Part shown: piece by piece, positions 1-64,000 of the stretch
How positions within the stretch are numbered: the stretch's first letter is position 1
Layout: every line of letters begins with the position of its first letter
Origin: an uncultured Opitutia bacterium
GTDB lineage: Bacteria; Verrucomicrobiota; Verrucomicrobiia; Opitutales; Opitutaceae
Length of the DNA: 64,000 nucleotides
Direction: 5' to 3'
Assembly: GCA_903827245.1 (NCBI GenBank)
Contig: CAIKHO010000085.1
Span: forward strand, 1-64,000
Notes under the pieces: generated by a model
The model's database searches: none
What the model was told of the DNA's origin: nothing
Seen by the model: only the letters and a program-made list of their open reading frames with translations
Made by a program: the position numbers and the translations under genes

Positions 1-19
1 AGCACAACCGACAAATTCC

Positions 20-3000
20 GTGGCCAGCTTGCTGACGTCCACGTTTTTGATTGCAGCGTTACTCTGCCCCTCGCTGGTCCACGCGCAGGATGCAGCCACG
101 CTCGCCAAGTATGACAAGAATCATAACGGCAAGCTCGACCCTGATGAAGTTGCCGCGATGCAGGCCGATCAGGCCAAGCAGACCCCGGTAACGACTACAC
201 CCGCGGCGACCAAGGATGTCGTCACGCTGAATCCTTTCTCGGTCGATGCCAGCAAGGACATCGGCTACTACGCTGAAAACACCCTCGCGGGCAGCCGCCT
301 GAACACGAGCGTGGGCGATCTGGCCTCCTCGATCACGGTGGTAACCAAGCAGCAGCTCGAGGACACGGGCGCACTGAACATCAACGATGTGTTCCTCTAT
401 GAGGCGAACACCGAGGGCGCGAACACCTACACCCCGCTCCAGCTGAATCGCGGCAACGCGGCCGACAACATCGGCGGCTACAGCACGGACAACGGCCCGA
501 CCTTCGGCATCGCCACCGCCAATCGCGTGCGCGGCATCGGATCTGCCGATACGGCCCAAGACAATTATCCGACCCTTGCCCGTATCGCCTTCGATACCTA
601 CAATACGAATTCGGTTGAAATCAACCGCGGCCCGAACGCCCTGCTCTTCGGTGCCGGTTCGGCGTCAGGCATCGTCAACCAATCCACCGCCGAGGCGGCG
701 CTGAACCAGACAAAATCCCGGGTGACCGTTCGTTTCGGCAACTACGGTGCTCACCGCGAGAGTGTCAGCACCAATGTTCCGCTCGGCAGCAAAATCGCCC
801 TTTTCGTGGCGGCCCTCTATGACGACAAGGAATTCGCGCGCAAACCATCCCGGGACTACACCCGCCGTCAGTATGCTGCTTTGACGTTCCAGCCGTTTAC
901 CCGGACCAAGATTACGGCCAGCTTCGAGAACTACGATAACTATAACAACCGGCCCAACTTCAACGAGCCGGCCGACGGTGTCAGTTTCTGGCGGGCTTCA
1001 GGTCAGCCTGGCTGGGACCCCACGACCCAGACGATCACTATGGCCAATGGTACGAAGACCGGCCCTTACCTGAATTCCACGCTCGATCCCCGGTGGAACG
1101 CCACACTGACTAGCAACGGTGCCGGTGCCTTCAACAGCTCCACTGTCGCAACCTATGTCCCGAGCATCACGACCCAGGGTAATAACACCATCTTCTTCAA
1201 TGCCGGCATGCCGGTGTGGTTCTTTGCCGGGAGTGGCTCGTCCGGTGCGGGCGTAAACGGCTCGACGGCCATCCCCGCGGCAACTGCCCGGACTTTGACC
1301 CAGTGGATCGCGCAGAATACGTACATGACCCAGTCGAGGGTTCCTTTTGCGCCCGTCCCGCCGGCGTCCACCGGTGCGACCTCATACAGCGTTTTCTACA
1401 ATCCGGGCATCACCAACCAGTCGATCTATGACTGGACGAAGTACAATGCCGCCGGTTCCAACTACGGCACGCAGGTGGCCAAGAGCTACAAGGTCGAGCT
1501 GAACCAGCAGATTTTAACGGGCCTGAACCTCCAGCTCGGCTGGTTCCGCCAGGAAATGTTTGAATGGGATCACTACGGCATGGGTCAGACCAACGCCGCC
1601 CCCACCGTCCTGGTCGACACCAACACGAAGCTGATGGATGGAAGGCCGAATCCGTTCTTTGGCTCGCCGTTTGTCTACGATAACCAGACCGACACCTACT
1701 CCAGCCCGGAGACCAACAACAATCTCCGCGGTGTTCTGGCCTACCAGCATGATTTCAGCAAGGGTCAGGGCTTTGCCCGGTTCCTCAGCTTCCTTGGCCG
1801 GGCCCAACTGATGGCCCTTGTGAGCCAGCAGAAGGATGTCATCAATCGCGGCCGCTGGCGGTTCTCGCTGGACGGCGGCGATCCGCGCTTCCTGCCCAAC
1901 CAGAACAACGGCAACATTCCCAACAACTTCACCTTCGCGGGCAGTGCCAACGTACAGCGCACCTATTATATGGGTACGAACAGCAACGGCATCGTCACGC
2001 AGGGCGTGAAGTCGCCTGGCGAGCCTGACTTTGGTGGTCCCGGCAAACTGGCCTTGAGCTACTATGACTGGAACTCGACCAACACCTGGCAGACCACGCA
2101 GATGAGCTTTGATAACAATCTGCTCATCGCCGGCAACGGTCAGGGCGTCACGAACAAGATCCTTGATTCGTCGAGCTTCGCCTACCAGGGCAACATGTGG
2201 GAAAACCGCATTGTCCCGACCCTCGGAACGCGTTACGACAAGGTGCGCGTCTGGACCCGGTCCGGCTTGGGCTTGACCGTTCCGCAGACATCAGTGGCTG
2301 GCTTTACCAACTACAGCTACCTGACGACAATGAACAATGTGCCCTTCGACGTGGGTGGTGACACCACCACCCGCGGCGTGGTCGTAAGGCCGTTCAGCGG
2401 CTGGCGGTCCATCGACGCCTCAGCGGAAAGAGGCAGTGTCCTCATGGACTTTGTCCGTGGCTTGGGCTTCTCGTACAACCACTCGGATAACTTCAGCCCG
2501 CCGCAGACCCTCCAGACGGACTTCTTCAGCAATCCGTTGCCGAAGTCCTCGGGCAAGGGTGACGACTGGGGCGTTCGCGGCAGCATGTTTAATAACAAGC
2601 TCTCCTGGACGGTCAACTGGTACAAGTCCACGGCTGAAAACGCCGTCTCGGACGCCGCCAACACGGCGATCGGCCGCGCGCAACGTATCGACAACAGCTC
2701 GCTGTATACGTGGGCCCGTCAGGTCGTGCGTATCCGCAACGGCCAGGATCCGACCGACATCAACTTCGACAACAACACCGTGTATCCTCTGACGGACGCG
2801 CAGGCCACGCAGGTCAATCAGCTGCTGGCCGGCCCCGAGGTTGATAGCCGTGGTGTTCCGGTTGTCCGTGAGTACATTGTCGGCAGCGATCCCCAGCGCC
2901 TGACCAACAACACCCAGGGCACCAACTCACTGCTGTCCAAGGGCACGGAAGTGACGTTGATCTACAATCCGACCCGCAACTGGAACATCAAGCTGACGGT

Positions 3001-3733
3001 CGGAAAGCAGTTCTCCACCTACAGCAAGGCCTCGGGCGAAATCACCAAGTGGCTTTATGGTACCGGTAACTCGACCGTGGGCGACGGGCGTCTGAACTTC
3101 TGGCAGCACCTTGCCGCGCCGGACCTCCCGACCGTCTACACGAGGAATAACGGCAACAAGCTGTACCTCGGTGATTTCTGGAACAGCTACGGTTACACCG
3201 GTGATGCCAACTCGAACAGCACGGGTGCAACCAGCACGCCGGCGACCACCTACTACAGCATCGTTGACAACCAGCTATACCAGCTCATCACCCTGCAGAA
3301 TCAGCGTTCCCCGAGCCAGCGTGAATGGTCGTCCTCCATGATCACCAACTATGCCATTCAGGAAGGTAAGCTGAAGGGCTTAGCCCTCGGTGGCGGCCTG
3401 CGCTGGGCTTCCAACGCGGTGGTGGGTTACTATGGCGACTTGAACCCCGCCAAGTTCACGCACCCCACGGCGACCCAGAACCTGATCTCGTACTACGACC
3501 TCACGAAGCCGCAGTACATTCCGGCCCTGACTAACCTGGATCTTTGGGCTTCCTACACGACCCGCGTGCCGGTTTTTGGGAAGAGCATCCGCGCGAAGTT
3601 CCAACTGAACGTTCAATCGGTGACGGAAAAGGGTGGATTGACCCCCATCCTCTTCCAAGCGGACGGGACCCCGGCCCAATACCGCATCACGGATCCCCGG
3701 ACGTTCTTCCTGACCTCGACATTCGACTTCTAA
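20..3733 (+). CDS. TonB-dependent outer-membrane receptor with N-terminal EF-hand
   Basis: Predicted outer-membrane receptor that would import a large ligand (glycan, siderophore or similar) using TonB energy. From the GTG at 20 a signal peptide (hydrophobic stretch ending VHA-Q, residues 1-22) is followed by a canonical 12-residue EF-hand loop at residues 32-43 (D32, N34, N36, G37, D40, E43). A plug domain begins near residue 70 (LNPFSVDAS) and includes a SITVVTKQQL segment. The rest is a long beta-barrel ending in phenylalanine (STFDF), the usual outer-membrane C-terminal signature. At about 1237 residues it is larger than classical receptors but typical of the expanded Verrucomicrobia/Bacteroidetes type. 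The frame stays open to the left window edge, so the true start could lie outside. It is followed by a strong terminator, so it is probably the end of its transcript. The substrate cannot be told from sequence. Confidence 0.93.
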   Translation: MASLLTSTFLIAALLCPSLVHAQDAATLAKYDKNHNGKLDPDEVAAMQADQAKQTPVTTTPAATKDVVTLNPFSVDASKDIGYYAENTLAGSRLNTSVGDLASSITVVTKQQLEDTGALNINDVFLYEANTEGANTYTPLQLNRGNAADNIGGYSTDNGPTFGIATANRVRGIGSADTAQDNYPTLARIAFDTYNTNSVEINRGPNALLFGAGSASGIVNQSTAEAALNQTKSRVTVRFGNYGAHRESVSTNVPLGSKIALFVAALYDDKEFARKPSRDYTRRQYAALTFQPFTRTKITASFENYDNYNNRPNFNEPADGVSFWRASGQPGWDPTTQTITMANGTKTGPYLNSTLDPRWNATLTSNGAGAFNSSTVATYVPSITTQGNNTIFFNAGMPVWFFAGSGSSGAGVNGSTAIPAATARTLTQWIAQNTYMTQSRVPFAPVPPASTGATSYSVFYNPGITNQSIYDWTKYNAAGSNYGTQVAKSYKVELNQQILTGLNLQLGWFRQEMFEWDHYGMGQTNAAPTVLVDTNTKLMDGRPNPFFGSPFVYDNQTDTYSSPETNNNLRGVLAYQHDFSKGQGFARFLSFLGRAQLMALVSQQKDVINRGRWRFSLDGGDPRFLPNQNNGNIPNNFTFAGSANVQRTYYMGTNSNGIVTQGVKSPGEPDFGGPGKLALSYYDWNSTNTWQTTQMSFDNNLLIAGNGQGVTNKILDSSSFAYQGNMWENRIVPTLGTRYDKVRVWTRSGLGLTVPQTSVAGFTNYSYLTTMNNVPFDVGGDTTTRGVVVRPFSGWRSIDASAERGSVLMDFVRGLGFSYNHSDNFSPPQTLQTDFFSNPLPKSSGKGDDWGVRGSMFNNKLSWTVNWYKSTAENAVSDAANTAIGRAQRIDNSSLYTWARQVVRIRNGQDPTDINFDNNTVYPLTDAQATQVNQLLAGPEVDSRGVPVVREYIVGSDPQRLTNNTQGTNSLLSKGTEVTLIYNPTRNWNIKLTVGKQFSTYSKASGEITKWLYGTGNSTVGDGRLNFWQHLAAPDLPTVYTRNNGNKLYLGDFWNSYGYTGDANSNSTGATSTPATTYYSIVDNQLYQLITLQNQRSPSQREWSSSMITNYAIQEGKLKGLALGGGLRWASNAVVGYYGDLNPAKFTHPTATQNLISYYDLTKPQYIPALTNLDLWASYTTRVPVFGKSIRAKFQLNVQSVTEKGGLTPILFQADGTPAQYRITDPRTFFLTSTFDF

Positions 3734-3775
3734 TCGCCGTTGTCCGGCTCCCGCCGACACGACTGGTTTTTCAAG

Positions 3776-3809
3776 CTCCCCCGCCTTCACCGGCGGGGGA
3801 GTTTTTTTT
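3776..3809 (+). terminator. Rho-independent terminator after the TonB-dependent receptor
   Basis: A perfect 10-bp GC-rich stem (3776-3785 pairing with 3792-3801), a 6-nt loop and a run of eight T residues (3802-3809). It lies 43 bp after the receptor stop codon, on the same strand. Confidence 0.93.
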
Positions 3810-4103
3810 GGATTCGAGGGCGGCTAAAGGTCCACGGGTCTTGAGGTGCACGGGAATTTCTTCAATGTCCCGGCGTATATCCCGGTCTCGCACTTCCACC
3901 ATCAATTTGGTTTGTGGGTGGAACACCAAGGCCTGATTCGCCCAAAAACTTAATCATATGATGCCGAAAGGAGAAACCGGGTCGGCACATGCGCCGATCC
4001 TTGGGCCATGGCGGTTTGGCTGCACGCAAGTACGATGCGGATGGCCGATACCCGCCGATCACGGCAATTCAGGGGAGCACTTGGTTCCTGAACGGACGAA
4101 CCA
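3810..4103. other. Intergenic gap without a recognisable gene
   Basis: Between the receptor terminator and the first TMTC-like gene I see no convincing ORF, RNA gene or repeat. There is a locally AT-richer patch around 3940-3965 that could hold the promoter of the downstream cluster, but no clear -35/-10 pair was found. Confidence 0.5.
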
Positions 4104-6158
4104 ATGAGTAGTCCCGTGCTGCCAGGTCGCGCCCGATGGTTTGATGCCCCTTGCTGGCCCAGCCTCCTTGCCGGCGGGAGCATCGTGCTCGCCGTCATGG
4201 CGGCCTATTTCAACAGCCTTTCCGTTCCGTTTATTTTCGATGACGGGGCGTCCATCGTGCAAAATCCCACGATCAGGAATCTTTCCCATTTGGGAACTGT
4301 CCTCTCCGGCCCGCCCTGGGGTTCGTTGACGGTGAATGGGCGGCCCTTGCTCAACCTGTCGCTGGCCCTTAACTACGCATTTGGCGGCCTTGGCGTGGGT
4401 GGTTATCACGTCGTAAACCTCGTGATTCATGCATTGACGGGCCTCACCCTCTTCGGTGTGGTGCGACGCACCCTCCGGCAGCCGCGGCTGGTGGCGCGTT
4501 TTGGCGAGGACTCTTTCCCGCTGGCCCTATGCGCGGCTTTGCTCTGGACCCTCCATCCGTTGCAGACGGAAGCGGTGACCTATGTGGTGCAGCGGGCCGA
4601 GTCGCAGATGGGCCTGTTATATCTGCTGACGATCTATGTTTTTATCCGCGGCGCGGCTTCTTCCCGGCCATGGAGATGGTACGCGTTTTCCCTGCTGTTC
4701 TGCGGGCTGGGCATGATGGCCAAGGAGGTGATGGTTTCCGCGCCGCTCATCGTCTTGCTTTACGATCGTACATTTATCGCCGGTTCCTTTGCGCGGGCCT
4801 GGCGCGAACGCGGGCGATTGTATGCCGGATTGGGCGGCACCTGGCTAGTGCTGGGCTGGCTGATGCTGGGCTCGGGCAGTCGCGGTGAGGCGGGCGCATT
4901 TGATGCCGGCACCAACTGGCATGACTATGCCCTGACCCAATCTGGCGTCATCCTGCACTACCTCCGGCTGACCCTTTGGCCGTTTCCCCTGGTCTTGGAT
5001 TATGGCGGGGCCGTCGTGGAACATGACATGATGCGCATTGTGGCCTCCGGCTTGGTCGTGCTGGCGTTGGTGTCGGCCACCGTGATCGGCCTGCGGTTTC
5101 GGCCGGTCCTGGGTTTTTTGGGCTGTTGGTTCTTCGCCATTCTGGCTCCTACTTCCAGCATCATTCCTCTGCAGGACACCATCTTCGAGCACCGGATGTA
5201 TCTGTCCCTCGCCGCCGTGATCGTGCTGCTGGTGGCGGAAATTTACCGATGGACCGGCAACCGTGGCTTTGGGCTTCTTCTCGCCTTGGCGGTGGCCTGC
5301 GGGCTCCTCACGGCCAGTCGCAATGAGGATTATCGCAGTGAGCAGGGCATCTGGGCTGATACGGTGAAAAAGCAGCCCAGGAATCCACGGGCCTATAACA
5401 ATCTTGGCTCCCTCTGGCTCGGTCACGACAACCTCGTCGAGGCCGAACGTTGCTTCAAGAAGGCCGTGGAATTGCAGCCCGCCTACGCTTCGGCGAACTA
5501 CAACCTGGGCATTGTGCTGTCGCGTACCGGCCGGGATGCGGACGCGCTTGCGCATTTTCTCACTGCCATCCGGATCGAGGACGGTTTTGTCGACGCGCAT
5601 ATCAACGCGGGCAATGTCCTGTTAAAACTCGGACGCGCGGCGGATGCGGTCCGTGAGTACGAAAACGTGCTGCGCAGGCAGCCCGAAGCGTCTGATGTGC
5701 ATTATGACTTAGGACTGGCCCTGGCCCAGCTCAACCGGCCTGACGACGCCATGCGGGAATACGAGACGGCCATCCGCCTGGATCCCGAACGCTGGGAGGC
5801 GCAGCTCAGTCTAGCCGCGGCCAAGCTCCGCCAGGGCGATTTGGTTTCGGCCGAGCATGGCTACCGCGAAACCATTCGCCTGCAACCTGGCAGCACCAAG
5901 GCCCATTTGGGCTTGGCCGATCTCCTGATCGGGTTGAATCGCGTGCCCGATGCGATCGAAGAATATCGAAAAGTCCTCCGGGTCGAACCCGACAACCTGC
6001 ATGCCCGCTTTTATCTCGGCAATGCGCTGCTCATCACGGGGTCGGTTGACGAGGCCATTGCCCAGTATGAACAATTCCTTCGTCTGCAGCCGGACGATCC
6101 GGATGTCCGTGGGAACCTGCAACAAGCCCGGGCGATGAAGCAGTCGTCCCGCCGATAG
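4104..6158 (+). CDS. TMTC-like membrane protein with seven TPR repeats (paralogue 1 of 3)
   Basis: Polytopic inner-membrane protein of 684 residues. The first roughly 420 residues contain many hydrophobic segments; the remainder is seven consecutive 34-residue TPR units (about residues 430-670) ending near RLQPDDPDV. The first extracytoplasmic loop holds an Asp-Asp pair (FIFDDGAS, D46-D47), followed by LHPLQTEAVTYVVQRAES and later EHRMYLS. These match the layout of eukaryotic TMTC proteins (GT-C fold O-mannosyltransferases with C-terminal TPRs: acidic pair, HP..TEAV..R.., and a DUF1736-like region). By analogy it would transfer a lipid-linked sugar to exported protein, with the TPRs binding partner or acceptor; this is inference. 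The next paralogue starts 2 bp after its stop, so the two are very likely co-transcribed. Confidence 0.85.
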   Translation: MSSPVLPGRARWFDAPCWPSLLAGGSIVLAVMAAYFNSLSVPFIFDDGASIVQNPTIRNLSHLGTVLSGPPWGSLTVNGRPLLNLSLALNYAFGGLGVGGYHVVNLVIHALTGLTLFGVVRRTLRQPRLVARFGEDSFPLALCAALLWTLHPLQTEAVTYVVQRAESQMGLLYLLTIYVFIRGAASSRPWRWYAFSLLFCGLGMMAKEVMVSAPLIVLLYDRTFIAGSFARAWRERGRLYAGLGGTWLVLGWLMLGSGSRGEAGAFDAGTNWHDYALTQSGVILHYLRLTLWPFPLVLDYGGAVVEHDMMRIVASGLVVLALVSATVIGLRFRPVLGFLGCWFFAILAPTSSIIPLQDTIFEHRMYLSLAAVIVLLVAEIYRWTGNRGFGLLLALAVACGLLTASRNEDYRSEQGIWADTVKKQPRNPRAYNNLGSLWLGHDNLVEAERCFKKAVELQPAYASANYNLGIVLSRTGRDADALAHFLTAIRIEDGFVDAHINAGNVLLKLGRAADAVREYENVLRRQPEASDVHYDLGLALAQLNRPDDAMREYETAIRLDPERWEAQLSLAAAKLRQGDLVSAEHGYRETIRLQPGSTKAHLGLADLLIGLNRVPDAIEEYRKVLRVEPDNLHARFYLGNALLITGSVDEAIAQYEQFLRLQPDDPDVRGNLQQARAMKQSSRR

Positions 6159-6160
6159 CT

Positions 6161-7717
6161 GTGAAGCCGGCCAAACCAGCTGCACCGGTCCCGCGAGTGG
6201 GGCAGGCAACGCCCGGCACCGGGTGGATCGTGCTGGGCAGTGTCGTCATGGCGGGCGCGGCGCTGGTGGCCTACGCCAACAGTTTCCATGTGCCCTTTGT
6301 TTTCGATGACCTGGCTTCCATCCCGGGCAATGCCACCATCCGGAGTCTGGGGCAGGCGTGGTGGCCGCCGAAGGGGCAGGGAGCCCTCACGGTTGCGGGC
6401 CGGCCATTGCTGAACTTCACGCTGGGCGTGAATTATGCCCTCAGCGGACTGGAAGTGGAGAGTTATCATGCACTCAACCTCGCCATCCATTTCCTGGCGG
6501 GACTTACCTTGTTCGGTCTAGTCCGACGCACGCTGGGGCGCCCGCCGCTGGCGGCGCGATTCGGGGATCAGGCCCCGCTGCTCGCCTGGGTCATTGCGGT
6601 CCTGTGGATGCTCCACCCGCTGCAGACGGAGGCGGTGACTTACATTGTCCAGCGCGCGGAGTCGTTGATGGGGCTGTTTTTTCTTCTGACAATGTATGGG
6701 TTTGTGCGGTCGGTGGAATCGCCCCGGCCGCTCCTGTGGCAGTCGGTTTCGGTCCTGGCCTGCCTGCTCGGTGCAGCCACGAAGGAAATCACGATCATGG
6801 TCCCGATCATCGTGATGCTTTATGACCGGACCTTCGTCAGCGGCAGTTTCCGCGACGCATGGCGCCGGCACCGGTGGCGCCATCTCTCGCTGCTGGCAAC
6901 CTGGGTGCCGTTGTTCGTTTTTGTCGCAAGCACGGGTGGCAATCGCAGTGGCATATTTCACTTGTCCGACGGCGCAATGTGGGTGGGGCATGGACTCACC
7001 CAGTTCGAGGCGGTCACCCGGTATCTTGGCCTGACCTTCTGGCCGCATCCGCAAGTGTTCGAATATGGCGAGATGACCGCGCCGCCGCTCCTCGGCGCGA
7101 CCCTGCCCTGGGCGCTGCCGGTGCTTGTGCTGGCCTTGGCCACGTTGGTCGCACTGTGGCGCTGGCCGGTCGCGGGCTTTCTGGGTGCGTGGTTTTTTGG
7201 CATCCTCGCCCCGACGTGCCTCCTTCCCGCCACGCTCCAGATCATCGTGGAGCACCGCATTTACCTGCCGCTGGCGGCGATCATCTCGCTCGTCGTGACG
7301 GGCGCCTACCTTTTGGCCGGGCGCAGAATCATCGTCGCGTTTCTGGTGCTCGCGGTGGGTGAAGGCTGGCTGACCGTCCGGCGCAATGAAATTTACCGTG
7401 ATGAACTCAGCCTGTGGGGCGACACTGTGGCAAAACGCCCGGAGAACGATCACGCGCGCATTAATTTTGGCCTGGCACTCGCGAAAGCGGAACGTCCTGC
7501 CGAGGCGGCGGTGCAATTCGCGGAGGCCGTGCGGCTGCGGCCCGACAGTTTGCTGGCGCATAATAACCTGGGGAATGTGCTGATGATTGCAGGGCGGTTT
7601 GACGAGGCCATCGCCCAGTATGAACTGGTCCTTCGCGGGCGACCGAACGAGCGGGGCGTATTGCAAAACCTCGAGATGGCCCGGGCGATGCGGCAGCGCT
7701 CTCTGCAAAGGCCATGA
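6161..7717 (+). CDS. TMTC-like membrane protein with two TPR repeats (paralogue 2 of 3)
   Basis: 518-residue paralogue of the preceding gene, starting at GTG 6161 only 2 bp after the upstream stop. The membrane domain is collinear with its neighbours: Asp-Asp pair (FVFDDLAS, D49-D50), LHPLQTEAVTYIVQRAES, LYDRTFVSGSF and EHRIYLPLAA. The C-terminal TPR region is short, about two 34-residue units (around residues 425-500), against seven and eight in its neighbours. It is therefore either a naturally short member or one that has lost repeats. The last repeat (FDEAIAQYELVLRGRP) closely resembles the last repeat of paralogue 1 (VDEAIAQYEQFLRLQP), consistent with tandem duplication followed by loss of internal repeats. 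Confidence 0.84.
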   Translation: MKPAKPAAPVPRVGQATPGTGWIVLGSVVMAGAALVAYANSFHVPFVFDDLASIPGNATIRSLGQAWWPPKGQGALTVAGRPLLNFTLGVNYALSGLEVESYHALNLAIHFLAGLTLFGLVRRTLGRPPLAARFGDQAPLLAWVIAVLWMLHPLQTEAVTYIVQRAESLMGLFFLLTMYGFVRSVESPRPLLWQSVSVLACLLGAATKEITIMVPIIVMLYDRTFVSGSFRDAWRRHRWRHLSLLATWVPLFVFVASTGGNRSGIFHLSDGAMWVGHGLTQFEAVTRYLGLTFWPHPQVFEYGEMTAPPLLGATLPWALPVLVLALATLVALWRWPVAGFLGAWFFGILAPTCLLPATLQIIVEHRIYLPLAAIISLVVTGAYLLAGRRIIVAFLVLAVGEGWLTVRRNEIYRDELSLWGDTVAKRPENDHARINFGLALAKAERPAEAAVQFAEAVRLRPDSLLAHNNLGNVLMIAGRFDEAIAQYELVLRGRPNERGVLQNLEMARAMRQRSLQRP

Positions 7718-7867
7718 AAGTCCTCGAATCGTTGTGGCACGTTTTGGGTGCTTTCCGGTTTGTAGTCCCGGCTTCAGCCAGTCCTGGACTCCTGCAGTTT
7801 CAAACTGCACCACGGCCAGGCTGCCCCTGCCGTTGACTTGTTTCGGCCTGCTTCAAAATATCCGCCG

Positions 7868-9979
7868 GTGAACCCCGGGAAACGAGCCTCCATCGTGGCT
7901 GCGCTGGTAATTGGTGCCGCGGCCTTCGTCGCTTACGCCAACACGTTCCACGCGCCGTTCACTTTCGACGACCTTTCGTCGATCAAGGACAACCCCAGCA
8001 TTCTTCATCTGTGGCCGCCGTGGAAGGCGCTGTCGCCGCCGGGAGGCTGGGGCTTCACGGTCAGCGGCCGGCCCGTGCTCAATTTCTCGCTGGCGATCAA
8101 CTATGCCCTGAGCGGGTTCAACGAATGGAGCTACCATGCGCTCAACCTGTTGATCCACGTCCTCGCGGGCCTGGCGTTGTTCGGCATCGTGCGGCGCACC
8201 TTCACCCGTCCGCTCCTCGCGCCGCAATTCGGTGAACGGGCGTGGCCGCTGGCGCTGGTGATTGCATGCGTCTGGACGCTGCATCCATTGCAGACCGAGG
8301 CCGTCACCTACGTCATCCAGCGCGCAGAGTCCTTGATGGGGTTGTTTTTTCTCCTGACGCTCTACGCGTTTGTGCGGTCGGTGGATTCGCCGCGGCCGCG
8401 CTGGTGGCAGGCGGCCGCGGTGGCGGCGTGCCTGCTGGGCGTCGGCACAAAGGAGATCGCGGCGCTGGCCCCGGTCCTGGTCTTCCTTTACGACCGCACC
8501 TTCATCAGCGGCAGTTTTGCGGAGGCGTGGCGGCGGCATCGCTGGCGGCACCTTTCCTTGGTGGCGACGTGGCTGCCGCTGGCGTGGCTGCTGGCGGGGA
8601 CGGGCGGTGACCGCGGCGGTACGTTTCATTTCGCCGACGGGTCGATGTGGGTCGGGCACGGGCTGACGCAATTCGAGGCGGTGACGCGTTATATCGCGCT
8701 GACCTTCTGGCCGCATCCCCAGGTGTTCGATTACGGCCTGATTCCCCCGCCGCCCCTTGGCGTGGCCTTCTTGTGGGCGATCCCGGTGCTGTCCCTGGCC
8801 GCCGCCACCGTGGTGGCGTTGTGGCGCTGGCCGGTCGCGGGGTTTCTGGGCATGTGGTTTTTTGTCATCCTCGCCCCGACCAGCGCGCTGCCGGCGACCC
8901 TGCAGATCATCGTCGAGCACCGCATGTATCTGCCGCTCGCCGCGGCGCTGGCGCTCGTCTTCGGCGCAGTCGCGACCTGGATCGGGCCGCGGTGGACCGC
9001 GGTGGCGGGGGCGATCCTGGCCGTCGCGGCCGGAGTACTGACTTTCCAGCGGAACACCGTTTATCAAAGCCAGCAGGCGCTTTGGGAGGACACCCTGGCA
9101 AAGCGTCCGGACAACGCCCGCGCCCACAACAATCTCGGGCTGGCCTACTACAACCTCGGGCGGATTGATGACTCGATCGCCCACTACGAGATATCGCGCC
9201 GGCTCGATCCCAGCATGGCCAACACCCATTATAATCTGGGTCTCGCCCTCATGAAGGCGGGCCGCGCCTCCGAGGCCGTGGAGCCATTCGAGGAGGCCGT
9301 GCGCATCCTGCCGTACTATTTCAACGCGCACCTGAACCTCGGGATCATCCTGATGCGACTGGGCCGGGAACAGGAGGCGCGCGCCCATTTTGCCGAGGCG
9401 AGCCGCTACGACTCGGCCCCGGCCGAGGTATATTTCCGCTTTGGCGTTTCGCTGGCCGAACTCGGGCGCTGGGACGAGGCGATCCGGAATTACGCGCGGG
9501 CGGTGGAGATCGATCCGGCTTACTCGGAGGCGCAGAGCAACTGGGGCGTGGCCCTCTTCCATTCGAACTCGAGCGCCGCCGCCATCGAGCACTTCAACGC
9601 CGCGCTGCGCCTGAAGCCGGATTCCGCGGATGTTCATTTCAACCTGGGGCTGGCCCTGGCTTCCCTGGGCCGCCGGGACGAGGCGGAGGCGCAGTATGCG
9701 GAGTCCGTGAGGCTCAACCCGGAGAATGCCGCCGCCCAGCTCAACCTGGGCGTGGCCCTCGGGCAAAAGGGGAACCTGCCGGACGCAGTGGCGCACCTGG
9801 AGCAGGCGGTCCGGTTGCAGCCCGATTCCCCCGAGGCGCACTACAACCTCGGCTTCGCGCTGCTGACCGCCGGCCGCCGGCCCGAGGCGCGGCAGCATTT
9901 TCAAGACGCCTTGAGGCTGAAGCCGGACTACACTGCCGCCCGCGACATCCTGCAACGACTGGGCGAAATCCCGCCGTGA
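7868..9979 (+). CDS. TMTC-like membrane protein with eight TPR repeats (paralogue 3 of 3)
   Basis: About 703 residues from GTG 7868, which gives an N-terminus resembling paralogue 2; an in-frame TTG at 7838 would add ten residues, and neither start has a Shine-Dalgarno sequence. The membrane domain carries the same marks as the two upstream genes: FTFDDLSS acidic pair, LHPLQTEAVTYVIQRAES, LYDRTFISGSF and EHRMYLPLAA. It is most similar by eye to paralogue 2. Eight TPR units fill the C-terminal 270 residues. The predicted role is membrane glycosyl transfer or a related GT-C reaction on the outer face of the inner membrane, inferred from TMTC similarity. It converges with the STT3-like gene, with only 25 bp between stops. 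Confidence 0.84.
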   Translation: MNPGKRASIVAALVIGAAAFVAYANTFHAPFTFDDLSSIKDNPSILHLWPPWKALSPPGGWGFTVSGRPVLNFSLAINYALSGFNEWSYHALNLLIHVLAGLALFGIVRRTFTRPLLAPQFGERAWPLALVIACVWTLHPLQTEAVTYVIQRAESLMGLFFLLTLYAFVRSVDSPRPRWWQAAAVAACLLGVGTKEIAALAPVLVFLYDRTFISGSFAEAWRRHRWRHLSLVATWLPLAWLLAGTGGDRGGTFHFADGSMWVGHGLTQFEAVTRYIALTFWPHPQVFDYGLIPPPPLGVAFLWAIPVLSLAAATVVALWRWPVAGFLGMWFFVILAPTSALPATLQIIVEHRMYLPLAAALALVFGAVATWIGPRWTAVAGAILAVAAGVLTFQRNTVYQSQQALWEDTLAKRPDNARAHNNLGLAYYNLGRIDDSIAHYEISRRLDPSMANTHYNLGLALMKAGRASEAVEPFEEAVRILPYYFNAHLNLGIILMRLGREQEARAHFAEASRYDSAPAEVYFRFGVSLAELGRWDEAIRNYARAVEIDPAYSEAQSNWGVALFHSNSSAAAIEHFNAALRLKPDSADVHFNLGLALASLGRRDEAEAQYAESVRLNPENAAAQLNLGVALGQKGNLPDAVAHLEQAVRLQPDSPEAHYNLGFALLTAGRRPEARQHFQDALRLKPDYTAARDILQRLGEIPP

Positions 9980-10004
9980 GGAGTTTTTATCGTAACCCTG
10001 CTGT

Positions 10005-12509
10005 TTACTTGCGCCGGGTCGGGGGGACCAGGTTGTCCGCGAGCTGCTTCAATGCGGGGCTGGGCAGATCGACGTGAAACGCATCGCAGAGCGCGAGCAG
10101 GTCGGAAAGGGTGCCGGCCGTCAGATGCCGCAGGCTGCGCTCATCCGCTTTTTTTACGCATGACCGCAGTTGATCGCGCGCCGGTTCAAGCTGCTGACTG
10201 ATCGCCAGCGCCACCACGAGGTGAACGTGGTCGGACAACGACAGCGAACCTGCCTGGGACAGCTGGGCATTGACCCGGCCCATCGCCGCGGAAAAGGCGG
10301 CGGAGTTGCCACTGCTGGACGCGACCCCGGCCAGCATCACGCTGGCCGCGAGATCATCCCTGAATTCTGCCAGCACCGGGGCCAGCCGTTCCGCGACCTC
10401 AGGTTTTCCCATCTCGAGGTAATAGTTGGCCGCGTGCACGGCGGTTTCTGGCGCGGTCTGGTCGGGCGTGACCTCCCAGATCCTGATCTGCTGGCCTTCG
10501 AGTGCCGTGTGCTCCGGGAGCACGAAGGAGAGCGGCTGCAACCACGGAGGTGGCATGGGTTCGGCCAGTAGCTTCGCGATGAACGAGTCGGTGGGAAGTG
10601 GGCTTTCCGGAGGCTGGCCTCGGGCCAGTTTCACCAAGGCGAACTCGAAGGCATCCCAGGAAAAGAACACCACATGGGTGACCCCAAGGCGCCGGGCGAT
10701 CGCCTGGGCGGCCTCCGCCGTGGGCGCGGCAAACAGGGCTGCCGCGTTTTTGAGGCCCGAGGCATTCTCCCAATATAGTGTGCCCAAGCCCGAGAGCCCG
10801 CCCTGGTAAATCAGCTTGGAGCTGGAGTCCGGCGCGCTCGCCACCACCACGTTTTCATTGCCGGCACGCTGCCGCAGCCAATGGGCGACATCGCGTTGGG
10901 CCAGGAGCCGGATCTCCTCGCTGGTGAAGTCGCCGGCGGCGATCGTCCGCCGCACCGCGCTTACGGCTCCGGGCACCAGCAACAAGCCGCAGGCGACGGA
11001 CCACGCCATCACCACCGGGCGTTTTCCCTGACCCGGCGATTCGAGGGTCCGGAAAAAAACCGCCAGAGCCGGCACGGACATGGCAAAGGCCAGGCCCAGC
11101 CAGCGGACCTGCGACCAGCCCAGCAACAAGGTCAGCACGGCGGGAAGGACCGCTAGTCCAATCAGGGCTTTTGCCTCCGGTGGTGTCGCGCGGAGCAAAA
11201 CCAGCACGAGCGGGGGAACCAGCAAAAGCATCGGCGCGCACAGCCCGGTCACGTTCCAGCTGAAGTGCGACGAGACCAGGAAGCGGATCAGGCCCTGGAA
11301 TTCCGCGATGTAGTCCGTGTGCAGCCGCCAGACGAAGGGATCGGCGACGACAAAGGTCCGGGGCGAAGTGAGCACGAGCATGACGGGCAGGGCGGCAACC
11401 AATGCCGTCGCGGCCAGCCCGCGCGTGATTTCACGGCGGGAGAGGGAACGCAGTCCGCCGCAGATCGCCCGGGTACCGATCGCGAGGGCCTCGCCGGCTC
11501 CAACCAAGGCCAGGGCATAAAGCGGATGGTTGACCTCGAGGCGCAGGCCAAAGTTCGAAGGGAAGTACTCGATCAGGTAGGCGATGACGCTCGTGCCGCC
11601 CGCGACCAGCCCCCAGATCGGAAGCAGGCGACGATCCTGCATCCAGACGAGGCGAGCGGGCACTGTCCGAGCCAGCCAGGTCGCGGCCAGCAGGCCGAGC
11701 CCGACTCCAATCAGCACAGGGGTCTGCGTAGCGGCACTGATCCACAGGCCGGTCCCGGTCGCGATGGCCGATGCGATGAACCAGCGCCGAGTCGCGCGCT
11801 TTTCCTGCTGGTCTGGTGTGCCAGCGCCGGCCTGGCCGGTCGCCCCGGCGCGCGATCCACGGAACGATCCCAGGAGCATGAACAACACAGTGCCCATGCA
11901 GCAGAGATTCACGGCCGCGTGGTGGCCGGCGTGCCCAGGCACGAAATCGATATAAAAAGGATAGGTTGTCACGGCGCCGATCGCGGCGAGAGCTGCGGCC
12001 GCGGCGGAAAACCGCCGGATCAGCAACGGCACGAGCCCGAGCAGCAGCGCTGCGAACGACAGTGGTCCCGCGATCAGCGTGGCCCGTTCGACCGAGATCC
12101 CGATGGGCCGCCCGGACACCACATGGTCGAACCATGCCGTGACCGCCAGCCACCAATGCACGGGTGATGCCCAATGTACCTCGCGGCCCAATGGGGCGTT
12201 GTCATAGCCGACGTGGCGGATGCGCCACTCGCCCTTGGCGAACATCTCCTGGGTTTGCATGACCCAATGCGCGGTGTCGGCGGCCGACGCGGGCAGCACG
12301 AGCGATCGGCGGCCCGTCTCGTATCCGGTCGGCGAGCGCGGATCGATGGCGGGCGCGTTGACGGTAACGCCGTAGGCCGAGGTCACTTTCAAGGCATGCC
12401 GGATGACCACCGTGGAATCCCAGGCGGCATAGCCCGCCACCGCCCCCAGGACGACAAACCACAGGAGAAAGCGGAGCTTTCCACGCGAGGCCTTGGGGTT
12501 TCCGGTCAT
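10005..12509 (-). CDS. Large STT3-like (GT-C superfamily) integral membrane protein
   Basis: About 834 residues from the ATG at 12509, placed just before the first membrane helix (KLRFLLWFVVLGAVAGYAAW). The frame stays open upstream to 12638, but that extension is basic and low-complexity and I left it out. The first outer loop has DTAHWVMQTQEMF, then GYDNAPLGREVHW and SPVHWWL, recalling the STT3/AglB/PglB pattern of an acidic residue before a D..G..HW..P segment. A second loop has PGHAGHHAAVN (H193-H197), like the DHH region of STT3. Around ten or more helices are followed by a soluble C-terminal part of about 330 residues with helical, TPR-like pairs (NYYLEMGKPEVAERL). I infer a GT-C glycosyltransferase acting outside the inner membrane; the exact reaction is unknown. 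Its position beside three TMTC-like genes supports an envelope glycosylation theme. Confidence 0.7.
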   Translation of the reverse strand: MTGNPKASRGKLRFLLWFVVLGAVAGYAAWDSTVVIRHALKVTSAYGVTVNAPAIDPRSPTGYETGRRSLVLPASAADTAHWVMQTQEMFAKGEWRIRHVGYDNAPLGREVHWASPVHWWLAVTAWFDHVVSGRPIGISVERATLIAGPLSFAALLLGLVPLLIRRFSAAAAALAAIGAVTTYPFYIDFVPGHAGHHAAVNLCCMGTVLFMLLGSFRGSRAGATGQAGAGTPDQQEKRATRRWFIASAIATGTGLWISAATQTPVLIGVGLGLLAATWLARTVPARLVWMQDRRLLPIWGLVAGGTSVIAYLIEYFPSNFGLRLEVNHPLYALALVGAGEALAIGTRAICGGLRSLSRREITRGLAATALVAALPVMLVLTSPRTFVVADPFVWRLHTDYIAEFQGLIRFLVSSHFSWNVTGLCAPMLLLVPPLVLVLLRATPPEAKALIGLAVLPAVLTLLLGWSQVRWLGLAFAMSVPALAVFFRTLESPGQGKRPVVMAWSVACGLLLVPGAVSAVRRTIAAGDFTSEEIRLLAQRDVAHWLRQRAGNENVVVASAPDSSSKLIYQGGLSGLGTLYWENASGLKNAAALFAAPTAEAAQAIARRLGVTHVVFFSWDAFEFALVKLARGQPPESPLPTDSFIAKLLAEPMPPPWLQPLSFVLPEHTALEGQQIRIWEVTPDQTAPETAVHAANYYLEMGKPEVAERLAPVLAEFRDDLAASVMLAGVASSSGNSAAFSAAMGRVNAQLSQAGSLSLSDHVHLVVALAISQQLEPARDQLRSCVKKADERSLRHLTAGTLSDLLALCDAFHVDLPSPALKQLADNLVPPTRRK

Positions 12510-12801
12510 TAGCAGCGGATGCTGTTTGCGCCCCGCGGCAGCCTCAAGGCTCTTTCGGTGCGGCCGTGCGTCGGACCGTTGCCGTTTCTCGGATGGATGC
12601 GGCTTCCCTTTCCCTGCAACTTCTGGAGGCGCATGCACGTCCTGCGAATATCTGCTTTACCCATGAGTCCTGCGGCCTTGTCCTATCCTCTTACCCAGTT
12701 TCCGGGCGGTGTCTCACACGGGCGACACGTCTGACCGGACTGAAAGGCGCAAACCTCGCCAAGTCGGATTTTCCGGTGCACCCACCCAAACCCCACCCTT
12801 A
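12510..12801. other. Divergent intergenic region between STT3-like gene and symporter gene
   Basis: About 290 bp separating two divergently transcribed genes, so it must contain two promoters. I see no clear sigma-70 consensus, hairpin or repeat. Open frames extend into it from both sides but look non-coding (proline/arginine-rich, no conserved features). Confidence 0.45.
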
Positions 12802-14832
12802 ATGATTTACGGCAGCCTTCACCTCATCGACGTCGTCATCATCCTTCTCTACCTCGGAGCGGTCGTTTACATTGGTGTGCGGGCGTCGAAGGGAACGGGT
12901 TCGGAAGACGGCTTCTTCCTTGCGGGACGCAAGCTGGGCAAGCTTTACCAGTTTTTCCTCAATTTCGGCAATGCCACGGAACCGCAGGGCGCAGTGAGCA
13001 CGGCGAGCTTCGTCTACCAGCAGGGCGCACCGGGGTCGTGGCTCTCGTTCCAGACGGTGTTCATGAATCCGTACTTCTGGTTCATGAACGTGTGGTTCCG
13101 CCGGGTGCGGCTCACGACGCTGGCGGATCTGTTCGAGGATCGGTTTGCGAGCCGCGGGCTGAGCATGTTCTACGCGCTGTTCCAGATTCTCGTGGCCTGT
13201 GTGTTCCTGGGCTTCAGCAACGTCACCGCCTACAAGATCGCTTCGTCCCTGGTGGTGAAGCCTGATGCCTCCTGGACGGCCTCCGACCGTGCCGCGGTTG
13301 AGGGCTACCGCCAGCTCAAGCAGCTCGAAAAGGACAACTCTGCCGGCAAGTTGGCGCCGGACATGACGACGCAGCTGGATCTGCTCCGCGACCGCAATGC
13401 CCGCGGCGAGCTGCACAGCTACATCACGCTGCTCGATGACGTGACATTTTACACCGTGTTTGCCGTGGTGGTCGGCACCTACATCGTGCTCGGCGGCATG
13501 GCGGCGGCAGCGGTCAACGAAGGCCTGCAGAGCATCCTCATCATTGTCTTTTCGGCCCTGCTCATTCCCACGGGCCTGCGCGCGATTGGCGGCTGGCACG
13601 CCCTCAGCCAGAAGGTTCCGGCCCGGATGTTTGACCTGCTGGGAGCAAGCGGCACGGACCAGTTCTCGATCTGGGCGCTCGGCGGCATCCTGCTGGTGAG
13701 CATCGTCCAGAATGCCGGGCTGAGCCACAACATGGGCATCTGCGGCTCGGCCAAGAACGAGTTTGCGGCGCGCACCGGCGTGTCGGGCAATTATTTGAAA
13801 CGCCTCATGATCATCATGTGGGCCTTTGCCGGGCTGATCGCGGTGGCGCTGTTTGGCATGGGCGGCCTCTCGGATCCGGACGCGGCTTGGGGTGCGATGT
13901 CCAACCAGTTGCTCGGTCCCGGCCTGATCGGCCTAATGCTGGCGGGCGTGCTGGCGGGCACGATGTCGACGCTCGCCGCCAAGGCGCTCGCGATTTCATC
14001 CCTCTTTGTGCGGAATGTCTTCCGCCAGATCTGGCCCGGCATCACGCAGACCCAGGGCGTGTTCTACGCCCGCTGCACCATCGTGGCCATCCTCGCGTTG
14101 GGGACGCTGGCTGCGCTGCAGATGGGCAGTTTTTTCTCGATCATCAACATCGTGCTCACGGTGAACATTCCCTTCGGCGCGGCCGTGCTGATGACGTACT
14201 GGTGGCGGCGGATCACGGCGCCCGCGGTTTGGTGCTGCGTGATCCTCTCGACGCTGGCGATCATCGTCATCCCGTGGACGGCCTCGAAGTTCACGGCGCT
14301 GAGGACGAGCCCGGCGCTCACCCAGATGAGCCAGAAGGCCGGGACCGGCATTTACTTCGGCTCCGTGGTTCACCAGCGCGAAAACGACCTTTCGAGCCCG
14401 CTCGTTGCGGCCGGCGGCCTCAACCGTTTCAACTTCGAGGCGTGGGCCTTGGACAAGGCCGGCCTCGGCATGACTGCGCTCACCCCGAATCAGCGACTGA
14501 CCGCGCAGTTCTTCTTTGACGGGCTGTTCCCTTTTGTGGTCATCGTCCTCGTCAGCCTGGTGACGAGGCATGCCGATCCGGTGCGCGTGGCCGTGTTTTA
14601 CGGGAAGATGAAGACGCCGGTGGGGGCGACCCCGGAACTCGAGGCGGCCGCGATGGCGGAGACCACAAGCAATCCCATGCGTTTTGAACACACCAAGCTG
14701 GTGCCCGGTTCGAACTGGGAATTTTGCAAATGGGACCGGGTGGACGCGATCGGCTTCATCATCTGTTTTGCCCTGTCGGCCGTGATCATCGGCTTCTTCA
14801 TCGGTGCGCTGCGGATGGCTGCCGCGGGATGA
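12802..14832 (+). CDS. Sodium:solute symporter (SSS family)
   Basis: Inner-membrane sodium-coupled carrier of 676 residues, probably for a sugar or sugar acid. The ATG at 12802 directly precedes the first helix (LHLIDVVIILLYLGAVVYIG). Family marks visible include the early FFLAGRKLG segment and a GNATEPQGAVSTASF stretch in the position of the sodium-site region. There are about 13 hydrophobic segments, with a hydrophilic insert of roughly 60 residues around residues 150-215 and another before the last helices. Its stop overlaps the start of the downstream oxidoreductase gene (ATGA), so the two are translationally coupled and the oxidoreductase probably acts on the imported substrate. Confidence 0.9.
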   Translation: MIYGSLHLIDVVIILLYLGAVVYIGVRASKGTGSEDGFFLAGRKLGKLYQFFLNFGNATEPQGAVSTASFVYQQGAPGSWLSFQTVFMNPYFWFMNVWFRRVRLTTLADLFEDRFASRGLSMFYALFQILVACVFLGFSNVTAYKIASSLVVKPDASWTASDRAAVEGYRQLKQLEKDNSAGKLAPDMTTQLDLLRDRNARGELHSYITLLDDVTFYTVFAVVVGTYIVLGGMAAAAVNEGLQSILIIVFSALLIPTGLRAIGGWHALSQKVPARMFDLLGASGTDQFSIWALGGILLVSIVQNAGLSHNMGICGSAKNEFAARTGVSGNYLKRLMIIMWAFAGLIAVALFGMGGLSDPDAAWGAMSNQLLGPGLIGLMLAGVLAGTMSTLAAKALAISSLFVRNVFRQIWPGITQTQGVFYARCTIVAILALGTLAALQMGSFFSIINIVLTVNIPFGAAVLMTYWWRRITAPAVWCCVILSTLAIIVIPWTASKFTALRTSPALTQMSQKAGTGIYFGSVVHQRENDLSSPLVAAGGLNRFNFEAWALDKAGLGMTALTPNQRLTAQFFFDGLFPFVVIVLVSLVTRHADPVRVAVFYGKMKTPVGATPELEAAAMAETTSNPMRFEHTKLVPGSNWEFCKWDRVDAIGFIICFALSAVIIGFFIGALRMAAAG

Positions 14833-16058
14833 GTGCGGATGACTCCAGCCCGGCCATGGGCGATTGGTCCGGCCTGCCTGCGACGACGGCTCCGGCCCGG
14901 GTGGCCCTGATCGGCATCTCCGGCTACGGCAGCATTTACCTGCAACTGGTGCGCGAGCTGCGGGAGCGCGGGGCGATCAGGCTGGTCGCGGCCGTGATCA
15001 TTAATCCGACGGAGGAGGCGGAGAACGTCCGCGAACTGCAGGCGAAGGGCTGCGTGATTTACTCCGACTACGAGGAGATGCTGCGTCGGCATGGAGGCGA
15101 GATCGATCTCTGCCTGATCCCCACGGGCATCCAGTGGCACGCGCGCATGACGATCGCCGCCCTGCGCGCGGGGATGAACGTCCTGATCGAAAAGCCTCTC
15201 GCGGGCTCTCTCGCGGACGTGCACGCCATCCGTGCGGCCGAGCGTGCGGCGGCCCGGTTTGTGGCTGTGGGGTTCCAGGATGTCTACACACCGGGGACCC
15301 GCTGGCTGAAGCAGCAGTTGCTGGAGGGTGCCATCGGTCGCGTGCAATCGATCCGCGTGCTCGGCTTGTGGCCCCGCCCGGCGGCCTATTACACGCGCAA
15401 CAACTGGACAGGCCGACTGCAGGCCGGCGGCGTCGCGGTGCTCGATTCGCCGCTGAACAACGCCTTCGGGCATTTCGTGAACCTCGCCCTTTATTTCTCG
15501 GGCGGGAGCGCCTCCGGGGTGGCCACCGCGAGCAAGGTGGAGGCGGATCTTTTCCGGGCACATGCCATCGAGAGCTTTGACACTGCCGTCGTCCGGGCCC
15601 GCGCCGGTGCGGTGGCGCTGTGGTTCGGCTTCACCCACTGCTGCCGCGAGCTGGTCAATCCCGAGATCGTGATCGAGGGCTCATCCGGTTCTGCCGTCTG
15701 GTCGTATGAAAAAATCTGTACGATCCGGCCTGCGGGCGGGCCGGATCGCACCCATCCGCTGCCGGCCTCGATCGATACCCGGCGGGTCATGCTTGCGCAG
15801 GTCCTGCGCCGTCTCGGCGATTCTTCCACGGCGGTCTGCACGACCGCGATGGCCGAGCCCCACACGGCCTTGATCGAGGCCGTCCACGCTGCGGCTACTG
15901 TGCGTAATTTTTCGCCTGACCTCATCGAGTGGATCACGCTGCCCGGGGCGACGTCGCCGGTGCCCGCGGTCCGCGGGCTGGAAGCCGCGATGAAGACGGC
16001 CGGACAGCAGCAGCGGCTGCTGCGGGAAATCGGGTTTCCTGGCGCTGGATCAGTTTGA
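14829..16058 (+). CDS. Gfo/Idh/MocA family NAD(P)-dependent oxidoreductase
   Basis: 409-residue cytoplasmic dehydrogenase of the glucose-fructose oxidoreductase/inositol dehydrogenase family. An N-terminal Rossmann segment (RVALIGISGYGSIY) is followed by a beta-strand with IINPTEEAENV, and by the family signature EKPLAGS around residue 120, whose lysine is normally catalytic. The C-terminal half has the alpha/beta domain that binds the sugar. The start ATG at 14829 overlaps the symporter stop codon by 4 bp, which argues against longer upstream starts. Coupling to the symporter and proximity to a rhamnose mutarotase suggest oxidation of a monosaccharide; the substrate is not determined. Confidence 0.9.
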   Translation: MSADDSSPAMGDWSGLPATTAPARVALIGISGYGSIYLQLVRELRERGAIRLVAAVIINPTEEAENVRELQAKGCVIYSDYEEMLRRHGGEIDLCLIPTGIQWHARMTIAALRAGMNVLIEKPLAGSLADVHAIRAAERAAARFVAVGFQDVYTPGTRWLKQQLLEGAIGRVQSIRVLGLWPRPAAYYTRNNWTGRLQAGGVAVLDSPLNNAFGHFVNLALYFSGGSASGVATASKVEADLFRAHAIESFDTAVVRARAGAVALWFGFTHCCRELVNPEIVIEGSSGSAVWSYEKICTIRPAGGPDRTHPLPASIDTRRVMLAQVLRRLGDSSTAVCTTAMAEPHTALIEAVHAAATVRNFSPDLIEWITLPGATSPVPAVRGLEAAMKTAGQQQRLLREIGFPGAGSV

Positions 16059-16065
16059 GGTGCAC

Positions 16066-16142
16066 GTAGGCCGCGAGCTCGCTCGCGCTCCCGGCGGGGA
16101 TCTACAATTGAGCCTCAGAGCGCCTGCAAGCAGGCGGCCTAC
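16066..16142. repeat. REP-like cruciform palindrome (about 77 bp)
   Basis: Outer 9-bp inverted arms GTAGGCCGC (16066-16074) and GCGGCCTAC (16134-16142) enclose two inner hairpins, GCGAG-ctcg-CTCGC-like and CGCCTG-caag-CAGGCG. The element therefore folds as a three-way junction. It sits between the oxidoreductase and the mutarotase gene and shares the GCCTGCAAGCAGGC core with the element at 20391-20456. Confidence 0.8.
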
Positions 16143-16220
16143 CGGTAAAAGTACCCGCCGCCGTTTCCATTGGGTGTTGCCATGGCCGTCTGATCCGATG
16201 GGCTTCGGGCTGATTTCACC

Positions 16221-16535
16221 ATGATCCGAAAAGCCTTTGTCATGAGCGTGCACCCCGGCCAGGAGGCCGAGTATGCCCGGCGTCACCATCCCATCTGGAC
16301 CGAGCTCGCAACCGTGCTCAAGTCGCACGGCGTGCATAATTATTCCATTTTCCTCCATCCGGAGACCCGCCAGCTTTTCGCCTACGTCGAGATCGAGGAC
16401 GAGGCCCGCTGGGCGGCCATCGCCAAGACCGAGGTCTGCCAGCGCTGGTGGAAACACATGGGCGATATCATGCCGGGCAACGCGGACCACAGCCCGGTGG
16501 CGCGGGATTTGCCCGAGGTGTTTCACCTCGATTGA
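16221..16535 (+). CDS. rhaM: L-rhamnose mutarotase
   Basis: 104-residue cytoplasmic enzyme interconverting the alpha and beta anomers of L-rhamnose (family members can also act on L-fucose). It aligns by eye over its whole length with E. coli RhaM: MIRKAFVM start, RRHHPIW with the catalytic His22, HNYSIFL with Tyr41, and CQRWWKHM with Trp76. The final DSPV-like ([15 protein letters not shown]) end also matches. Length is exactly that of the family. Upstream genes on the same strand are the symporter and dehydrogenase, so the set may import and process a 6-deoxyhexose. Confidence 0.95.
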
Positions 16536-16574
16536 GGGGTTTCGGTCCCGGACCAGAGAAAGATTGAGCGGGCG

Positions 16575-18749
16575 TCACGGCAGGCGATGCAGGCCCTCGG
16601 CGCGCACGACCCACGTGCCGTCGTGGGGAAAACCCGGCGCTGGTGCGGCGATGCCGTCTAGAGAAGGCTGATCCCATCCGGCGGCCATCATGGCCACGGC
16701 GGCGAGGAGAGCGCCATTGGCAGGCAGATAAACCGGCAAGTCGCCGCGCTGCGGGCAGTGCCCGTTCGGCGTGTAATGGTTGTTCGGGCCGTCCTTGAGC
16801 AGGATGCTGACCGCGTCGGCCGGTCTTCCGAGGCGCGCGGCCGTCATGGCGATCATCGGGTAGTCCCAGCCCCAGATCTTCGTCTCCCAGTCCCACGTTG
16901 CCAGTGTCGCATCGAGCGTGCGGCTCATGACGGCCCGGTCCACGCCGTCGCCCGGAAGCATCCCGAGCGCCATCAGGAACGACGGATGATCGTGCCGGCT
17001 GTCCTTATTGTCCCAGGTGTCGGGATGTGATTCGAGCGCCACGTAGCGACCATCTTTCCGGGGCAACGGCGCCAGGTGCGTCCGCATCCGCTCCCATTCC
17101 GGGTCACGCGTCATGCCGAGGTGCTCGCGCCACTGTTGCGCGATTTCCAGCCCGCGGGCCCAATAACTGAGCTCGAATGTGGGATTCATGCTGGTGGCCT
17201 GGTCGTAAATCTCCTGGGCGATCCAGAGGGGCGGACCGAGCACATAGCAGCCGCGCGCTTGATCCCAATGCAGCATCGACGCCATGCAGTCCGCGCTTTC
17301 GAGCACGAGGTCGCGGTAGCGGGCGAGGGTGGCGGGCGTCGGATCGTTGCGGTAGAGCAACTCCGCGAGATGGATGACGTGCGGCTGGTTCCAGACGATG
17401 AGCGGGTTGCCGCCCGGACTCTCGCGGCCGTCGGGGCCGATCATCTTGGGCCAGCGTGCGCCGCGCAGCCCGCGTTCCTGTGCAAGCGTGCGTGCGACCG
17501 GCAGCGATTTTACGTACCACGCCAGGTTTTTATCCAGGAACTCCCCGCGGCCCCACAGCGCGAAATGCGCGGTATGCCACCAGATCATCTCGGTGTGATG
17601 CTTTCCGTACCAGGTGCTGTTGGTCAGCCCGCTCTCCTGCGGCGGAAAATCGCCCGCGAACTGGATCGCGGTCAAGTACTGCGAGAGCACCACGCGCCGC
17701 TCGAGCTCTGCGGCCCTGGGGTCGGTGCTGCCCGAGAAGTCGATCGCTCCGCCGCTCTGCCAGAATTTCTCCCAGTGGACGGCGCTGGCCGTGCGAATGT
17801 CCGTCGCCGTGGAAACCGGGCCCACGCCCGGCGACGCAGCTTCGGGCGCGGCGGCAAAGGACACGGTGAACTCGAGGACGCTGCCTGTGCCCGGCCTGAT
17901 CCGGAAGGCATGCGGTCCGGTCCGATCGATGCGGAGCGAACCGCTGGACGCGAGGTTGACCTTGTACGCCGAGGCATCGCGGGTGTGGAGCAGGCGCAGG
18001 CCGTGCTCGTCCTGGCCGGCCACGTCCGTCGTGTGTGACCCGGGCTCCGACCAATCGAGGTCCGGATTGTTCTTGGTCTTGATGTCGTGCCCGCGCGGCA
18101 GGGCGAGCTGCACGCCGAGGCGATCGCCGGCCAGCAGGGGTGATTCAATCCGCACGGACAATGCGTCGTGACCGGGGTCGCAGGCGACCGTCACTTTCAC
18201 CGGGGCACCGTCCAAGGTGTAGCTGCTGGTGATCAGGCCCGACCAGAGATCCAGTGTCTGGCTGATGTCATGAATATCACCGGGCGCGAAATTCCGCCCG
18301 CCGGCCGGGTGGTAATCGAGTGCGAGCCGGGGCAGCGGCATGTCCTGGGGATTCTCGCGCAGCCACATGCCCGCCGGTCCATTCTGGTTGGTCGGATAGC
18401 CGAGGGTTTTCCCATAGGCAGTGAATGGCTGGTTGGCATCGGATAGCTGGTAGCCGGCGGGATTCGGGTTCTCGTGCCACGCCCATCGCGCGAGGGTCTC
18501 GAGCGGAATGCCGTTTTGGTGATAGAAGTCCCCGAACGTCTGCAGTCCCGTCAGGTCCGCAGTGAAGGCGAACTGCCCGTTGCCGACGGAAAGCGGGGCC
18601 CAAGGGTCGACCTGGGTGACGTGCGGATTGTGGCGTGTGACCAGATCGTGACGGTCGATCGGCTGGCTTCCGGCCGCAAAGGCAGTTCCAGCGAGCAGGG
18701 TGGCGGCAAGGAGGCCCCGCATAAACCCCGGGCGAGGGAGGGGTGACAT
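16575..18749 (-). CDS. Secreted glycoside hydrolase-like protein, six-hairpin (alpha/alpha)6 type
   Basis: About 724 residues with an N-terminal signal peptide (MRGLLAATLLAGTAFA, cut near AAGS). I chose the ATG at 18749; ATG 18722 is equally possible. The N-terminal half is beta-rich (NPHVTQVDPWAPLSVGNGQF), and the C-terminal half is helical with HHTEMIWWHTAHFALWGR, IVWNQPHVIHLAELLYR and a terminal CPQRGDLPVYLPANGALL. This two-domain layout resembles clan GH-L and related families (GH65, GH95 and others) whose catalytic domain is an (alpha/alpha)6 barrel. I do not recognise a specific GH family or substrate; HTEMIWWH carries acidic and His residues that could lie in the active site. Neighbouring rhaM suggests a rhamnose- or fucose-containing glycan. 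Confidence 0.75.
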   Translation of the reverse strand: MSPLPRPGFMRGLLAATLLAGTAFAAGSQPIDRHDLVTRHNPHVTQVDPWAPLSVGNGQFAFTADLTGLQTFGDFYHQNGIPLETLARWAWHENPNPAGYQLSDANQPFTAYGKTLGYPTNQNGPAGMWLRENPQDMPLPRLALDYHPAGGRNFAPGDIHDISQTLDLWSGLITSSYTLDGAPVKVTVACDPGHDALSVRIESPLLAGDRLGVQLALPRGHDIKTKNNPDLDWSEPGSHTTDVAGQDEHGLRLLHTRDASAYKVNLASSGSLRIDRTGPHAFRIRPGTGSVLEFTVSFAAAPEAASPGVGPVSTATDIRTASAVHWEKFWQSGGAIDFSGSTDPRAAELERRVVLSQYLTAIQFAGDFPPQESGLTNSTWYGKHHTEMIWWHTAHFALWGRGEFLDKNLAWYVKSLPVARTLAQERGLRGARWPKMIGPDGRESPGGNPLIVWNQPHVIHLAELLYRNDPTPATLARYRDLVLESADCMASMLHWDQARGCYVLGPPLWIAQEIYDQATSMNPTFELSYWARGLEIAQQWREHLGMTRDPEWERMRTHLAPLPRKDGRYVALESHPDTWDNKDSRHDHPSFLMALGMLPGDGVDRAVMSRTLDATLATWDWETKIWGWDYPMIAMTAARLGRPADAVSILLKDGPNNHYTPNGHCPQRGDLPVYLPANGALLAAVAMMAAGWDQPSLDGIAAPAPGFPHDGTWVVRAEGLHRLP

Positions 18750-18794
18750 GAGCCGCAGCTTGCACCGCGGGCGGCGCGGAGGCAAACTCTCTGC

Positions 18795-19175
18795 ATGGTC
18801 AAAAAACTCCTCCACACCCGGATGCGCGTGAACGACATCGAGCGCACCGTGAAGTTTTACGAGCAGGCCCTCGAGCTGAAGGTGGCCCGCCGCAGCGTTT
18901 CGCCCCGCGGCGCCCAGATCGTGTTCCTCGCCACGCCGAACAGCGACGAGGAGATCGAGATCTGCCAGCTGCCCAACAGCCCGAGTGTGCAGGTGCAGCC
19001 GGACCTGATGCACCTGGCCTTCGAGGTCGAAGACCTGGGCACCTTCACCGCGCAACTGGAGAAGAAGGGCTACAAGCTCAGCGACGGGCCGACCAAGACC
19101 GGCAGCGGCTCGGTCATCGCCTTCATCGACGCGCCCGAGGGCTACGAGGTCGAGTTGATCCAGCGGGCGAAGTAA
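18795..19175 (+). CDS. VOC family protein, glyoxalase I-like
   Basis: 126-residue cytoplasmic metalloenzyme of the vicinal oxygen chelate superfamily, two beta-alpha-beta-beta-beta modules. The four metal ligands of lactoylglutathione lyase are in place: His7 (LLHTRMRV), Glu55 (IEICQL), His73 (LMHLAFEV) and Glu120 (YEVELIQ). The sequence RVNDIERTVKFYEQAL is also typical of GloA. It probably detoxifies methylglyoxal produced during sugar catabolism, though the thiol cofactor in this lineage is unknown. It is transcribed divergently from the glycoside hydrolase, with 45 bp between them. Confidence 0.85.
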   Translation: MVKKLLHTRMRVNDIERTVKFYEQALELKVARRSVSPRGAQIVFLATPNSDEEIEICQLPNSPSVQVQPDLMHLAFEVEDLGTFTAQLEKKGYKLSDGPTKTGSGSVIAFIDAPEGYEVELIQRAK

Positions 19176-19209
19176 ACGTGCCGGGCTGATACCCGTGCCC
19201 GTGGGCAAA

Positions 19210-19284
19210 GGTGGCCGCCGACCTCCGGGCGGCGGATTCCGAATGGCAATGCGTCAGACCGTCGCCCGGAGGTCGGCGGCCACC
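19210..19284. repeat. REP-like palindrome with perfect 22-bp arms
   Basis: Perfect 22-bp inverted arms (19210-19231 and 19263-19284, starting GGTGGCCGCCGACC) separated by 31 nt. Each arm can also fold on its own. It lies directly after the glyoxalase-like gene in a convergent intergenic region and could also serve as a transcription barrier, but there is no T-run. Confidence 0.88.
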
Positions 19285-19327
19285 CTGCGGATCTGGACCT
19301 AAACCAACCAACGGGACGGTTAGAGCA

Positions 19328-19395
19328 GTAGGGACGCAGCTTGACTGCGCCCGGGCTTGCCGCCTTCGGAGGGCGTCGTCAGGCGACGCCCCTAC
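19328..19395. repeat. REP-like cruciform palindrome (about 68 bp)
   Basis: Imperfect outer arms (GTAGGGACG at 19328 and the complementary CGCCCCTAC ending at 19395) enclose two inner hairpins, CGCAG-cttga-CTGCG and GGCGTCG-tcagg-CGACGCC. It has the same three-way-junction layout as the elements at 16066 and 20391 and follows the 19210 palindrome by about 45 bp. Confidence 0.75.
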
Positions 19396-19430
19396 CGTCG
19401 CCCGGCCTGTCTCTCAAGTAACCCAATAGT

Positions 19431-20336
19431 TCAAATGCGGGTTTTTTTGGCGCGCCGCTCGGCGGCGAAGAGATATTGCTGGGCGAGCCCGGCTAACGGG
19501 CCGAAGTGGGTGCGCCCGAAGTGGGCGATCTGCGCCGGCTTCCAGCCCTGCAGACCGTAGCGGAGGCCCATCGTCCGGATGATCCAGACATCGACCGGAA
19601 ACGCCTCCAGGCGGCCGGCGCCGAAGAGCAACACGCAATCGGCCACCTTTTCGCCGACGCCCGGGAGAGAGCACAGCCTGGCCTTCGCCTCTGCATAAGG
19701 CAGGCCTTCCGTTTCCTCGAGCCAGCCGGGATGGGCGGCGAGAAACAGGGCGGTCTGGTGGATGTAGCGGGCACGAAAGCCAAGCAGGCAGGCGCGCAGC
19801 TCGGCCTCGGTCAAAAGGGCGAGTTCCGGCCATGTGGGCAGGCGGTGAATCCCCGGGACAATCTCCGCGCCGTGCCGCCGGGCCAGGAGAGCCATCATCT
19901 GCTTGATCTGGACGATCTGCTTCGTAGCGCTGCAGAGGAAGCCGAGCAGTGTTTCGCCGAACGGCTGGCGGAGGATGCGCAACCCGGGAAAGGCCTGCAG
20001 GCAGCGGGCGAGATGCGCGTCGCTGCGCCAGGGGAGGCGGTCCACTTGCGCGGCGGGGTCTTGGTCCGCGGCAAGGTAGCGGATGATCTTCTTGCTCACG
20101 GACACCCGCAGCACCGCCGGTGCGCGCCACTGGCAACCGTATTTCGTCAGCCGGATTTCCGCCACGCATCCGGACCAAACCCCGAACCAGACGTCGCCGG
20201 GCTGACGGTTCCACCGGAAGGCCTGGCCGCCATCGAGAGTCTCGGCCAGCACCTCCGCGTTGCCGGGACCGGCAGGGGCGGGGAGCGGCTGCCACTCGGA
20301 CCAGGAGAGAACGGGCAGTTGCTCAGCCGGAAGCAT
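19431..20336 (-). CDS. OGG1-type 8-oxoguanine DNA glycosylase/AP lyase
   Basis: 301-residue base-excision repair enzyme of the HhH-GPD superfamily that removes 8-oxoguanine. The N-terminal OGG_N-like part has DGGQAFRW (residues 35-42, as in eukaryotic OGG1 SGQSFRW). The helix-hairpin-helix is LPGVGEKVADC, with the Schiff-base lysine at Lys230, and the catalytic aspartate is Asp249 in PVDVWI. This two-domain form is the eukaryotic-like OGG1 class, found sporadically in bacteria. A good Shine-Dalgarno (AAAGGAG, complement of 20345-20351) lies 8 nt before the ATG, unusual in this window. It is flanked on both sides by palindromic repeats. Confidence 0.92.
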   Translation of the reverse strand: MLPAEQLPVLSWSEWQPLPAPAGPGNAEVLAETLDGGQAFRWNRQPGDVWFGVWSGCVAEIRLTKYGCQWRAPAVLRVSVSKKIIRYLAADQDPAAQVDRLPWRSDAHLARCLQAFPGLRILRQPFGETLLGFLCSATKQIVQIKQMMALLARRHGAEIVPGIHRLPTWPELALLTEAELRACLLGFRARYIHQTALFLAAHPGWLEETEGLPYAEAKARLCSLPGVGEKVADCVLLFGAGRLEAFPVDVWIIRTMGLRYGLQGWKPAQIAHFGRTHFGPLAGLAQQYLFAAERRAKKTRI

Positions 20337-20390
20337 GCGTTGAGCTCCTTTCAGGTCGGGAAAGGAAGCAAACCATTTGGTGGGTTGAGG

Positions 20391-20456
20391 TAGGAGCCTG
20401 CTTGCAGGCGATTTTCGGCCGGACTATGGCGCTCATCGCCTGCAAGCAGGCTCCTA
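20391..20456. repeat. REP-like palindrome with perfect 22-bp arms
   Basis: Arms 20391-20412 and 20435-20456 are perfect 22-bp inverted complements (beginning TAGGAGCCTGCTTGCAGG) around a 22-nt centre. Each arm itself contains a CCTG-cttg-CAGG hairpin. It lies between the DNA glycosylase start and the alpha-E stop codon and shares its core with the 16066-16142 element. Confidence 0.9.
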
Positions 20457-20473
20457 AACTAAATGATCCCGGA

Positions 20474-21460
20474 TCAACTCAGCATCTTCGCGCCGTCGGT
20501 CGAGTAATTGATGAAGGTTTCCTGCACTGCGGCATGGATGGCGGCGATCTTGAGCTGGATGGCATCAAGGTATTCGTGGAGGCCGTCCGCGATCATGTCG
20601 GCCATGACGGCCTGCCCGAGTTCGTCGTGCAGCCGGGCGATGAGGCGGCGCGCGGGGTTGTCAGTGAGGTGCGGCGCCTCGGCGGTAATGCAATCGAGGG
20701 CAAACCCGGCGTGACTGACCGCGTAGAGGATGCTGCGCGGGAAATTCTCGTCGCAGACCAGGTAATCGACCACGTGCTCAAGGTTGAGCTGGCCGCGGCG
20801 GCTCTTGCGGAACGCCTCGAAGCCGGAGGAGGTGCGAAGCACGGCGGCCCACTGGACGATGTCGAGCGCGGAGCCGACGGCATGCACGCTGGGCAGGAGC
20901 GTGAAGTATTTCACGTCGATGATGCGCGAGGTGTTGTCGGCGCGTTCGAGGTGGCGGCCGAGCTCGAAGAACCACCACATTTCGTTGCGGGGCAGCATCG
21001 ACTCGGCGATGCCGTAGAACAGCTGGATCTGGGTCTTGACGCGCGTGATGTAGTCGGACGAGCCCAGCTGGGCGTAGCGCGTGTAGTCGTCGTCCTTGAG
21101 CTTGAGGTAAAACGAGTTGATCTGCTCCCAGACCTCGCTGGCGAGCTGGTCGCGGACGCAGCGGGCGTTTTCGCGCGCGAGGCTCACGCAGGACAGGATG
21201 GAGCTCGGGTTGCGCAGGTCGAACAGCATGAAATCGACGACGGTGCGCTCGCTGACGTCGTCGCCGTGCAGCTCGGTGAATTCATCGATGCCGCCCGACA
21301 CGTTGACCAGCGGTTTCCAGGAACGCGGGTCATCCGCCGCCTGACGCGACTGGAGGTCGAGCACGAGCTGGGCGTTGACGTCGATGATGCGGGCGGTGTT
21401 CTCCGCGCGCTCAAGGTAGCGGGCCATCCAGTAGACGAGATTGGCGACACGGGAAAGCAT
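20474..21460 (-). CDS. Alpha-E domain-containing protein (DUF403)
   Basis: 328-residue all-helical protein. The start MLSRVANLVYWMARYLERAENTARIID is diagnostic of the alpha-E family (written here only in part: YWMARYLERAENTAR). Members sit next to circularly permuted ATP-grasp enzymes in many bacteria, and comparative genomics has proposed that the pair makes or attaches a small peptide. No enzymatic activity is established for alpha-E itself. Here it is the third gene of the operon secreted protein / ATP-grasp / alpha-E, but separated from the ATP-grasp stop by a 34-bp-armed palindrome (21467-21598). No Shine-Dalgarno is visible upstream of the ATG at 21460. Confidence 0.93.
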   Translation of the reverse strand: MLSRVANLVYWMARYLERAENTARIIDVNAQLVLDLQSRQAADDPRSWKPLVNVSGGIDEFTELHGDDVSERTVVDFMLFDLRNPSSILSCVSLARENARCVRDQLASEVWEQINSFYLKLKDDDYTRYAQLGSSDYITRVKTQIQLFYGIAESMLPRNEMWWFFELGRHLERADNTSRIIDVKYFTLLPSVHAVGSALDIVQWAAVLRTSSGFEAFRKSRRGQLNLEHVVDYLVCDENFPRSILYAVSHAGFALDCITAEAPHLTDNPARRLIARLHDELGQAVMADMIADGLHEYLDAIQLKIAAIHAAVQETFINYSTDGAKMLS

Positions 21461-21466
21461 GGGGAA

Positions 21467-21598
21467 AATTTACGAAGGACGATTTACGAATTGCGATTTT
21501 GCCGGCTGTGGCGCGCTCGCGCAAGGTACGGGCCCGAGAGGCGATCTTCGTTTGTGGACTTCATAAAATCGTAATTCGTAAATCGTCCCTCGTAAATT
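21467..21598. repeat. Word-reiterating palindrome filling the ATP-grasp/alpha-E gap
   Basis: Arms of 34 nt (21467-21500 and 21565-21598) are inverted complements with 32 of 34 positions matching. Within an arm the word TTTACGAA/ATTTACGAATT recurs. The centre is about 64 nt. The element starts 6 bp from the alpha-E start codon and ends 2 bp from the ATP-grasp stop, so it fills the gap inside the operon. The composition is AT-rich compared with its surroundings. Confidence 0.9.
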
Positions 21599-21600
21599 CC

Positions 21601-23094
21601 TCAGACCTGGATCTCCTCCGGGGCCTCGGGCTCGGCCGCGGCGTTGTCATCGTCCGCCGCCAGCACCCAAGTGTCCTTGGAGCCGCCGCCCTGCGACGAG
21701 TTCACGACCAGCGAGCCCTTGCGCAGCGCGACCCGGGTGAGACCGCCGGGCATGATCTTGATCGTTTCGCCGTTGAGTATGTACGGACGCAGGTCGATGT
21801 GCCGGCCCTCGAGGCAGTCGCCGCAAATGCTGGGACAGCGGGAAATGCCGAGCGTGGGCTGGGCGATGAAATTGCGGGGATGCTCGATGATCTTGGCGCG
21901 GAAGTCCTCGATTTGCTCCTTGGTGCTGTGCGGTCCCACCAGCATGCCGTAGCCGCCGGCCTCGTTCACACTTTTGACCACGAGCTTCGGGAGGTTTTCC
22001 AGGATGTAGGTCAGGTCCTTGGCATCGGAGGAAAGAAACGTGTCCACGTTGGGCAGGATGGCGTCCTGGCCGAGGTAGAACTTGATCATCTGCGGCACGT
22101 AGTAGTACATCGCCTTGTCGTCGGCGACACCGGTGCCGATGGGATTGCAGAGCGCGACGTTGCCCTTGCGGTAGGCGTTGACGAGGCCGGGCACGCCGAG
22201 GAGCGAGTCTTCGCGGAAGACGGTGGGGTCGAGGAAATCGTCGTCGATGCGGCGGTAGATGACATGCACGGGCGCGAGGCCGTCCGTGCGGCGCATGTAG
22301 ACTCGGTCGTTCTCCACCACGAGGTCGCCGCCCTCGACGATTTCGATGCCCATCTGGCGGGCGAGGAAGCTGTGCTCGAAGTAGGCGGAGTTGAACACGC
22401 CGGGGGTCAGCAGCACGACGGTGGGATCGGGCACGTGCTCCGGCGCGAGGTGCATGAGCAGGGCGAGCAGGTCGTTCGGGTAGGTCTCGACGGGCCGCAC
22501 CCGGTAGTCGCGGATGAGGTTCGGGAAAACGCGCTTCATGATCTGGCGGTTTTCCAGCACGTACGACACGCCTGACGGCGTGCGCAGGTTGTCCTCCAGC
22601 ACACGGTAGGTGCCGTGCTGGTCGCGGACGAGATCGCTGCCGTTGATATGGACGAAGAGGCCGCGGGGCACGGCGAGCCCGACCATCTCGCGGCGGAAGT
22701 GCTTCGAGGTCTCGACCATTTCGCGCGGCACGATCCCCTCGCGCAGGATGTGCTGCTGGCCGTAGATGTCGGCGAGGAAAAGGTTCAGCGCCGTCATGCG
22801 CTGGATGAGCCCGGCCTCCAGGTGGGCCCATTCGGGCGCGGGCACGATGCGCGGGATGAGGTCGAAGGGAAAAATCTTCTCCGTGCCGCGGTCGTCGCTG
22901 TAGACGGTGAACGTCACCCCGCGCCGCAGGAACGTCTGGTCGGCTAGCTGCTGGCGCTCCTGGAGCTCGCGCATGCCCTCCAGCCGCGAAAAACGCTCGG
23001 CGAGGCGCTCATAATGGGCGCGCGGTCTTCCCGCGGCGTCGAACATCTCGTCGCAAAACGGCCCCAGCTCGTAATTCGCAAAGAGGTCGGGCAT
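21601..23094 (-). CDS. Circularly permuted type 2 ATP-grasp protein (DUF404/DUF407)
   Basis: 497-residue cytoplasmic ATP-dependent carboxylate-amine ligase homologue. Diagnostic pieces are [12 protein letters not shown] near the start, the [12 protein letters not shown]-like region, [14 protein letters not shown], the [13 protein letters not shown] stretch, [19 protein letters not shown] (glycine-rich nucleotide loop) and [23 protein letters not shown] near the end. Enzymes of this group are expected to form an amide bond, perhaps on a peptide or amino acid; the substrate is unknown. Its ATG overlaps the stop of the upstream secreted-protein gene by 3 nt (ATGA), so the two are translationally coupled. 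The C-terminus has a variable acidic tail. Confidence 0.93.
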
Positions 23095-23579
23095 CAGGGC
23101 GCGGGGCTGGCCGGACGGGCCCAGAGGAAACTCTGCTGGCTCGCCAGCTCGGCACCATCGGGTGCCCGGACGGTCACCCGCCAGGCCACGGCGCCGGACT
23201 TGGGCCCGGGCCAGTCCGGGCCGGTCAGGCCGAGATCGAAGGCGTGCGAGCCTGCGGGCACGTCGGCCTTGAAGGAGAAGGCCTGGGGCTCGGGTGAAGC
23301 CGGTGTGATGACGCTCACCTCAAGGGTTGCGCCAGCGACAGCAGCACCGGGGTTATCCAGCCGCACCAAGAAGTAGTAGCCATCGCGCGTCGCGGGCCGG
23401 GTGCGCTGGATACTTTTTCCGGCGGAATTCTCCCCGCCGTTGAAATAGAGGCCGATGCGGTCGAAGGATTGCGCGGTCCGATAGGCCGGCCAGACCCGCA
23501 CCACCTCGATGTTTCCGGCGCGAACCGGTGCCGCGGAGCCGAGCAACAGGGTGAGAAGGACAGCGGAAAAGAGGCGCAT
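23094..23579 (-). CDS. Small secreted protein of unknown function, coupled to ATP-grasp
   Basis: 161 residues from ATG 23579. A clear signal peptide ([21 protein letters not shown]) is followed by about 140 residues rich in beta-strand pattern ([40 protein letters not shown]), suggestive of an immunoglobulin-like or beta-sandwich fold. No cysteine in the mature part and no lipobox. I do not recognise the family. Its stop overlaps the ATP-grasp start (ATGA), so it is the first gene of the alpha-E/ATP-grasp operon, and its product may be the target or export partner of that system; this is a guess from context only. Confidence 0.75.
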
Positions 23580-23674
23580 GGAAGAAGGGTGAAGCGCCGG
23601 TAGGCGCGGCTCAAGACTTGTAAAATGCAGGCGCCATGCCACGCGGCGGCAAAAAGCGGACCTGGAGTTGGGCG

Positions 23675-25297
23675 TTAATTGTTTTTCAACTCGACAAACT
23701 GGTAACGGTGGCTTCCCAGCAGCGAGGGGATCCAGCCTTGGACCGACGGATGGATCAGATAGATCCTGGTGCCGAAAAAGACCGGCACGATCGGCACCTC
23801 ATCGAGCAGGATGGCCTCGGCCTGCTGCTGCAGCGCCTGTCGCCGCGGGGTGTCGAGCGTGCGCCCGGATTCGGCGATGAGGCGGTCGTAGGCGGCATTG
23901 CTCCAGCCCGTGTTGTTGTTGCCGCCGTTGGTGATCCACATGTCCAGGAAGGTGTTGGGATCGACATAGTCGCCGATCCAACGCGTGCTGCCCGCCTGGT
24001 AGGAGAGGGTGGTCCAGTTTTGGATCCAGGTTTTTTGCTCGAGCGGGGCGAGCACGATTGAGACGCCCAGCTCGCGCTTCCACATCTCCTGGATCGCCTC
24101 GAGCACGGCGCGATGGATGTCGTCGCTCTTGATCTGCACCTCGAAGGGCGGCAGGCCCTTTCCGCCGGGATAGCCGGCCTCGGCGAGGAGCCGTCGCGCG
24201 GCGTCGAAGTCGTCGGGCACGACCGACTGCGAGGTGTAACCGGCGGTCTGGGGCGGAACGAGGGAGTGGGCCGGCGTACGGCTGCCCCGGAGCACATCGC
24301 GCGCGATGGCCTCCCGGTTGATGGCGCGCGCGAGGGCCTGCCGGAGTTTCTTGTTGTCGAACGGCGGCTTGGTGACGTTGAAGCGCAGGAAGAACGTCTC
24401 TAGGAAAGGATCGATCCGCAGTTTTTCGGGCGCCTCGGTCCGGTAGGTGGCGATTTTTTCAATGGGCAGCTCATAGGTGAGATGAAGCTGGCCGGCGCGG
24501 AAATTCTTCTCGTCCGTGGCGATGTTGTCATTGGGAAAGAAAACGATCCGCTGCAGCTTGCAGTGCGCGGCATCCCAATAGGCGGGGTTGCACTCGACGA
24601 CGATGCGGGCGTTGGGCGTCCACTCCTTGAGGAGGAACGGGCCGTTGCCGACCAGATTGCCCGGACGCGTCCACCGCGTGCCCTGCTGGTCCATCGGACC
24701 GAATTTCTCGATCACCGCCTGATGGACGGGCAGCCACGATTGATGCGCCGCCAGGGCGAGCAGCCAGGGACAGGGCGACCCGAGGATGAGCTCCAGGGTA
24801 TGGTCGTCGACCGCCCGGGCTCCGACCGCGGAGAAATCAGTGACCTTGCCGGTGTTGAACGCCTCGGCGTTCCGAATCGGCCAGAGCATGTAGGAATACT
24901 CCGACGCCAGTTTCGGCGAGAGCATGCGGTGAATGGAATAGACGAAATCGGCGGCGGTGACCGGATCGCCGTTCGACCACCGGGCGTTCGGCCGCAGGTG
25001 GAAGACCCAGGTCAGGCCGTCCGCGCTGGTTTCCCAGCGCTCGGCCACCCCCGGCACGGGCTGGCTGGTTTTTTCATCCATGCACGTGAGTCCCTCAAAC
25101 AGCGCGAACGCGAGGTTGCCGTCGGTGAAGGCGGTGATGACCTGGGGGTCGAGATCCTTGGGCTCTGCGCCGTTGCCGAGCAGCAGCGTCTTGGTGCGGA
25201 CGCCTTCCTCGACGGGCGTCTCGCGCCGGGCGCAGCCCGCGGCCAGCAGGATAGTAGACAGCAGACAGAGGACAGGGGGCAGCCAACGGCAGCGCAT
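23675..25297 (-). CDS. Lipoprotein peptide-binding protein of an ABC transporter (OppA/DppA family)
   Basis: 540-residue periplasmic solute-binding lipoprotein (family 5). The start ATG 25297 gives a lipoprotein signal with the lipobox LLAAGC (Cys22). The family body follows: LLLGNGAEPKDLDPQ, LFEGLTCMDEK, GVAERWETSADGLTWVFHL, RWSNGDPVTAADFVYS and the later RQALARAINREAIARDV. It should deliver oligopeptides to an inner-membrane permease, but no permease or ATPase gene is adjacent, so it either works with a distant transporter or has another ligand. The frame extends upstream to 25495 through a palindromic repeat; I rejected that extension. Confidence 0.92.
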   Translation of the reverse strand: MRCRWLPPVLCLLSTILLAAGCARRETPVEEGVRTKTLLLGNGAEPKDLDPQVITAFTDGNLAFALFEGLTCMDEKTSQPVPGVAERWETSADGLTWVFHLRPNARWSNGDPVTAADFVYSIHRMLSPKLASEYSYMLWPIRNAEAFNTGKVTDFSAVGARAVDDHTLELILGSPCPWLLALAAHQSWLPVHQAVIEKFGPMDQQGTRWTRPGNLVGNGPFLLKEWTPNARIVVECNPAYWDAAHCKLQRIVFFPNDNIATDEKNFRAGQLHLTYELPIEKIATYRTEAPEKLRIDPFLETFFLRFNVTKPPFDNKKLRQALARAINREAIARDVLRGSRTPAHSLVPPQTAGYTSQSVVPDDFDAARRLLAEAGYPGGKGLPPFEVQIKSDDIHRAVLEAIQEMWKRELGVSIVLAPLEQKTWIQNWTTLSYQAGSTRWIGDYVDPNTFLDMWITNGGNNNTGWSNAAYDRLIAESGRTLDTPRRQALQQQAEAILLDEVPIVPVFFGTRIYLIHPSVQGWIPSLLGSHRYQFVELKNN

Positions 25298-25376
25298 GGA
25301 CGGGATGCAAGCAGGCGTTGCGCCCGGTGCCAAGGCGGACAAAGACATTTTTGGCCGCTGGCAGAGCGGCTTATCC

Positions 25377-25503
25377 TTAACCGGAACGATGCAGTCGCCG
25401 GTAGCAGCCGACGTGAGGAAGCTGATTTGAGGTGAGCCACCAAACCCAGCCTCGTCACCTCGGCTGCTACGCCGACCACTGTGGTTCAACTGCATCGTTC
25501 CGG
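25377..25503. repeat. Nested palindromic repeat in the 25.3-25.7 kb gap
   Basis: Outer 14-bp perfect arms (25381-25394 CCGGAACGATGCAG and 25490-25503), inside them 11-bp perfect arms (25401-25411 GTAGCAGCCGA and 25460-25470), and a third 7-bp pair (25429-25435 GAGGTGA and 25455-25461). The right inner arm, CAGCCTCGTCACCTCGGCTG followed by CTAC, recurs at 36884-36908 with one mismatch. The remainder of the 370-bp gap between the binding-protein gene and the sigma remnant (25504-25668) shows nothing I can identify. Confidence 0.85.
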
Positions 25504-25668
25504 CTTAACCCTCCGCGCTTGGCTCCGACTGCGTCAGCCGGCGCGTTCGGGATAACGCGCCCTACCAGTTCCGGCGGGAGTCTTTCTTTGCGTATGCGGG
25601 GCGCTTCGTTAAAAAGCCCGGAATGGTCTAAGAAACCGTCCCACCGCCCGTCTTACCCCTGACGTTAC

Positions 25669-25923
25669 GTGAAACCCGCATCCGCCACAACGGAGGACAC
25701 CGACCATGACCAGAACACCTGGGTGCAGACCACCGTGCGGCAGCATCAAGCCGCGCTTATCCGCTATGCCGCCCGCCTGCTCGGCGATCCCGACCGGGCG
25801 CGAGATGTCGTGCAGGATGCCTTCGTCAAGCTCATGGTCCAGCCGCGGGCGCAGATTGACGGGCATGTCGTGGAGTGGCTTTTCACCGTCTGCCGTCACC
25901 GGGCGCTCGACGTGGCGCGGAAG
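25669..25923 (+). pseudogene. Truncated ECF sigma-70 factor (region 2 only)
   Basis: From GTG 25669 the first about 85 residues match region 2 of an ECF sigma factor: RQHQAALIRYAARLLGDPDRARDVVQDAF-type sequence (key pieces YAARLLGD, ARDVVQDAFVKL) and CRHRALDVARK, where the -10-binding helix ends. After Lys85 (about 25923) the similarity stops and the frame runs on antisense to another gene until 26037. Region 4, which recognises the -35 element, is missing, so this cannot be a working sigma factor. The breakpoint abuts an equally truncated outer-membrane protein gene on the other strand, which looks like the scar of a deletion or inversion. Confidence 0.78.
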
Positions 25924-26291
25924 GTGGCGGCCCCGGCCTCGGCCTTGAGGCTCAGCACCGGCGCCAGTGCGCCCAGCCCGAATTTCTGCCGTATTTCCAG
26001 ATGGACCGTGGCTGACAGGGTGTCGAGACCGTCGTAGCGCGGGCACGTTTCGACGCCGACGGCCCCGCCACTGATCAATGCTGTGTCACGCGTGAGTGAA
26101 AACCGCTGGCTGAAGGAACCGCTGGCCGAGATGACCGCGGCCGCGCGTTCCTCGGCCGTCTTCGACGAGTGCGAGAGATTGTCGTTCCAAGTCTCCGTGA
26201 TATAGCCGGCGGTGGAGATCCCTGGGGCGGCCTTAACCGTCAGGGGCACGCAGGACAGAACCAGAAGAAGGCGGAGCGGAGGCGAAATCAC
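25924..26291 (-). pseudogene. Truncated outer-membrane beta-barrel protein
   Basis: Remnant of about 120 residues. The best start is GTG 26291, whose GTGA overlaps the stop codon of the esterase gene; it gives a signal peptide (RLLLVLSCVPLTVKAAPG) followed by alternating beta-strands (GISTAGYITETWNDNLS, SGSFSQRFSLTRDTALISGG, LSATVHLEIRQKFG) typical of secreted barrels in this lineage. The frame then enters sequence antisense to the sigma remnant near 25924 and stops at 25896. The C-terminal barrel with its outer-membrane signature is missing. It was probably co-transcribed with the esterase gene before truncation. Confidence 0.68.
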
Positions 26292-26923
26292 AGGAGGGAT
26301 TTTAGCACCTTCCACACGGTTTCCGCAACCATCGCGTGGCCTTTGGCGGTGGGGTGGATGCCATCCGCCTGGTTAAGCTCGGGGCTGCCGCCCACGCCCT
26401 CGAGTAGAAAAGGGACGAGCGCGATTCCGTTTTTTTCGGCCAGCGCCGGGTATAGATCGCGAAACGCGCGGGCGTAATCCTCGCCCATGCTTGGCGGCAT
26501 CATCATCCCCGCCAGGACAATCTTCGCGGCGGGATACCTCGCCTTCACCTTGTCGATGATGCCCTGGAGATTGGCGCGGGTGAGAGCGGGGTCGATGCCG
26601 CGCAGCCCGTCGTTGCCGCCGAGGGCGAGTACAAACACGTCCACCTGCTGCCGCAGGATCCAGTCGACGCGCCGCAGGCCGCCCGCGGTCGTCTCGCCGC
26701 TGAGGCCGGCATTGACGACCCGCCACGGGAGGCGGGCGTCGGTGATCTTTTTTTGGATCACGGCGGGATAAGCATCGATCGCGGGATCCTCGAGCCCGAG
26801 CCCGGCGGTCAGGCTGTCCCCGAAAAAGATCACGGTTTTGTCATCGGCCGCGCGGGCTTCGACCGTAAAGCAGGCGAAAGCCAGGAAAAGCCACAGGCGG
26901 AGAAGACTGGAATTGATCGGCAT
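26288..26923 (-). CDS. tesA: SGNH-type arylesterase/lysophospholipase (TesA-like)
   Basis: 211-residue periplasmic hydrolase of the GDSL/SGNH family. A signal peptide (residues 1-25, cut after ARA) is followed by block I FFGDSLTAGLG with the nucleophile Ser37, block II around GLSGETTAGG, block III ALGGNDGLRG and block V DGIHPTAKGH with the catalytic Asp and His. Length matches E. coli TesA (about 208). It is divergent from a ybbA/ybbP-type ABC pair, the same gene arrangement as in E. coli, which strongly supports the assignment. It likely acts on lysophospholipids or short acyl esters. Confidence 0.93.
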   Translation of the reverse strand: MPINSSLLRLWLFLAFACFTVEARAADDKTVIFFGDSLTAGLGLEDPAIDAYPAVIQKKITDARLPWRVVNAGLSGETTAGGLRRVDWILRQQVDVFVLALGGNDGLRGIDPALTRANLQGIIDKVKARYPAAKIVLAGMMMPPSMGEDYARAFRDLYPALAEKNGIALVPFLLEGVGGSPELNQADGIHPTAKGHAMVAETVWKVLKSLL

Positions 26924-26967
26924 CGGCTCGATTTCGCGGGATTCGTGTGTTTGGTGGTGGGTTCCCC

Positions 26968-27675
26968 ATGAATGTTCAATCGATGCTGAAAGTCGAGCGG
27001 CTGACCAAGACCTACCGCACCGCGGGCGGCCCGCTCACGGTGTTGCGCGAGGTGAACTTCGAGTTCGCGGCAGGGGCCAGCGTTGCGATTGTCGGCCCGA
27101 GCGGCAGCGGCAAGACCACGCTGCTGGGCCTCTGCGCCGGGCTCGACCGGCCCACGGGTGGCAGCGTCGTGCTGGCGGGGGAGTCGATCGGCGGGCTCGA
27201 TGAGGATGCCCGCGCCCTGGTGCGCAACGCCCACGTGGGGTTCGTGTTTCAGAATTTCCAGCTGATCCCGACGCTGACCGCGCTGGAAAACGTGCTGGTG
27301 CCGGTGGAGCTGCGCGGCGAGGGCGGACGCGAAGCCGAGGTGGAGGCCCGCGGGCTGCTCGGGCGCGTCGGGCTGGGGGAGCGTTGCGACCACTATCCCG
27401 TGCAGTTGTCCGGCGGCGAGCAGCAGCGCGTGGCGCTCGCGCGGGCGTTCATGAACCGGCCGAAGATCCTCTTCTGCGACGAGCCCACGGGCAACCTGGA
27501 CGACGACACGGCCGCGGCGATGGTCGAGCTGATCTTCGGCCTCAACCGCGAGAAGGGCACGACGCTGGTGCTGGTGACCCACAACCCCGAGTTGGCCAAG
27601 CGCTGCCAGCGCATCATCCGGCTTAAGGGCGGCGCGGTGGTGAGCGATGAATCCTCCGCGCCTGCGGCGGTGTGA
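26968..27675 (+). CDS. ybbA: ABC transporter ATP-binding protein (YbbA/LolD type)
   Basis: 235-residue cytoplasmic ATPase. It has Walker A GPSGSGKTT, Q-loop VFQNFQLIPTLTALENV, signature LSGGEQQRVALARA and Walker [13 protein letters not shown], with an H-loop VTHNPELA. This belongs to the LolD/MacB-like subfamily that powers lipoprotein handling or mechanotransmission rather than classical transport. I placed the start at ATG 26968; GTG 26947 is possible but adds seven unlikely residues. It pairs with the FtsX-type permease downstream, from which it is separated by a palindromic gap of about 78 bp. Confidence 0.93.
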   Translation: MNVQSMLKVERLTKTYRTAGGPLTVLREVNFEFAAGASVAIVGPSGSGKTTLLGLCAGLDRPTGGSVVLAGESIGGLDEDARALVRNAHVGFVFQNFQLIPTLTALENVLVPVELRGEGGREAEVEARGLLGRVGLGERCDHYPVQLSGGEQQRVALARAFMNRPKILFCDEPTGNLDDDTAAAMVELIFGLNREKGTTLVLVTHNPELAKRCQRIIRLKGGAVVSDESSAPAAV

Positions 27676-27747
27676 CACGGGTCGTGTGAAGGGTGACAGT
27701 TTTCAAACCACGGATTTCAAGACTCGTCCCATGTCACACGCCACACC
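27669..27747. repeat. Imperfect GTGTGAC-word palindrome between ybbA and ybbP
   Basis: The left side contains GGTGTGACACGGGTCGTGTG (from 27669) and GGGTGACAG; the right side contains CATGTCACACGCCACACC (to 27747). The arms pair imperfectly through repeated GTGTG/CACAC and TGACA/TGTCA words. It overlaps the ybbA stop and ends 5 bp before the permease ATG, so it fills the gap between the two genes. Confidence 0.6.
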
Positions 27748-27752
27748 TTGAA

Positions 27753-30326
27753 ATGAACTTCATCCTCAAAATGGCCTGGCGCGATTCGCGGGCCTCGCGG
27801 CGGCGGCTCCTCCTGTTTTCACTTTCGGTCGTGCTGGGCATCGCGGCGCTCGTCGCCATCGGCTCGTTCAGCGCCAACCTCGACCGGGCCATCCAGGAGC
27901 AGTCCAAGGGCCTGCTCGGGGCCGACCTGGTCGTCGTGGCGCGGACACAGCCCGATGCGGCCCTGCAGGGATACCTGGACGCCCTCGGAGGCGAGCAGGC
28001 GAAGGAGCAGATGCTGTCGTCGATGATCGTGTTTCCGCAGGCCGAAGGCGCCACCCGGCTGGTCCAGGTGCGCGCGGTCGAGGGCAATTTTCCCTTTTAC
28101 GGCGATTTTGTCACCGTGCCGGCCGATGCGCCGGCCCGGCTGCGCGCCGGCGGAAATGTCGTGCTCCTCGAGGAGACGCTGATGCAGCAGTTCAACGTGC
28201 AGACCGGCGGGACGGTGAAAATAGGGCGGACGAACTTCACGGTCATCGGCGCGCTGGAAAAAATCCCCGGCGAATCCACCGCGGTGGCGATGGTCGCGCC
28301 GCGCGCGTTCATCCCCCTGGGGGCGCTCGAGGCCACGGGCCTTGCCGGCACGGGCAAGGACATCCTGATGCGTTACCGCATGGCGCTGAAGCTGCCCGCG
28401 GCCAGCGATCCGGCGGCCATCGTGCGCGACATGCGCGACAAATTTCGCGGGCAGCGCCTGTCGTTCGACACGGTCGAGCAGCGCAAGCGGGAGCTGGGCC
28501 GGGCGTTGGAGAACATCCAGGGATTTCTCGGCCTGGTCGGGTTTGTGGCGCTGTTCCTCGGCGCGATCGGGGTGGCGAGCGCGGTACACGTTTACGTCGG
28601 GCAGAAAATAACCACGGTCGCAGTCCTGCGCTGCCTGGGCGCGAGTGCGCGGCAAAGCTTCTCGGTTTATGTCGTGCAGGGAATCGCGCTGGGAATGTTT
28701 GGCGCCGTGCTCGGGGCCGTCCTGGGGGTGGCGGTTCAGCTGGCCCTGCCGACGATGCTGAAGGGACTGCTGCCCTTTGACGTGGATTTCTTCGTGGCTT
28801 GGCCGGCGGTCGGGCGCGGCATGGCGGCGGGTTTTGTCATTTGCCTGCTGTTCACCCTCCTCCCTTTGCTCTCGATCCGGCGGGTGTCACCGCTGGTGGC
28901 GCTGCGCTCGGCGTTCGCGGAGCGGGCCGGCCAGTCGCCCGACCCGTGGCGGGTGATCCTCGGGGTGCTGATCGTCGGCGCGGTCGGGGGATTTGCCGTC
29001 TGGCAGACCGGCAGCATCCGGGTCGGCCTCGGATTCACGGGCATGCTGGCCCTCGGCTTTGCCGTGCTGGGCGGCCTGGCGCAATTCGTGGCATGGGCGG
29101 CGCGGCGGTGGTTTCCCCGGCACCTGCCCTATGTGGTGCGGCAGGGCGTCGCGAATCTCTACCGTCCCAACAACCGCACCGTGCTGCTGCTGCTCGCGCT
29201 CGGTCTCGGCACTTATTTGATTCTGACCCTCTATCTCACGCGCACCACGCTGCTGCATGAGATTCAGGATTCCGGGGCGGGAGGGCGGTCCAATCTCCTC
29301 TTCTTCGACATCCAGGACGACCAGATCAAACCGCTCGGTGAACTCGTCGCGGCCCAGGGCGCGCCGGTGGTCCAGCAGGCCGCGATCGTGACGATGAAGA
29401 TTTCCGCGGTGAAAGGGCGCCCGGTCGAGGACCTGCTCAAGGAGCAGGGGGAGCGCGGGCCAACCCGGGGACGCCAGGGAGAAGGCGGCGGCGGGGCCGG
29501 CTGGACCCTGCGGCGCGAATATCGCACGACGTTCCGCGGCAGTCTTTCGCCGACTGAGCATATCATTGCGGGCACCTTCACCGGCAACGTCGACCCGGGC
29601 ACGGCGGTCGTGCCCATTTCCATCGAGGAAGGATTGCTGTCCGACATGCAGCTCCAGCTGGGCGATGAAATCGTGTGGGACGTGCAGGGCGTGCCGGTCC
29701 GCACGCGGGTGACGAGCGTCCGAACCGTGGAATGGCGGCGGCTGGAACCGAATTTCTTCGTGGTGTTTCCCGAGGGCGTGCTCGAGCCCGCCCCGAAATT
29801 TTATGTGGTCGCCGTGCATGCGGCGACCCCGGCCGATTCCGCGCGGGTGCAGCGCGCGGTGGTCGGGGCCTTCCCGAACGTGACCGCCATCGACCTGGCG
29901 CTCGTGATGCAGACGATCGACGGCCTGATCTCGAAGGTTTCCTTCGTGATCGAGTTCATGGCGCTCTTCACGGTGGCGACCGGGGTGATCGTGCTGGTCG
30001 GTGCGGTCCTCAACGGCCGCTACCAGCGCATCCGCGAAACCGTGCTGCTCCGCACGCTCGGGGCCACGCGCCGGCAGCTCGGGCAGATCCAGCTCGTCGA
30101 GTATGCCATCCTCGGCGGGCTGGCGGGCCTGGTTGGCTGCGTGCTGGCGGTGGCCGGCAACGCTTTGCTGGCCCACTTTGTCTTTCACATGACGCCGGTG
30201 GCGCCCGTCCTGATGCTGGTCACAGCCGTCGCGGCGGTTTCAGCGGTCACGCTGGTCGCCGGCTGGCTATCCAACCGTGACATCACTCGCACCCCGCCGC
30301 TCGAAGTGCTGCGGCAGGAAACGTAG
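27753..30326 (+). CDS. ybbP: ABC transporter permease, FtsX-like (YbbP type)
   Basis: 857-residue inner-membrane protein from ATG 27753. The N-terminal helix (RLLLFSLSVVLGIAALVAIG) is followed by a periplasmic MacB_PCD-like domain, a first FtsX block (GFVALFLGAIGVASAVHVYV ... TVAVLRCLGAS), mid-protein helices, a second periplasmic domain and a final FtsX block (LLRTLGATRRQLGQI). This double-FtsX layout with about ten helices matches E. coli YbbP. It works with the ATPase encoded upstream. The exact substrate of YbbA-YbbP systems is not settled; the link with TesA suggests lipid or lipoprotein handling in the envelope. Confidence 0.92.
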   Translation: MNFILKMAWRDSRASRRRLLLFSLSVVLGIAALVAIGSFSANLDRAIQEQSKGLLGADLVVVARTQPDAALQGYLDALGGEQAKEQMLSSMIVFPQAEGATRLVQVRAVEGNFPFYGDFVTVPADAPARLRAGGNVVLLEETLMQQFNVQTGGTVKIGRTNFTVIGALEKIPGESTAVAMVAPRAFIPLGALEATGLAGTGKDILMRYRMALKLPAASDPAAIVRDMRDKFRGQRLSFDTVEQRKRELGRALENIQGFLGLVGFVALFLGAIGVASAVHVYVGQKITTVAVLRCLGASARQSFSVYVVQGIALGMFGAVLGAVLGVAVQLALPTMLKGLLPFDVDFFVAWPAVGRGMAAGFVICLLFTLLPLLSIRRVSPLVALRSAFAERAGQSPDPWRVILGVLIVGAVGGFAVWQTGSIRVGLGFTGMLALGFAVLGGLAQFVAWAARRWFPRHLPYVVRQGVANLYRPNNRTVLLLLALGLGTYLILTLYLTRTTLLHEIQDSGAGGRSNLLFFDIQDDQIKPLGELVAAQGAPVVQQAAIVTMKISAVKGRPVEDLLKEQGERGPTRGRQGEGGGGAGWTLRREYRTTFRGSLSPTEHIIAGTFTGNVDPGTAVVPISIEEGLLSDMQLQLGDEIVWDVQGVPVRTRVTSVRTVEWRRLEPNFFVVFPEGVLEPAPKFYVVAVHAATPADSARVQRAVVGAFPNVTAIDLALVMQTIDGLISKVSFVIEFMALFTVATGVIVLVGAVLNGRYQRIRETVLLRTLGATRRQLGQIQLVEYAILGGLAGLVGCVLAVAGNALLAHFVFHMTPVAPVLMLVTAVAAVSAVTLVAGWLSNRDITRTPPLEVLRQET

Positions 30327-30425
30327 CGCGGCTGCTACATCTCCGGGGCATTTCCAACGGAATGAGGTCGGCCGCCGGCCGATTTCTGCTTGTCACCTGT
30401 CACGGGCCACTCGTCACTGCACGCG

Positions 30426-30902
30426 ATGCGCCGCGTCGTTTCCTTTCACTATACGCTGACGGATCCGTCGGCCCGCACGCTCGACACCTCCGCGGGCGGA
30501 CCCCCGGTTACCTATCTCGAGGGCGCGGGCCAGATCATCGACGGGCTGGATGAGCAATTGCGGACGGCCTTGGCGGGGGCGAAGACCCGGGTGCAGGTGC
30601 CGGCGGCCAAGGCCTACGGCGAGCCGGACCCTTCGCAGGTGCAGCGGGTGAAACGCACGCTGCTGCCCGTGGAGGGCGAGTTGAAGGTGGGCGACATCTT
30701 CCAGGCCGGCGAGGACCGGCATGCCCCGGTGGTCAAGATCGTGGCCATCGAGGGCGACGAGGTTTTGCTCGACGCCAATCACCCGCTGGCGGGGGTCGAT
30801 CTCACCTTTGACGTGGAAGTGGTGGCCGTGCGGCCCGCGACACCGGAGGAACTGCGGCACGGCCATGCCCATGACGCGGACGGAGGCGGGCATTGCCACT
30901 GA
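30426..30902 (+). CDS. slyD: FKBP-type peptidyl-prolyl isomerase, SlyD-like
   Basis: 158-residue cytoplasmic prolyl isomerase/chaperone. The N-terminal half-FKBP strand ([18 protein letters not shown]) leads into [20 protein letters not shown], an insert-in-flap chaperone region ([15 protein letters not shown] ... GDIFQAGED) and the returning FKBP strand [20 protein letters not shown]. The C-terminal tail is His-rich ([14 protein letters not shown]), as in SlyD proteins that bind nickel. The ATG at 30426 is preceded by no clear ribosome-binding site. It is probably co-transcribed with the downstream glucokinase gene, whose start lies 28 bp after its stop. Confidence 0.93.
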
Positions 30903-30930
30903 GCCGCCGGGCGCCTGGAGTGGTCGACGC

Positions 30931-31677
30931 ATGAACGTACTTGGCATCGATATCGGTGGCTCCGCGCTCAAGGGCGCGCCGGTGGACATTCGCACCGGCG
31001 AGTTGCTGGCGGAACGCTGCCGCATCGCGACGCCGGATCCCCTGTCCCCGGCCAAGATGGCGCGGGCCGTGGCGGAACTGGCCCGGCAGTTCCACTGGCG
31101 CGGCCCGATCGGCATCGGATTTCCCGGGGTGATCCACGGCCCGCGCATCCTGACGGCGGCCAACCTGCACAAGGGATTCATCGGCTGTAACGGGGAAAAA
31201 CTCTTTGCCGGGGCAACCGGCTGCCCGGTGGCGCTGATCAATGACGCCGCCGCCGCCGGCCTCGCGGAGATGAAATTCGGCGCCGGCCGCGATTTTGCGG
31301 GCAAGACGCTCCTACTCACGCTTGGAACCGGCGTCGGGTCGGCGCTGTTTTATCGCGGTGTGCTTTTCCCCTGTGAACTCGGTCACCTGCCGCTCAAGGG
31401 CCGCGATGCCGAAAAGTACGTCGCTGCGTCGGTGAAGGAAAAGAAGGACCTCTCATGGGCGAAGTGGGGCACCCGGCTCGGCCGTTACATCGGGGTGCTC
31501 GAGAGCATCCTTTGGCCGGAACTGATCATCATTGGCGGCGGAGTGAGCGCCGAGCACCGGAAGTTTTTTAAATACCTCAAGCCCCGCGCCCGGCTGGTCC
31601 CGGCCCGGTTCCTCAACGGAGCGGGTATAGCCGGGGCGGCGCTGTGGGCGGCCGAGCGGGGTCCGCGGAAGGCCTAG
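30931..31677 (+). CDS. ppgK: Polyphosphate glucokinase (ROK family)
   Basis: 248-residue sugar kinase. The phosphate-1 loop [15 protein letters not shown] and the layout [44 protein letters not shown] and [11 protein letters not shown] match the polyphosphate-dependent glucokinases of actinobacteria and their relatives, as does the KEKKDLSW...WGTRLGRYI tract. The expected reaction is glucose plus polyphosphate (or ATP) to glucose 6-phosphate. Length is normal. ROK-type zinc-binding cysteines are absent, as usual for PpgK. Confidence 0.88.
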
Positions 31678-31936
31678 CGTTTTTCCAGCGAGAGAAAGGG
31701 CTTTTCGTCGTCCGGCCTTGAACAAAGGGCGGCCCTCCGGCGGAAATCATGTAACCTCGGGGCGGTTTCGGCTGTAATAGCGGGCATGCATACCGATTGC
31801 CGGGCTCTTCGCGGGCCAAGCTCATGCCGTCCCGGCCGAACCCGGGTGGGAAAGCTTTCCCCATGACCAGCCTTGGCTTGCGTTAGACTTCCGATCATTT
31901 TCCCCTGTCCGGTTTCATTCCATCAACCTGCCGTCC

Positions 31937-33268
31937 ATGATGTCCCAACCGTCCCCCCGCAAATCCTCGCGCACAAAGTGGTACCTCCTCGGCGGTATTG
32001 TAGTGGTTGTCGCGCTTGGCGCCGGCGTCATGCGCTCCAGAAGGGGAAAAACCGAGATCATCCCCGTCACCACGGACAAGGCCCTGGTCAAGACCATCAC
32101 CCAGGTCGTCACTGCCACCGGCAAGGTCCAGCCGGAGACCGAGGTGAAGATCTCGCCCGAGGTCCCGGGCGAAATCATCGCGATGCCGGTGAAGGAGGGC
32201 GACGTGGTCAAGAAAGGGGATGTCCTCGTCAAGATTAAGCCCGATTCCATCCAGGCGCAGCTGGAGCAGGAGGAAGCCGGCCTGGCCGCCTCCAAGACGG
32301 GGGCCGTGCAGGCCAAGGCCCAGCTGCTCAAGGCGAAGGACGATGCCAAGCGCAGCCAGGACCTTTACGCCAAGAAGCTGATTTCGGATTCGGACTACGC
32401 GGCGGCCAACACGACCGTGGAGGTGGCCCAGGCCACGTATGACAGCGCGCTGGCGCAAATCCGGAGGACCGAGGGCTCGGTCGCCCAGGTGCGCGACCAG
32501 CTTTCCAAGACCACCATCTATGCCCCGCTCGACGGCACCATCAGCGCGCTGGAGAGCGAGATTGGCGAGCGGGTGGTCGGCACCGGCACCTACTCCGGCA
32601 CCGAGATCATGCGCGTGGCGGACCTCAACAACATGGAAATCCGCGTCAAGGTGAACGAGAACGACATCATCAACGTCAAGGCCGGCAACCATGTGCTCAT
32701 TTCCATCGACGCCTTTCCTGGCCGCCGGTTCAACGGTGAGGTCACCGAGATCGGCAACTCCGCCACGGCCGGCGCCACCACGCAGGGGACGGACGACGTC
32801 ACCAATTTCCAGGTCAAGATCCGCGTCACCGACCGCGGGCTGGCCCTGCGTCCCGGCATGAGCGCCACGGCGGACATCGAGACGCAGACGGTCGAGAACG
32901 TCGTGGCCGTACCGATCCAAAGCGTCACGGTCCGGGCCGGCGGCGGCCTGACCACCGAGGAAATGCAGCAGCAGAAGGCGAAGGCCGCCAAGGAGAAGAC
33001 CGGCAACGACCTCGACCTGGCCACGGAGCGCGGTCAGGCCCGGCGCGACCGCAACGGCCTGCAGCGGGTGGTCTTCATCCGGCATGGCGACACCGTGCAG
33101 ATGCAGGCGGTCGATACCGGCATCGCCGACAACACCCACATCGAGATCAAGAGCGGAGTGAAGACCGGCGACGAGATTGTCTCCGGCAGCTATGCGGCCA
33201 TCAGCCGCCGGCTGAAGGACGGATCGAAGGTCGTGCTCGATACGCCCAAACCCGAGGAGAAGAAGTAG
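31937..33268 (+). CDS. macA: Periplasmic adaptor of a MacAB-type efflux/export system (HlyD/RND family)
   Basis: 443-residue membrane-anchored adaptor. One N-terminal helix (WYLLGGIVVVVALGAGV) is followed by a lipoyl half (GKVQPETEVKISPEVPGEI ... GDVVKKGDVLVKI), a coiled-coil hairpin (about residues 110-180), the second lipoyl half (TTIYAPLDGTISAL) and beta-barrel and membrane-proximal domains with LRPGMSATADIET. A hydrophilic insert of roughly 40 residues (EMQQQKAKAAKEKTGND) interrupts the last domain. It is the first gene of an operon with an ATPase and two MacB-type permeases; no outer-membrane TolC gene is present here. Gene symbol by analogy. Confidence 0.88.
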   Translation: MMSQPSPRKSSRTKWYLLGGIVVVVALGAGVMRSRRGKTEIIPVTTDKALVKTITQVVTATGKVQPETEVKISPEVPGEIIAMPVKEGDVVKKGDVLVKIKPDSIQAQLEQEEAGLAASKTGAVQAKAQLLKAKDDAKRSQDLYAKKLISDSDYAAANTTVEVAQATYDSALAQIRRTEGSVAQVRDQLSKTTIYAPLDGTISALESEIGERVVGTGTYSGTEIMRVADLNNMEIRVKVNENDIINVKAGNHVLISIDAFPGRRFNGEVTEIGNSATAGATTQGTDDVTNFQVKIRVTDRGLALRPGMSATADIETQTVENVVAVPIQSVTVRAGGGLTTEEMQQQKAKAAKEKTGNDLDLATERGQARRDRNGLQRVVFIRHGDTVQMQAVDTGIADNTHIEIKSGVKTGDEIVSGSYAAISRRLKDGSKVVLDTPKPEEKK

Positions 33269-33337
33269 CCATGCCGCCTGCCCGTGTCTCCTGCCCACCG
33301 GCGGGGTGCCCGGGCCGGCCGTGACTTCACCGTCGCC

Positions 33338-34072
33338 ATGACACCTCCGATTGCTTCCTCCAGCCCGCGTACTCTCCGCCCGGCCGGGGCCCTCGTCATT
33401 GAAATCGAGGGCGTGACCAAGCTCTACAAGATGGGCGAGGAAATCATCCATGCCCTGCGTGGCATCGACCTCAGGATTCATCGCAACGAATACCTCGCCG
33501 TCATGGGCCCGTCGGGCAGCGGCAAATCCACCCTGATGAACATGCTGGGCTGCCTCGATACGCCGACGGCCGGCCGCTACGAGTTCAGCCGCAAGAATGT
33601 CGCCACCATGACGGACGACGAGCTGGCGGAGATCCGCAACCGCGAGATCGGCTTTGTCTTCCAGACCTTCAACCTGCTGCCTCGCTCCGACGCCCTGCAC
33701 AATGTCGAGCTCCCGTTGATCTATGCTGGTGCACCACCGCACGAACGCCGGCAGCGCGCGCTCCAGGCGCTGGAAAACGTGGGGCTCGGCAACCGCGTCC
33801 ACCACAAGCCCAACGAGCTCTCCGGCGGCCAGCGGCAACGCGTGGCGATTGCCCGCGCGCTGGTGAACAATCCATCGATCATCCTCGCGGACGAGCCCAC
33901 GGGCAACCTCGACTCCCGCACCGGCGAGGAGATCATGGAGTTGTTCGAGCAGCTCTACGCCCAGGGCAACACGATCATCGTGGTGACCCACGAGGAGGAC
34001 ATTGCCCGCCATGCCCGACGGATTGTGCGCCTGCGCGACGGTCTGATCGAGAGCGATGTGGCGACTGCATAG
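33338..34072 (+). CDS. ABC transporter ATP-binding protein of the MacB type
   Basis: 244-residue ATPase from ATG 33338. Walker [20 protein letters not shown]-loop [10 protein letters not shown], signature [16 protein letters not shown], Walker [16 protein letters not shown] and H-loop VVTHEEDIA are all intact. The [11 protein letters not shown] and [11 protein letters not shown] segments are typical of the MacB/LolD class. Unlike MacB itself the ATPase is separate from the permease. The N-terminal 20 residues ([16 protein letters not shown]) are probably disordered. Downstream a palindromic gap of about 150 bp separates it from the permease genes. Confidence 0.92.
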
Positions 34073-34203
34073 TAGCAATTGGGAGTTTGGAATTGGTAAT
34101 TGGTACAAACCGCCTTCCCGCTCACGCTCCGGGCTTCTCCTCCCCACTACGAGTTTTCCGTTCCTCCGAGTTCCTAATTCCCAACCACCAATTCCCCACT
34201 ACT
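34071..34203. repeat. AATTGG-word palindrome between ATPase and permease genes
   Basis: The left arm (about 34071-34105, starting AGTAG and containing several AATTGG/AATTGGG words) and the right arm (about 34173-34203, ending CTACT and containing AATTCCC/CCAATT) are imperfect inverted complements in which the same words recur in shuffled order. The element begins inside the TAG stop of the ATPase gene and ends about 22 bp before the permease ATG. It is AT-rich relative to its neighbours. Confidence 0.7.
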
Positions 34204-34225
34204 CGCCGGCGCAGCCGGCGTCCCC

Positions 34226-35476
34226 ATGACGCGCCTGATCTACGAGTTTACCGAGTCGTTCCGCATCGCCTTCGCGCAGATCCGCGCGAACAAGATGCGT
34301 TCGCTGCTCACCGCGCTCGGCGTCATCATCGGCATCGCCGCCGTCACGCTCATGGGCACCGCCATCAACGGGATCAACCGGAGCTTCGACGACAGCCTCG
34401 CGGTCTTGGGCAACGATGTGCTCTACGTGCAAAAATGGCCGTGGGCCCGGGTGGAGGACCGGTGGAATTACTGGAACCGGCCGGCCATCAACCTGGCGCA
34501 TGCCGAGCCGCTCAATCGCATCATTGAATCCACGCCCAATTCGCAGCTGCAGGTCGCGGTGCCCGTGATCTCGCGGAACACCTCGGTCAAGTACGGCGCC
34601 AACAAGGTCGACGGGATCCAGACCACCGGCACCACGGCGGATTTCTCGCAGATCTCCACCCTCGATTTTGCCGAGGGCCGGCTGTTCAGCGACACCGAGT
34701 CCACCGGGGGCCGGCTGGTCTGCGTGCTGGGGGCGGATGTGGCCACGGCGCTCTTCCAGGGCCTTCCGCCGCTGAACCAGACGGTCTTCATCAACGATGC
34801 GCCCTTCACGGTCATCGGCGTGCTGGCCAAGCAGGGTTCGTTCCTCGGCCTCTTCAGCTACGACAACCAGACGATCATCCCGATCAACGCGTTCAAGCGC
34901 TTCTTCGGGCAGCGCGGGGGGGTGGACCTGCGAGTCAAGATCGCGGACAAGCTGCGCCTGGCCGATGCGCGCGACGAGCTGACGGGCGCCATGCGGCGGG
35001 TCCGCGGGCAGCTGCCCGGGGAGCGCGACAACTTTTCCATCAACGAGCAGCAGGCCTTCAAGGCCCAGCTCGAGCCGATCACGCGCACGATCGCGATCGC
35101 CGGCTTGTTTATCACCGGGCTTTCGCTCTTCGTCGGCGCCATCGGCATCATGAACATCACCTTCGTGAGCGTGAAGGAGCGAACGAAGGAGATCGGCACG
35201 CGCAAGGCCCTCGGCGCCCGCCGGCGCACCATCCTGCTCCAGTTTCTCATCGAGGCGGTCTCGATCTGCCTGGTCGGCGGGGTGGTCGGCCTCGTGCTCA
35301 CCTTTGGCTTGTGCCAGGTCGTCCATGCGATGCTGCCCGCATTCCCCATCGTTTTTTCACTGAGCCTGGTCGTGCTCAGCATGGGCGTCTCCGTCCTTAC
35401 CGGCATCGTGTCGGGCTTCGCCCCGGCCCTCGGGGCCTCGCGCCTCGACCCGGTGGTCGCGCTGCGCTACGAATAA
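34226..35476 (+). CDS. ABC transporter permease, MacB/FtsX type (first of two)
   Basis: 416-residue inner-membrane protein with the MacB topology: one N-terminal helix (MRSLLTALGVIIGIAAVTLM), a periplasmic MacB_PCD domain of about 220 residues and three C-terminal helices containing the FtsX signature ITFVSVKERTKEIGTRKALG. It ends with the usual SRLDPVVALRYE. It shares obvious homology with the next gene but differs in the periplasmic domain, so the two could form a heterodimer with one ATPase. The substrate is unknown; candidates for this class are peptides, antibiotics or lipoproteins. Confidence 0.92.
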   Translation: MTRLIYEFTESFRIAFAQIRANKMRSLLTALGVIIGIAAVTLMGTAINGINRSFDDSLAVLGNDVLYVQKWPWARVEDRWNYWNRPAINLAHAEPLNRIIESTPNSQLQVAVPVISRNTSVKYGANKVDGIQTTGTTADFSQISTLDFAEGRLFSDTESTGGRLVCVLGADVATALFQGLPPLNQTVFINDAPFTVIGVLAKQGSFLGLFSYDNQTIIPINAFKRFFGQRGGVDLRVKIADKLRLADARDELTGAMRRVRGQLPGERDNFSINEQQAFKAQLEPITRTIAIAGLFITGLSLFVGAIGIMNITFVSVKERTKEIGTRKALGARRRTILLQFLIEAVSICLVGGVVGLVLTFGLCQVVHAMLPAFPIVFSLSLVVLSMGVSVLTGIVSGFAPALGASRLDPVVALRYE

Positions 35477-35482
35477 GACGCC

Positions 35483-36718
35483 ATGAAGCTCACCGAAACC
35501 CTCCGGATGGCCCTCGGCTCGCTCGGGGTGAACAAGCTCCGCTCGGCGCTCACCATGCTGGGCATCACCATCGGCGTGTTCTCCGTCATCGGCGTGATGA
35601 CGGCGGTCACGGCGCTGCGCGGCTCCATCGAGACCGGGTTGAGCTTCCTCGGGTCGGATATCTTTCAGTTCAGCAAATGGCCGTCCGGCTTCCAGTCCGG
35701 GGGCAACAACTGGCGCCAATACGCGATCCGGCGCAATATCACCCTGGCGCAGGGGCTGCGCTACCAGCACCTGATGGAGGGAACGTCCGACGTGGTCTGC
35801 CTGAGCGTGTCCAACGGCGGGGCGCTCGCAATCTACGGCGGCCTCAAGACCACCCCCGATGTCAATCTGGTCGGGACCAACGAGAACTTTCCCGCGGCGA
35901 ATCAGTATACGATCGAGGCCGGCCGTAACCTGACGACGGAGGACGTGGAGCTGGCCCGGCCGGTGGTCGTCATCGGCCAGGACATCGTCCAGAAGCTCTT
36001 CCCCGCGGAGTCGCCCCTAGAGCGTCGCATCAAGATCAAGGACCACACCTACACCGTGGTGGGGATCTTCGCCTCCAAGGGCTCGGCCTTCGGGCGGACG
36101 CAGGACGGCTTTGCCGCGATTCCGATCACGCGTTTTGCCGTCGATTTCGGCGCGAGTTACCAGTCGCTGAACATCGCCACGCAATCACCCAGCCAGGAGC
36201 GCTATAACGACACGGTCGACAAGGCCATCACGGCCATGCGCATTGCGCGCGAACTGAAGCCCGAGGACGACAATGATTTCGAGCTGGCCTCGAACGACTC
36301 GCTGATCGCCGCCTTTGCCACGGTGGCCGACACGCTGCAGTACGGCTCGCTGGCCATCAGCGCCATCGCGCTGCTGGCGGCCGGCGTGGGCATCATGAAC
36401 ATCATGCTGGTGAGCGTGACGGAACGCACGAAGGAGATCGGCATCCGCAAGTCCATTGGGGCGCGCAAGGCGAGCATCCTCACGCAGTTCCTCGTCGAGG
36501 CCGTGGCCATTTCGCTGGCGGGCGGCCTGATGGGCATCGTGCTCGGCGTCTTGGGCGGGAACGGCCTCGCCGTCATGCTGAAGGCCTCGGTCGTCTTTCC
36601 CTGGGGCTGGGCGGCGGCTGGCCTGCTCGTCTGCTCCGTGATCGGCGTGGGCTTCGGTTTTTATCCCGCCCTGAAGGCCGCCTCGCTCGACCCGATCGAG
36701 GCGCTGCGGTACGAATAG
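35483..36718 (+). CDS. ABC transporter permease, MacB/FtsX type (second of two)
   Basis: 411-residue paralogue of the preceding permease, starting 6 bp after its stop. N-terminal helix LRSALTMLGITIGVFSVIGV, periplasmic domain with AGRNLTTEDVELARPVVVIG, then three helices with MNIMLVSVTERTKEIGIRKS and the closing SLDPIEALRYE. Together with the adaptor and ATPase genes it makes a four-gene MacA-ATPase-permease-permease operon. The tandem permease pair most likely arose by duplication and assembles as a heterodimer. Confidence 0.92.
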   Translation: MKLTETLRMALGSLGVNKLRSALTMLGITIGVFSVIGVMTAVTALRGSIETGLSFLGSDIFQFSKWPSGFQSGGNNWRQYAIRRNITLAQGLRYQHLMEGTSDVVCLSVSNGGALAIYGGLKTTPDVNLVGTNENFPAANQYTIEAGRNLTTEDVELARPVVVIGQDIVQKLFPAESPLERRIKIKDHTYTVVGIFASKGSAFGRTQDGFAAIPITRFAVDFGASYQSLNIATQSPSQERYNDTVDKAITAMRIARELKPEDDNDFELASNDSLIAAFATVADTLQYGSLAISAIALLAAGVGIMNIMLVSVTERTKEIGIRKSIGARKASILTQFLVEAVAISLAGGLMGIVLGVLGGNGLAVMLKASVVFPWGWAAAGLLVCSVIGVGFGFYPALKAASLDPIEALRYE

Positions 36719-36883
36719 TCTGCCAGACGCCGTTTGGGAACGGGACGCAAAACGGTCCGAAGGCCTGAGTCGGATTCACGCGATTGGTGATTCCCGCCCC
36801 GGCTGAAAATAGGAAATCGTCCGGTGGTTCGATGCAGGCTCCTTGCTACAACTGAATGACTCCGGCTGAGTCGAACGTATCAT

Positions 36884-36908
36884 CCAGCCTCGTTACCTCG
36901 GCTGCTAC
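36884..36908. repeat. Second copy of the CCAGCCTCGTYACCTCGGCTG repeat
   Basis: The 25-bp stretch 36884-36908 matches 25446-25470 except for one C/T change. Upstream, GTTCGA (36827-36832) and TCGAAC (36871-36876) form weak outer arms. It lies in the convergent gap between the last permease and the kinase-like gene, which otherwise holds no clear feature. Confidence 0.75.
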
Positions 36909-36930
36909 CATCAACGGAACGGAGCTCGTG

Positions 36931-38154
36931 TCAGCCCCGCCGGATTTCCGAGCCGTGGAAGCGGATGAGGATGCGGTAGACGCGCTTGACGCGGCACCTT
37001 ATCAGGCCCGTCGCGGCGTCGAGGCGCTCGGGCACCTCGATCTTGTGGATGTCGACCACGGCATGGTAGCCGCGCTCGGAAAACACGTCGATCAGCATGG
37101 CGAGGGCCATGGGGTCATCCAGGACCGGATCCTCGGTGTTGATGTGCGCGACCCCCGAGATCGCATGGCACAGCACGATGGGGAGGATCTTTTTCTCGAT
37201 GAACTCGATGACCTTGGCGAAAAGATCGCGATGCTCGAGCTCGTAGCCGTCGAGGCGTTTCACCAGCTCCTGCCGCGCATGAATGATGATGTCGCGCGCC
37301 ACCGGCACCCCGCGGAGGCGGTCGACGGTGCGCGGGTCGAGCTCGAGGGTGCTCTGGTACTCCAGCTCCTTGAGGATATTCTGCTCAACCTCCTCGATGG
37401 CACCCTGCGCATTGACGAAGTGATAATGGAAAATCTCCTTCAGGGACTGGAGGGCGTCCCACGTCTGTTCCTTGAACACCCGGTAACGGCGCTGGGCGAG
37501 CCCCTCGTCGTAGTCGGTCGCGCGCTCCTCGAGCAGCTCGCCGATGCCGGTGCGGCGGACCTCCTCGTTGTAGGCCTTGACCTCGCGCCCGCGCTTCAAC
37601 TGCCGCAAGATGGCGGTCTTCTCGTCGACGAAGAGCACCATGATGTGGATGGTCGTCTGGCGGAAGTGAATGCTCAACGGCGTCTGGTAGAACTCGCTGC
37701 GCAGGCCGTGCAGCCGGCTGACCAGCAGTTTCAGGCACTCGACCTGCACCTTGGTGCGGGGAAAGCCGTCGAGAATGACACCGTCGCGATATTCCGGGCG
37801 CAGGAGCCGGCGGAGGAGCAGGCCGATCACCTCGCGGTCGCCGACCATGTTGCCGGCGTCCTTCAAGCGGCGGGCCTCGGGCGAATCGAGCAGGGCGCTG
37901 ATGACGATCGGGCCGCAGGTGAGGCCGCGGGCCTGCGCGATGAAGGCGGAGTGCGTGCCCTTGCCGGCGCCCGGCGCGCCGCCCAGCAGGATGATTTCCT
38001 TCGGGAAGCGCAGGTTCTCACGGCCAAAATCGGCCTCCAGGTCCTGCCAGACGGATTCAAAGATCAGGTGGGCATCCTTGATTTCCAGGTCGGGCAGCTT
38101 GGGTGCGGCCGCGGCCGGCGCGGAGGAGGATTTGGTGGCGGCGGGAGACGACAT
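36931..38154 (-). CDS. Adenylate kinase-like nucleoside monophosphate kinase with N- and C-terminal extensions
   Basis: 407 residues, nearly twice the length of ordinary adenylate kinase. After a low-complexity Ala/Ser leader and a helical segment (residues 1-50) comes the P-loop GGAPGAGKGT (58-67), then GDREVIGLLLRRL, the LDGFPRT motif (128-134) and an arginine-rich lid-like region with RQLKRGREVKAYN. From about residue 235 a further 170 residues (LKEIFHYHFVNAQGAIEEVEQ ... DIHKIEVPERLD ... YRILIRFHG) have no counterpart in adenylate kinase that I know. It is probably a cytoplasmic NMP kinase with an added regulatory or substrate domain. Similar long forms occur in Verrucomicrobia; the biochemical role is not established. 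Confidence 0.8.
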   Translation of the reverse strand: MSSPAATKSSSAPAAAAPKLPDLEIKDAHLIFESVWQDLEADFGRENLRFPKEIILLGGAPGAGKGTHSAFIAQARGLTCGPIVISALLDSPEARRLKDAGNMVGDREVIGLLLRRLLRPEYRDGVILDGFPRTKVQVECLKLLVSRLHGLRSEFYQTPLSIHFRQTTIHIMVLFVDEKTAILRQLKRGREVKAYNEEVRRTGIGELLEERATDYDEGLAQRRYRVFKEQTWDALQSLKEIFHYHFVNAQGAIEEVEQNILKELEYQSTLELDPRTVDRLRGVPVARDIIIHARQELVKRLDGYELEHRDLFAKVIEFIEKKILPIVLCHAISGVAHINTEDPVLDDPMALAMLIDVFSERGYHAVVDIHKIEVPERLDAATGLIRCRVKRVYRILIRFHGSEIRRG

Positions 38155-38533
38155 GAGGGTGAAGGCCGGCAGGATGGCAGGTTTCGACGGCCGATTCTAC
38201 ACCAGAAATGGGGCAGGGATGGCGCGGGCGGAGGCGGGAATTGAAAACGGGCCTGGCGGGCAAACGCACGAAAATAGGAAAGAAATCGTCGCGGCGGAAC
38301 CAAACGCATGCGCGCGGGACAGTGGCGGGGAGTGGACCGGGCCTGATTTTTCGCCACCGATTTTTCTTTCGGAACTTTTCTCCATGGTGTCCGTCAAATT
38401 TACGAACAGTTCCTGCGAGCCACTGGCTCGCGGGATTGTTAGTTGAAGCTGGACCTGGCGGGGTCGCGCAAGCGGCCCCGCCTTGGCTTTTTTGGCATTG
38501 GCCCGAGGGCTTCCTGAAACAAACTCCCCGACC
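38155..38533. other. Structured intergenic/leader region upstream of the sigma-54 two-component genes
   Basis: 379-bp gap between divergent genes. The right half contains a 7-bp perfect hairpin GCGAGCC-act-GGCTCGC (38415-38431) followed by a strong intrinsic-terminator-like hairpin (38457-38493) only 40 bp before the response-regulator start. The left half shows no gene or repeat. The hairpins may form an attenuating leader or the end of a short transcript; no open reading frame with coding character is seen. Confidence 0.5.
38457..38493 (+). terminator. Intrinsic terminator or attenuator upstream of response regulator
   Basis: 11-bp GC-rich stem (38457-38467 with 38472-38482, one G-U pair) closed by a GCAA (GNRA) tetraloop and followed after TTGGC by six T residues (38488-38493). 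No gene on the + strand ends nearby: the kinase-like gene upstream runs the other way. It could therefore act as an attenuator in the leader of the downstream operon or end a small RNA. Confidence 0.7.
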
Positions 38534-39868
38534 ATGCGCGTTCTCATCGTCGACGACGAACCCGGCATCCGCAAAACCAGCCGGCTGGCGGTGGAAACCA
38601 TGGGGCATGAGGTCGTGGACGTCCCGAACGGCGCCCGGGCCCTGAAGGCGCTCGAGGAGACGCCCTTTGAAGCCTGTTTCCTGGACGTGAAGCTCGGCCC
38701 GGAGGACGGCCTCGATGTGCTGGCCCGGCTGCTGCAGGCGGATCCGATGCTCTCCGTGGTGATGTTCACGGCCTTTGCCAACATTGCCACCGCCGTCGAG
38801 GCGATGCGCCGGGGCGCGTTTGACTTCATCCCGAAGCCTTTCACCCCCGACCAGATCCGCGCCGTGCTCGCCAAGATCACCAAGGCGCGGTCGCTCGAAT
38901 CCCGCGTGAAGCTGCTCGAATCGCAGCTGGCGGACGAGGCGCCGGCGGTCGATCTCACTTCCACCGAGCCGCCGATGGAACGCGCGCTGCAGGTCGCGTT
39001 CAAGGCCGCGGAATCCCCCGCAACGATGCTGATCCTCGGGCCCAGCGGCACCGGCAAGAGCGTGCTCGCGCGCGAGGTGCACAAACGCAGCGCGCAGCGC
39101 GACGCGGCGTTTGTCACGATCAGTTGCCCGAGCCTGTCGAAGGAGCTGCTGGAGAGCGAACTTTTCGGCCATGTGAAGGGGGCCTTCACCGGGGCCGTGG
39201 CCGATACCCTCGGCAAGGTGGCCGCCGCCGAGGGCGGGACGCTCTTTCTCGACGAGATCGGGGAGATGCCGCTGGAGATCCAGCCGAAGCTCCTGCGCCT
39301 GCTGCAGGAGCATGAATACGAGCGGGTCGGGGAAGCCCGCCCGCGCCGGTCGCGCGTGCGGGTCATTGCCGCCACCAACCGCGACCTGGCGGCGGAGGCC
39401 AGGGCGGGACGCTTCCGGGAGGACCTGTTTTACCGGCTCAACGTGATCAGCGTCACACTGCCGGGCCTGCGCGACCGGCCGGGAGACCTGCGGCGGCTGG
39501 CGGACAGCTATCTCGCGTTTTTCTCGCAGCGCATCGGGAAGCACGCGAAGACCTTTTCCCCCGCGGTCTCCGGGGCCTTTGCCAGCTATGCCTGGCCGGG
39601 CAACCTGCGGGAACTGCGCAACGTGATCGAGCGGGCCGTGATCCTGGCCGCCGGCGAGGTCATTGAGCTGGGGGACCTGCCGGAGGCTTTCCATGGCCCG
39701 ACCGACGCCGCCCTGGCCGTGGGTGCGCATGTGACGCTCGACGCGATCGAGGCCGAGCACATCCGCCGCATCCTGGCGGGCACACGCACCCTCGATGATG
39801 CGGCCCGGACGCTCGGGATCGACCCGGCGACGCTCTATCGCAAGCGCCAGAAGCTGGGCCTGCACTGA
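38534..39868 (+). CDS. Sigma-54-dependent response regulator (NtrC family)
   Basis: 444-residue transcription activator. Receiver domain (1-120) with the acidic pair VDDEPG and phospho-acceptor Asp51 (CFLDVKLG), then Lys in PKPF. AAA+ domain: Walker A GPSGTGKS (instead of the usual GESGTGKE), GAFTGA loop that contacts sigma-54 in HVKGAFTGAVAD, Walker B GGTLFLDEIGEMP and NREL-type NLRELRNVIERA. A Fis-like helix-turn-helix at the C-terminus (LDDAARTLGIDPATLYRKRQKLGLH in part: ARTLGIDPATLYRKRQ). All activation motifs are intact, so sigma-54-dependent targets are expected. The sensor kinase gene follows after 11 bp. Targets are unknown. Confidence 0.95.
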   Translation: MRVLIVDDEPGIRKTSRLAVETMGHEVVDVPNGARALKALEETPFEACFLDVKLGPEDGLDVLARLLQADPMLSVVMFTAFANIATAVEAMRRGAFDFIPKPFTPDQIRAVLAKITKARSLESRVKLLESQLADEAPAVDLTSTEPPMERALQVAFKAAESPATMLILGPSGTGKSVLAREVHKRSAQRDAAFVTISCPSLSKELLESELFGHVKGAFTGAVADTLGKVAAAEGGTLFLDEIGEMPLEIQPKLLRLLQEHEYERVGEARPRRSRVRVIAATNRDLAAEARAGRFREDLFYRLNVISVTLPGLRDRPGDLRRLADSYLAFFSQRIGKHAKTFSPAVSGAFASYAWPGNLRELRNVIERAVILAAGEVIELGDLPEAFHGPTDAALAVGAHVTLDAIEAEHIRRILAGTRTLDDAARTLGIDPATLYRKRQKLGLH

Positions 39869-39879
39869 ACCGCCCCGCA

Positions 39880-41676
39880 ATGCTGCGCACGCGCCTTATC
39901 TTCGGCCTGCTGCCCCTCTTGCTGCTCTTCCTGGCGGTCTCCCTTTATTCCTTTCGCGCCAGCCAGGATTTTGGCGCGGCGGTCCAGGTCATCCTCGGCC
40001 GCAATTTCCAGTCGATCGCGCGGGTGAAGGAGATGCGCACCGCGCTGGGCGGGATGAGCGATGCGCTCGGCCAGTCGCAGCGGACCGGCGGGTCCCCGGC
40101 CGGTCTCCGCGCCTTCGAGGAAGGCCGGGCCCGCTTCAAGCAGAACCTCAATTCCGAGTTGCTCGCCCGCCCGGCCGCCGCCAAGGGCGAACGGCTGAAC
40201 CAGTTGGACGACGAGTTCGCGCGCTTTGCCCAGGCCGGCCAGACCAACCTCCGCGCCGGCCCTTTCGACCTGCAGGAAAGCTACCGCGAGGCGATGGGCG
40301 CCCTGATCTCGGTCAACAACGGGCTGGAGCAGGTGCTCGAGAGCGACCACGAGGAGATCCGCCAGGCGGAAATGGGCATCCAGGCGCGGACGGACAAGAT
40401 GTTCCGGCTGCTGGCCGCCGCGATGGTGGCGGCCGTGGTGCTGTTCTTTTTCCTTTCGTGGCGGCTGGCCAGCTCCCTGCTCGAGCCGATCAAGCTGATC
40501 ACGGAATCCGCCGTGGCGTTGGGGCAGGGGGACCTTGACCGCGAGGTGCCGGTGACCGCGCACGATGAACTCGGGCGGCTGGCCAAGGCGTTCAATGCGA
40601 TGGCGGTCCATCTCCGGGCCTACCGCGAGGCCACGCTGGCGAAGGTGTTGCGGACCCAGCGCACGATGGAGGCCACGCTCACCTCCGCGCCCGATCCGGT
40701 CTTTGTGGTGTCCGCCGACGGCACGCACACCGTGCGCAATCCCGCGGCGGAACAGCTGGTGCAGTCGAACGGGTTCGACCGGGGCTTCCCGCCCGCGCTC
40801 GCGGAACCGCTGGTCCGGGTCATGGCGACCGGCGACCACTACCTGCCCACCGACTATGGCCGGGCGGTGGCGCTGCGGGTCGGGCGCGAGGACCGCCATT
40901 ACCTGCCGCGCATTCTCGCCATCGGCGACAAGCTGACCGAGTTCAAGGGCGCGGCCATCATCCTGCAGGACGTGACGAAGTTCCGGCTGCTCGATGATGC
41001 CAAGACCAACCTGGTCGGTACGGTCAGCCACGAGTTGAAATCGCCCCTCACGAGCCTGCGCATGGCCATTTACCTGCTGCTCGAGCAAAACGTCGGCACG
41101 CTGGTCCCGCAGCAACGCGAACTGCTGGAGACGGCGCGCGACGACGCGGACCGGCTGCTGCGCATCCTCGACAACCTGCTGGACCTTGCCCGCCTGGAGG
41201 GCGGAGCCTCCGCGCTGGACCGCCGCGACATCGCGATTGCCGGCCTGCTGGAAAAAATTGCCGACGAGGCGCGCGTCTTTGTCAGCGCGGCGGGCTGCCG
41301 GCTCCAGGTGGACATTGAGGCCGGTCTGGGCGATGAGACCGTCAGCGTGGATGTCGAGCGCATCCGCCATGTGTTCATCAACCTGCTGACCAATGCCGTG
41401 AAGTATTCCCCCGCGGGCGGGGTGGTCAGCTTGGAAGCGAGGGCGGAGCCGCTGGGCTTTGTGCGTTTTTCCGTCCGGGACCAGGGCTCGGGCATCGCAG
41501 CGGAAAACCTCCCGCAGGTCTTCGACCGGTTTTACCGGGCGCCCGGGCAGACGAAAAGCGGTGCGGGACTCGGGCTGACGATCGCGCGGGAAATCGTGGT
41601 CGCGCACGGGGGGAGCATCGCGTGCTCCAGCGAGCCGGGGCAGGGGGCGGAGTTCTATTTCCTGCTGCCGCGATAG
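39880..41676 (+). CDS. Membrane sensor histidine kinase
   Basis: 598-residue partner of the preceding response regulator. First membrane helix (IFGLLPLLLLFLAVSLYSF), a helical periplasmic domain of about 150 residues, second helix (LLAAAMVAAVVLFFFLSW), HAMP (PIKLITESAVALGQGDLD), a PAS-like domain (TLTSAPDPVFVVSADG), HisKA with the phospho-acceptor in VSHELKSPLTSLRM (His384), and HATPase with N box NLLTNAVKYSP, G1 DQGSGI and G2 GAGLGLTIAREIV. The layout resembles KinB/NtrY-like kinases. The periplasmic domain is a four-helix bundle type without a recognisable ligand pocket. Confidence 0.94.
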   Translation: MLRTRLIFGLLPLLLLFLAVSLYSFRASQDFGAAVQVILGRNFQSIARVKEMRTALGGMSDALGQSQRTGGSPAGLRAFEEGRARFKQNLNSELLARPAAAKGERLNQLDDEFARFAQAGQTNLRAGPFDLQESYREAMGALISVNNGLEQVLESDHEEIRQAEMGIQARTDKMFRLLAAAMVAAVVLFFFLSWRLASSLLEPIKLITESAVALGQGDLDREVPVTAHDELGRLAKAFNAMAVHLRAYREATLAKVLRTQRTMEATLTSAPDPVFVVSADGTHTVRNPAAEQLVQSNGFDRGFPPALAEPLVRVMATGDHYLPTDYGRAVALRVGREDRHYLPRILAIGDKLTEFKGAAIILQDVTKFRLLDDAKTNLVGTVSHELKSPLTSLRMAIYLLLEQNVGTLVPQQRELLETARDDADRLLRILDNLLDLARLEGGASALDRRDIAIAGLLEKIADEARVFVSAAGCRLQVDIEAGLGDETVSVDVERIRHVFINLLTNAVKYSPAGGVVSLEARAEPLGFVRFSVRDQGSGIAAENLPQVFDRFYRAPGQTKSGAGLGLTIAREIVVAHGGSIACSSEPGQGAEFYFLLPR

Positions 41677-41706
41677 GCGGTGGGCGAGGCCTAGCCGGCC
41701 GTTCGC

Positions 41707-44328
41707 CTAACTCTTGCGATGAATGACCTGCGGCGCGGTTTCCATCTGGCCGCGGGTGACCCCGAGCTGGTTGAGAAGCTTGAATTCGCGCCAGAGATCG
41801 GCGCCGGAAATTTCGCCCCGCAGGAGCTGCTGGTATTTCGCGAGGGTGCGGCCGACCTCCCCGGGATCCTCGTTCACAAACTCCACCCGGAAGCTCCGGG
41901 CCCCGAGCTCCAGCAGGCGGGGAATGTATTCCGCGCCGGTCTGGGCGCGGTTGTTGAAAACGGTGTTGCGGCAGCCGGCGTCGGCCTTGAGCGGCAGCTC
42001 GGCGCCCACGCGGTCGCGCAGCGCGACCCGGTGCCGGTCGCACGGGCGGCCGCAGTCGCGGTAGTCCTTGCCGGCCGAGAGAAACGCGCAGAACACGCAG
42101 TGCTCCATGTGAAACATCGGCATATGCTGGTGGATCGTGATGTCGAACCAGCCGCCGGGCGCGGATTGCAGCAGCGCCTCCAGCTGGACGACGTTGAGAT
42201 CGTAGCTGGCCGTCACGCGTTCGAGACCGTGGCGGCGCAGGAAGTAATCGGCCGACCACGGGTTGGCGACATTCAGCGAAAAATCGCCCCGCCGGCGGTC
42301 GCCGGCAAAGAACGTGAGATGGTCGTAGTTGCGGACGAGGTAGCCGTCGGCGTCGCAGGACCGCACCTGCTGGAGAATCCACTCCTCGCCCGGCTTGAAG
42401 ATCCGGGGCGGCGCCACCCAAATGGCGGCGGGGGAGGAGGGGGACGGAGAAGGGGCGGAAGCCTGCAACTGCCGGAAGGCGCCCACGGCGTCCCGATAAT
42501 GCTTCGGGTTCTCGAACTCGCAGTAAATCGTGCGCACGCCCGAGGACCAGGCGGGTGCGAGTTGGTCGAGGTTGCGGATGACAGCGATGATCTCGGGGGC
42601 GCGGCCGGCCTCGGGGCCCCGGAAATCCGGGGGAGCGAAAGTCCGCAAGGTCCAGCGTTTCGGTTGCGCCCGCAACTGCTCGAGAGCGGTGGCGGCCTCA
42701 CGGCGGAGGCGGTTGAGTTCGCTGACGGGCAGGATGACCGGGCCCTCGAGGAACGACTTCAATACGCCGAGACGAAAGGGCGTGCCGCCGAGGCGTCCGA
42801 GCGATTCCCCCAGTCGCTCCGGCGTGAGCGGCTGCCGCTCGGCCGTGGCCAGCGGAACCGCGGACTCCAGTTTCACCGCATGGCCATCCTCGTCGCTGGC
42901 GATGAGCGTGAGGGGCAGGCCCGCCCGACCATGCACTTCCAGCGCAACGGGCCGCTGAAAACGATTTTGGGTGCCCTTGAAGGTGGCGCCCACCTCGCGG
43001 TCGAGGGCGGGGTCGTTGGTTTTCCAGACCCGTTGTCCGGCCCGCACGCGGCGCCAGTCGATGTCGCCGTGACCGAAGCGCAGGGTGACCTCGCCGGCCG
43101 CTGCGCCGCTCGCTTCCACCTGATAAATGCGGCCGCCCTCCTCGCGCTCGTCGGGCCGGCCGGCGTCAAACACCAGGCCGTCACCCGGCTTGAGCGGCGC
43201 GACGGGCGTGAGCGAGACGCTCTCGCCGCCCACGCGCGTGATGGAGCCAAGGAACACGCCGCGCTTGGTCCCGAAACGGGCATGCACGAGCTCCTGGTTG
43301 TCGATCCCGCGAAACCAGCCGGGATGGAGCCCGCGGGAAAAACTCATCTCGAGTTCGTAGCGGGCGCTTAATGGGTTGAAAGTCGAAGGTTGAGGGTTGA
43401 AAGACCGGTCGCCGACGGGCTCGGGGCTTTCAACTTTCAACCACGAACTTTCAACTCCGCAAAGCTCGTCGAGAGCTTTGCGGTAAACCCGCGTGATGCT
43501 CGCGACATAGTGGGGCGATTTGAGCCGGCCCTCGATTTTGAGGGAGGCCACCCCGGCCCGGATGAGTTCGGGCAGCACGTCGAGGCCGGAGAGATCCTGG
43601 GGACTGAGCAGGTAGCGCTTGTCGCCGAGCGGCACGGGCTGGCCGTCGGCGATCAACTCGTACGGCAGCCGGCAGGCCTGGGCGCATTCGCCGCGGTTGG
43701 CGGACCGGCCGCCGAGCGATTCGCTGGTCAGGCACTGGCCGGAGTAGGCCACGCAGAGCGCGCCGTGGACAAAGACCTCGAGTGGCAGCGGCCGGTCGGC
43801 GCCGGCCTGAGCCGCCTGGATCCGGGTGATCTCCGCGATCGAGTTTTCGCGGGCCAGCACGACGAGCTGCGCGCCGAGTTCCCGGGCAAATTCCACGCCG
43901 GCGGCGCTCGTGATGGACATCTGCGTGGAGCAATGGATGGGAAAATCGGGCGAGAGCGCGCGAATCATCCGGCAGATACCGACATCCTGGACGATGGCGG
44001 CGTCGACCCCCGCGGCGATGATGGCGCGCAGGTAACCCTCGGCCTCGGGCAATTCGTTGGTGAAGGCGAGCGTGTTGAACGTCACGTACCCGCGCACGCC
44101 CCGGCGGTGCAGGAATTCCATCAGCGCCGGCAGGTCGGCCTGGGTGAAATTCTTCGCCCGCATCCGGGCGTTGAAGCGCTCCAGTCCGAAATAAATCGCA
44201 TCGGCACCGTTCTCGACCGCCGCCTTGGCGCACTCCCAGTCACCGGCCGGCGCGAGCAATTCGGGCCGGCGGGGCCGGGCCGGAACGCGGCGGTCCGCAA
44301 CGGAAGCGGCGTCGGCAGGTTGGTGCAT
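41707..44328 (-). CDS. U32 family protein (RlhA/YdcP-like), with in-frame repeat insertion
   Basis: 873 residues from ATG 44328. The N-terminus ELLAPAGDWECAKAAVENG...YFGLERFNAR is diagnostic of U32 proteins; the body contains HCSTQMSITSA, VLARENSIAEI, EVFVHGALCVAYSGQC and NRGECAQACRLPY, which include the conserved cysteines expected to bind an iron-sulfur cluster. Related E. coli RlhA (YdcP) is needed for hydroxylation of 23S rRNA C2501; family members were first annotated as collagenases. A second Cys cluster lies in HMEHCVFCAFL and RDCGRPCDRH. Between residues about 291 and 319 (ESSWLKVESPEPVGDRSF and following NPQP) the sequence is the translation of a palindromic repeat (43373-43458), keeping the frame. 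It probably retains function because the insert falls in a loop; this is untested. Confidence 0.9.
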   Translation of the reverse strand: MHQPADAASVADRRVPARPRRPELLAPAGDWECAKAAVENGADAIYFGLERFNARMRAKNFTQADLPALMEFLHRRGVRGYVTFNTLAFTNELPEAEGYLRAIIAAGVDAAIVQDVGICRMIRALSPDFPIHCSTQMSITSAAGVEFARELGAQLVVLARENSIAEITRIQAAQAGADRPLPLEVFVHGALCVAYSGQCLTSESLGGRSANRGECAQACRLPYELIADGQPVPLGDKRYLLSPQDLSGLDVLPELIRAGVASLKIEGRLKSPHYVASITRVYRKALDELCGVESSWLKVESPEPVGDRSFNPQPSTFNPLSARYELEMSFSRGLHPGWFRGIDNQELVHARFGTKRGVFLGSITRVGGESVSLTPVAPLKPGDGLVFDAGRPDEREEGGRIYQVEASGAAAGEVTLRFGHGDIDWRRVRAGQRVWKTNDPALDREVGATFKGTQNRFQRPVALEVHGRAGLPLTLIASDEDGHAVKLESAVPLATAERQPLTPERLGESLGRLGGTPFRLGVLKSFLEGPVILPVSELNRLRREAATALEQLRAQPKRWTLRTFAPPDFRGPEAGRAPEIIAVIRNLDQLAPAWSSGVRTIYCEFENPKHYRDAVGAFRQLQASAPSPSPSSPAAIWVAPPRIFKPGEEWILQQVRSCDADGYLVRNYDHLTFFAGDRRRGDFSLNVANPWSADYFLRRHGLERVTASYDLNVVQLEALLQSAPGGWFDITIHQHMPMFHMEHCVFCAFLSAGKDYRDCGRPCDRHRVALRDRVGAELPLKADAGCRNTVFNNRAQTGAEYIPRLLELGARSFRVEFVNEDPGEVGRTLAKYQQLLRGEISGADLWREFKLLNQLGVTRGQMETAPQVIHRKS
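43373..43458. repeat. TTGAAAG-word palindrome inserted in frame in the U32 gene
   Basis: Left arm 43373-43403 (31 nt) and right arm 43427-43458 (32 nt) are imperfect inverted complements built from repeated GTTGAAAG/CTTTCAAC words, with a 23-nt centre. The whole 86-bp element reads through in the U32 frame without a stop and adds about 28 residues rich in Ser, Pro, Asn and Phe. The immediate flank (GCAAAGCTC at 43459) is native coding sequence. Confidence 0.85.
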
Positions 44329-44434
44329 GATCCTAGCTAGGCTTCTTCTCCCGCGCCGCAACAGCATTAAGGTGGTGCCGGTGCGGCAACAAAAAGCTGG
44401 TACTTGATCGATGGGGAGCGTCTATGGGGAGGCG

Positions 44435-44794
44435 ATGCGAACCCTCCGCCATTTCATTCTCCTGTCTGTTTTGGCCCCGACGTGGTCGCTCTTCGCGGCC
44501 GAAACGCCGGCCGGCCCGACCTCCGACTATGACCGGGCAGTCAAGGCCTACGTGGACGCGGCCGTCGACCAGTTGCGCTCGATCCGCAGCCAGTTGAACG
44601 CGATGGCGGGCGTCCCTCCCGTCGAACAGTCGAAGCAGCGGCTGGAAAAGGTCTATGCGATCCTGGGCGCATGCGACAAGCTCCTGGCCGAACTAAAGAT
44701 GGCGGGGCCGCAGGATTTCGATCCGGCCAAGACGAAATTCGAAAAGGCCCACAGCATCCTGCTCAGGGCACTGGATACCGCCCGCAAGGGGTAG
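44435..44794 (+). CDS. Small secreted helical protein of unknown function
   Basis: 119 residues from ATG 44435, chosen because a strong Shine-Dalgarno (GGGGAGG) ends two nucleotides before it and because it places a signal peptide at the start (RHFILLSVLAPTWSLFAAE). The mature part is about 95 residues, helical, with SDYDRAVKAYVDAAVDQL, RSIRSQLNAMAG and KSKQRLEKVYAIL-like periodicity (sequence KQRLEKVYAILGACDKLLAE). One cysteine. I do not recognise a family. It converges with the MFS gene, 6 bp between stops. Confidence 0.7.
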   Translation: MRTLRHFILLSVLAPTWSLFAAETPAGPTSDYDRAVKAYVDAAVDQLRSIRSQLNAMAGVPPVEQSKQRLEKVYAILGACDKLLAELKMAGPQDFDPAKTKFEKAHSILLRALDTARKG

Positions 44795-44800
44795 GGTGGC

Positions 44801-46057
44801 CTAGTCCAGGACCGGGCTGATCGCCGCTGCGAGATGACCGGGCTGCGCTGCATGGGGAGCCATGGCCCGCAGGCGGGACGCCAGCCAGAAGGTCAGGCCG
44901 AAGCAAGCCACCGCGACGGCACCCAACCGGGGATAACCCACCAGGTGGCCGGCGGCGTCGCTCGTGACGAGCAGCCCGGCCGTGAGATTGGCCAGACCGG
45001 TCGCGGGCTGTTGAACGGAGGAATTGACGCTCATGAATCCGCCGCGGTAGCGGTTTTCAATGGCGTTGGAGACCATCGTCATGGCCGGGGCGAAGCGGCC
45101 CGACATCGTGACCATGAAAACCGCGGTCATGAGCGTCGCGACCAACAGCGGTGCGGGCGGCAGATTGGTCAGGATCAGGACCACGGCGGAGGCGCCCAGC
45201 GACAGCCAGCCGAGCACGTGCAGCTTGTCATGGCGATCCGTGAGCCGGCCGATGACCGGCATGGCCGCGAAGGTGCAGAGGCCCCCGCCGAGATAAATAA
45301 ACAGGAGCTGCGACTCGGCGAGGCCGACATTGGCGACCATCGAGTCGGCGAGAAACGGGATGATGGTGCCTCCGGCGAAAACCAGCGCGGCACTCATCAG
45401 GAAAGCGCGCCGGTGGATGGGGAGGGAGAGAATGACCGTCATCTGTTTCCACGGGTGGACGGGGGCGTGAAGCGCCCGCAGGCGTGGCAGCACTGTGGCC
45501 CCCAGCGCGAGAACGCCCACGCTCAGGCCGCCCAGCAGGAAGAACGGCGCATGCCACTCGAATGAATCCGTCAGCAGCAGGCCCAGCGGCACGCCGAGCA
45601 CGGACGCGATCGGAAACGCGGTCATGACCATGCTCATCGCCCGCCCGCGGCGGGCGGCGGGAATGATGTCGCCGACCATGGCGGTCACCAGCGAACTGGA
45701 GACGCCACCAAACGCCCCGGCGGCAAACCGCGCCACCAGCAGGGCGGCATAATTGGACGCGAGCGCACACGCGAGGGTGGCCAGACCGAAGCCGCTGTAG
45801 AGCGCGAGCAGCGCGTGCTTGCGGTCGAAACGATCCAGCACGAACCCGCCGGCAAAGCCCGTCAGCGCCGCGGCGATGCCATAGGCGGCCACGAGGTAGC
45901 TGAAGTGGGCCGGATCGATGGCAAAGACGCGCATCAGGTGGTGGCCCAGCGGCATCATGATGATGAAATCCAGCACGTGCGTGAATTGCACCGCGGTGAG
46001 CACGAGCAGGATGGCGCGTTCCTTGGCGGGAGTTTGCGCGTGATCGGGCGTGGACAT
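44801..46057 (-). CDS. MFS transporter (DHA1-type drug/metabolite efflux)
   Basis: 418-residue inner-membrane carrier with twelve hydrophobic segments. The start ATG 46057 precedes ILLVLTAVQFTHVLDFIIMMPLG, a first helix typical of the DHA1/AraJ-like group. The loop between helices 2 and 3 reads GGFVLDRFDRKHALL, and the mid-protein repeat has GRLTDRHDKLHVLGW. No regulator or partner gene is adjacent. The substrate cannot be inferred. Confidence 0.92.
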   Translation of the reverse strand: MSTPDHAQTPAKERAILLVLTAVQFTHVLDFIIMMPLGHHLMRVFAIDPAHFSYLVAAYGIAAALTGFAGGFVLDRFDRKHALLALYSGFGLATLACALASNYAALLVARFAAGAFGGVSSSLVTAMVGDIIPAARRGRAMSMVMTAFPIASVLGVPLGLLLTDSFEWHAPFFLLGGLSVGVLALGATVLPRLRALHAPVHPWKQMTVILSLPIHRRAFLMSAALVFAGGTIIPFLADSMVANVGLAESQLLFIYLGGGLCTFAAMPVIGRLTDRHDKLHVLGWLSLGASAVVLILTNLPPAPLLVATLMTAVFMVTMSGRFAPAMTMVSNAIENRYRGGFMSVNSSVQQPATGLANLTAGLLVTSDAAGHLVGYPRLGAVAVACFGLTFWLASRLRAMAPHAAQPGHLAAAISPVLD

Positions 46058-46143
46058 ACGGGACGAGCGTTGGAGCTTTTGCCCAAACCGCAACTTTCCC
46101 AGTGCGACGAAGGTGGTTCAACGGCCGCCTCCGACCGTCCCGC

Positions 46144-47388
46144 TTAGCGCAGCATGGCCCGAATCAGGCGATCATCGCCGTCGTTGGGAGCCGGCTTCAA
46201 GCCGAGGGCCGCACACATGAGGTTGTAAATGTGAACGTTCTCCACCGGATCGATGACAAGGCCGCCGCTTTTGAACGAGGGACCGTGTGCAATCAGGATG
46301 CCGTGCATCGAGTCCAGGGCGTTGTCGTAACCATGCTGGCCCTTGAGAAACTTGTCCTTCACGGCCTCGAACTGCGCGCGGCGCATGATTTCCCAGCCCT
46401 CGTCCGGGACGATCCAGATGTCGGGTATGCGGGCATTGCCGGCCAAGTGAAAGCGTGCGGGCAACTCCGTCGAGCGATAGGCTTTGGCATGGGGCAGGGC
46501 GGCCAGCGCGTGCAGGAGCGAAGGGGTGTCGGTGCCGGCCATGGGACGCAATCCGGCGGCCGTTTCATCGAAGTCGACCTGCACGGTCTTGAGGTCGAGG
46601 TAGTCGTCGAGGATCATCACCCGGTCCGCACTGCAGGGGGTCATGCCGTGGTCGGAGACGATGACGAGGTTGAGGTCCCGGCCCTCGGCCTTGAGCCGGT
46701 CGACGATGGCGCCGATGCGGCGGTCCAGAAGCTGGAGGGTGGCGGCGAGCTCGGGCGAGTAAGGGCCGAAGGTGTGGCCGGCGGAATTGGCTTCCTCGAG
46801 GTAAAAGGTGATGACGGCGGGGCGTTGGCTGGCCGGCAGCGCCAGCCAGCCGCTGAGTTCGTCGAGGCGTTTTTCAAAGGGGATCGAATAGTCGTAAGGT
46901 TTCCAGAACGTCGGTCGCACGCCCTCGATCTCGGCTTCGGAACCGACCCAGAACGAAGACGCGCTCTTGCGGCCCTGCTTGATCGCGGTGACCCAGATGG
47001 GTTCGCCGCCCCACCACTGGTCCTCATGCACCGAGGCGGGTTGGTTGTAATGGAAAAACTTCCCGAGTGCGGGATCGAACATGTGGTTGTTGACGATGCC
47101 GTGGTGGGCCGGGTAGAGCCCGGTGACGATCGAATAATGGTTGGGAAAAGTGTTCGACGGATAGACCGGGATGAGCGCCCGGGCGGAGACGCCCTCGCGC
47201 ATGAGTTCCCGCAGACGCGGCGTCTCGTCGGGATAAAGCGAGCAATAATCCCAGCGAAATGCGTCCATTGAAATGAGCAACAACGGCGGCGGCGCACTGG
47301 AGACGGGGATGCCGGTGCAACCGGCGGACAGCAAGGCGAAGACGACCAGCGCGAGGGCGCAGAGGCGGGACGGCCAAGTCATTTTCAT
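46144..47388 (-). CDS. Nucleotide pyrophosphatase/phosphodiesterase (NPP family) lipoprotein
   Basis: 414-residue exported enzyme of the alkaline phosphatase superfamily with a lipobox LLSAGC (Cys24). Metal ligands and nucleophile can be read off: Asp42 (ISMDAFRWDY), Thr80 (SNTFPNHYSIVTG), Asn101 (NNHMFD), His205 (AGHTFGP), Asp246-His247 (VSDHGMT) and a late His in DSMHGILIAHG. The residue corresponding to the zinc-binding Asp of human NPP1 (EEPDSSGH) is Asn201 here (EEANSAGH), so one metal ligand is substituted. It probably cleaves nucleotides or phosphodiesters in the periplasm, possibly with altered metal requirement. Its start overlaps the stop of the upstream Smr gene (ATGA), indicating translational coupling. 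Confidence 0.92.
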   Translation of the reverse strand: MKMTWPSRLCALALVVFALLSAGCTGIPVSSAPPPLLLISMDAFRWDYCSLYPDETPRLRELMREGVSARALIPVYPSNTFPNHYSIVTGLYPAHHGIVNNHMFDPALGKFFHYNQPASVHEDQWWGGEPIWVTAIKQGRKSASSFWVGSEAEIEGVRPTFWKPYDYSIPFEKRLDELSGWLALPASQRPAVITFYLEEANSAGHTFGPYSPELAATLQLLDRRIGAIVDRLKAEGRDLNLVIVSDHGMTPCSADRVMILDDYLDLKTVQVDFDETAAGLRPMAGTDTPSLLHALAALPHAKAYRSTELPARFHLAGNARIPDIWIVPDEGWEIMRRAQFEAVKDKFLKGQHGYDNALDSMHGILIAHGPSFKSGGLVIDPVENVHIYNLMCAALGLKPAPNDGDDRLIRAMLR

Positions 47389-47669
47389 GGGCGTAAAGTG
47401 ACGATCGTGGCTCCCCAGGAGCCAGAGAATTCATTGCCGGAGCGAAAGTCGTGAACCCGGGGAGACTGCCGCAGGAAGGCGTGGACCGTGGCCCGGAGCG
47501 TGCCGGTGCCTTTCCCGTGGATGATCCGCACTTCCTGGAACCCGCGGGCGCGGCATTCCGCCAGCCAGGGCGGCAGCAACTCCGGGAGGTCGCGCGGATC
47601 GAAGGTGTGAAGATCGATCTCGCCCGTGATGGGGAGGACTACCGGTTCCGGCTCGTCGGCGGGAAGCAT
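47385..47669 (-). CDS. Smr domain protein
   Basis: 94 residues from ATG 47669 (an upstream ATG at 47714 would add 15 residues but sits directly on a terminator). The whole product is an Smr domain as in the C-terminal part of MutS2: EIDLHTFDPRDLPELLPPWL, then RIIHGKGTGTLR (the LDxHG...HGxGxG pattern, with HT for HG) and VHDFRSGNEFSGSWGATIVTL. Stand-alone Smr proteins bind branched nucleic acid and some nick DNA or RNA. Its stop overlaps the NPP start, an unusual partner. Confidence 0.85.
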   Translation of the reverse strand: MLPADEPEPVVLPITGEIDLHTFDPRDLPELLPPWLAECRARGFQEVRIIHGKGTGTLRATVHAFLRQSPRVHDFRSGNEFSGSWGATIVTLRP

Positions 47670-47715
47670 GAAGGGAAACTGCCGCGATTCGTGGGCCCAT
47701 GCAACCGCCCACATG

Positions 47716-47742
47716 AAAAAACCCGCCTGAGAAAAAGGCGGG
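47716..47742 (-). terminator. Rho-independent terminator after the small secreted protein gene
   Basis: Read on the minus strand: a 7-bp stem CCCGCCT/AGGCGGG (47742-47736 with 47728-47722), a 7-nt loop and six T residues (47721-47716). It lies about 45 bp after the stop of the 47786-48082 gene and just ahead of the Smr gene. Confidence 0.85.
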
Positions 47743-47785
47743 CTGGAAGGATCAGACGCCGGGTCGGGCCCGTGGAATATCCCGG

Positions 47786-48082
47786 TCAGACATTCGGCTT
47801 GGCGGCCGGCATGCCAACGCCTGGCGTCAAATGCCGCTGGTTGGCGGCGAGGTGCCGGAAGGAGCGGCCGAGCGTGCGGTGCATGTCGATCCGCGTGGCG
47901 AGGCTGGCGGTCGCCCGGGCCTCATCGAGACCGGGATGCACCTCAACCACCGCACTGGGCAGGCGCGAGGCCTCGACAATGACGGGCGGAAGCTGAATCA
48001 CCTGGTCGGGGAGTTCGGCAGACTCGGCGCGGCCCAAGGCGGCCAGCGCGAAAAAAGCGGCAAGAATTTTGATACGGTTCAT
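47786..48082 (-). CDS. Small secreted protein of unknown function
   Basis: 98 residues with a signal peptide (MNRIKILAAFFALAALGRAE) and a short, mostly polar mature part (QVIQLPPVIVEASRLPSAV, then RTLGRSFRHLAANQRHLTP). The segment LPPVIVEASRLP resembles the start of a TonB-dependent receptor plug, but nothing of a barrel follows. I do not recognise a family. It is a monocistronic unit bracketed by two terminators on the same strand. No Shine-Dalgarno is visible. Possibly a remnant or a small periplasmic partner protein. Confidence 0.6.
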   Translation of the reverse strand: MNRIKILAAFFALAALGRAESAELPDQVIQLPPVIVEASRLPSAVVEVHPGLDEARATASLATRIDMHRTLGRSFRHLAANQRHLTPGVGMPAAKPNV

Positions 48083-48177
48083 GATATTGGTTGTTACTGG
48101 GTGATGAGACGCCAGCCGGGACCGGCGGTTTCAACCCGCCGCTTGATTTCACCCTGTCCCAAGTCGAGCGGCCAAAG

Positions 48178-48210
48178 CAAAACGGCCCCATCGGTGAAAG
48201 GATGGGGCCG
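48178..48210 (-). terminator. Rho-independent terminator after tatA
   Basis: Perfect 10-bp stem CGGCCCCATC/GATGGGGCCG (48183-48192 and 48201-48210) with an 8-nt loop. On the minus strand it is followed by TTTTGCTTTGG. It lies 26 bp downstream of the tatA stop. The A-run on the opposite side (48211-48216) could make it partly bidirectional in shape, but no + gene ends here. Confidence 0.85.
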
Positions 48211-48236
48211 AAAAAATGGGCGAAGCCGGCTAAATC

Positions 48237-48593
48237 TCAGTCGTGGGGCTTGGGCTCTTCCGCGGACGGAGCGGGCGGCGGCATGATCGCGGGTACTTCG
48301 GAAGTTGTGATAACGGGTGCGACGGGCGGCGGGACTGCGGGCAAGGAGGCCTGCACCACGGGCAGCTTGGGCAGGGGCTTGACCGGTTCGGGCACTTCAT
48401 CGATCGCACGCTTGATCTCATCCTCCACGTTGCTGGCGGCCTTCTTGAATTCACGGATGGCTTTGCCGAGACCCTTGGCGAATTGCGGCAGCTTTTCACC
48501 GCCGAAAAGGAGCAGGACGATGAACATGATCACCAGGACCTCGGGTCCACCGACGTCAAACAGGGCGAATGGGCTCAACACAGGGTTCATCAT
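48237..48593 (-). CDS. tatA: Twin-arginine translocase subunit TatA/TatE family
   Basis: 118 residues from ATG 48593. A single N-terminal helix (GGPEVLVIMFIVLLLF) is followed by the family hinge and amphipathic helix GGEKLPQFAKGLGKAIREFK, then an acidic/proline-rich tail (VPEPVKPLPKLPVVQ, PSAEEPKPHD). It forms part of the pore that exports folded proteins with twin-arginine signals. No tatB or tatC lies nearby. The Pro-rich tail is longer than in E. coli. Transcription ends at the terminator just downstream. Confidence 0.92.
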   Translation of the reverse strand: MMNPVLSPFALFDVGGPEVLVIMFIVLLLFGGEKLPQFAKGLGKAIREFKKAASNVEDEIKRAIDEVPEPVKPLPKLPVVQASLPAVPPPVAPVITTSEVPAIMPPPAPSAEEPKPHD

Positions 48594-48663
48594 CGCAGGT
48601 ATGACTCTACCAGTGGAAAAAGGTAACTCAAAAATGCGGGAGGCGGTGCGGGAACGGGCTTCG

Positions 48664-49584
48664 TCAGCGAATGGCGACCTGCACGACAAAATTCTGGGTT
48701 TGCCCGGGCGGCACGAAATGCAGGCCGTTCTTGTGCTCGGCGGCGTTGGCCGGACCCATCCAGGGCTCGACGCAGTAGAACGGCGAGTCGTCCGCGAGGG
48801 TCCAGGTGACAAAGGTCGCCTCGGGCGGGGGCACCTTGGCGGTGCCAAGGCGCATGACCACATCGCCCGGGCGGCCCTTCTCGCCGAACACGACCTCATT
48901 GCTGCGAAGCCCGCTGTGAAACGTGTCGATCAGTGCCTTGTTCGCGAGGTTCTCATCGGTCTGGAGCTGTGGGCCGGGAATGAGCTGCCCGGTGGCATCC
49001 TGCCGCAGTCGCTTGGTGGCGGGGATGCGTATGAGATAATCGGAACGCCTGGCCCCCTCGCTCCAGGGCACGGTGAAATAAAAATGGTGCCCCGCGCTCC
49101 AGGGCAGCGGTTCCGCGCCAAGATTTTTCAGCGTAAACTCGCAGGTCAGCCCGAGCGGCTCGAAGCGGTAGGAAACGGTGAACTCGTAATCGTAGGGATA
49201 GCAGGTGCGCGCCTCCTCGCCCGGGACGAAGAGTGCGGCGAAACCGCGGGCGTCGAGGCGGGTGACCTTGAAATCGCCCTGCCGCGCGATTCCGTGCATT
49301 GGCATGGGCCGGCGCAGGCCGTCCGCCGCGCGCCAGAAATGGATGTCGCCATGGTCAAACGTCCGGGCATTGAACGGGAACAGGATCGGGTTGCCGCCGC
49401 GGACCTTGGCGAAGTCATCCAGCGAGCCGATCTCCGGCCAATAGAGGACATCGCGCACGGAGCCGTCGCCGAGCGTGAGATTCCAGTTCATGAGGCGCGC
49501 GCCCTGCTCGGGCAGCGCGAGGAAGGTCGAATTGCCCACGCGCCAGCGCGTGAGGGTCTGGCCGAGGTAGGGAATCTTTTCCAT
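48664..49584 (-). CDS. Aldose 1-epimerase family protein (mutarotase/hexose-6-phosphate epimerase-like)
   Basis: 306-residue cytoplasmic beta-sandwich of the galactose mutarotase superfamily. From ATG 49584: EQGARLMNWNLTLGDG, GGNPILFPFNAR, a catalytic-type PMHGIARQGDF (His), WSAGHHFYFTVPW (second His) and a C-terminal YCVEPWMGPANA with the general-base Glu. It has no signal peptide. Likely interconverts sugar anomers; the subgroup resembles YeaD-type or generic aldose epimerases. It lies upstream of tatA on the same strand (70 bp gap). Confidence 0.9.
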   Translation of the reverse strand: MEKIPYLGQTLTRWRVGNSTFLALPEQGARLMNWNLTLGDGSVRDVLYWPEIGSLDDFAKVRGGNPILFPFNARTFDHGDIHFWRAADGLRRPMPMHGIARQGDFKVTRLDARGFAALFVPGEEARTCYPYDYEFTVSYRFEPLGLTCEFTLKNLGAEPLPWSAGHHFYFTVPWSEGARRSDYLIRIPATKRLRQDATGQLIPGPQLQTDENLANKALIDTFHSGLRSNEVVFGEKGRPGDVVMRLGTAKVPPPEATFVTWTLADDSPFYCVEPWMGPANAAEHKNGLHFVPPGQTQNFVVQVAIR

Positions 49585-49705
49585 GTGCCTTGTGGTAAAC
49601 GCCGCCCGGTGGCGAACGCCAAGGCTTTTCTGGAAACAAGCCGGTGACTTTCCAGCCGCGCGGCGCTTGCACGCGCCGCGCCGGGCGCTAGGGTCTGGCC
49701 GTTCC

Positions 49706-51136
49706 ATGTCCCACCCCGTCCTCAGGTGCCTGCTGGGTTTGCTCTCTGCCGCGACGGTGTTTGCCGCCGAGCCCGCACCGGCTTCTCCGGCTCCGTCCCG
49801 GAAAATGAACGTGGTGGTGATTCCCGTGCGGGACGAGATTGCCGCACCGGTCCTCTATATCCTGCGGCGCGGCCTGAAGGAGGCGATCGCGGAGCGGGCG
49901 GATCTGGTCGTGCTCGACATGAAGACGCCCGGCGGAGCGCTCGATGTGACCTTCGACATCATCGAGGCGCTCGGGAAATTTCCCGGGAAGACCGTCACCT
50001 ACGTCGATTCCGAGGCGCTGTCGGCGGGCGCGTTCATTTCCGCGACAACCCAGGAAATCTGGTTTGCCCCCGACGGCGTGATCGGTGCCGCCGCGCCCGT
50101 CTCGTCGACCGGCCAGGATGTCGATGCCACGATGAAGCTGAAGATTGTGAGCTATCTGAAGGCGCGGATCCGGTCGCTTTCCGAGGGCAAGGGCTACCGT
50201 GGACAGGTCATTTCCGCGATGATCGACGCCGACTACGAACTCAAGATCGACGACAAGGTGCTGAAGGGCAAAGGCGAGCTGCTGTCGTTGACCGCCAGCG
50301 AGGCGAGCAAGATGTACGGCGATCCGGCGCAGCCGCTGCTGGCCGCGGGGGTGGCGAAGGATATCGATGCCCTGCTGACGAAGAAATTCGGCCCCGATGG
50401 CTATGTGGTCAAAACGCTCGGGATCACCTGGTCCGAGGAACTCGCGGTGCTGCTCAATCACATTGCCCCCGTGCTGCTCGGTCTCGGGCTGCTGGCGTTG
50501 TTCATGGAGTTCAAGCTGCCGACGCACGGGATGTTTGCCGCGATCGGGGTGGCGGTGCTTGCGGTGGTTTTTCTCGGCAGCTACGTGGCTGGCCTGTCGG
50601 GGCATGAGCCGGTGCTGGTTTTTGGCGTGGGGCTGTTGCTGCTGGCGGCGGAAATCTTTTTCGTGCCGGGGTCCGTGCTGCTCGGTCTTTCCGGCCTGGT
50701 GCTCATGCTCGGGGCGCTCGTCTGGTCGATGACGGATCTGTGGCCCGGCGAGCCGATCACAGTGGCTTGGTCCGGCGACGCCTTTGTGCGGCCGATGGCG
50801 AATCTCGGCCTTGGAGTAGGGCTGGCTGTTGCGCTGGCTGTGTGCTTGTGGCGCTTTCTGCCCGAGGGCTGGTTCATCGACCGCCTCGTCGTGCGCTCGA
50901 AGGATGGTGGCGCGGCCCAAATGGCGGGCGGGGCGCCCGAGGCTGCCGGGCAACTGGGTTCGCTCGTCGGCCAGCGGGGCATGGCCGTGACGGCCCTGCG
51001 TCCGAGCGGGCAGGTGGCAATCGCCGGGCGCCGTTACGAGGCAAAGGTGGATATCGGGGCCGTTGACGTCGGCACGCCGGTGGTCGTGCGCGGCAATACC
51101 GACTTCGCGCTTATTGTGGAGAAGGTCGAAGCATGA
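49706..51136 (+). CDS. Membrane-bound serine protease, NfeD long form
   Basis: 476 residues. Signal peptide (residues 1-21) then a ClpP-class protease domain: VVIPVRDEIAAPVLYIL, LDMKTPGGALDVTFDI, the catalytic serine in SEALSAGAFIS (Ser106) and a likely general-base lysine at 144 or 146 (DATMKLKIV). Four to five membrane helices follow (residues about 265-390) and a C-terminal OB-fold NfeD domain (LVGQRGMAVTALRPSGQVAI...RRYEA). The archaeal homologue 1510-N cleaves stomatin. It is the first gene of the operon NfeD-long, NfeD-short, FloA, a common bacterial arrangement that is thought to organise membrane microdomains. Confidence 0.93.
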   Translation: MSHPVLRCLLGLLSAATVFAAEPAPASPAPSRKMNVVVIPVRDEIAAPVLYILRRGLKEAIAERADLVVLDMKTPGGALDVTFDIIEALGKFPGKTVTYVDSEALSAGAFISATTQEIWFAPDGVIGAAAPVSSTGQDVDATMKLKIVSYLKARIRSLSEGKGYRGQVISAMIDADYELKIDDKVLKGKGELLSLTASEASKMYGDPAQPLLAAGVAKDIDALLTKKFGPDGYVVKTLGITWSEELAVLLNHIAPVLLGLGLLALFMEFKLPTHGMFAAIGVAVLAVVFLGSYVAGLSGHEPVLVFGVGLLLLAAEIFFVPGSVLLGLSGLVLMLGALVWSMTDLWPGEPITVAWSGDAFVRPMANLGLGVGLAVALAVCLWRFLPEGWFIDRLVVRSKDGGAAQMAGGAPEAAGQLGSLVGQRGMAVTALRPSGQVAIAGRRYEAKVDIGAVDVGTPVVVRGNTDFALIVEKVEA

Positions 51137-51600
51137 ACGCCGTGCTGCTGCTTTTTCTCGTGGGTATCGTCCTGCTGGCGGGCGAAATCGTTACGCCGGG
51201 CATTGTGCTCGGCCTGCTCGGCACGGGCGCGATGTTCACGGGCTGCGGCCTGGCCTTTGCCCGGCTTGGACCGGCCGGCGGCGGACTCGCTGCGCTGACG
51301 GCGTGTGCGCTGCTGGGCCTCACGCTTTATCTCGAACTTGTCTGGCTGCCCAGGACCCGGTTCGGCAAAAAGCTCGTGGTACATTCCGCCAGCGATGCGG
51401 TGAGCCAGCCGCCGCTGGCGGACCAGAGGGCCGTCATGGGCCAGGCCGCCGAGGCCCTGACCACGCTCGCCCCGAGCGGTTATGTCAGCGTAGATGGCCG
51501 CCGCTACGAGGCATTCTGCCAGAGCGGCCACGCGCCGAAGGGCGCGGCGTTGCGCGTGGTCGGCCTCGATAATTTTCGTCTCATCGTCACCAAACCCTGA
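51133..51600 (+). CDS. NfeD-like short protein
   Basis: 155-residue membrane protein whose ATG overlaps the stop of the long NfeD gene (ATGA). Three N-terminal hydrophobic segments (LLLFLVGIVLLAGEIVTPGIV...) and a C-terminal OB-fold with LAPSGYVSVDGRRYEAFCQSG and VVGLDNFRLIVTK. No protease domain. It typically serves as the flotillin partner. The FloA gene begins 6 bp later, so all three are one translation-coupled unit. Confidence 0.92.
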   Translation: MNAVLLLFLVGIVLLAGEIVTPGIVLGLLGTGAMFTGCGLAFARLGPAGGGLAALTACALLGLTLYLELVWLPRTRFGKKLVVHSASDAVSQPPLADQRAVMGQAAEALTTLAPSGYVSVDGRRYEAFCQSGHAPKGAALRVVGLDNFRLIVTKP

Positions 51601-51606
51601 ATCATC

Positions 51607-52611
51607 ATGAATGGTCTCACCCTCGTCATCGCCATCCCCGTCATCATCGTCGTCCTCGTTGTCGCCGGGGTTTTCATTTCCTTCATCAGCACCTGGCTGA
51701 AGGCGCGGCTTAACGGTGCGCCCGTCAGCGTGCTCAATCTCCTGGGCATGCGGCTCGGTGGCGTCCCTTACAACCTGGTGGTCGAGGCGCGCATCACGGC
51801 CGTGAAGGCGGGGATCGAGGTTTCGAGCGACAAGATCGCCGCGCACTATCTCGCGGGCGGCAACGTGGTGCCGACCGTGCAGGCCCTCGTGGCCGCGAAG
51901 AAGGCCGGCATCGAGCTTAACTGGGACCGTGCGTGCGCGATCGACCTGGCCACCAAGGGCTCGGGCAAATCCGTGCTCGAGGCGGTGCGGACCTCGGTTG
52001 ATCCTAAGGTGATCGACTGCCCGAATCCGGAGAGCGGCCGCACGACCATCGACGGCGTGGCGAAGGACGGCATCCAGGTGAAGGTGAAGGCGCGGGTTAC
52101 TGTGCGCACGCATCTGGACCGCTTCGTCGGCGGCGCGAAGGAGGAGACGATCATCGCGCGCGTGGGCGAGGGCATTGTTTCCACCATCGGTTCGTCCGAG
52201 AGCTATAAGCACGTGCTGGAGTCGCCCGACAGCATTTCCAAGACGGTGCTCGCCCGTGGTCTCGACGTGGGCTCGGCGTTTGAGATTCTTTCCATCGACA
52301 TCGCCGACGTGGACGTCGGCGAGAACGTCGGCGCGAAGCTGCAGGAAGCGCAGGCCGAGGCGAACAAGAGCATCGCGCAGGCGCAGGCCGAAATCCGCCG
52401 GGCCGCTGCGGTCGCGGTCGAGCAGGAGATGAAGGCGCGCGTGCAGGAGATGCAGGCCAAGGTGGTCGAGGCGCAGGCCCAGGTGCCGCTGGCGCTCGCC
52501 GAGGCGTTCCGCAGCGGCAAGCTCGGCGTGATGGATTACTACCGGATGCAAAATATCCAGGCCGACACCTCCATGCGCGAGTCGATCGCACAGCCGGAAG
52601 GAAAGAAGTAA
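51607..52611 (+). CDS. floA: Flotillin-like protein FloA
   Basis: 334-residue SPFH/stomatin superfamily protein of the bacterial FloA (YqfA) type. An N-terminal membrane anchor ([21 protein letters not shown]) is followed by [19 protein letters not shown], the SPFH core ([39 protein letters not shown]) and a helical tail with repeated [16 protein letters not shown] (coiled coil) and [13 protein letters not shown]. It scaffolds membrane microdomains and interacts with NfeD proteins encoded just upstream. Length is typical (about 330). Confidence 0.95.
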
Positions 52612-52651
52612 GCCCGCCGGGCGCGGACTCGCAGCCCGCATTTAAAACGCC

Positions 52652-53269
52652 ATGGACTGGATTCTCAGCCACTTGCAGGTCGTCATCGCCGTGGCGGCGG
52701 CGATCGCGTACTGGTTCAACCAACAGAAAACAGCCGTACGCGAGGACAAGGACAGCGCCGCCCCGGAGAGCAATCCGTTCGAGCAAGTGAGCAACGAGGG
52801 CGGGGATGATGAGCGGACGCGGCGCGTCCAGGAGGAGATCCGCCGGAAGATTGCCGAGCGCCGCGGAATCGCGCCGCAACCGTCGGCCGCACCGAGACCC
52901 GCGGTCCAACCGGTGGCACCGCCTTATGTCGCGCCGCGCCCGGTGGCGCGCGAAATGACGGGTGGCCTGCGCGAGCGCCTCGAGGCCAAACTGGCCGAGG
53001 CGCGGGCCAGGACGGAAGCCGCAGCCCGGGAAGCCCGGCGCCAGCGGGAAGAAGAGGAGCGTGCACTCGAGGCCGAGCGCATCGCCACGCAGGTCCGTGC
53101 GACGGAAATTGCCGCTCAGGCCACGCTCGCTTCAGCCGCGCTACCGCCGGCGGAAACCAAGAACGCGCGGGAGGTCAGGCCATGGCCCGGTGAATTGCGT
53201 GATCCGCAGAGCCTGCGCCGCGCAATGATCCTTCGCGAAGTTCTGGGCCCGCCGGTCGGGCTGCGCTGA
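52652..53269 (+). CDS. Single-pass membrane protein with charged coiled-coil tail, unknown function
   Basis: 205 residues. One N-terminal helix (ILSHLQVVIAVAAAIAYW) is followed by a hydrophilic region with a proline-rich stretch (PQPSAAPRPAVQPVAPPY) and a highly charged helix (RERLEAKLAEARARTEAAAR, RREEEERALEAER-like periodicity) that should form a coiled coil. It ends with DPQSLRRAMILREVLGPP, a motif seen at the end of several Verrucomicrobia proteins of unknown function. It lies 40 bp after floA and may be the fourth member of that operon. Confidence 0.72.
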   Translation: MDWILSHLQVVIAVAAAIAYWFNQQKTAVREDKDSAAPESNPFEQVSNEGGDDERTRRVQEEIRRKIAERRGIAPQPSAAPRPAVQPVAPPYVAPRPVAREMTGGLRERLEAKLAEARARTEAAAREARRQREEEERALEAERIATQVRATEIAAQATLASAALPPAETKNAREVRPWPGELRDPQSLRRAMILREVLGPPVGLR

Positions 53270-53332
53270 TGGCGCATCTGGTGCCGTCCACCGGCACTGG
53301 TCTGTCCACTGGGAGTTCCTGCTCCTGGCCGC

Positions 53333-54124
53333 CTAATTGATCCTGGCGCGATCGTATCCTTCGAACGGCATGGGATAACGTACGCCGGCGATTTCGACCT
53401 TAAGATTTTTGCCCTCGGACGCAGTGATGAAGATGGGACCCTTTTTAGGCAGAGTATGGGTTTCGCCGCGCACAAGATTTCCTTGGTAAAGCTCCTTGCC
53501 GTCCTCTTGGGCTACTTTCACGCGAACGTCATCAAGTGCGATGAGAATGATTGTTTGTTCGGGAACCGTTTGGACCACGCTGGCCGCCGCTGGAGAAGGT
53601 GTCACGGCGCCGTGCATCATGGATTTCACGCCCCAGATCACCAGCGCGAGCACGACGAGCCCAACGAGGACCAAGCCGCCCTTGAAGACCAGATTCGGGT
53701 CAATGGCCGGTCCGGAAGACAGGGTGCCGCCGCCGCGGGTGAAAGACGGCGGGTTGCGCCGGGACGGCGCAGGCTGGGTCTCGGGCCCGGCAGAGGCCGG
53801 TTCGCTCACCGCGGCCTCCTCCGTGGAGGCGACCGAGAGATCCATCCGGCCGTAAACCTCGCGGCTCGGGGTGCGCGGGCGGCCGTTGGCCCCGAGGCCG
53901 AGGCCGTTGAAATCGTTGACGATCTTCTCGGCGGGCAGCTTGAGAAACTGCGCGTAGGAGTTCAAAAACCCCCGCACGTAAAGCTCGGCGAGACCGAGGT
54001 CGAACTGGTTGCTCTCGAATTTCTGCAGGTAATCGCCGCGGATCTTGGTCGCCTCCGCCGCCTCGCGAATGGAGACACCCTTGCGTTTGCGGGCTTCTTC
54101 GAGGCGTTCACCGATGGTCTGCAT
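53333..54124 (-). CDS. RodZ-like helix-turn-helix membrane protein
   Basis: 263 residues. N-terminal Xre/HTH_25 domain (GERLEEARKRKGVSIREAAE, DYLQKFESNQFDLGLAELYV) typical of RodZ, then FLNSYAQFLKLP, a linker with Pro/Ser-rich sequence, one membrane helix (GLVLVGLVVLALVIWGV) and a C-terminal periplasmic DUF4115-type beta domain (IILIALDDVRVKVAQEDG, LYQGNLVRGETHTLPKKG). RodZ links MreB filaments to the cell-wall machinery in rod-shaped bacteria. It lies 104 bp downstream of ftsK on the same strand, an association with cell division. Confidence 0.9.
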   Translation of the reverse strand: MQTIGERLEEARKRKGVSIREAAEATKIRGDYLQKFESNQFDLGLAELYVRGFLNSYAQFLKLPAEKIVNDFNGLGLGANGRPRTPSREVYGRMDLSVASTEEAAVSEPASAGPETQPAPSRRNPPSFTRGGGTLSSGPAIDPNLVFKGGLVLVGLVVLALVIWGVKSMMHGAVTPSPAAASVVQTVPEQTIILIALDDVRVKVAQEDGKELYQGNLVRGETHTLPKKGPIFITASEGKNLKVEIAGVRYPMPFEGYDRARIN

Positions 54125-54228
54125 GGGAATTCAGTTAGGGAGGTAGGTTGGGGAAGTCACCACGAAACGCGCCAAAAGGACGAAAGGCCCGGCCGGGGCC
54201 GGCGGATCATTGGGGCGTGTGGATCCGG

Positions 54229-56760
54229 CTAAAGGCTGTCGAGGTCGGCCAGGATTTCACGCGGGCTTGAGCCATTCTCGGGACCGACCACGCCTTTCTC
54301 CTCCATGAGATCCATGATGCGGGCGGCGCGGTTGTAACCGATGCGCAGGCGGCGCTGGATCATCGAGGTGCTGGCGCGGCGGGTGGACTTCAAAACCTCA
54401 AGGGCCTGCGCATAAAGCTCCTCGTCGTCACCGAGGTCGGAGTCGTCGCCATCGGCGCCGGTTTCCTCGTCATCGTCCTCCTTCGCGGCACGGTCGATTT
54501 GCTGCTGGATCGACTGATCGTACTTGGGCGGACCGTTGACCTTGAGGAACTCGACGATGGCCTGGACTTCCTCGTCGGCGACAAACGCGCCTTGCGCCCG
54601 CACGAGGCGCGACGTGCCGGGCGGGGAGAAAAGCATGTCGCCGCGCCCGATCAGGGTGTCGGCGCCCTTGCTGTCGAGGATGGTGCGGGAGTCGACCTGC
54701 GACGCGACCTGGAAGGCGATGCGCGAGGGCAGGTTGGCCTTGATGACGCCGGTGATGACGTTCACGGACGGGCGCTGGGTAGCGATGATGAGATGGATGC
54801 CTGCGGCGCGCGCCAATTGGGCGAGGCGGGCGATGCTCGTCTCGATTTCGGCGGGTGCGACCATCATGAGGTCGGCGAGCTCGTCGATGATGGCCACGAT
54901 GTAGGGCAGGCGCTCGGGGATCTCGATTTCATCGACCACGCCGTCCAGTTCGGACTGCTGCTCGGGGGCGGGCGTCGCGGGTGGGGCCTTCTTGCGGTTG
55001 TTAAAGCCGGCGATGTTACGGACGTTCACCTTGGCGAACTGCTGGTAGCGCCGTTCCATTTCCTGGAGCAGAATCTTTAGCGCGGCCGGAACCTTCTTTG
55101 GCTCGGTGACCACCGGGATGAGCATGTGCGGCAGATCGTTGAAGATTTTCAGCTCAACCACCTTGGGATCGACCATGATCAGGCGCACATCCTTCGGGCC
55201 CTTCGAATAAACGATCGAGGCGACAATGGAATTGATGCAGACCGATTTGCCCGAGCCGGTGGCGCCGGCGATGAGCAAGTGCGGCATTTTTGCCAGGTCG
55301 GAGACAAGGGGCCGGCCCGAGACATCCTTGCCGAGGGCGATGGGAAGGTCGGCCTTGGCCCCGGCCCAGTCCTCGCTCTCCAGGATCTCGCGCATGCCGA
55401 CCGGCGTGGCATGCTGATTGGGGACCTCGACCCCGACGGCGGCCTTGCCGGGGATCGGGGCGAGGATGCGGACCGACTGCGCGCGCATGCCGAGGGCGAT
55501 GTTCTTGTCGAGGCCGGAGATTTTTTCGACGCGCACGCCGGCGGCGGGCACGACCTCATAGCAGGTGATGACGGGCCCGACGTGGATGTCCCCGAGCGTC
55601 ACCTCGACGCCGAATTCGCCGAGGATGCGCATGAGATTCTCGGCATTGCGGCTGTGCTCCTCCTCCGAATTTTCGGCGACGGGCACGCGCTCCTTCAGCA
55701 GGCTGAGCGGGGGGAACTTGTAGTTTTCATCCGAGCTCTGCGGCACGGTGACCTTTGCCTTCTTGGTTTCCTCCGGCTTGACGATGTTCAGCTCGATCTT
55801 GGGCTTGGGCGCGGGTTTGGGCTCGGGCGCAGCGGGTTTGGCTACGGGCGCGGCCGGCTTCGGCTCGGGCTTCGGTGCCGGGGCGAAGGCGGGTTTGGTC
55901 TGGGTCGCCACGGGAAGGGGCTCGCGCGGGGCGGCCGGCTTGGCGAGCGGGTCGTCCTGGGTCTTGGCAAACAGCAATTTCTTGCCGGACGGCCCGACGG
56001 TGGCGGCGCCAGCGGTCGTGGCGGCTTTGGCCGCCCCGGCGTTTTGCTTCGCCCTCGCCTCTTTTTCCTTCTGCTGCAGCTCGGCCTGCTCGGCGAGCTC
56101 GACCTTGCGCTTGGCCCGGCCGTCCCGCCACGTATGGAATCCCGCCAGGAATTTTTCAAATTCGGCGCCGATGTCCTTGGTGAAGATGAACAGCATGCCG
56201 AGCAGGTAGACCATGCCGAGCAGCATGCCGGCGCCGAACACGCCGAAGATATTGCGGAGGCCGTCGCGGTAGACCAGCCCGCCCATCATGCCGCCGGGGC
56301 CGTGGGGAAACCAACTCTGCCGCGAGAGAAAAGTGCTTTGCATCGCGAGCAGCCCGGAGAGCGACGCGATGGACAGGACCATCACAAAAATGCGCGTGCC
56401 GACAAAACGTTTGGCCGAACGGATCGCGAGATACGTGAGCCAGAACAGGAAAAATGGAATCAACCAGCCGCCACCGCCAAAAATATCGTAGGTCCAGTAG
56501 GTCGAATAGGAACCGAACGGACCGACCAGATTCTCCTTTGCCACCACCAAGGGCTTCGTGACGCGCACGCCGTTTTCCACCACGGAAGCGGCTCCGCTCT
56601 GGCTGCCGGAATACTGGGCGGGATTGTAGTCGATGAACGCGACGGAAAGAAAAACGGCCAAAACGAAACAGACGGACGCCATCAGCCAGCGTGGCCGCTG
56701 GCGCGGTGCCTGGAAGGACGGTCCATCTTTGTTTGCGTTTGAGCTCTCCGGCTTGGGCAT
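54229..56760 (-). CDS. ftsK: DNA translocase FtsK/SpoIIIE
   Basis: 843-residue septal DNA pump that clears chromosomes during division. Four N-terminal membrane helices (WLMASVCFVLAVFLSVAFID and others, residues 25-200) are followed by an Ala/Pro/Lys-rich linker (200-330), the alpha/beta motor with Walker A IAGATGSGKSVCIN, Walker B around RLIMVDPKVVELKIFND and YIVAIIDELADLMM, ATQRPSVNVITGVIKAN, and the C-terminal gamma winged helix LRIGYNRAARIMDLMEEKGVVGP-like (core IGYNRAARIMDLME) that reads KOPS sites. All motor motifs look intact. Confidence 0.96.
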   Translation of the reverse strand: MPKPESSNANKDGPSFQAPRQRPRWLMASVCFVLAVFLSVAFIDYNPAQYSGSQSGAASVVENGVRVTKPLVVAKENLVGPFGSYSTYWTYDIFGGGGWLIPFFLFWLTYLAIRSAKRFVGTRIFVMVLSIASLSGLLAMQSTFLSRQSWFPHGPGGMMGGLVYRDGLRNIFGVFGAGMLLGMVYLLGMLFIFTKDIGAEFEKFLAGFHTWRDGRAKRKVELAEQAELQQKEKEARAKQNAGAAKAATTAGAATVGPSGKKLLFAKTQDDPLAKPAAPREPLPVATQTKPAFAPAPKPEPKPAAPVAKPAAPEPKPAPKPKIELNIVKPEETKKAKVTVPQSSDENYKFPPLSLLKERVPVAENSEEEHSRNAENLMRILGEFGVEVTLGDIHVGPVITCYEVVPAAGVRVEKISGLDKNIALGMRAQSVRILAPIPGKAAVGVEVPNQHATPVGMREILESEDWAGAKADLPIALGKDVSGRPLVSDLAKMPHLLIAGATGSGKSVCINSIVASIVYSKGPKDVRLIMVDPKVVELKIFNDLPHMLIPVVTEPKKVPAALKILLQEMERRYQQFAKVNVRNIAGFNNRKKAPPATPAPEQQSELDGVVDEIEIPERLPYIVAIIDELADLMMVAPAEIETSIARLAQLARAAGIHLIIATQRPSVNVITGVIKANLPSRIAFQVASQVDSRTILDSKGADTLIGRGDMLFSPPGTSRLVRAQGAFVADEEVQAIVEFLKVNGPPKYDQSIQQQIDRAAKEDDDEETGADGDDSDLGDDEELYAQALEVLKSTRRASTSMIQRRLRIGYNRAARIMDLMEEKGVVGPENGSSPREILADLDSL

Positions 56761-56793
56761 TTTGTGTGGTTTCTTCGCTTGTCTCGCGATTGC

Positions 56794-56823
56794 ATGCTAA
56801 AGGATTGGGCGGTCAAATGTAAA
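56794..56823 (-). promoter_or_regulatory. Candidate sigma-70 promoter for ftsK
   Basis: On the minus strand TTTACA (-35) and TAGCAT (-10) are separated by 18 bp, about 33 bp before the ftsK ATG. The matches are partial, so this is a candidate only. Confidence 0.35.
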
Positions 56824-56863
56824 CCCTTGGCGCCATTTTCACACTAAACTCAAAGCTTCCAAC

Positions 56864-57811
56864 ATGCGAGAAGTCCTTCGTTTTCAACCGCTTTATAAGG
56901 AGCGGGTCTGGGGTGGGCGCTTATTTGAAACTTCACTTGGCCGCACCCTGCCGAAAGCCGACGCGATTGGGGAGAGCTGGGAAATTGTCGACCGCCCCGA
57001 GGCACAGTCGGTTGTGCGTGGCGGGGTTTACGCCGGGCTGACCTTGCGCGCCGTCCTCGGCGCCCACGCCGGCGTCGTGATGGGACCGCACTGGCCGGCG
57101 GAAAAGCGATTCCCCCTTCTCGTCAAGTGGCTCGACTGCCGCGAGCGCCTGAGCCTCCAGGTCCATCCCCCGGTGGCAGTCGCCGGGGAGCTGCAGGGCG
57201 AGCCGAAAACCGAAAACTGGTTCCTGGCCGAGACCGCGCCGGGTGCACACCTCATTGCCGGGCTGCGGCGCGGTGTCTCCCGCGAACAATTCGAGCAGGC
57301 CCTTGCCAGCCACTCGGCCGAGGCTTGCGTGCATCGTTTCCCCGTCGCGACCGGCGACTCCCTCCTCGTGCCTAGTGGGCGCCTGCACGCCATCGACGCG
57401 GGCTGTCTCATCCTCGAAATCCAGCAGAACTCGGACACGACCTACCGGGTGTATGATTGGGGCCGGGCCGGCCTCGACGGGAAACCGCGGGAATTGCACG
57501 TGGCGGAATCGCTGCGGTCCATCGTCTGGGACGACTTCGAGCCTGCGGTCGTCCGGGCCGCGCCGACGTCGGGAGTGATTGCCGAATGCCCGGAATTTTC
57601 CATCCGCCGGGTTGTCCTGGGCAAAGGTGAGCGCCTGGACATCGCCGCGGGTCAACAGCCACGGCTGCTGAGCGTGGTCACTGGCCGCATCCAGCTGGGC
57701 GCCGAGAGTATCGTAAGGGGCGATAATGTGCTGCTGCCCTACGCGGGCGGATTCAGTTTCCATGCCCCGGACACGGCAATGGTGCTTGTGACCGAAGATT
57801 TTGCCGGATGA
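56864..57811 (+). CDS. manA: Mannose-6-phosphate isomerase, class I
   Basis: 315-residue zinc cupin-type isomerase linking fructose 6-phosphate to mannose 6-phosphate for glycan or GDP-sugar synthesis. Zinc ligands are Gln99 and His101 (LSLQVHPP), Glu117 (KTENWF) and His175 (SGRLHAIDAG). N-terminal ERVWGGR and GESWEIVDRP match the Bacillus-type ManA. Divergent from ftsK, with a 103-bp intergenic region. Confidence 0.93.
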   Translation: MREVLRFQPLYKERVWGGRLFETSLGRTLPKADAIGESWEIVDRPEAQSVVRGGVYAGLTLRAVLGAHAGVVMGPHWPAEKRFPLLVKWLDCRERLSLQVHPPVAVAGELQGEPKTENWFLAETAPGAHLIAGLRRGVSREQFEQALASHSAEACVHRFPVATGDSLLVPSGRLHAIDAGCLILEIQQNSDTTYRVYDWGRAGLDGKPRELHVAESLRSIVWDDFEPAVVRAAPTSGVIAECPEFSIRRVVLGKGERLDIAAGQQPRLLSVVTGRIQLGAESIVRGDNVLLPYAGGFSFHAPDTAMVLVTEDFAG

Positions 57812-57942
57812 GCATGCCCGCGGAAATAGGGGTGCCTCACGCCGTAGGGAAAGCCCCGGTCCAGATACTTGGATTCCATGCATCGCGCGCAAAACTTGAA
57901 GAAACACCGAAGCCGTAGTTAATTCCACTCCCTCTTTATCGC

Positions 57943-58506
57943 ATGAGCCGCTCCGAACCCACCGACACCGACAAGCCATCCCCGTCCGTTCCGCCCAATC
58001 AGGCCCCGGAGCCAGCCGTCCCGGGGGATCAACTCGCGGCGGCAAAAAAGGAAGCGACGGAAAATTATGACCGCTATGTCCGGACCGTGGCCGACCTGGA
58101 TAATTTCCGGCGGCGGACCGTGCGCGAGAAGGAGGAGCTCCGGCTCTTTGCGACCTCACGCGTGCTGGAGGATCTGCTGCCCGTGCTGGACAACCTTGCA
58201 CTGGGCCTCACGGCGGCGAAGCAACCCGGGGCCGATCTCAAGACCCTGGTGGGCGGAGTCGACATGGTGCTGCAGCAATTGAAGGCCGCGCTGGCGGGCC
58301 ATGGTCTCAAGGAGATCAGCCCGGCGGGCCAGCCGTTCGATCCGCACCTGCACGAGGCGATCTCGCATCAGTCCAGCACGGCAGTGAAGGAGGAGCATGT
58401 CATGACCGTGGTGCGTACGGGTTACTCGCTGAACGGCCGTTTGCTGCGGCCTGCCGCGGTCATCGTTTCGAGCGGTGCACCGGCGAAGGAAGGGGCCAAA
58501 GCCTGA
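57943..58506 (+). CDS. grpE: GrpE nucleotide exchange factor
   Basis: 187-residue DnaK cochaperone. A disordered Pro-rich start is followed by a long helix ([26 protein letters not shown] in part: [13 protein letters not shown]), the four-helix core ([16 protein letters not shown]) and the C-terminal beta domain with [12 protein letters not shown] and [21 protein letters not shown]. Immediately upstream of dnaJ (8 bp gap); dnaK is not in the window. No clear heat-shock operator (CIRCE) was seen upstream. Confidence 0.96.
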
Positions 58507-58514
58507 CGCAACCC

Positions 58515-59666
58515 ATGGCCAAAGAAGATTACTACGAACTGCTGGGCGTCGCGAAAACCGTCTCCGAAGAAGACCTCAAGAAAGCCTATCGCAAGAAAGC
58601 GGTCCAGTTTCACCCGGACAAGAATCCCGGCAACAAGGAGGCCGAGGAGATGTTCAAGAAAATCTCCCACGCCTACGAGGTGCTGAAGGACCCCGAAAAG
58701 CGCGCAGCTTACGACCGTTACGGCCACGCGGCCTTTGAGGGTCCCGGCGCCGGTGCGGCGGCGCGCGGGGCCGGCGGCATGGGCGGTGGATTCCACGATC
58801 CGTTCGACATCTTTCGCGAGGTATTCGGCCAGCAGGGTGGCGGTGGGGGTGGCATCTTCGATGAAATGTTTGGCGGTAGCGGTCGCGAGAGCGGCCGCGA
58901 TGGCTCGGACCTTCGCTATGACCTTGAGATAACGATGGAGGAAGCGGCCCGCGGCGTGGAAAAGGAGATTTCCTTCCGCAAGCTCGCCTCCTGCGAGCGC
59001 TGCGACGGCTCGGGCGCCGAGCCCGGCTCCAAGCGGGTCACATGTCCCACCTGCCGGGGTGCCGGCCAGGTCCGCCGCTCGGGTGGCATCATCGTGTTCA
59101 CGCAGACCTGCCCGACTTGCGGCGGTGCCGGCATGAAGGTTGAAAAACCCTGCACCGCCTGCCGCGGTGAAGGCCGGGTGGCCAAGACCACGAAGCTCAA
59201 CGTTCGCATTCCCCCCGGGGTCGACACGGGTTCGAGGCTGCGATCCGCGGGGAATGGCGAGGCGGGTTCCGCGGGGGGCTCGGCCGGGGACCTTTACATT
59301 GTGCTCAGCGTCAAGGAGCACGAATTATTCGAGCGCCAGGGCGACGACCTCTTCTGCGAGATTCCCATCAAGTTCACCCTCGCGACGCTGGGAGGCACGA
59401 TCGAGGTGCCCACGCTCTTCGGCAAGGGCTCGCTGAAAATCCCGGCGGCGACGCAGAGCGGCACGACCTTCCGCCTCCGGGACAAAGGCATGCCCTCGCT
59501 GCGCGGCGGCCGCCAAGGCGACCAGCTCGTGCGGGTTCACGTCGAGGTGCCGCAGACGCTCACGGCCGAGCAGCGAAAAATCCTCGAGGACTTTGCCCGC
59601 GTGAGCGGCGACGCCAACGAGCCGACTTCGCGCAGCTTCTTCGAAAAGGCGAAAAAGTTTTTTTAA
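58515..59666 (+). CDS. dnaJ: Chaperone protein DnaJ
   Basis: 383-residue Hsp40. J domain with [20 protein letters not shown] and the HPD motif (FHPDKNPG), a Gly/Phe-rich linker ([26 protein letters not shown]), the zinc domain with four CxxCxGxG repeats ([32 protein letters not shown]) and two C-terminal substrate domains. All elements of a type I DnaJ are intact. It follows grpE by 8 bp and is probably co-transcribed. Confidence 0.97.
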
Positions 59667-59678
59667 ACAGCCCCGGTG

Positions 59679-60185
59679 ATGAACCTGCGCAGTCCGAAGG
59701 TGATGACGCTGGAAAAGGCGGTTAAGCTGCGCCAACGGCTCGCCCGCCGGGGCGGCCGGGTCGTGCTGACGAACGGGGTGTTTGATCTGCTGCACCCGGG
59801 ACATACCTCGTATCTGCAAAAGGCGAGGAAGCTGGCCGGGAAGGACGGCATGTTGATCGTCGCGCTCAATTCGGACAAGAGCGTCAGGGAACTCAAAGGT
59901 CCGTTGCGGCCGATCCTGGATGAAAAATCCCGGGCCTTTAATCTCGCCCAGCTCGGATCGGTCGATGGCGTCGTTATCTTCCGGCGGAAGCGGCTCGACC
60001 GGGAGATTCTTCGGCTGAAGCCGGACATCTATTGCAAGGCCGGTGACTACACCCCGGCGAAATTGGATCCGGGTGAACGTGCCGCACTGGACGCCGTCGG
60101 GGCAAAAAAGAGATTCCTGCCCTTTCTGCCCGGCTTCAGCACGACGAATCTCATCGCCAGGATCAAGGCGGCCGGCGGAGTCTGA
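59679..60185 (+). CDS. Heptose 1-phosphate adenylyltransferase-like (HldE C-terminal/RfaE2)
   Basis: 168 residues from ATG 59679 (a GTG at 59676 precedes it directly). Cytidylyltransferase-like fold with TNGVFDLLHPGHTSYL (the HxGH signature) and NSDKSVRELKGPLRPI, CKAGDYTPAKLDPGER and VDGVVIFRRK, the layout of HldE's C-terminal domain that makes ADP-heptose from D-glycero-beta-D-manno-heptose 1-phosphate for LPS core. Some family members act on other sugar phosphates. It follows dnaJ by 12 bp and precedes purN by 6 bp. Confidence 0.88.
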   Translation: MNLRSPKVMTLEKAVKLRQRLARRGGRVVLTNGVFDLLHPGHTSYLQKARKLAGKDGMLIVALNSDKSVRELKGPLRPILDEKSRAFNLAQLGSVDGVVIFRRKRLDREILRLKPDIYCKAGDYTPAKLDPGERAALDAVGAKKRFLPFLPGFSTTNLIARIKAAGGV

Positions 60186-60191
60186 AGGGCC

Positions 60192-60761
60192 ATGCGCGTT
60201 GTCCTTCTCGGTTCCGGCCGCGGCTCCAACGCCGAGGCCATCCTCCAGGCCCAGCAGGAAGGTCGGCTCGGCCGAGCGCGGGTGGTGCAGTTATTTTCGG
60301 ACCGGCCCGATGCGGGCATCCTTGCGCTCGGTCCCCGTTTTGGGGTGCCGGCGGCCTTTGTCGATCCTGCGCCATTCAAGACCAAGCTGGAAGGTGAAGG
60401 TGAAGCGAGGTTCATTGCCGCCGTGGGCGGCTGTGCGCCTGACCTAGTCGTGCTGGCCGGCTTCATGCGGGTCTTGAAACCAGGATTCCTCGGCGCTTTC
60501 GCCGGCAAGATTATCAATCTTCATCCGAGTCTATTGCCGAGCTTTCCCGGGCTTGATGCCATCGGCCAGGCCTGGCGCCGCGGGGTGAAAATCACCGGTT
60601 GCACAGTCCACCATGTGACGGCGGATGTGGATGGCGGCCCCATCATCGACCAGACGGCCGTGCGGTTCGATGCCGGCATGACGCTCGAGCAGCTTACGGA
60701 AAAAGTCCACGCAGCCGAGCATGCCCTGCTGCCTGCGGTACTCGCCAGCCTTGCAGGCTGA
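60192..60761 (+). CDS. purN: Phosphoribosylglycinamide formyltransferase (GART)
   Basis: 189-residue purine biosynthesis enzyme that transfers a formyl group from 10-formyltetrahydrofolate to GAR. Phosphate loop SGRGSNAEAI, catalytic Asn109 and His111 in KIINLHPSLLPSFPG and Asp147 in ADVDGGPIID correspond to E. coli N106, H108 and D144. Length is typical. It is the last gene of the grpE-dnaJ-hldE-purN run. Confidence 0.96.
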   Translation: MRVVLLGSGRGSNAEAILQAQQEGRLGRARVVQLFSDRPDAGILALGPRFGVPAAFVDPAPFKTKLEGEGEARFIAAVGGCAPDLVVLAGFMRVLKPGFLGAFAGKIINLHPSLLPSFPGLDAIGQAWRRGVKITGCTVHHVTADVDGGPIIDQTAVRFDAGMTLEQLTEKVHAAEHALLPAVLASLAG

Positions 60762-60908
60762 CAGCCAATGACCTTGCCGGTTCACCGGGTGTCGGCTGCA
60801 GGATGGACCGGGCCGCCCTGCAACGTCTTGGAGCCGCTACCCCGGCTTGTCTTTCCTCTGAACCGTCCTCAAAGGTAGCTGTGCAGTAAACGGCGCGGCA
60901 CTCTCAAC

Positions 60909-61526
60909 ATGAAACCTGCGAAACGCGGTCTAAAGGTCGTTATTTGTACCCTGGGTCTCGGGGCCCAGATTTTTTTTAGCGGGTGCAGCTCAGTCCCGCA
61001 GCATGAGGTTTCCATCGATGCCATCAGCGACGGCCCCCAAAAGTTTTCGGGTGTTTCCTACCGGTTGCTGGCCCGTGATCCTTTGCTCACGCGTGAGGTT
61101 TCAAACTACAATCTCGCACTGGCGTCAGTCAGCGCGGCCTTGGGAGGCAAAGGCATGTACATCGTCTCCGGAGCGAACCATCCGGACCTTCTCATTGAGC
61201 TCGATTTTGGCGAGGCCCCCATGCTTGTGCTGCCAGGTTCGCCGCGGATGCACGAACTCTACCTGCAGCTTTCCGCAAGGAAGTATCGTGAAGATGCGCC
61301 GGCTCGCAATTTCCGGGGCGAGGAAATCTGGAATGTGCGTGTTTCGGTGAAGGAACCGGATCCAGGGGTGGAGCATGTCCTGCCTCTGCTGGCGGCGGTG
61401 GCGTCGGATTATGCCGGAACCGAGCATCAATCGGACATCCCGATCGAGATTGGCGACAACGCACCCTCAGTCGTTTCGGTCAAGAGTGCAGTGTCCGCGG
61501 CTCATGCCATGAAGCCTGGTCCCTGA
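60909..61526 (+). CDS. Lipoprotein of unknown function (DUF4136-like)
   Basis: 205 residues with a lipobox FFSGC (Cys26). The mature part (SVPQHEVSIDAIS, then SYRLLARDPLLTREVSNYNL, GANHPDLLIELDFG, HELYLQLSARKYRED, EEIWNVRVSVKEPDP) resembles the DUF4136-type outer-membrane lipoproteins in general pattern. The function is unknown. No Shine-Dalgarno is visible upstream. It is separated by 147 bp from purN and by 161 bp from prmA, neither gap showing a feature. Confidence 0.75.
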   Translation: MKPAKRGLKVVICTLGLGAQIFFSGCSSVPQHEVSIDAISDGPQKFSGVSYRLLARDPLLTREVSNYNLALASVSAALGGKGMYIVSGANHPDLLIELDFGEAPMLVLPGSPRMHELYLQLSARKYREDAPARNFRGEEIWNVRVSVKEPDPGVEHVLPLLAAVASDYAGTEHQSDIPIEIGDNAPSVVSVKSAVSAAHAMKPGP

Positions 61527-61687
61527 ATCATGAGGCTTATGGGCGGGATTTTGCCCCTCCATGATTCCAAGTCCGTCACTCGCGATGGTTGACCGACTCC
61601 GGCCGGCCGGAATGGGTTCAGGGCGGTTTGATCAACCGGGTGCTCGCGACTTGCAGGAGGCAGCTGGTGGGCTGACCATGGCACGAT

Positions 61688-62563
61688 ATGGGCCTTTTTG
61701 AAATCAGGGTGGAAGTGAATGCGGCAGGCGCGGATGAGATCGACAATACGCTTCTGGAGTTGGGCGTGGATCGATGGAGCCTGCATGAAGATGCCATTGC
61801 AAAGCGGGCCTGGGTGGTCGGGGTGTTCGACGGTGAGGCGGAGGCCCGGCACCGCTGGGCGGAATTGCACCCGCGCCTGCCAGGCGTGATGCCGGGCTCG
61901 CCTGATATCCGCCCGCTGGCCGATCAAGACTGGCGCGATAGCTACAAGGCGCATTTCAAGGCCTGGCAATTTGGCCGGCTGCACTGGGTGCCGGTGTGGG
62001 AGCGCGAATCCTTCAGGCTTCCCCCGGGCGATGAAGTCTTATGGCTGGATCCCGGACTGGCCTTTGGCACGGGCAATCATGAGACAACGAGGCTTTGTGT
62101 TGAGCGCCTGGTGAAATTGGCCGAGGCAAAGGACTGCAAACGCACGTTGATCGATGCCGGCTGCGGCTCGGGCATTCTTGCACTCTCTGCCGCCTTGCTT
62201 GGATTTGACGATATTGTCGCGTTCGACAATGATGCCGAAGCTATTCGCGTGAGCCGGGAGAACGCAGTTCTCAATGGCTTGGCCGAGCGGGTAAAATTCT
62301 TCAGTGGCGATCTTATCACCGGACTGGCCGGACGAAAAGTTGGAGTGCTTCTGGCCAATATCCAAGCCGACGTGCTGATGCGCTTCGCTCCCGAATTGGT
62401 CACGGCCGTCGAGCCCGGCGGCACCCTGACCCTAAGCGGAATTCTCGCCGTCGAAGTCGACAAAGTCCGCCTGATATTCAATGCGGCAGCGCCCGGATGG
62501 ACTTATGAATCGCGAACCATGGGCGAATGGAGCGATTTGGTTCTCATCCGTCCGCCGCCCTGA
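61688..62563 (+). CDS. prmA: Ribosomal protein L11 methyltransferase
   Basis: 291-residue SAM-dependent methyltransferase that trimethylates ribosomal protein L11. The N-terminal substrate-recognition domain is shorter than in E. coli. The catalytic domain has DPGLAFGTGNHETT (the PrmA signature), DAGCGSGILALSAALLG (motif I), VAFDNDAEAIRVSREN and LLANIQADVLMRFAPEL (motif IV, N-I-x-A). Complete. It converges with accC. Confidence 0.95.
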   Translation: MGLFEIRVEVNAAGADEIDNTLLELGVDRWSLHEDAIAKRAWVVGVFDGEAEARHRWAELHPRLPGVMPGSPDIRPLADQDWRDSYKAHFKAWQFGRLHWVPVWERESFRLPPGDEVLWLDPGLAFGTGNHETTRLCVERLVKLAEAKDCKRTLIDAGCGSGILALSAALLGFDDIVAFDNDAEAIRVSRENAVLNGLAERVKFFSGDLITGLAGRKVGVLLANIQADVLMRFAPELVTAVEPGGTLTLSGILAVEVDKVRLIFNAAAPGWTYESRTMGEWSDLVLIRPPP

Positions 62564-62616
62564 AGGCTGTGAATGTTCCGGTGTCGTTTTCAGGCGCCGG
62601 CGGAAGGTCGGACCGG

Positions 62617-63981
62617 TCAGGAAAACAAGTCGGGCGGGGTGCGGCTCATGAATTCCTCCATGTAAGCCGTGGTCGCCTTGCCCTCGATAAATACCGGGTC
62701 TGACATGATGGCCTTGTGGAGGGGGATCGTGGTCTTGATTCCGCGGATAAGATATTCACTGAGCGCGCGATACATCCGCTCCAGCGCCGTTTTACGGTTT
62801 GAGCCAAAGGCAATGAGCTTCCCGATCATGGAATCGTAATGGGGTGGGATGACGTAGCCGCTGTAAACGTGCGAATCCACCCTCACGCCGTGGCCACCAG
62901 GAGCATAATAGAGACCAATGGTGCCGGGAGACGGGGCGAAATTACGCGCAGGATCCTCCGCGTTGATCCGACATTCGATCGCATGCTTCTCAAACTTGAT
63001 ATCACCCTGGTCAAACCCGAGCTTTTCACCATTGGCCACGCGGATCTGCTGCTTGATCAGGTCGATACCCGTGACTTCCTCGGTCACCGGATGCTCTACC
63101 TGGATTCGGGTGTTCATCTCGATGAAATAATAATTCCCCTTGGCATCGACCAGGAACTCGATGGTGCCGGCGTTTTCATATTCGGCTGCCGAGGCGGCGC
63201 GGATCGCGGATTTGCCCATCTTCTTGCGCAAATCCGGGGTGAGAAAGGGGGAAGGCGATTCCTCGATCAACTTCTGGTGTCGGCGCTGAACGGAGCAATC
63301 TCTCTCTCCAAGATGGAGAATTTTGCCGTGAGAGTCGGCGAGAATCTGAAATTCGATATGCCGCGGCTTTTCGATGTACTTCTCGATGTAGACGGCACCG
63401 TTCCCGAAGGCCTTTTCGGCCTCGTTTCTTGCGACATGATATTCCTTGGCAAAGGAGATGTCATTATGCGCAATGCGCATTCCCCGGCCGCCTCCGCCGG
63501 CCACAGCCTTGATAATAACCGGGTAGCCGACCTTTCGGGCAATCTTTACGGCTTCGGTTTCATTTTCTACGGGGCCATCTGAACCCGGCACAGTCGGGAC
63601 GCCCGCCTTTCTGACGGTGTCTTTGGCGACAGATTTATCCCCCATCATCTTTATGGACTTTGATTTAGGTCCGATAAACTTGATGTTGCACGATTCGCAT
63701 TGCTCGGCGAATTTGGCGTTTTCCGAAAGAAACCCGTAGCCAGGGTGAATCGCATCCACGTCGGCAATCTCCGCAGCGCTGATGATGCGATCCGCACGAA
63801 GATAGCTATCGGAGCTTTTGGGCCCTCCGATGCAGATTGCCTCATCTGCGAGCTGCACATGCAATGACTGCACATCAGCTTCGGAATAAACGGCCAGGGT
63901 TTTAATCCCTAATTCGCGGCAGGCCCGGACAATTCGGAGCGCGATTTCACCGCGGTTGGCGATGAGAATTTTTTGAATCAT
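62617..63981 (-). CDS. accC: Acetyl-CoA carboxylase, biotin carboxylase subunit
   Basis: 454-residue enzyme that carboxylates biotin on the carrier protein in fatty acid synthesis. ATP-grasp layout: [44 protein letters not shown] (glycine-rich loop), [30 protein letters not shown] and [20 protein letters not shown] with the catalytic Arg and Glu. C-terminal end SRTPPDLFS is short, as in other Verrucomicrobia. The start ATG 63981 is close to the window edge, so an upstream accB cannot be seen. Confidence 0.97.
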
Positions 63982-64000
63982 TTCGATAAACGACGAACCC

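Follow-up and report, generated by a model that had tools for sequence, protein, structure and literature searches.

A heptad palindrome read in frame in a U32 protein gene and its likely kinship to S23/IVP elements

How does a palindrome made of seven-base words come to lie inside an open frame that encodes a conserved protein, and what is it a copy of? The locus belongs to the window, i.e. the whole 64-kb stretch of DNA analysed here, in which an ORF of 886 amino acids on the minus strand (41707-44367) encodes a U32/DUF3656 protein, with matches to Peptidase_U32 (PF01136, best stretch at residues 107-304) and DUF3656 (PF12392, residues 447-566). A sequence search found no solved structure related to this protein. 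The palindrome occupies positions 43373-43458 (minus strand). Its left arm (43375-43402) consists of four GTTGAAA-type words on the plus strand, its loop (43403-43427) is 25 bases long, and its right arm (43428-43455, minus strand) repeats this word as an inverted array with one degenerate copy. As claimed by the earlier note, the palindrome lies wholly inside the coding region and is read through without a stop, the ORF being open and the palindrome in frame with it. The roughly 28 residues said to be added are encoded in frame as well, but counted from the first ATG they are residues 304-332 (GVESSWLKVESPEPVGDRSFNPQPSTFNP) and not 291-319, numbers which fit a start 13 codons downstream. The insert begins where the best Peptidase_U32 stretch ends, and the peptide stretch VESSWLKVESPEPVGDR belongs to the insert region.

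The arms are complementary at 22 of 28 positions, and the period-7 fraction of the palindrome is 0.67. Computed folds of its two strands lie far from those of shuffled sequences (z of -6.15 and -7.01), none of 200 shuffles being as good. Seven inverted repeats reach the detector cut in the window; two of them are 7-periodic by the cut applied, which none reaches at any of the periods 3-6 and 8-11. Since each arm contains a degenerate word, the U32 element escapes detection by 7-periodicity alone or by strict array pairs, and it is found when inverted repeats are sought first. A second heptad palindrome (21467-21598, fold z -7.71), built of a GATTTAC/GAATTGC-type word, sits between the ORFs 20474-21460 and 21601-23094, both on the minus strand. 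TTGAAAG words cluster only once in the window, at the U32 palindrome, so other elements of that word are located outside it, elsewhere in the genome.

Comparison with orthologues shows how the U32 segment is distributed. In support of the earlier note, the palindrome is absent from most relatives, namely from 21 of the 22 orthologues aligned to the U32 protein of the window (L087 and L088 were left out of this alignment, and L090-L094 were not included). The remaining one, L068 from another genus of the family (genome G021, 79% identity), carries a palindrome of this kind at the corresponding site, next to the same residues DELCGVESS; its loop is, by eye, unlike that of the window. An orthologue carrying the same segment at the same place, the very finding which the earlier note had named as speaking against its reading, thus exists at a moderate distance. 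A recent, private insertion into the U32 gene is therefore disfavoured, and the segment is probably inserted but old, unless one site was hit twice. That the repeats are mobile or expanding is something we still infer: the in-frame reading and the absence from nearly all orthologues support the reading of the earlier note, whereas the presence in L068 makes this case look neither recent nor private.

The linker in question varies in length among the aligned orthologues. The insert could survive in the U32 protein because the frame is kept and because it falls into this linker of variable length. Four orthologues (L066, L070, L072 and L077) hold a single exact word each in the U32 segment, which at best hints at remnants. 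When the aligned genes were scanned for period 7, at a cut which misses the element of the window itself, two arrays were detected in L075 (genome G004) and one in L078. The L068 gene carries four separate in-frame heptad inserts and still reads open. Three of these are further word arrays, read as PSTFNPQLST, PSTFNFPPST and PSTFNSQLT; the gene is open from the ATG taken as its start, the two stops counted in its match lying upstream of that ATG.

The same word occurs elsewhere in the genome from which the window comes. Tandem TTGARRG words number 16 there (3 for the reversed-pattern control), or 56 (control, 35) when one mismatch is allowed. Among 19 inspected places, out of 30 loci fetched by word searches, 11 are palindromes, including that of the window, which the script label of this check had missed owing to an extra word. 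One of them lies in the ORF of a DEAD_2 helicase as a second in-frame palindrome, reading AVESLKLKVERP...STFDPQLSP; the peptide signature that the earlier note proposed to look for in other proteins does recur. The ORF of an RND transporter holds a solo array in frame. Elsewhere, two TTGAAGG arrays of opposite direction (L005 and L006, C9:4750 and C9:5930) lie about 1.2 kb apart on one contig. Two further places proved to be the arms around a gene of the S23 family, L032.

A profile search of this genome identified five S23/23S_rRNA_IVP genes (PF05635; L031-L035). L032 encodes an S23 four-helix-bundle protein, which matches the solved structure 2gsc_A with an E value of 1.2e-22, and the gene is bracketed by the word of the U32 insert, GTTGAAA, in the same layout of arms. 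The U32 palindrome, in turn, consists of two inverted arrays of a word common to this resident S23 element. The palindrome at 21467-21598 does not share its word with a resident S23 element: by eye, it is absent from the five S23 words of the genome. Those five words are, by eye, different for each gene. Within 120 bp, the period-7 score reaches at least 15/21 on at least one side of L031, L032 and L033, and downstream of L035, which reaches it on both sides within 250 bp. The flanks of L034 score at most 11 and 13 for period 7 and match each other as an inverted repeat, with a score of 21.

S23/IVP genes are common in the family: 264 matches were found in 61 genomes, 51 of which have at least one. 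We tested the flanks of 94 of these matches, 60 of them picked among the matches listed. About half of the flanks (upstream 49%, downstream 50%) reached a period-7 score of at least 15/21, as did 1% of the 184 control windows. No other period in the range 3-13 exceeded 5% of S23 flanks; the signal at period 14 follows from period 7. Around genes not belonging to S23, 7 of 92 flanks were 7-periodic, the control set consisting of 21 frr, 8 livH and 17 U32 loci (from the livH loci, L327, L334, L335 and L356, all with an S23 gene, were excluded, as was L339).

The two flanks of an S23 gene also correspond to each other. When upstream and downstream flanks of the 94 loci were matched as inverted repeats, the median score was 16.5 for true partners and 9.0 for mismatched loci; the true partner ranked first among 94 at 41 loci, and within the top five at 70. 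In loci from named contigs, the medians were 19.0 and 9.0 (79 of 80 loci). The same applies to the words themselves. They differ by no more than one base between the two arms in 74 of 106 loci, as against 9.7% of cross pairs; this comparison covers those 106 of 174 loci in which both arms score at least 13/21, a cut that L033, L034 and L035 fail. Loci with similar S23 proteins tend to share words, 0.34-0.56 of pairs lying within one base at 55-90% identity and 0.01-0.03 below 45%; the loci in these pairs were not known to share a site, and unlabelled sites may include orthologous ones.

The association extends beyond the family. Of 80 loci on named contigs, 29 of 31 from a mainly verrucomicrobial set and 31 of 49 from other groups were positive on at least one side. 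Labels among the positive records include Bacteroidota, Planctomycetota and cyanobacteria, and one of four records labelled archaea is positive, although these are mostly metagenome bins whose taxon labels may err. Altogether, 123 of 174 non-plasmid loci were positive on either side and the remaining 51 stayed below the cut for period 7. Among plasmid records, those matching S23 come mostly from cyanobacteria. In 12 of 29 plasmid hits that were inspected, with flanks taken to include 25 bases of the gene, seven-base arrays were found at ten loci and eight-base arrays at two; the flanks of L377, L379, L380 and L388 fail to match as inverted repeats (scores 7-10), and the arrays of L380 are, by eye, direct. 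The phage records searched gave no S23 match. Arrays of eight instead of seven bases occur at L387, L388, L188, L196 and L201.

The gene downstream of S23 points the same way as S23 in 70 of 83 and in 66 of 70 cases; in the non-verrucomicrobial set, the figures are 42 of 44 for the downstream and 37 of 45 for the upstream gene. Orientation of the upstream gene (plus in 38 of 89 and in 47 of 73) was judged by the longest ORF, which cannot be relied on where loci are GC-rich.

Taken together, these results make it reasonably probable that the U32 insert represents a gene-less copy of an S23/IVP element, the complete form of which comprises an inverted array of about four words, an S23 gene and the complementary array. 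This reading is based on the word and layout of L032, the statistical association of S23 genes with arrays, mostly inverted, in many genomes, the presence or absence of such elements at orthologous sites and the open frame. In the mechanism we propose, the element would be transcribed with its host operon and its arms would pair into a long hairpin. In full copies, an S23 oligomer may recognise the word array and assist copies, whether full or arm-only, in spreading to new sites. A gene-less palindrome would then have the arms as recognition sites without the gene, and the copy in U32 would simply be translated. The S23 protein is a candidate for a role in array spread. If each S23 gene brings its own word-specific arms, its substrate becomes directly testable. 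The U32 case further indicates that the gene of a conserved protein can accommodate a gene-less copy in frame.

Is a resident S23 gene required? The counts of two words were not significantly higher in the 51 genomes with S23 genes than in the 10 others (p 0.18 for each word). The number of GTAGCGR words correlated with that of S23 genes (rho 0.46), and that of TTGARRG did not (rho 0.14); the reversed-pattern controls amounted to 178 against 625 and 48 against 400, and S23 arms are included in the counts. Two genomes devoid of S23 matches are rich in words, G004 in both tested ones and G044 in GTAGCGR. In the genome of the window, exact matches to the pattern GTAGCGRGTAGCGR are confined to the two arms of its own S23 element. 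A strict need for a resident S23 gene is thus unsupported. Three possibilities are left for array-rich genomes without S23: movement of the arrays by other genes, loss of S23, or growth of the arrays where they are.

Particular sites are occupied by S23 elements again and again. They recur between genes, among others at livK-livH, gyrA, nuoG and pheT (sites were named by motifs recognised in the downstream translation, not by annotation). The 22 livK-livH loci display TTGAAAG, TTGAGAG, TTGATAG, TTGATGG and other words depending on the genome, and by eye both arms change together, the arms having been compared at this site. The S23 gene itself is present at livH in 4 of 13 loci and absent from 9, according to profile search. 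L328, from the genus of the window, has no S23 gene at livK-livH and bears a heptad array of another word there. In the pyrH-frr spacer, the genome of the window has a TTGAAAG palindrome, while arrays of other words are seen by eye in L306, L307 and L308. From 13 loci each, 11 frr and 12 livH spacers were compared; frr loci L318-L326 were not included and L328 was read separately. The different words of relatives at pyrH-frr (L305-L308) and livK-livH (L328) point either to a recurrent site or to turnover of words in place.

This brings us to the strongest competing explanation, according to which replication slippage, together with template switching at hairpins, creates and alters heptad arrays and palindromes where they stand; no movement is involved, and S23 genes do no more than tolerate or stabilise such places. 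A local change of repeats could indeed give the same picture as the differing words of relatives at pyrH-frr, and those at livK-livH point the same way. So does the variable number of heptamers within one rRNA intervening sequence, as described in the sections of that study consulted here (PMC4990558), together with the failure of TTGARRG numbers to track S23 numbers. Solo arrays, too, are common, genome G004 having TTGARRG arrays at 48 places. Yet one word is found at many places of a single genome (187 tandem matches in G003, against 36 for the reversed-pattern control), and arrays in several ORFs encode a nearly identical peptide. Slippage leaves unexplained why distant loci share a word and why the arrays are tied to S23 genes, and we regard it as unlikely, although by no means negligible.

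The solo arrays of G004 deserve closer description. We inspected 17 of the 48, and each is situated within an open frame, 301-787 codons long, of the pyrimidine strand. Frames were judged by openness, not by homology, and four of these arrays also have a long frame on the other strand. The inverted-repeat-first detector is blind to solo arrays, so that it found no inverted repeat of high period-7 fraction in 200 kb of G004; it found five in 200 kb of G003 and two in 400 kb of the genome of the window, one of the latter being better fitted by period 6. In G004, array strand agrees with the half of the chromosome at 26 of 28 and at 20 of 20 places, with cuts at 2.2 and 4.6 Mb that were chosen by eye and post hoc. 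GC skew in ten 20-kb samples of G004 does not flip at these places.

The earlier note compared the insert to the palindromic elements of Rickettsia (RPE), which are palindromic and sit in frame within protein genes. By this description the U32 palindrome resembles them, being in frame in a protein gene and lacking in nearly all orthologues. We know of no heptad words in RPE and of no link between them and S23. The insert might belong to an RPE-like family of dispersed palindromes spread by a mechanism apart from S23, with S23 genes as passengers caught between two copies. Three ORFs of the genome of the window with arrays in frame (the palindromes of U32 and helicase and the solo array of the RND transporter) would fit such a family, as would G004 with its many arrays and no S23 match. 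However, S23 genes of several phyla, with quite different words, tend to be bracketed each by a word of its own, a pattern that is not predicted by chance capture, and this explanation appears rather improbable to us. The closer relative identified here is the S23/IVP element around L032, which has word and arm layout in common with the insert.

REP or REPIN elements moved by a RAYT (Y1) transposase would likewise be small dispersed palindromes, and the verrucomicrobial genome of O. terrae is highly enriched in GTAG-tagged REPs, according to the part of the source relied upon here (PMC3733652). The arms of our elements, in contrast, are tandem arrays of seven-base words. A search with the Y1_Tnp profile, positive in 5 of 14 control genomes, gave no match in the genome of the window, which is 97% complete. 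REP/RAYT is disfavoured on this ground, and we give it very little credence. The RVT_1 profile (PF00078) likewise found no match in this genome, while 3 of 14 control genomes were positive, which speaks against a diversity-generating or other RVT_1 retroelement. Avd of diversity-generating retroelements is a relative of S23. Finally, an ordinary variable low-complexity linker with repeats arisen by chance would be in keeping with the differing lengths among orthologues, but a fold z of -6 to -7, the complementarity of 22 of 28 positions, the periodicity of the words and the recurrence of this DNA word in further ORFs and in spacers render it extremely improbable.

Among known systems, the preferred reading, a gene-less copy of an S23/IVP element, leads to the intervening sequences (IVS) of 23S rRNA. 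Many described IVS carry an S23p/IVP gene and some do not. In one species, for which we draw on portions of the published study, heptameric repeats (GACAGAT) precede the S23p gene of an rRNA IVS and their number varies between strains; the IVS is excised by RNase III, and S23p is probably not made in vivo (PMC4990558). The same portions describe the S23p of Xanthomonas as a homopentamer and S23 proteins as having no known function (PMC4990558). The likeness thus consists of an S23-type gene (PF05635) within a hairpin insert and, in that one species, of heptamers before the gene. The U32 palindrome has inverted arms which would give a hairpin RNA, as judged by arm complementarity and computed fold; its 25-base loop holds no S23p gene, and L032 does have one. 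Unlike IVS, the elements described here lie between or inside protein genes and not in rRNA, one of the two in the window being located in the U32 ORF and the other in a spacer. Moreover, each locus tends to have a word of its own, and short gene-less copies are dispersed, some of them in reading frames.

Heptads without reference to rRNA have been reported as well. Tandem heptanucleotide repeats of Xanthomonas and of cyanobacteria, among them Nostoc, are over-represented in non-coding regions, and GGGAATC heptads form convergent pairs in 70 and 75 cases in two Xanthomonas genomes, according to the passages on which we rely (PMC4692102). The U32 palindrome has both features noted there, tandem seven-base units and a convergent pair. 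Those passages do not mention S23 genes (PMC4692102). Heptad arrays flank most of the inspected S23 loci on our mostly cyanobacterial plasmids. Among the papers listed by searches of an open literature library, none linked S23 genes to heptad arms outside rRNA, as judged by title or abstract. The parts, namely S23 in rRNA IVS, heptad repeats and IVP in cas loci, were already known, and their joining appears to be new.

Beyond the family, we suggest only tentatively that S23/IVP genes with arrays of seven, sometimes eight, bases represent one mobile class across bacteria, perhaps also archaea, which has no known transposase and in which a small oligomeric four-helix-bundle protein would read its own word, the two arms changing in concert. 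Such a class, with its gene-less palindromes and solo arrays, would explain many heptanucleotide repeats, rRNA IVS, stray IVP genes in operons and cas loci, and in-frame inserts; if it is real, IVS with heptamers, genome-wide heptad repeats and the IVP genes of cas loci could be unified.

The last of these have a counterpart in our plasmids. An IVP gene located between cas genes, e.g. Cmr3 and Cmr2, has been listed among functions associated with CRISPR-Cas, in the part of the survey referred to here (PMC3936711). The plasmids examined by us display the orders cas10-S23-cmr3 and cas6-S23-cas4, accompanied by arrays of seven or eight bases, which suggests that S23 genes flanked by arrays in cas loci are inserted elements and not cas genes. 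S23 genes inside cas loci were observed at three plasmid loci, L380, L383 and L387.
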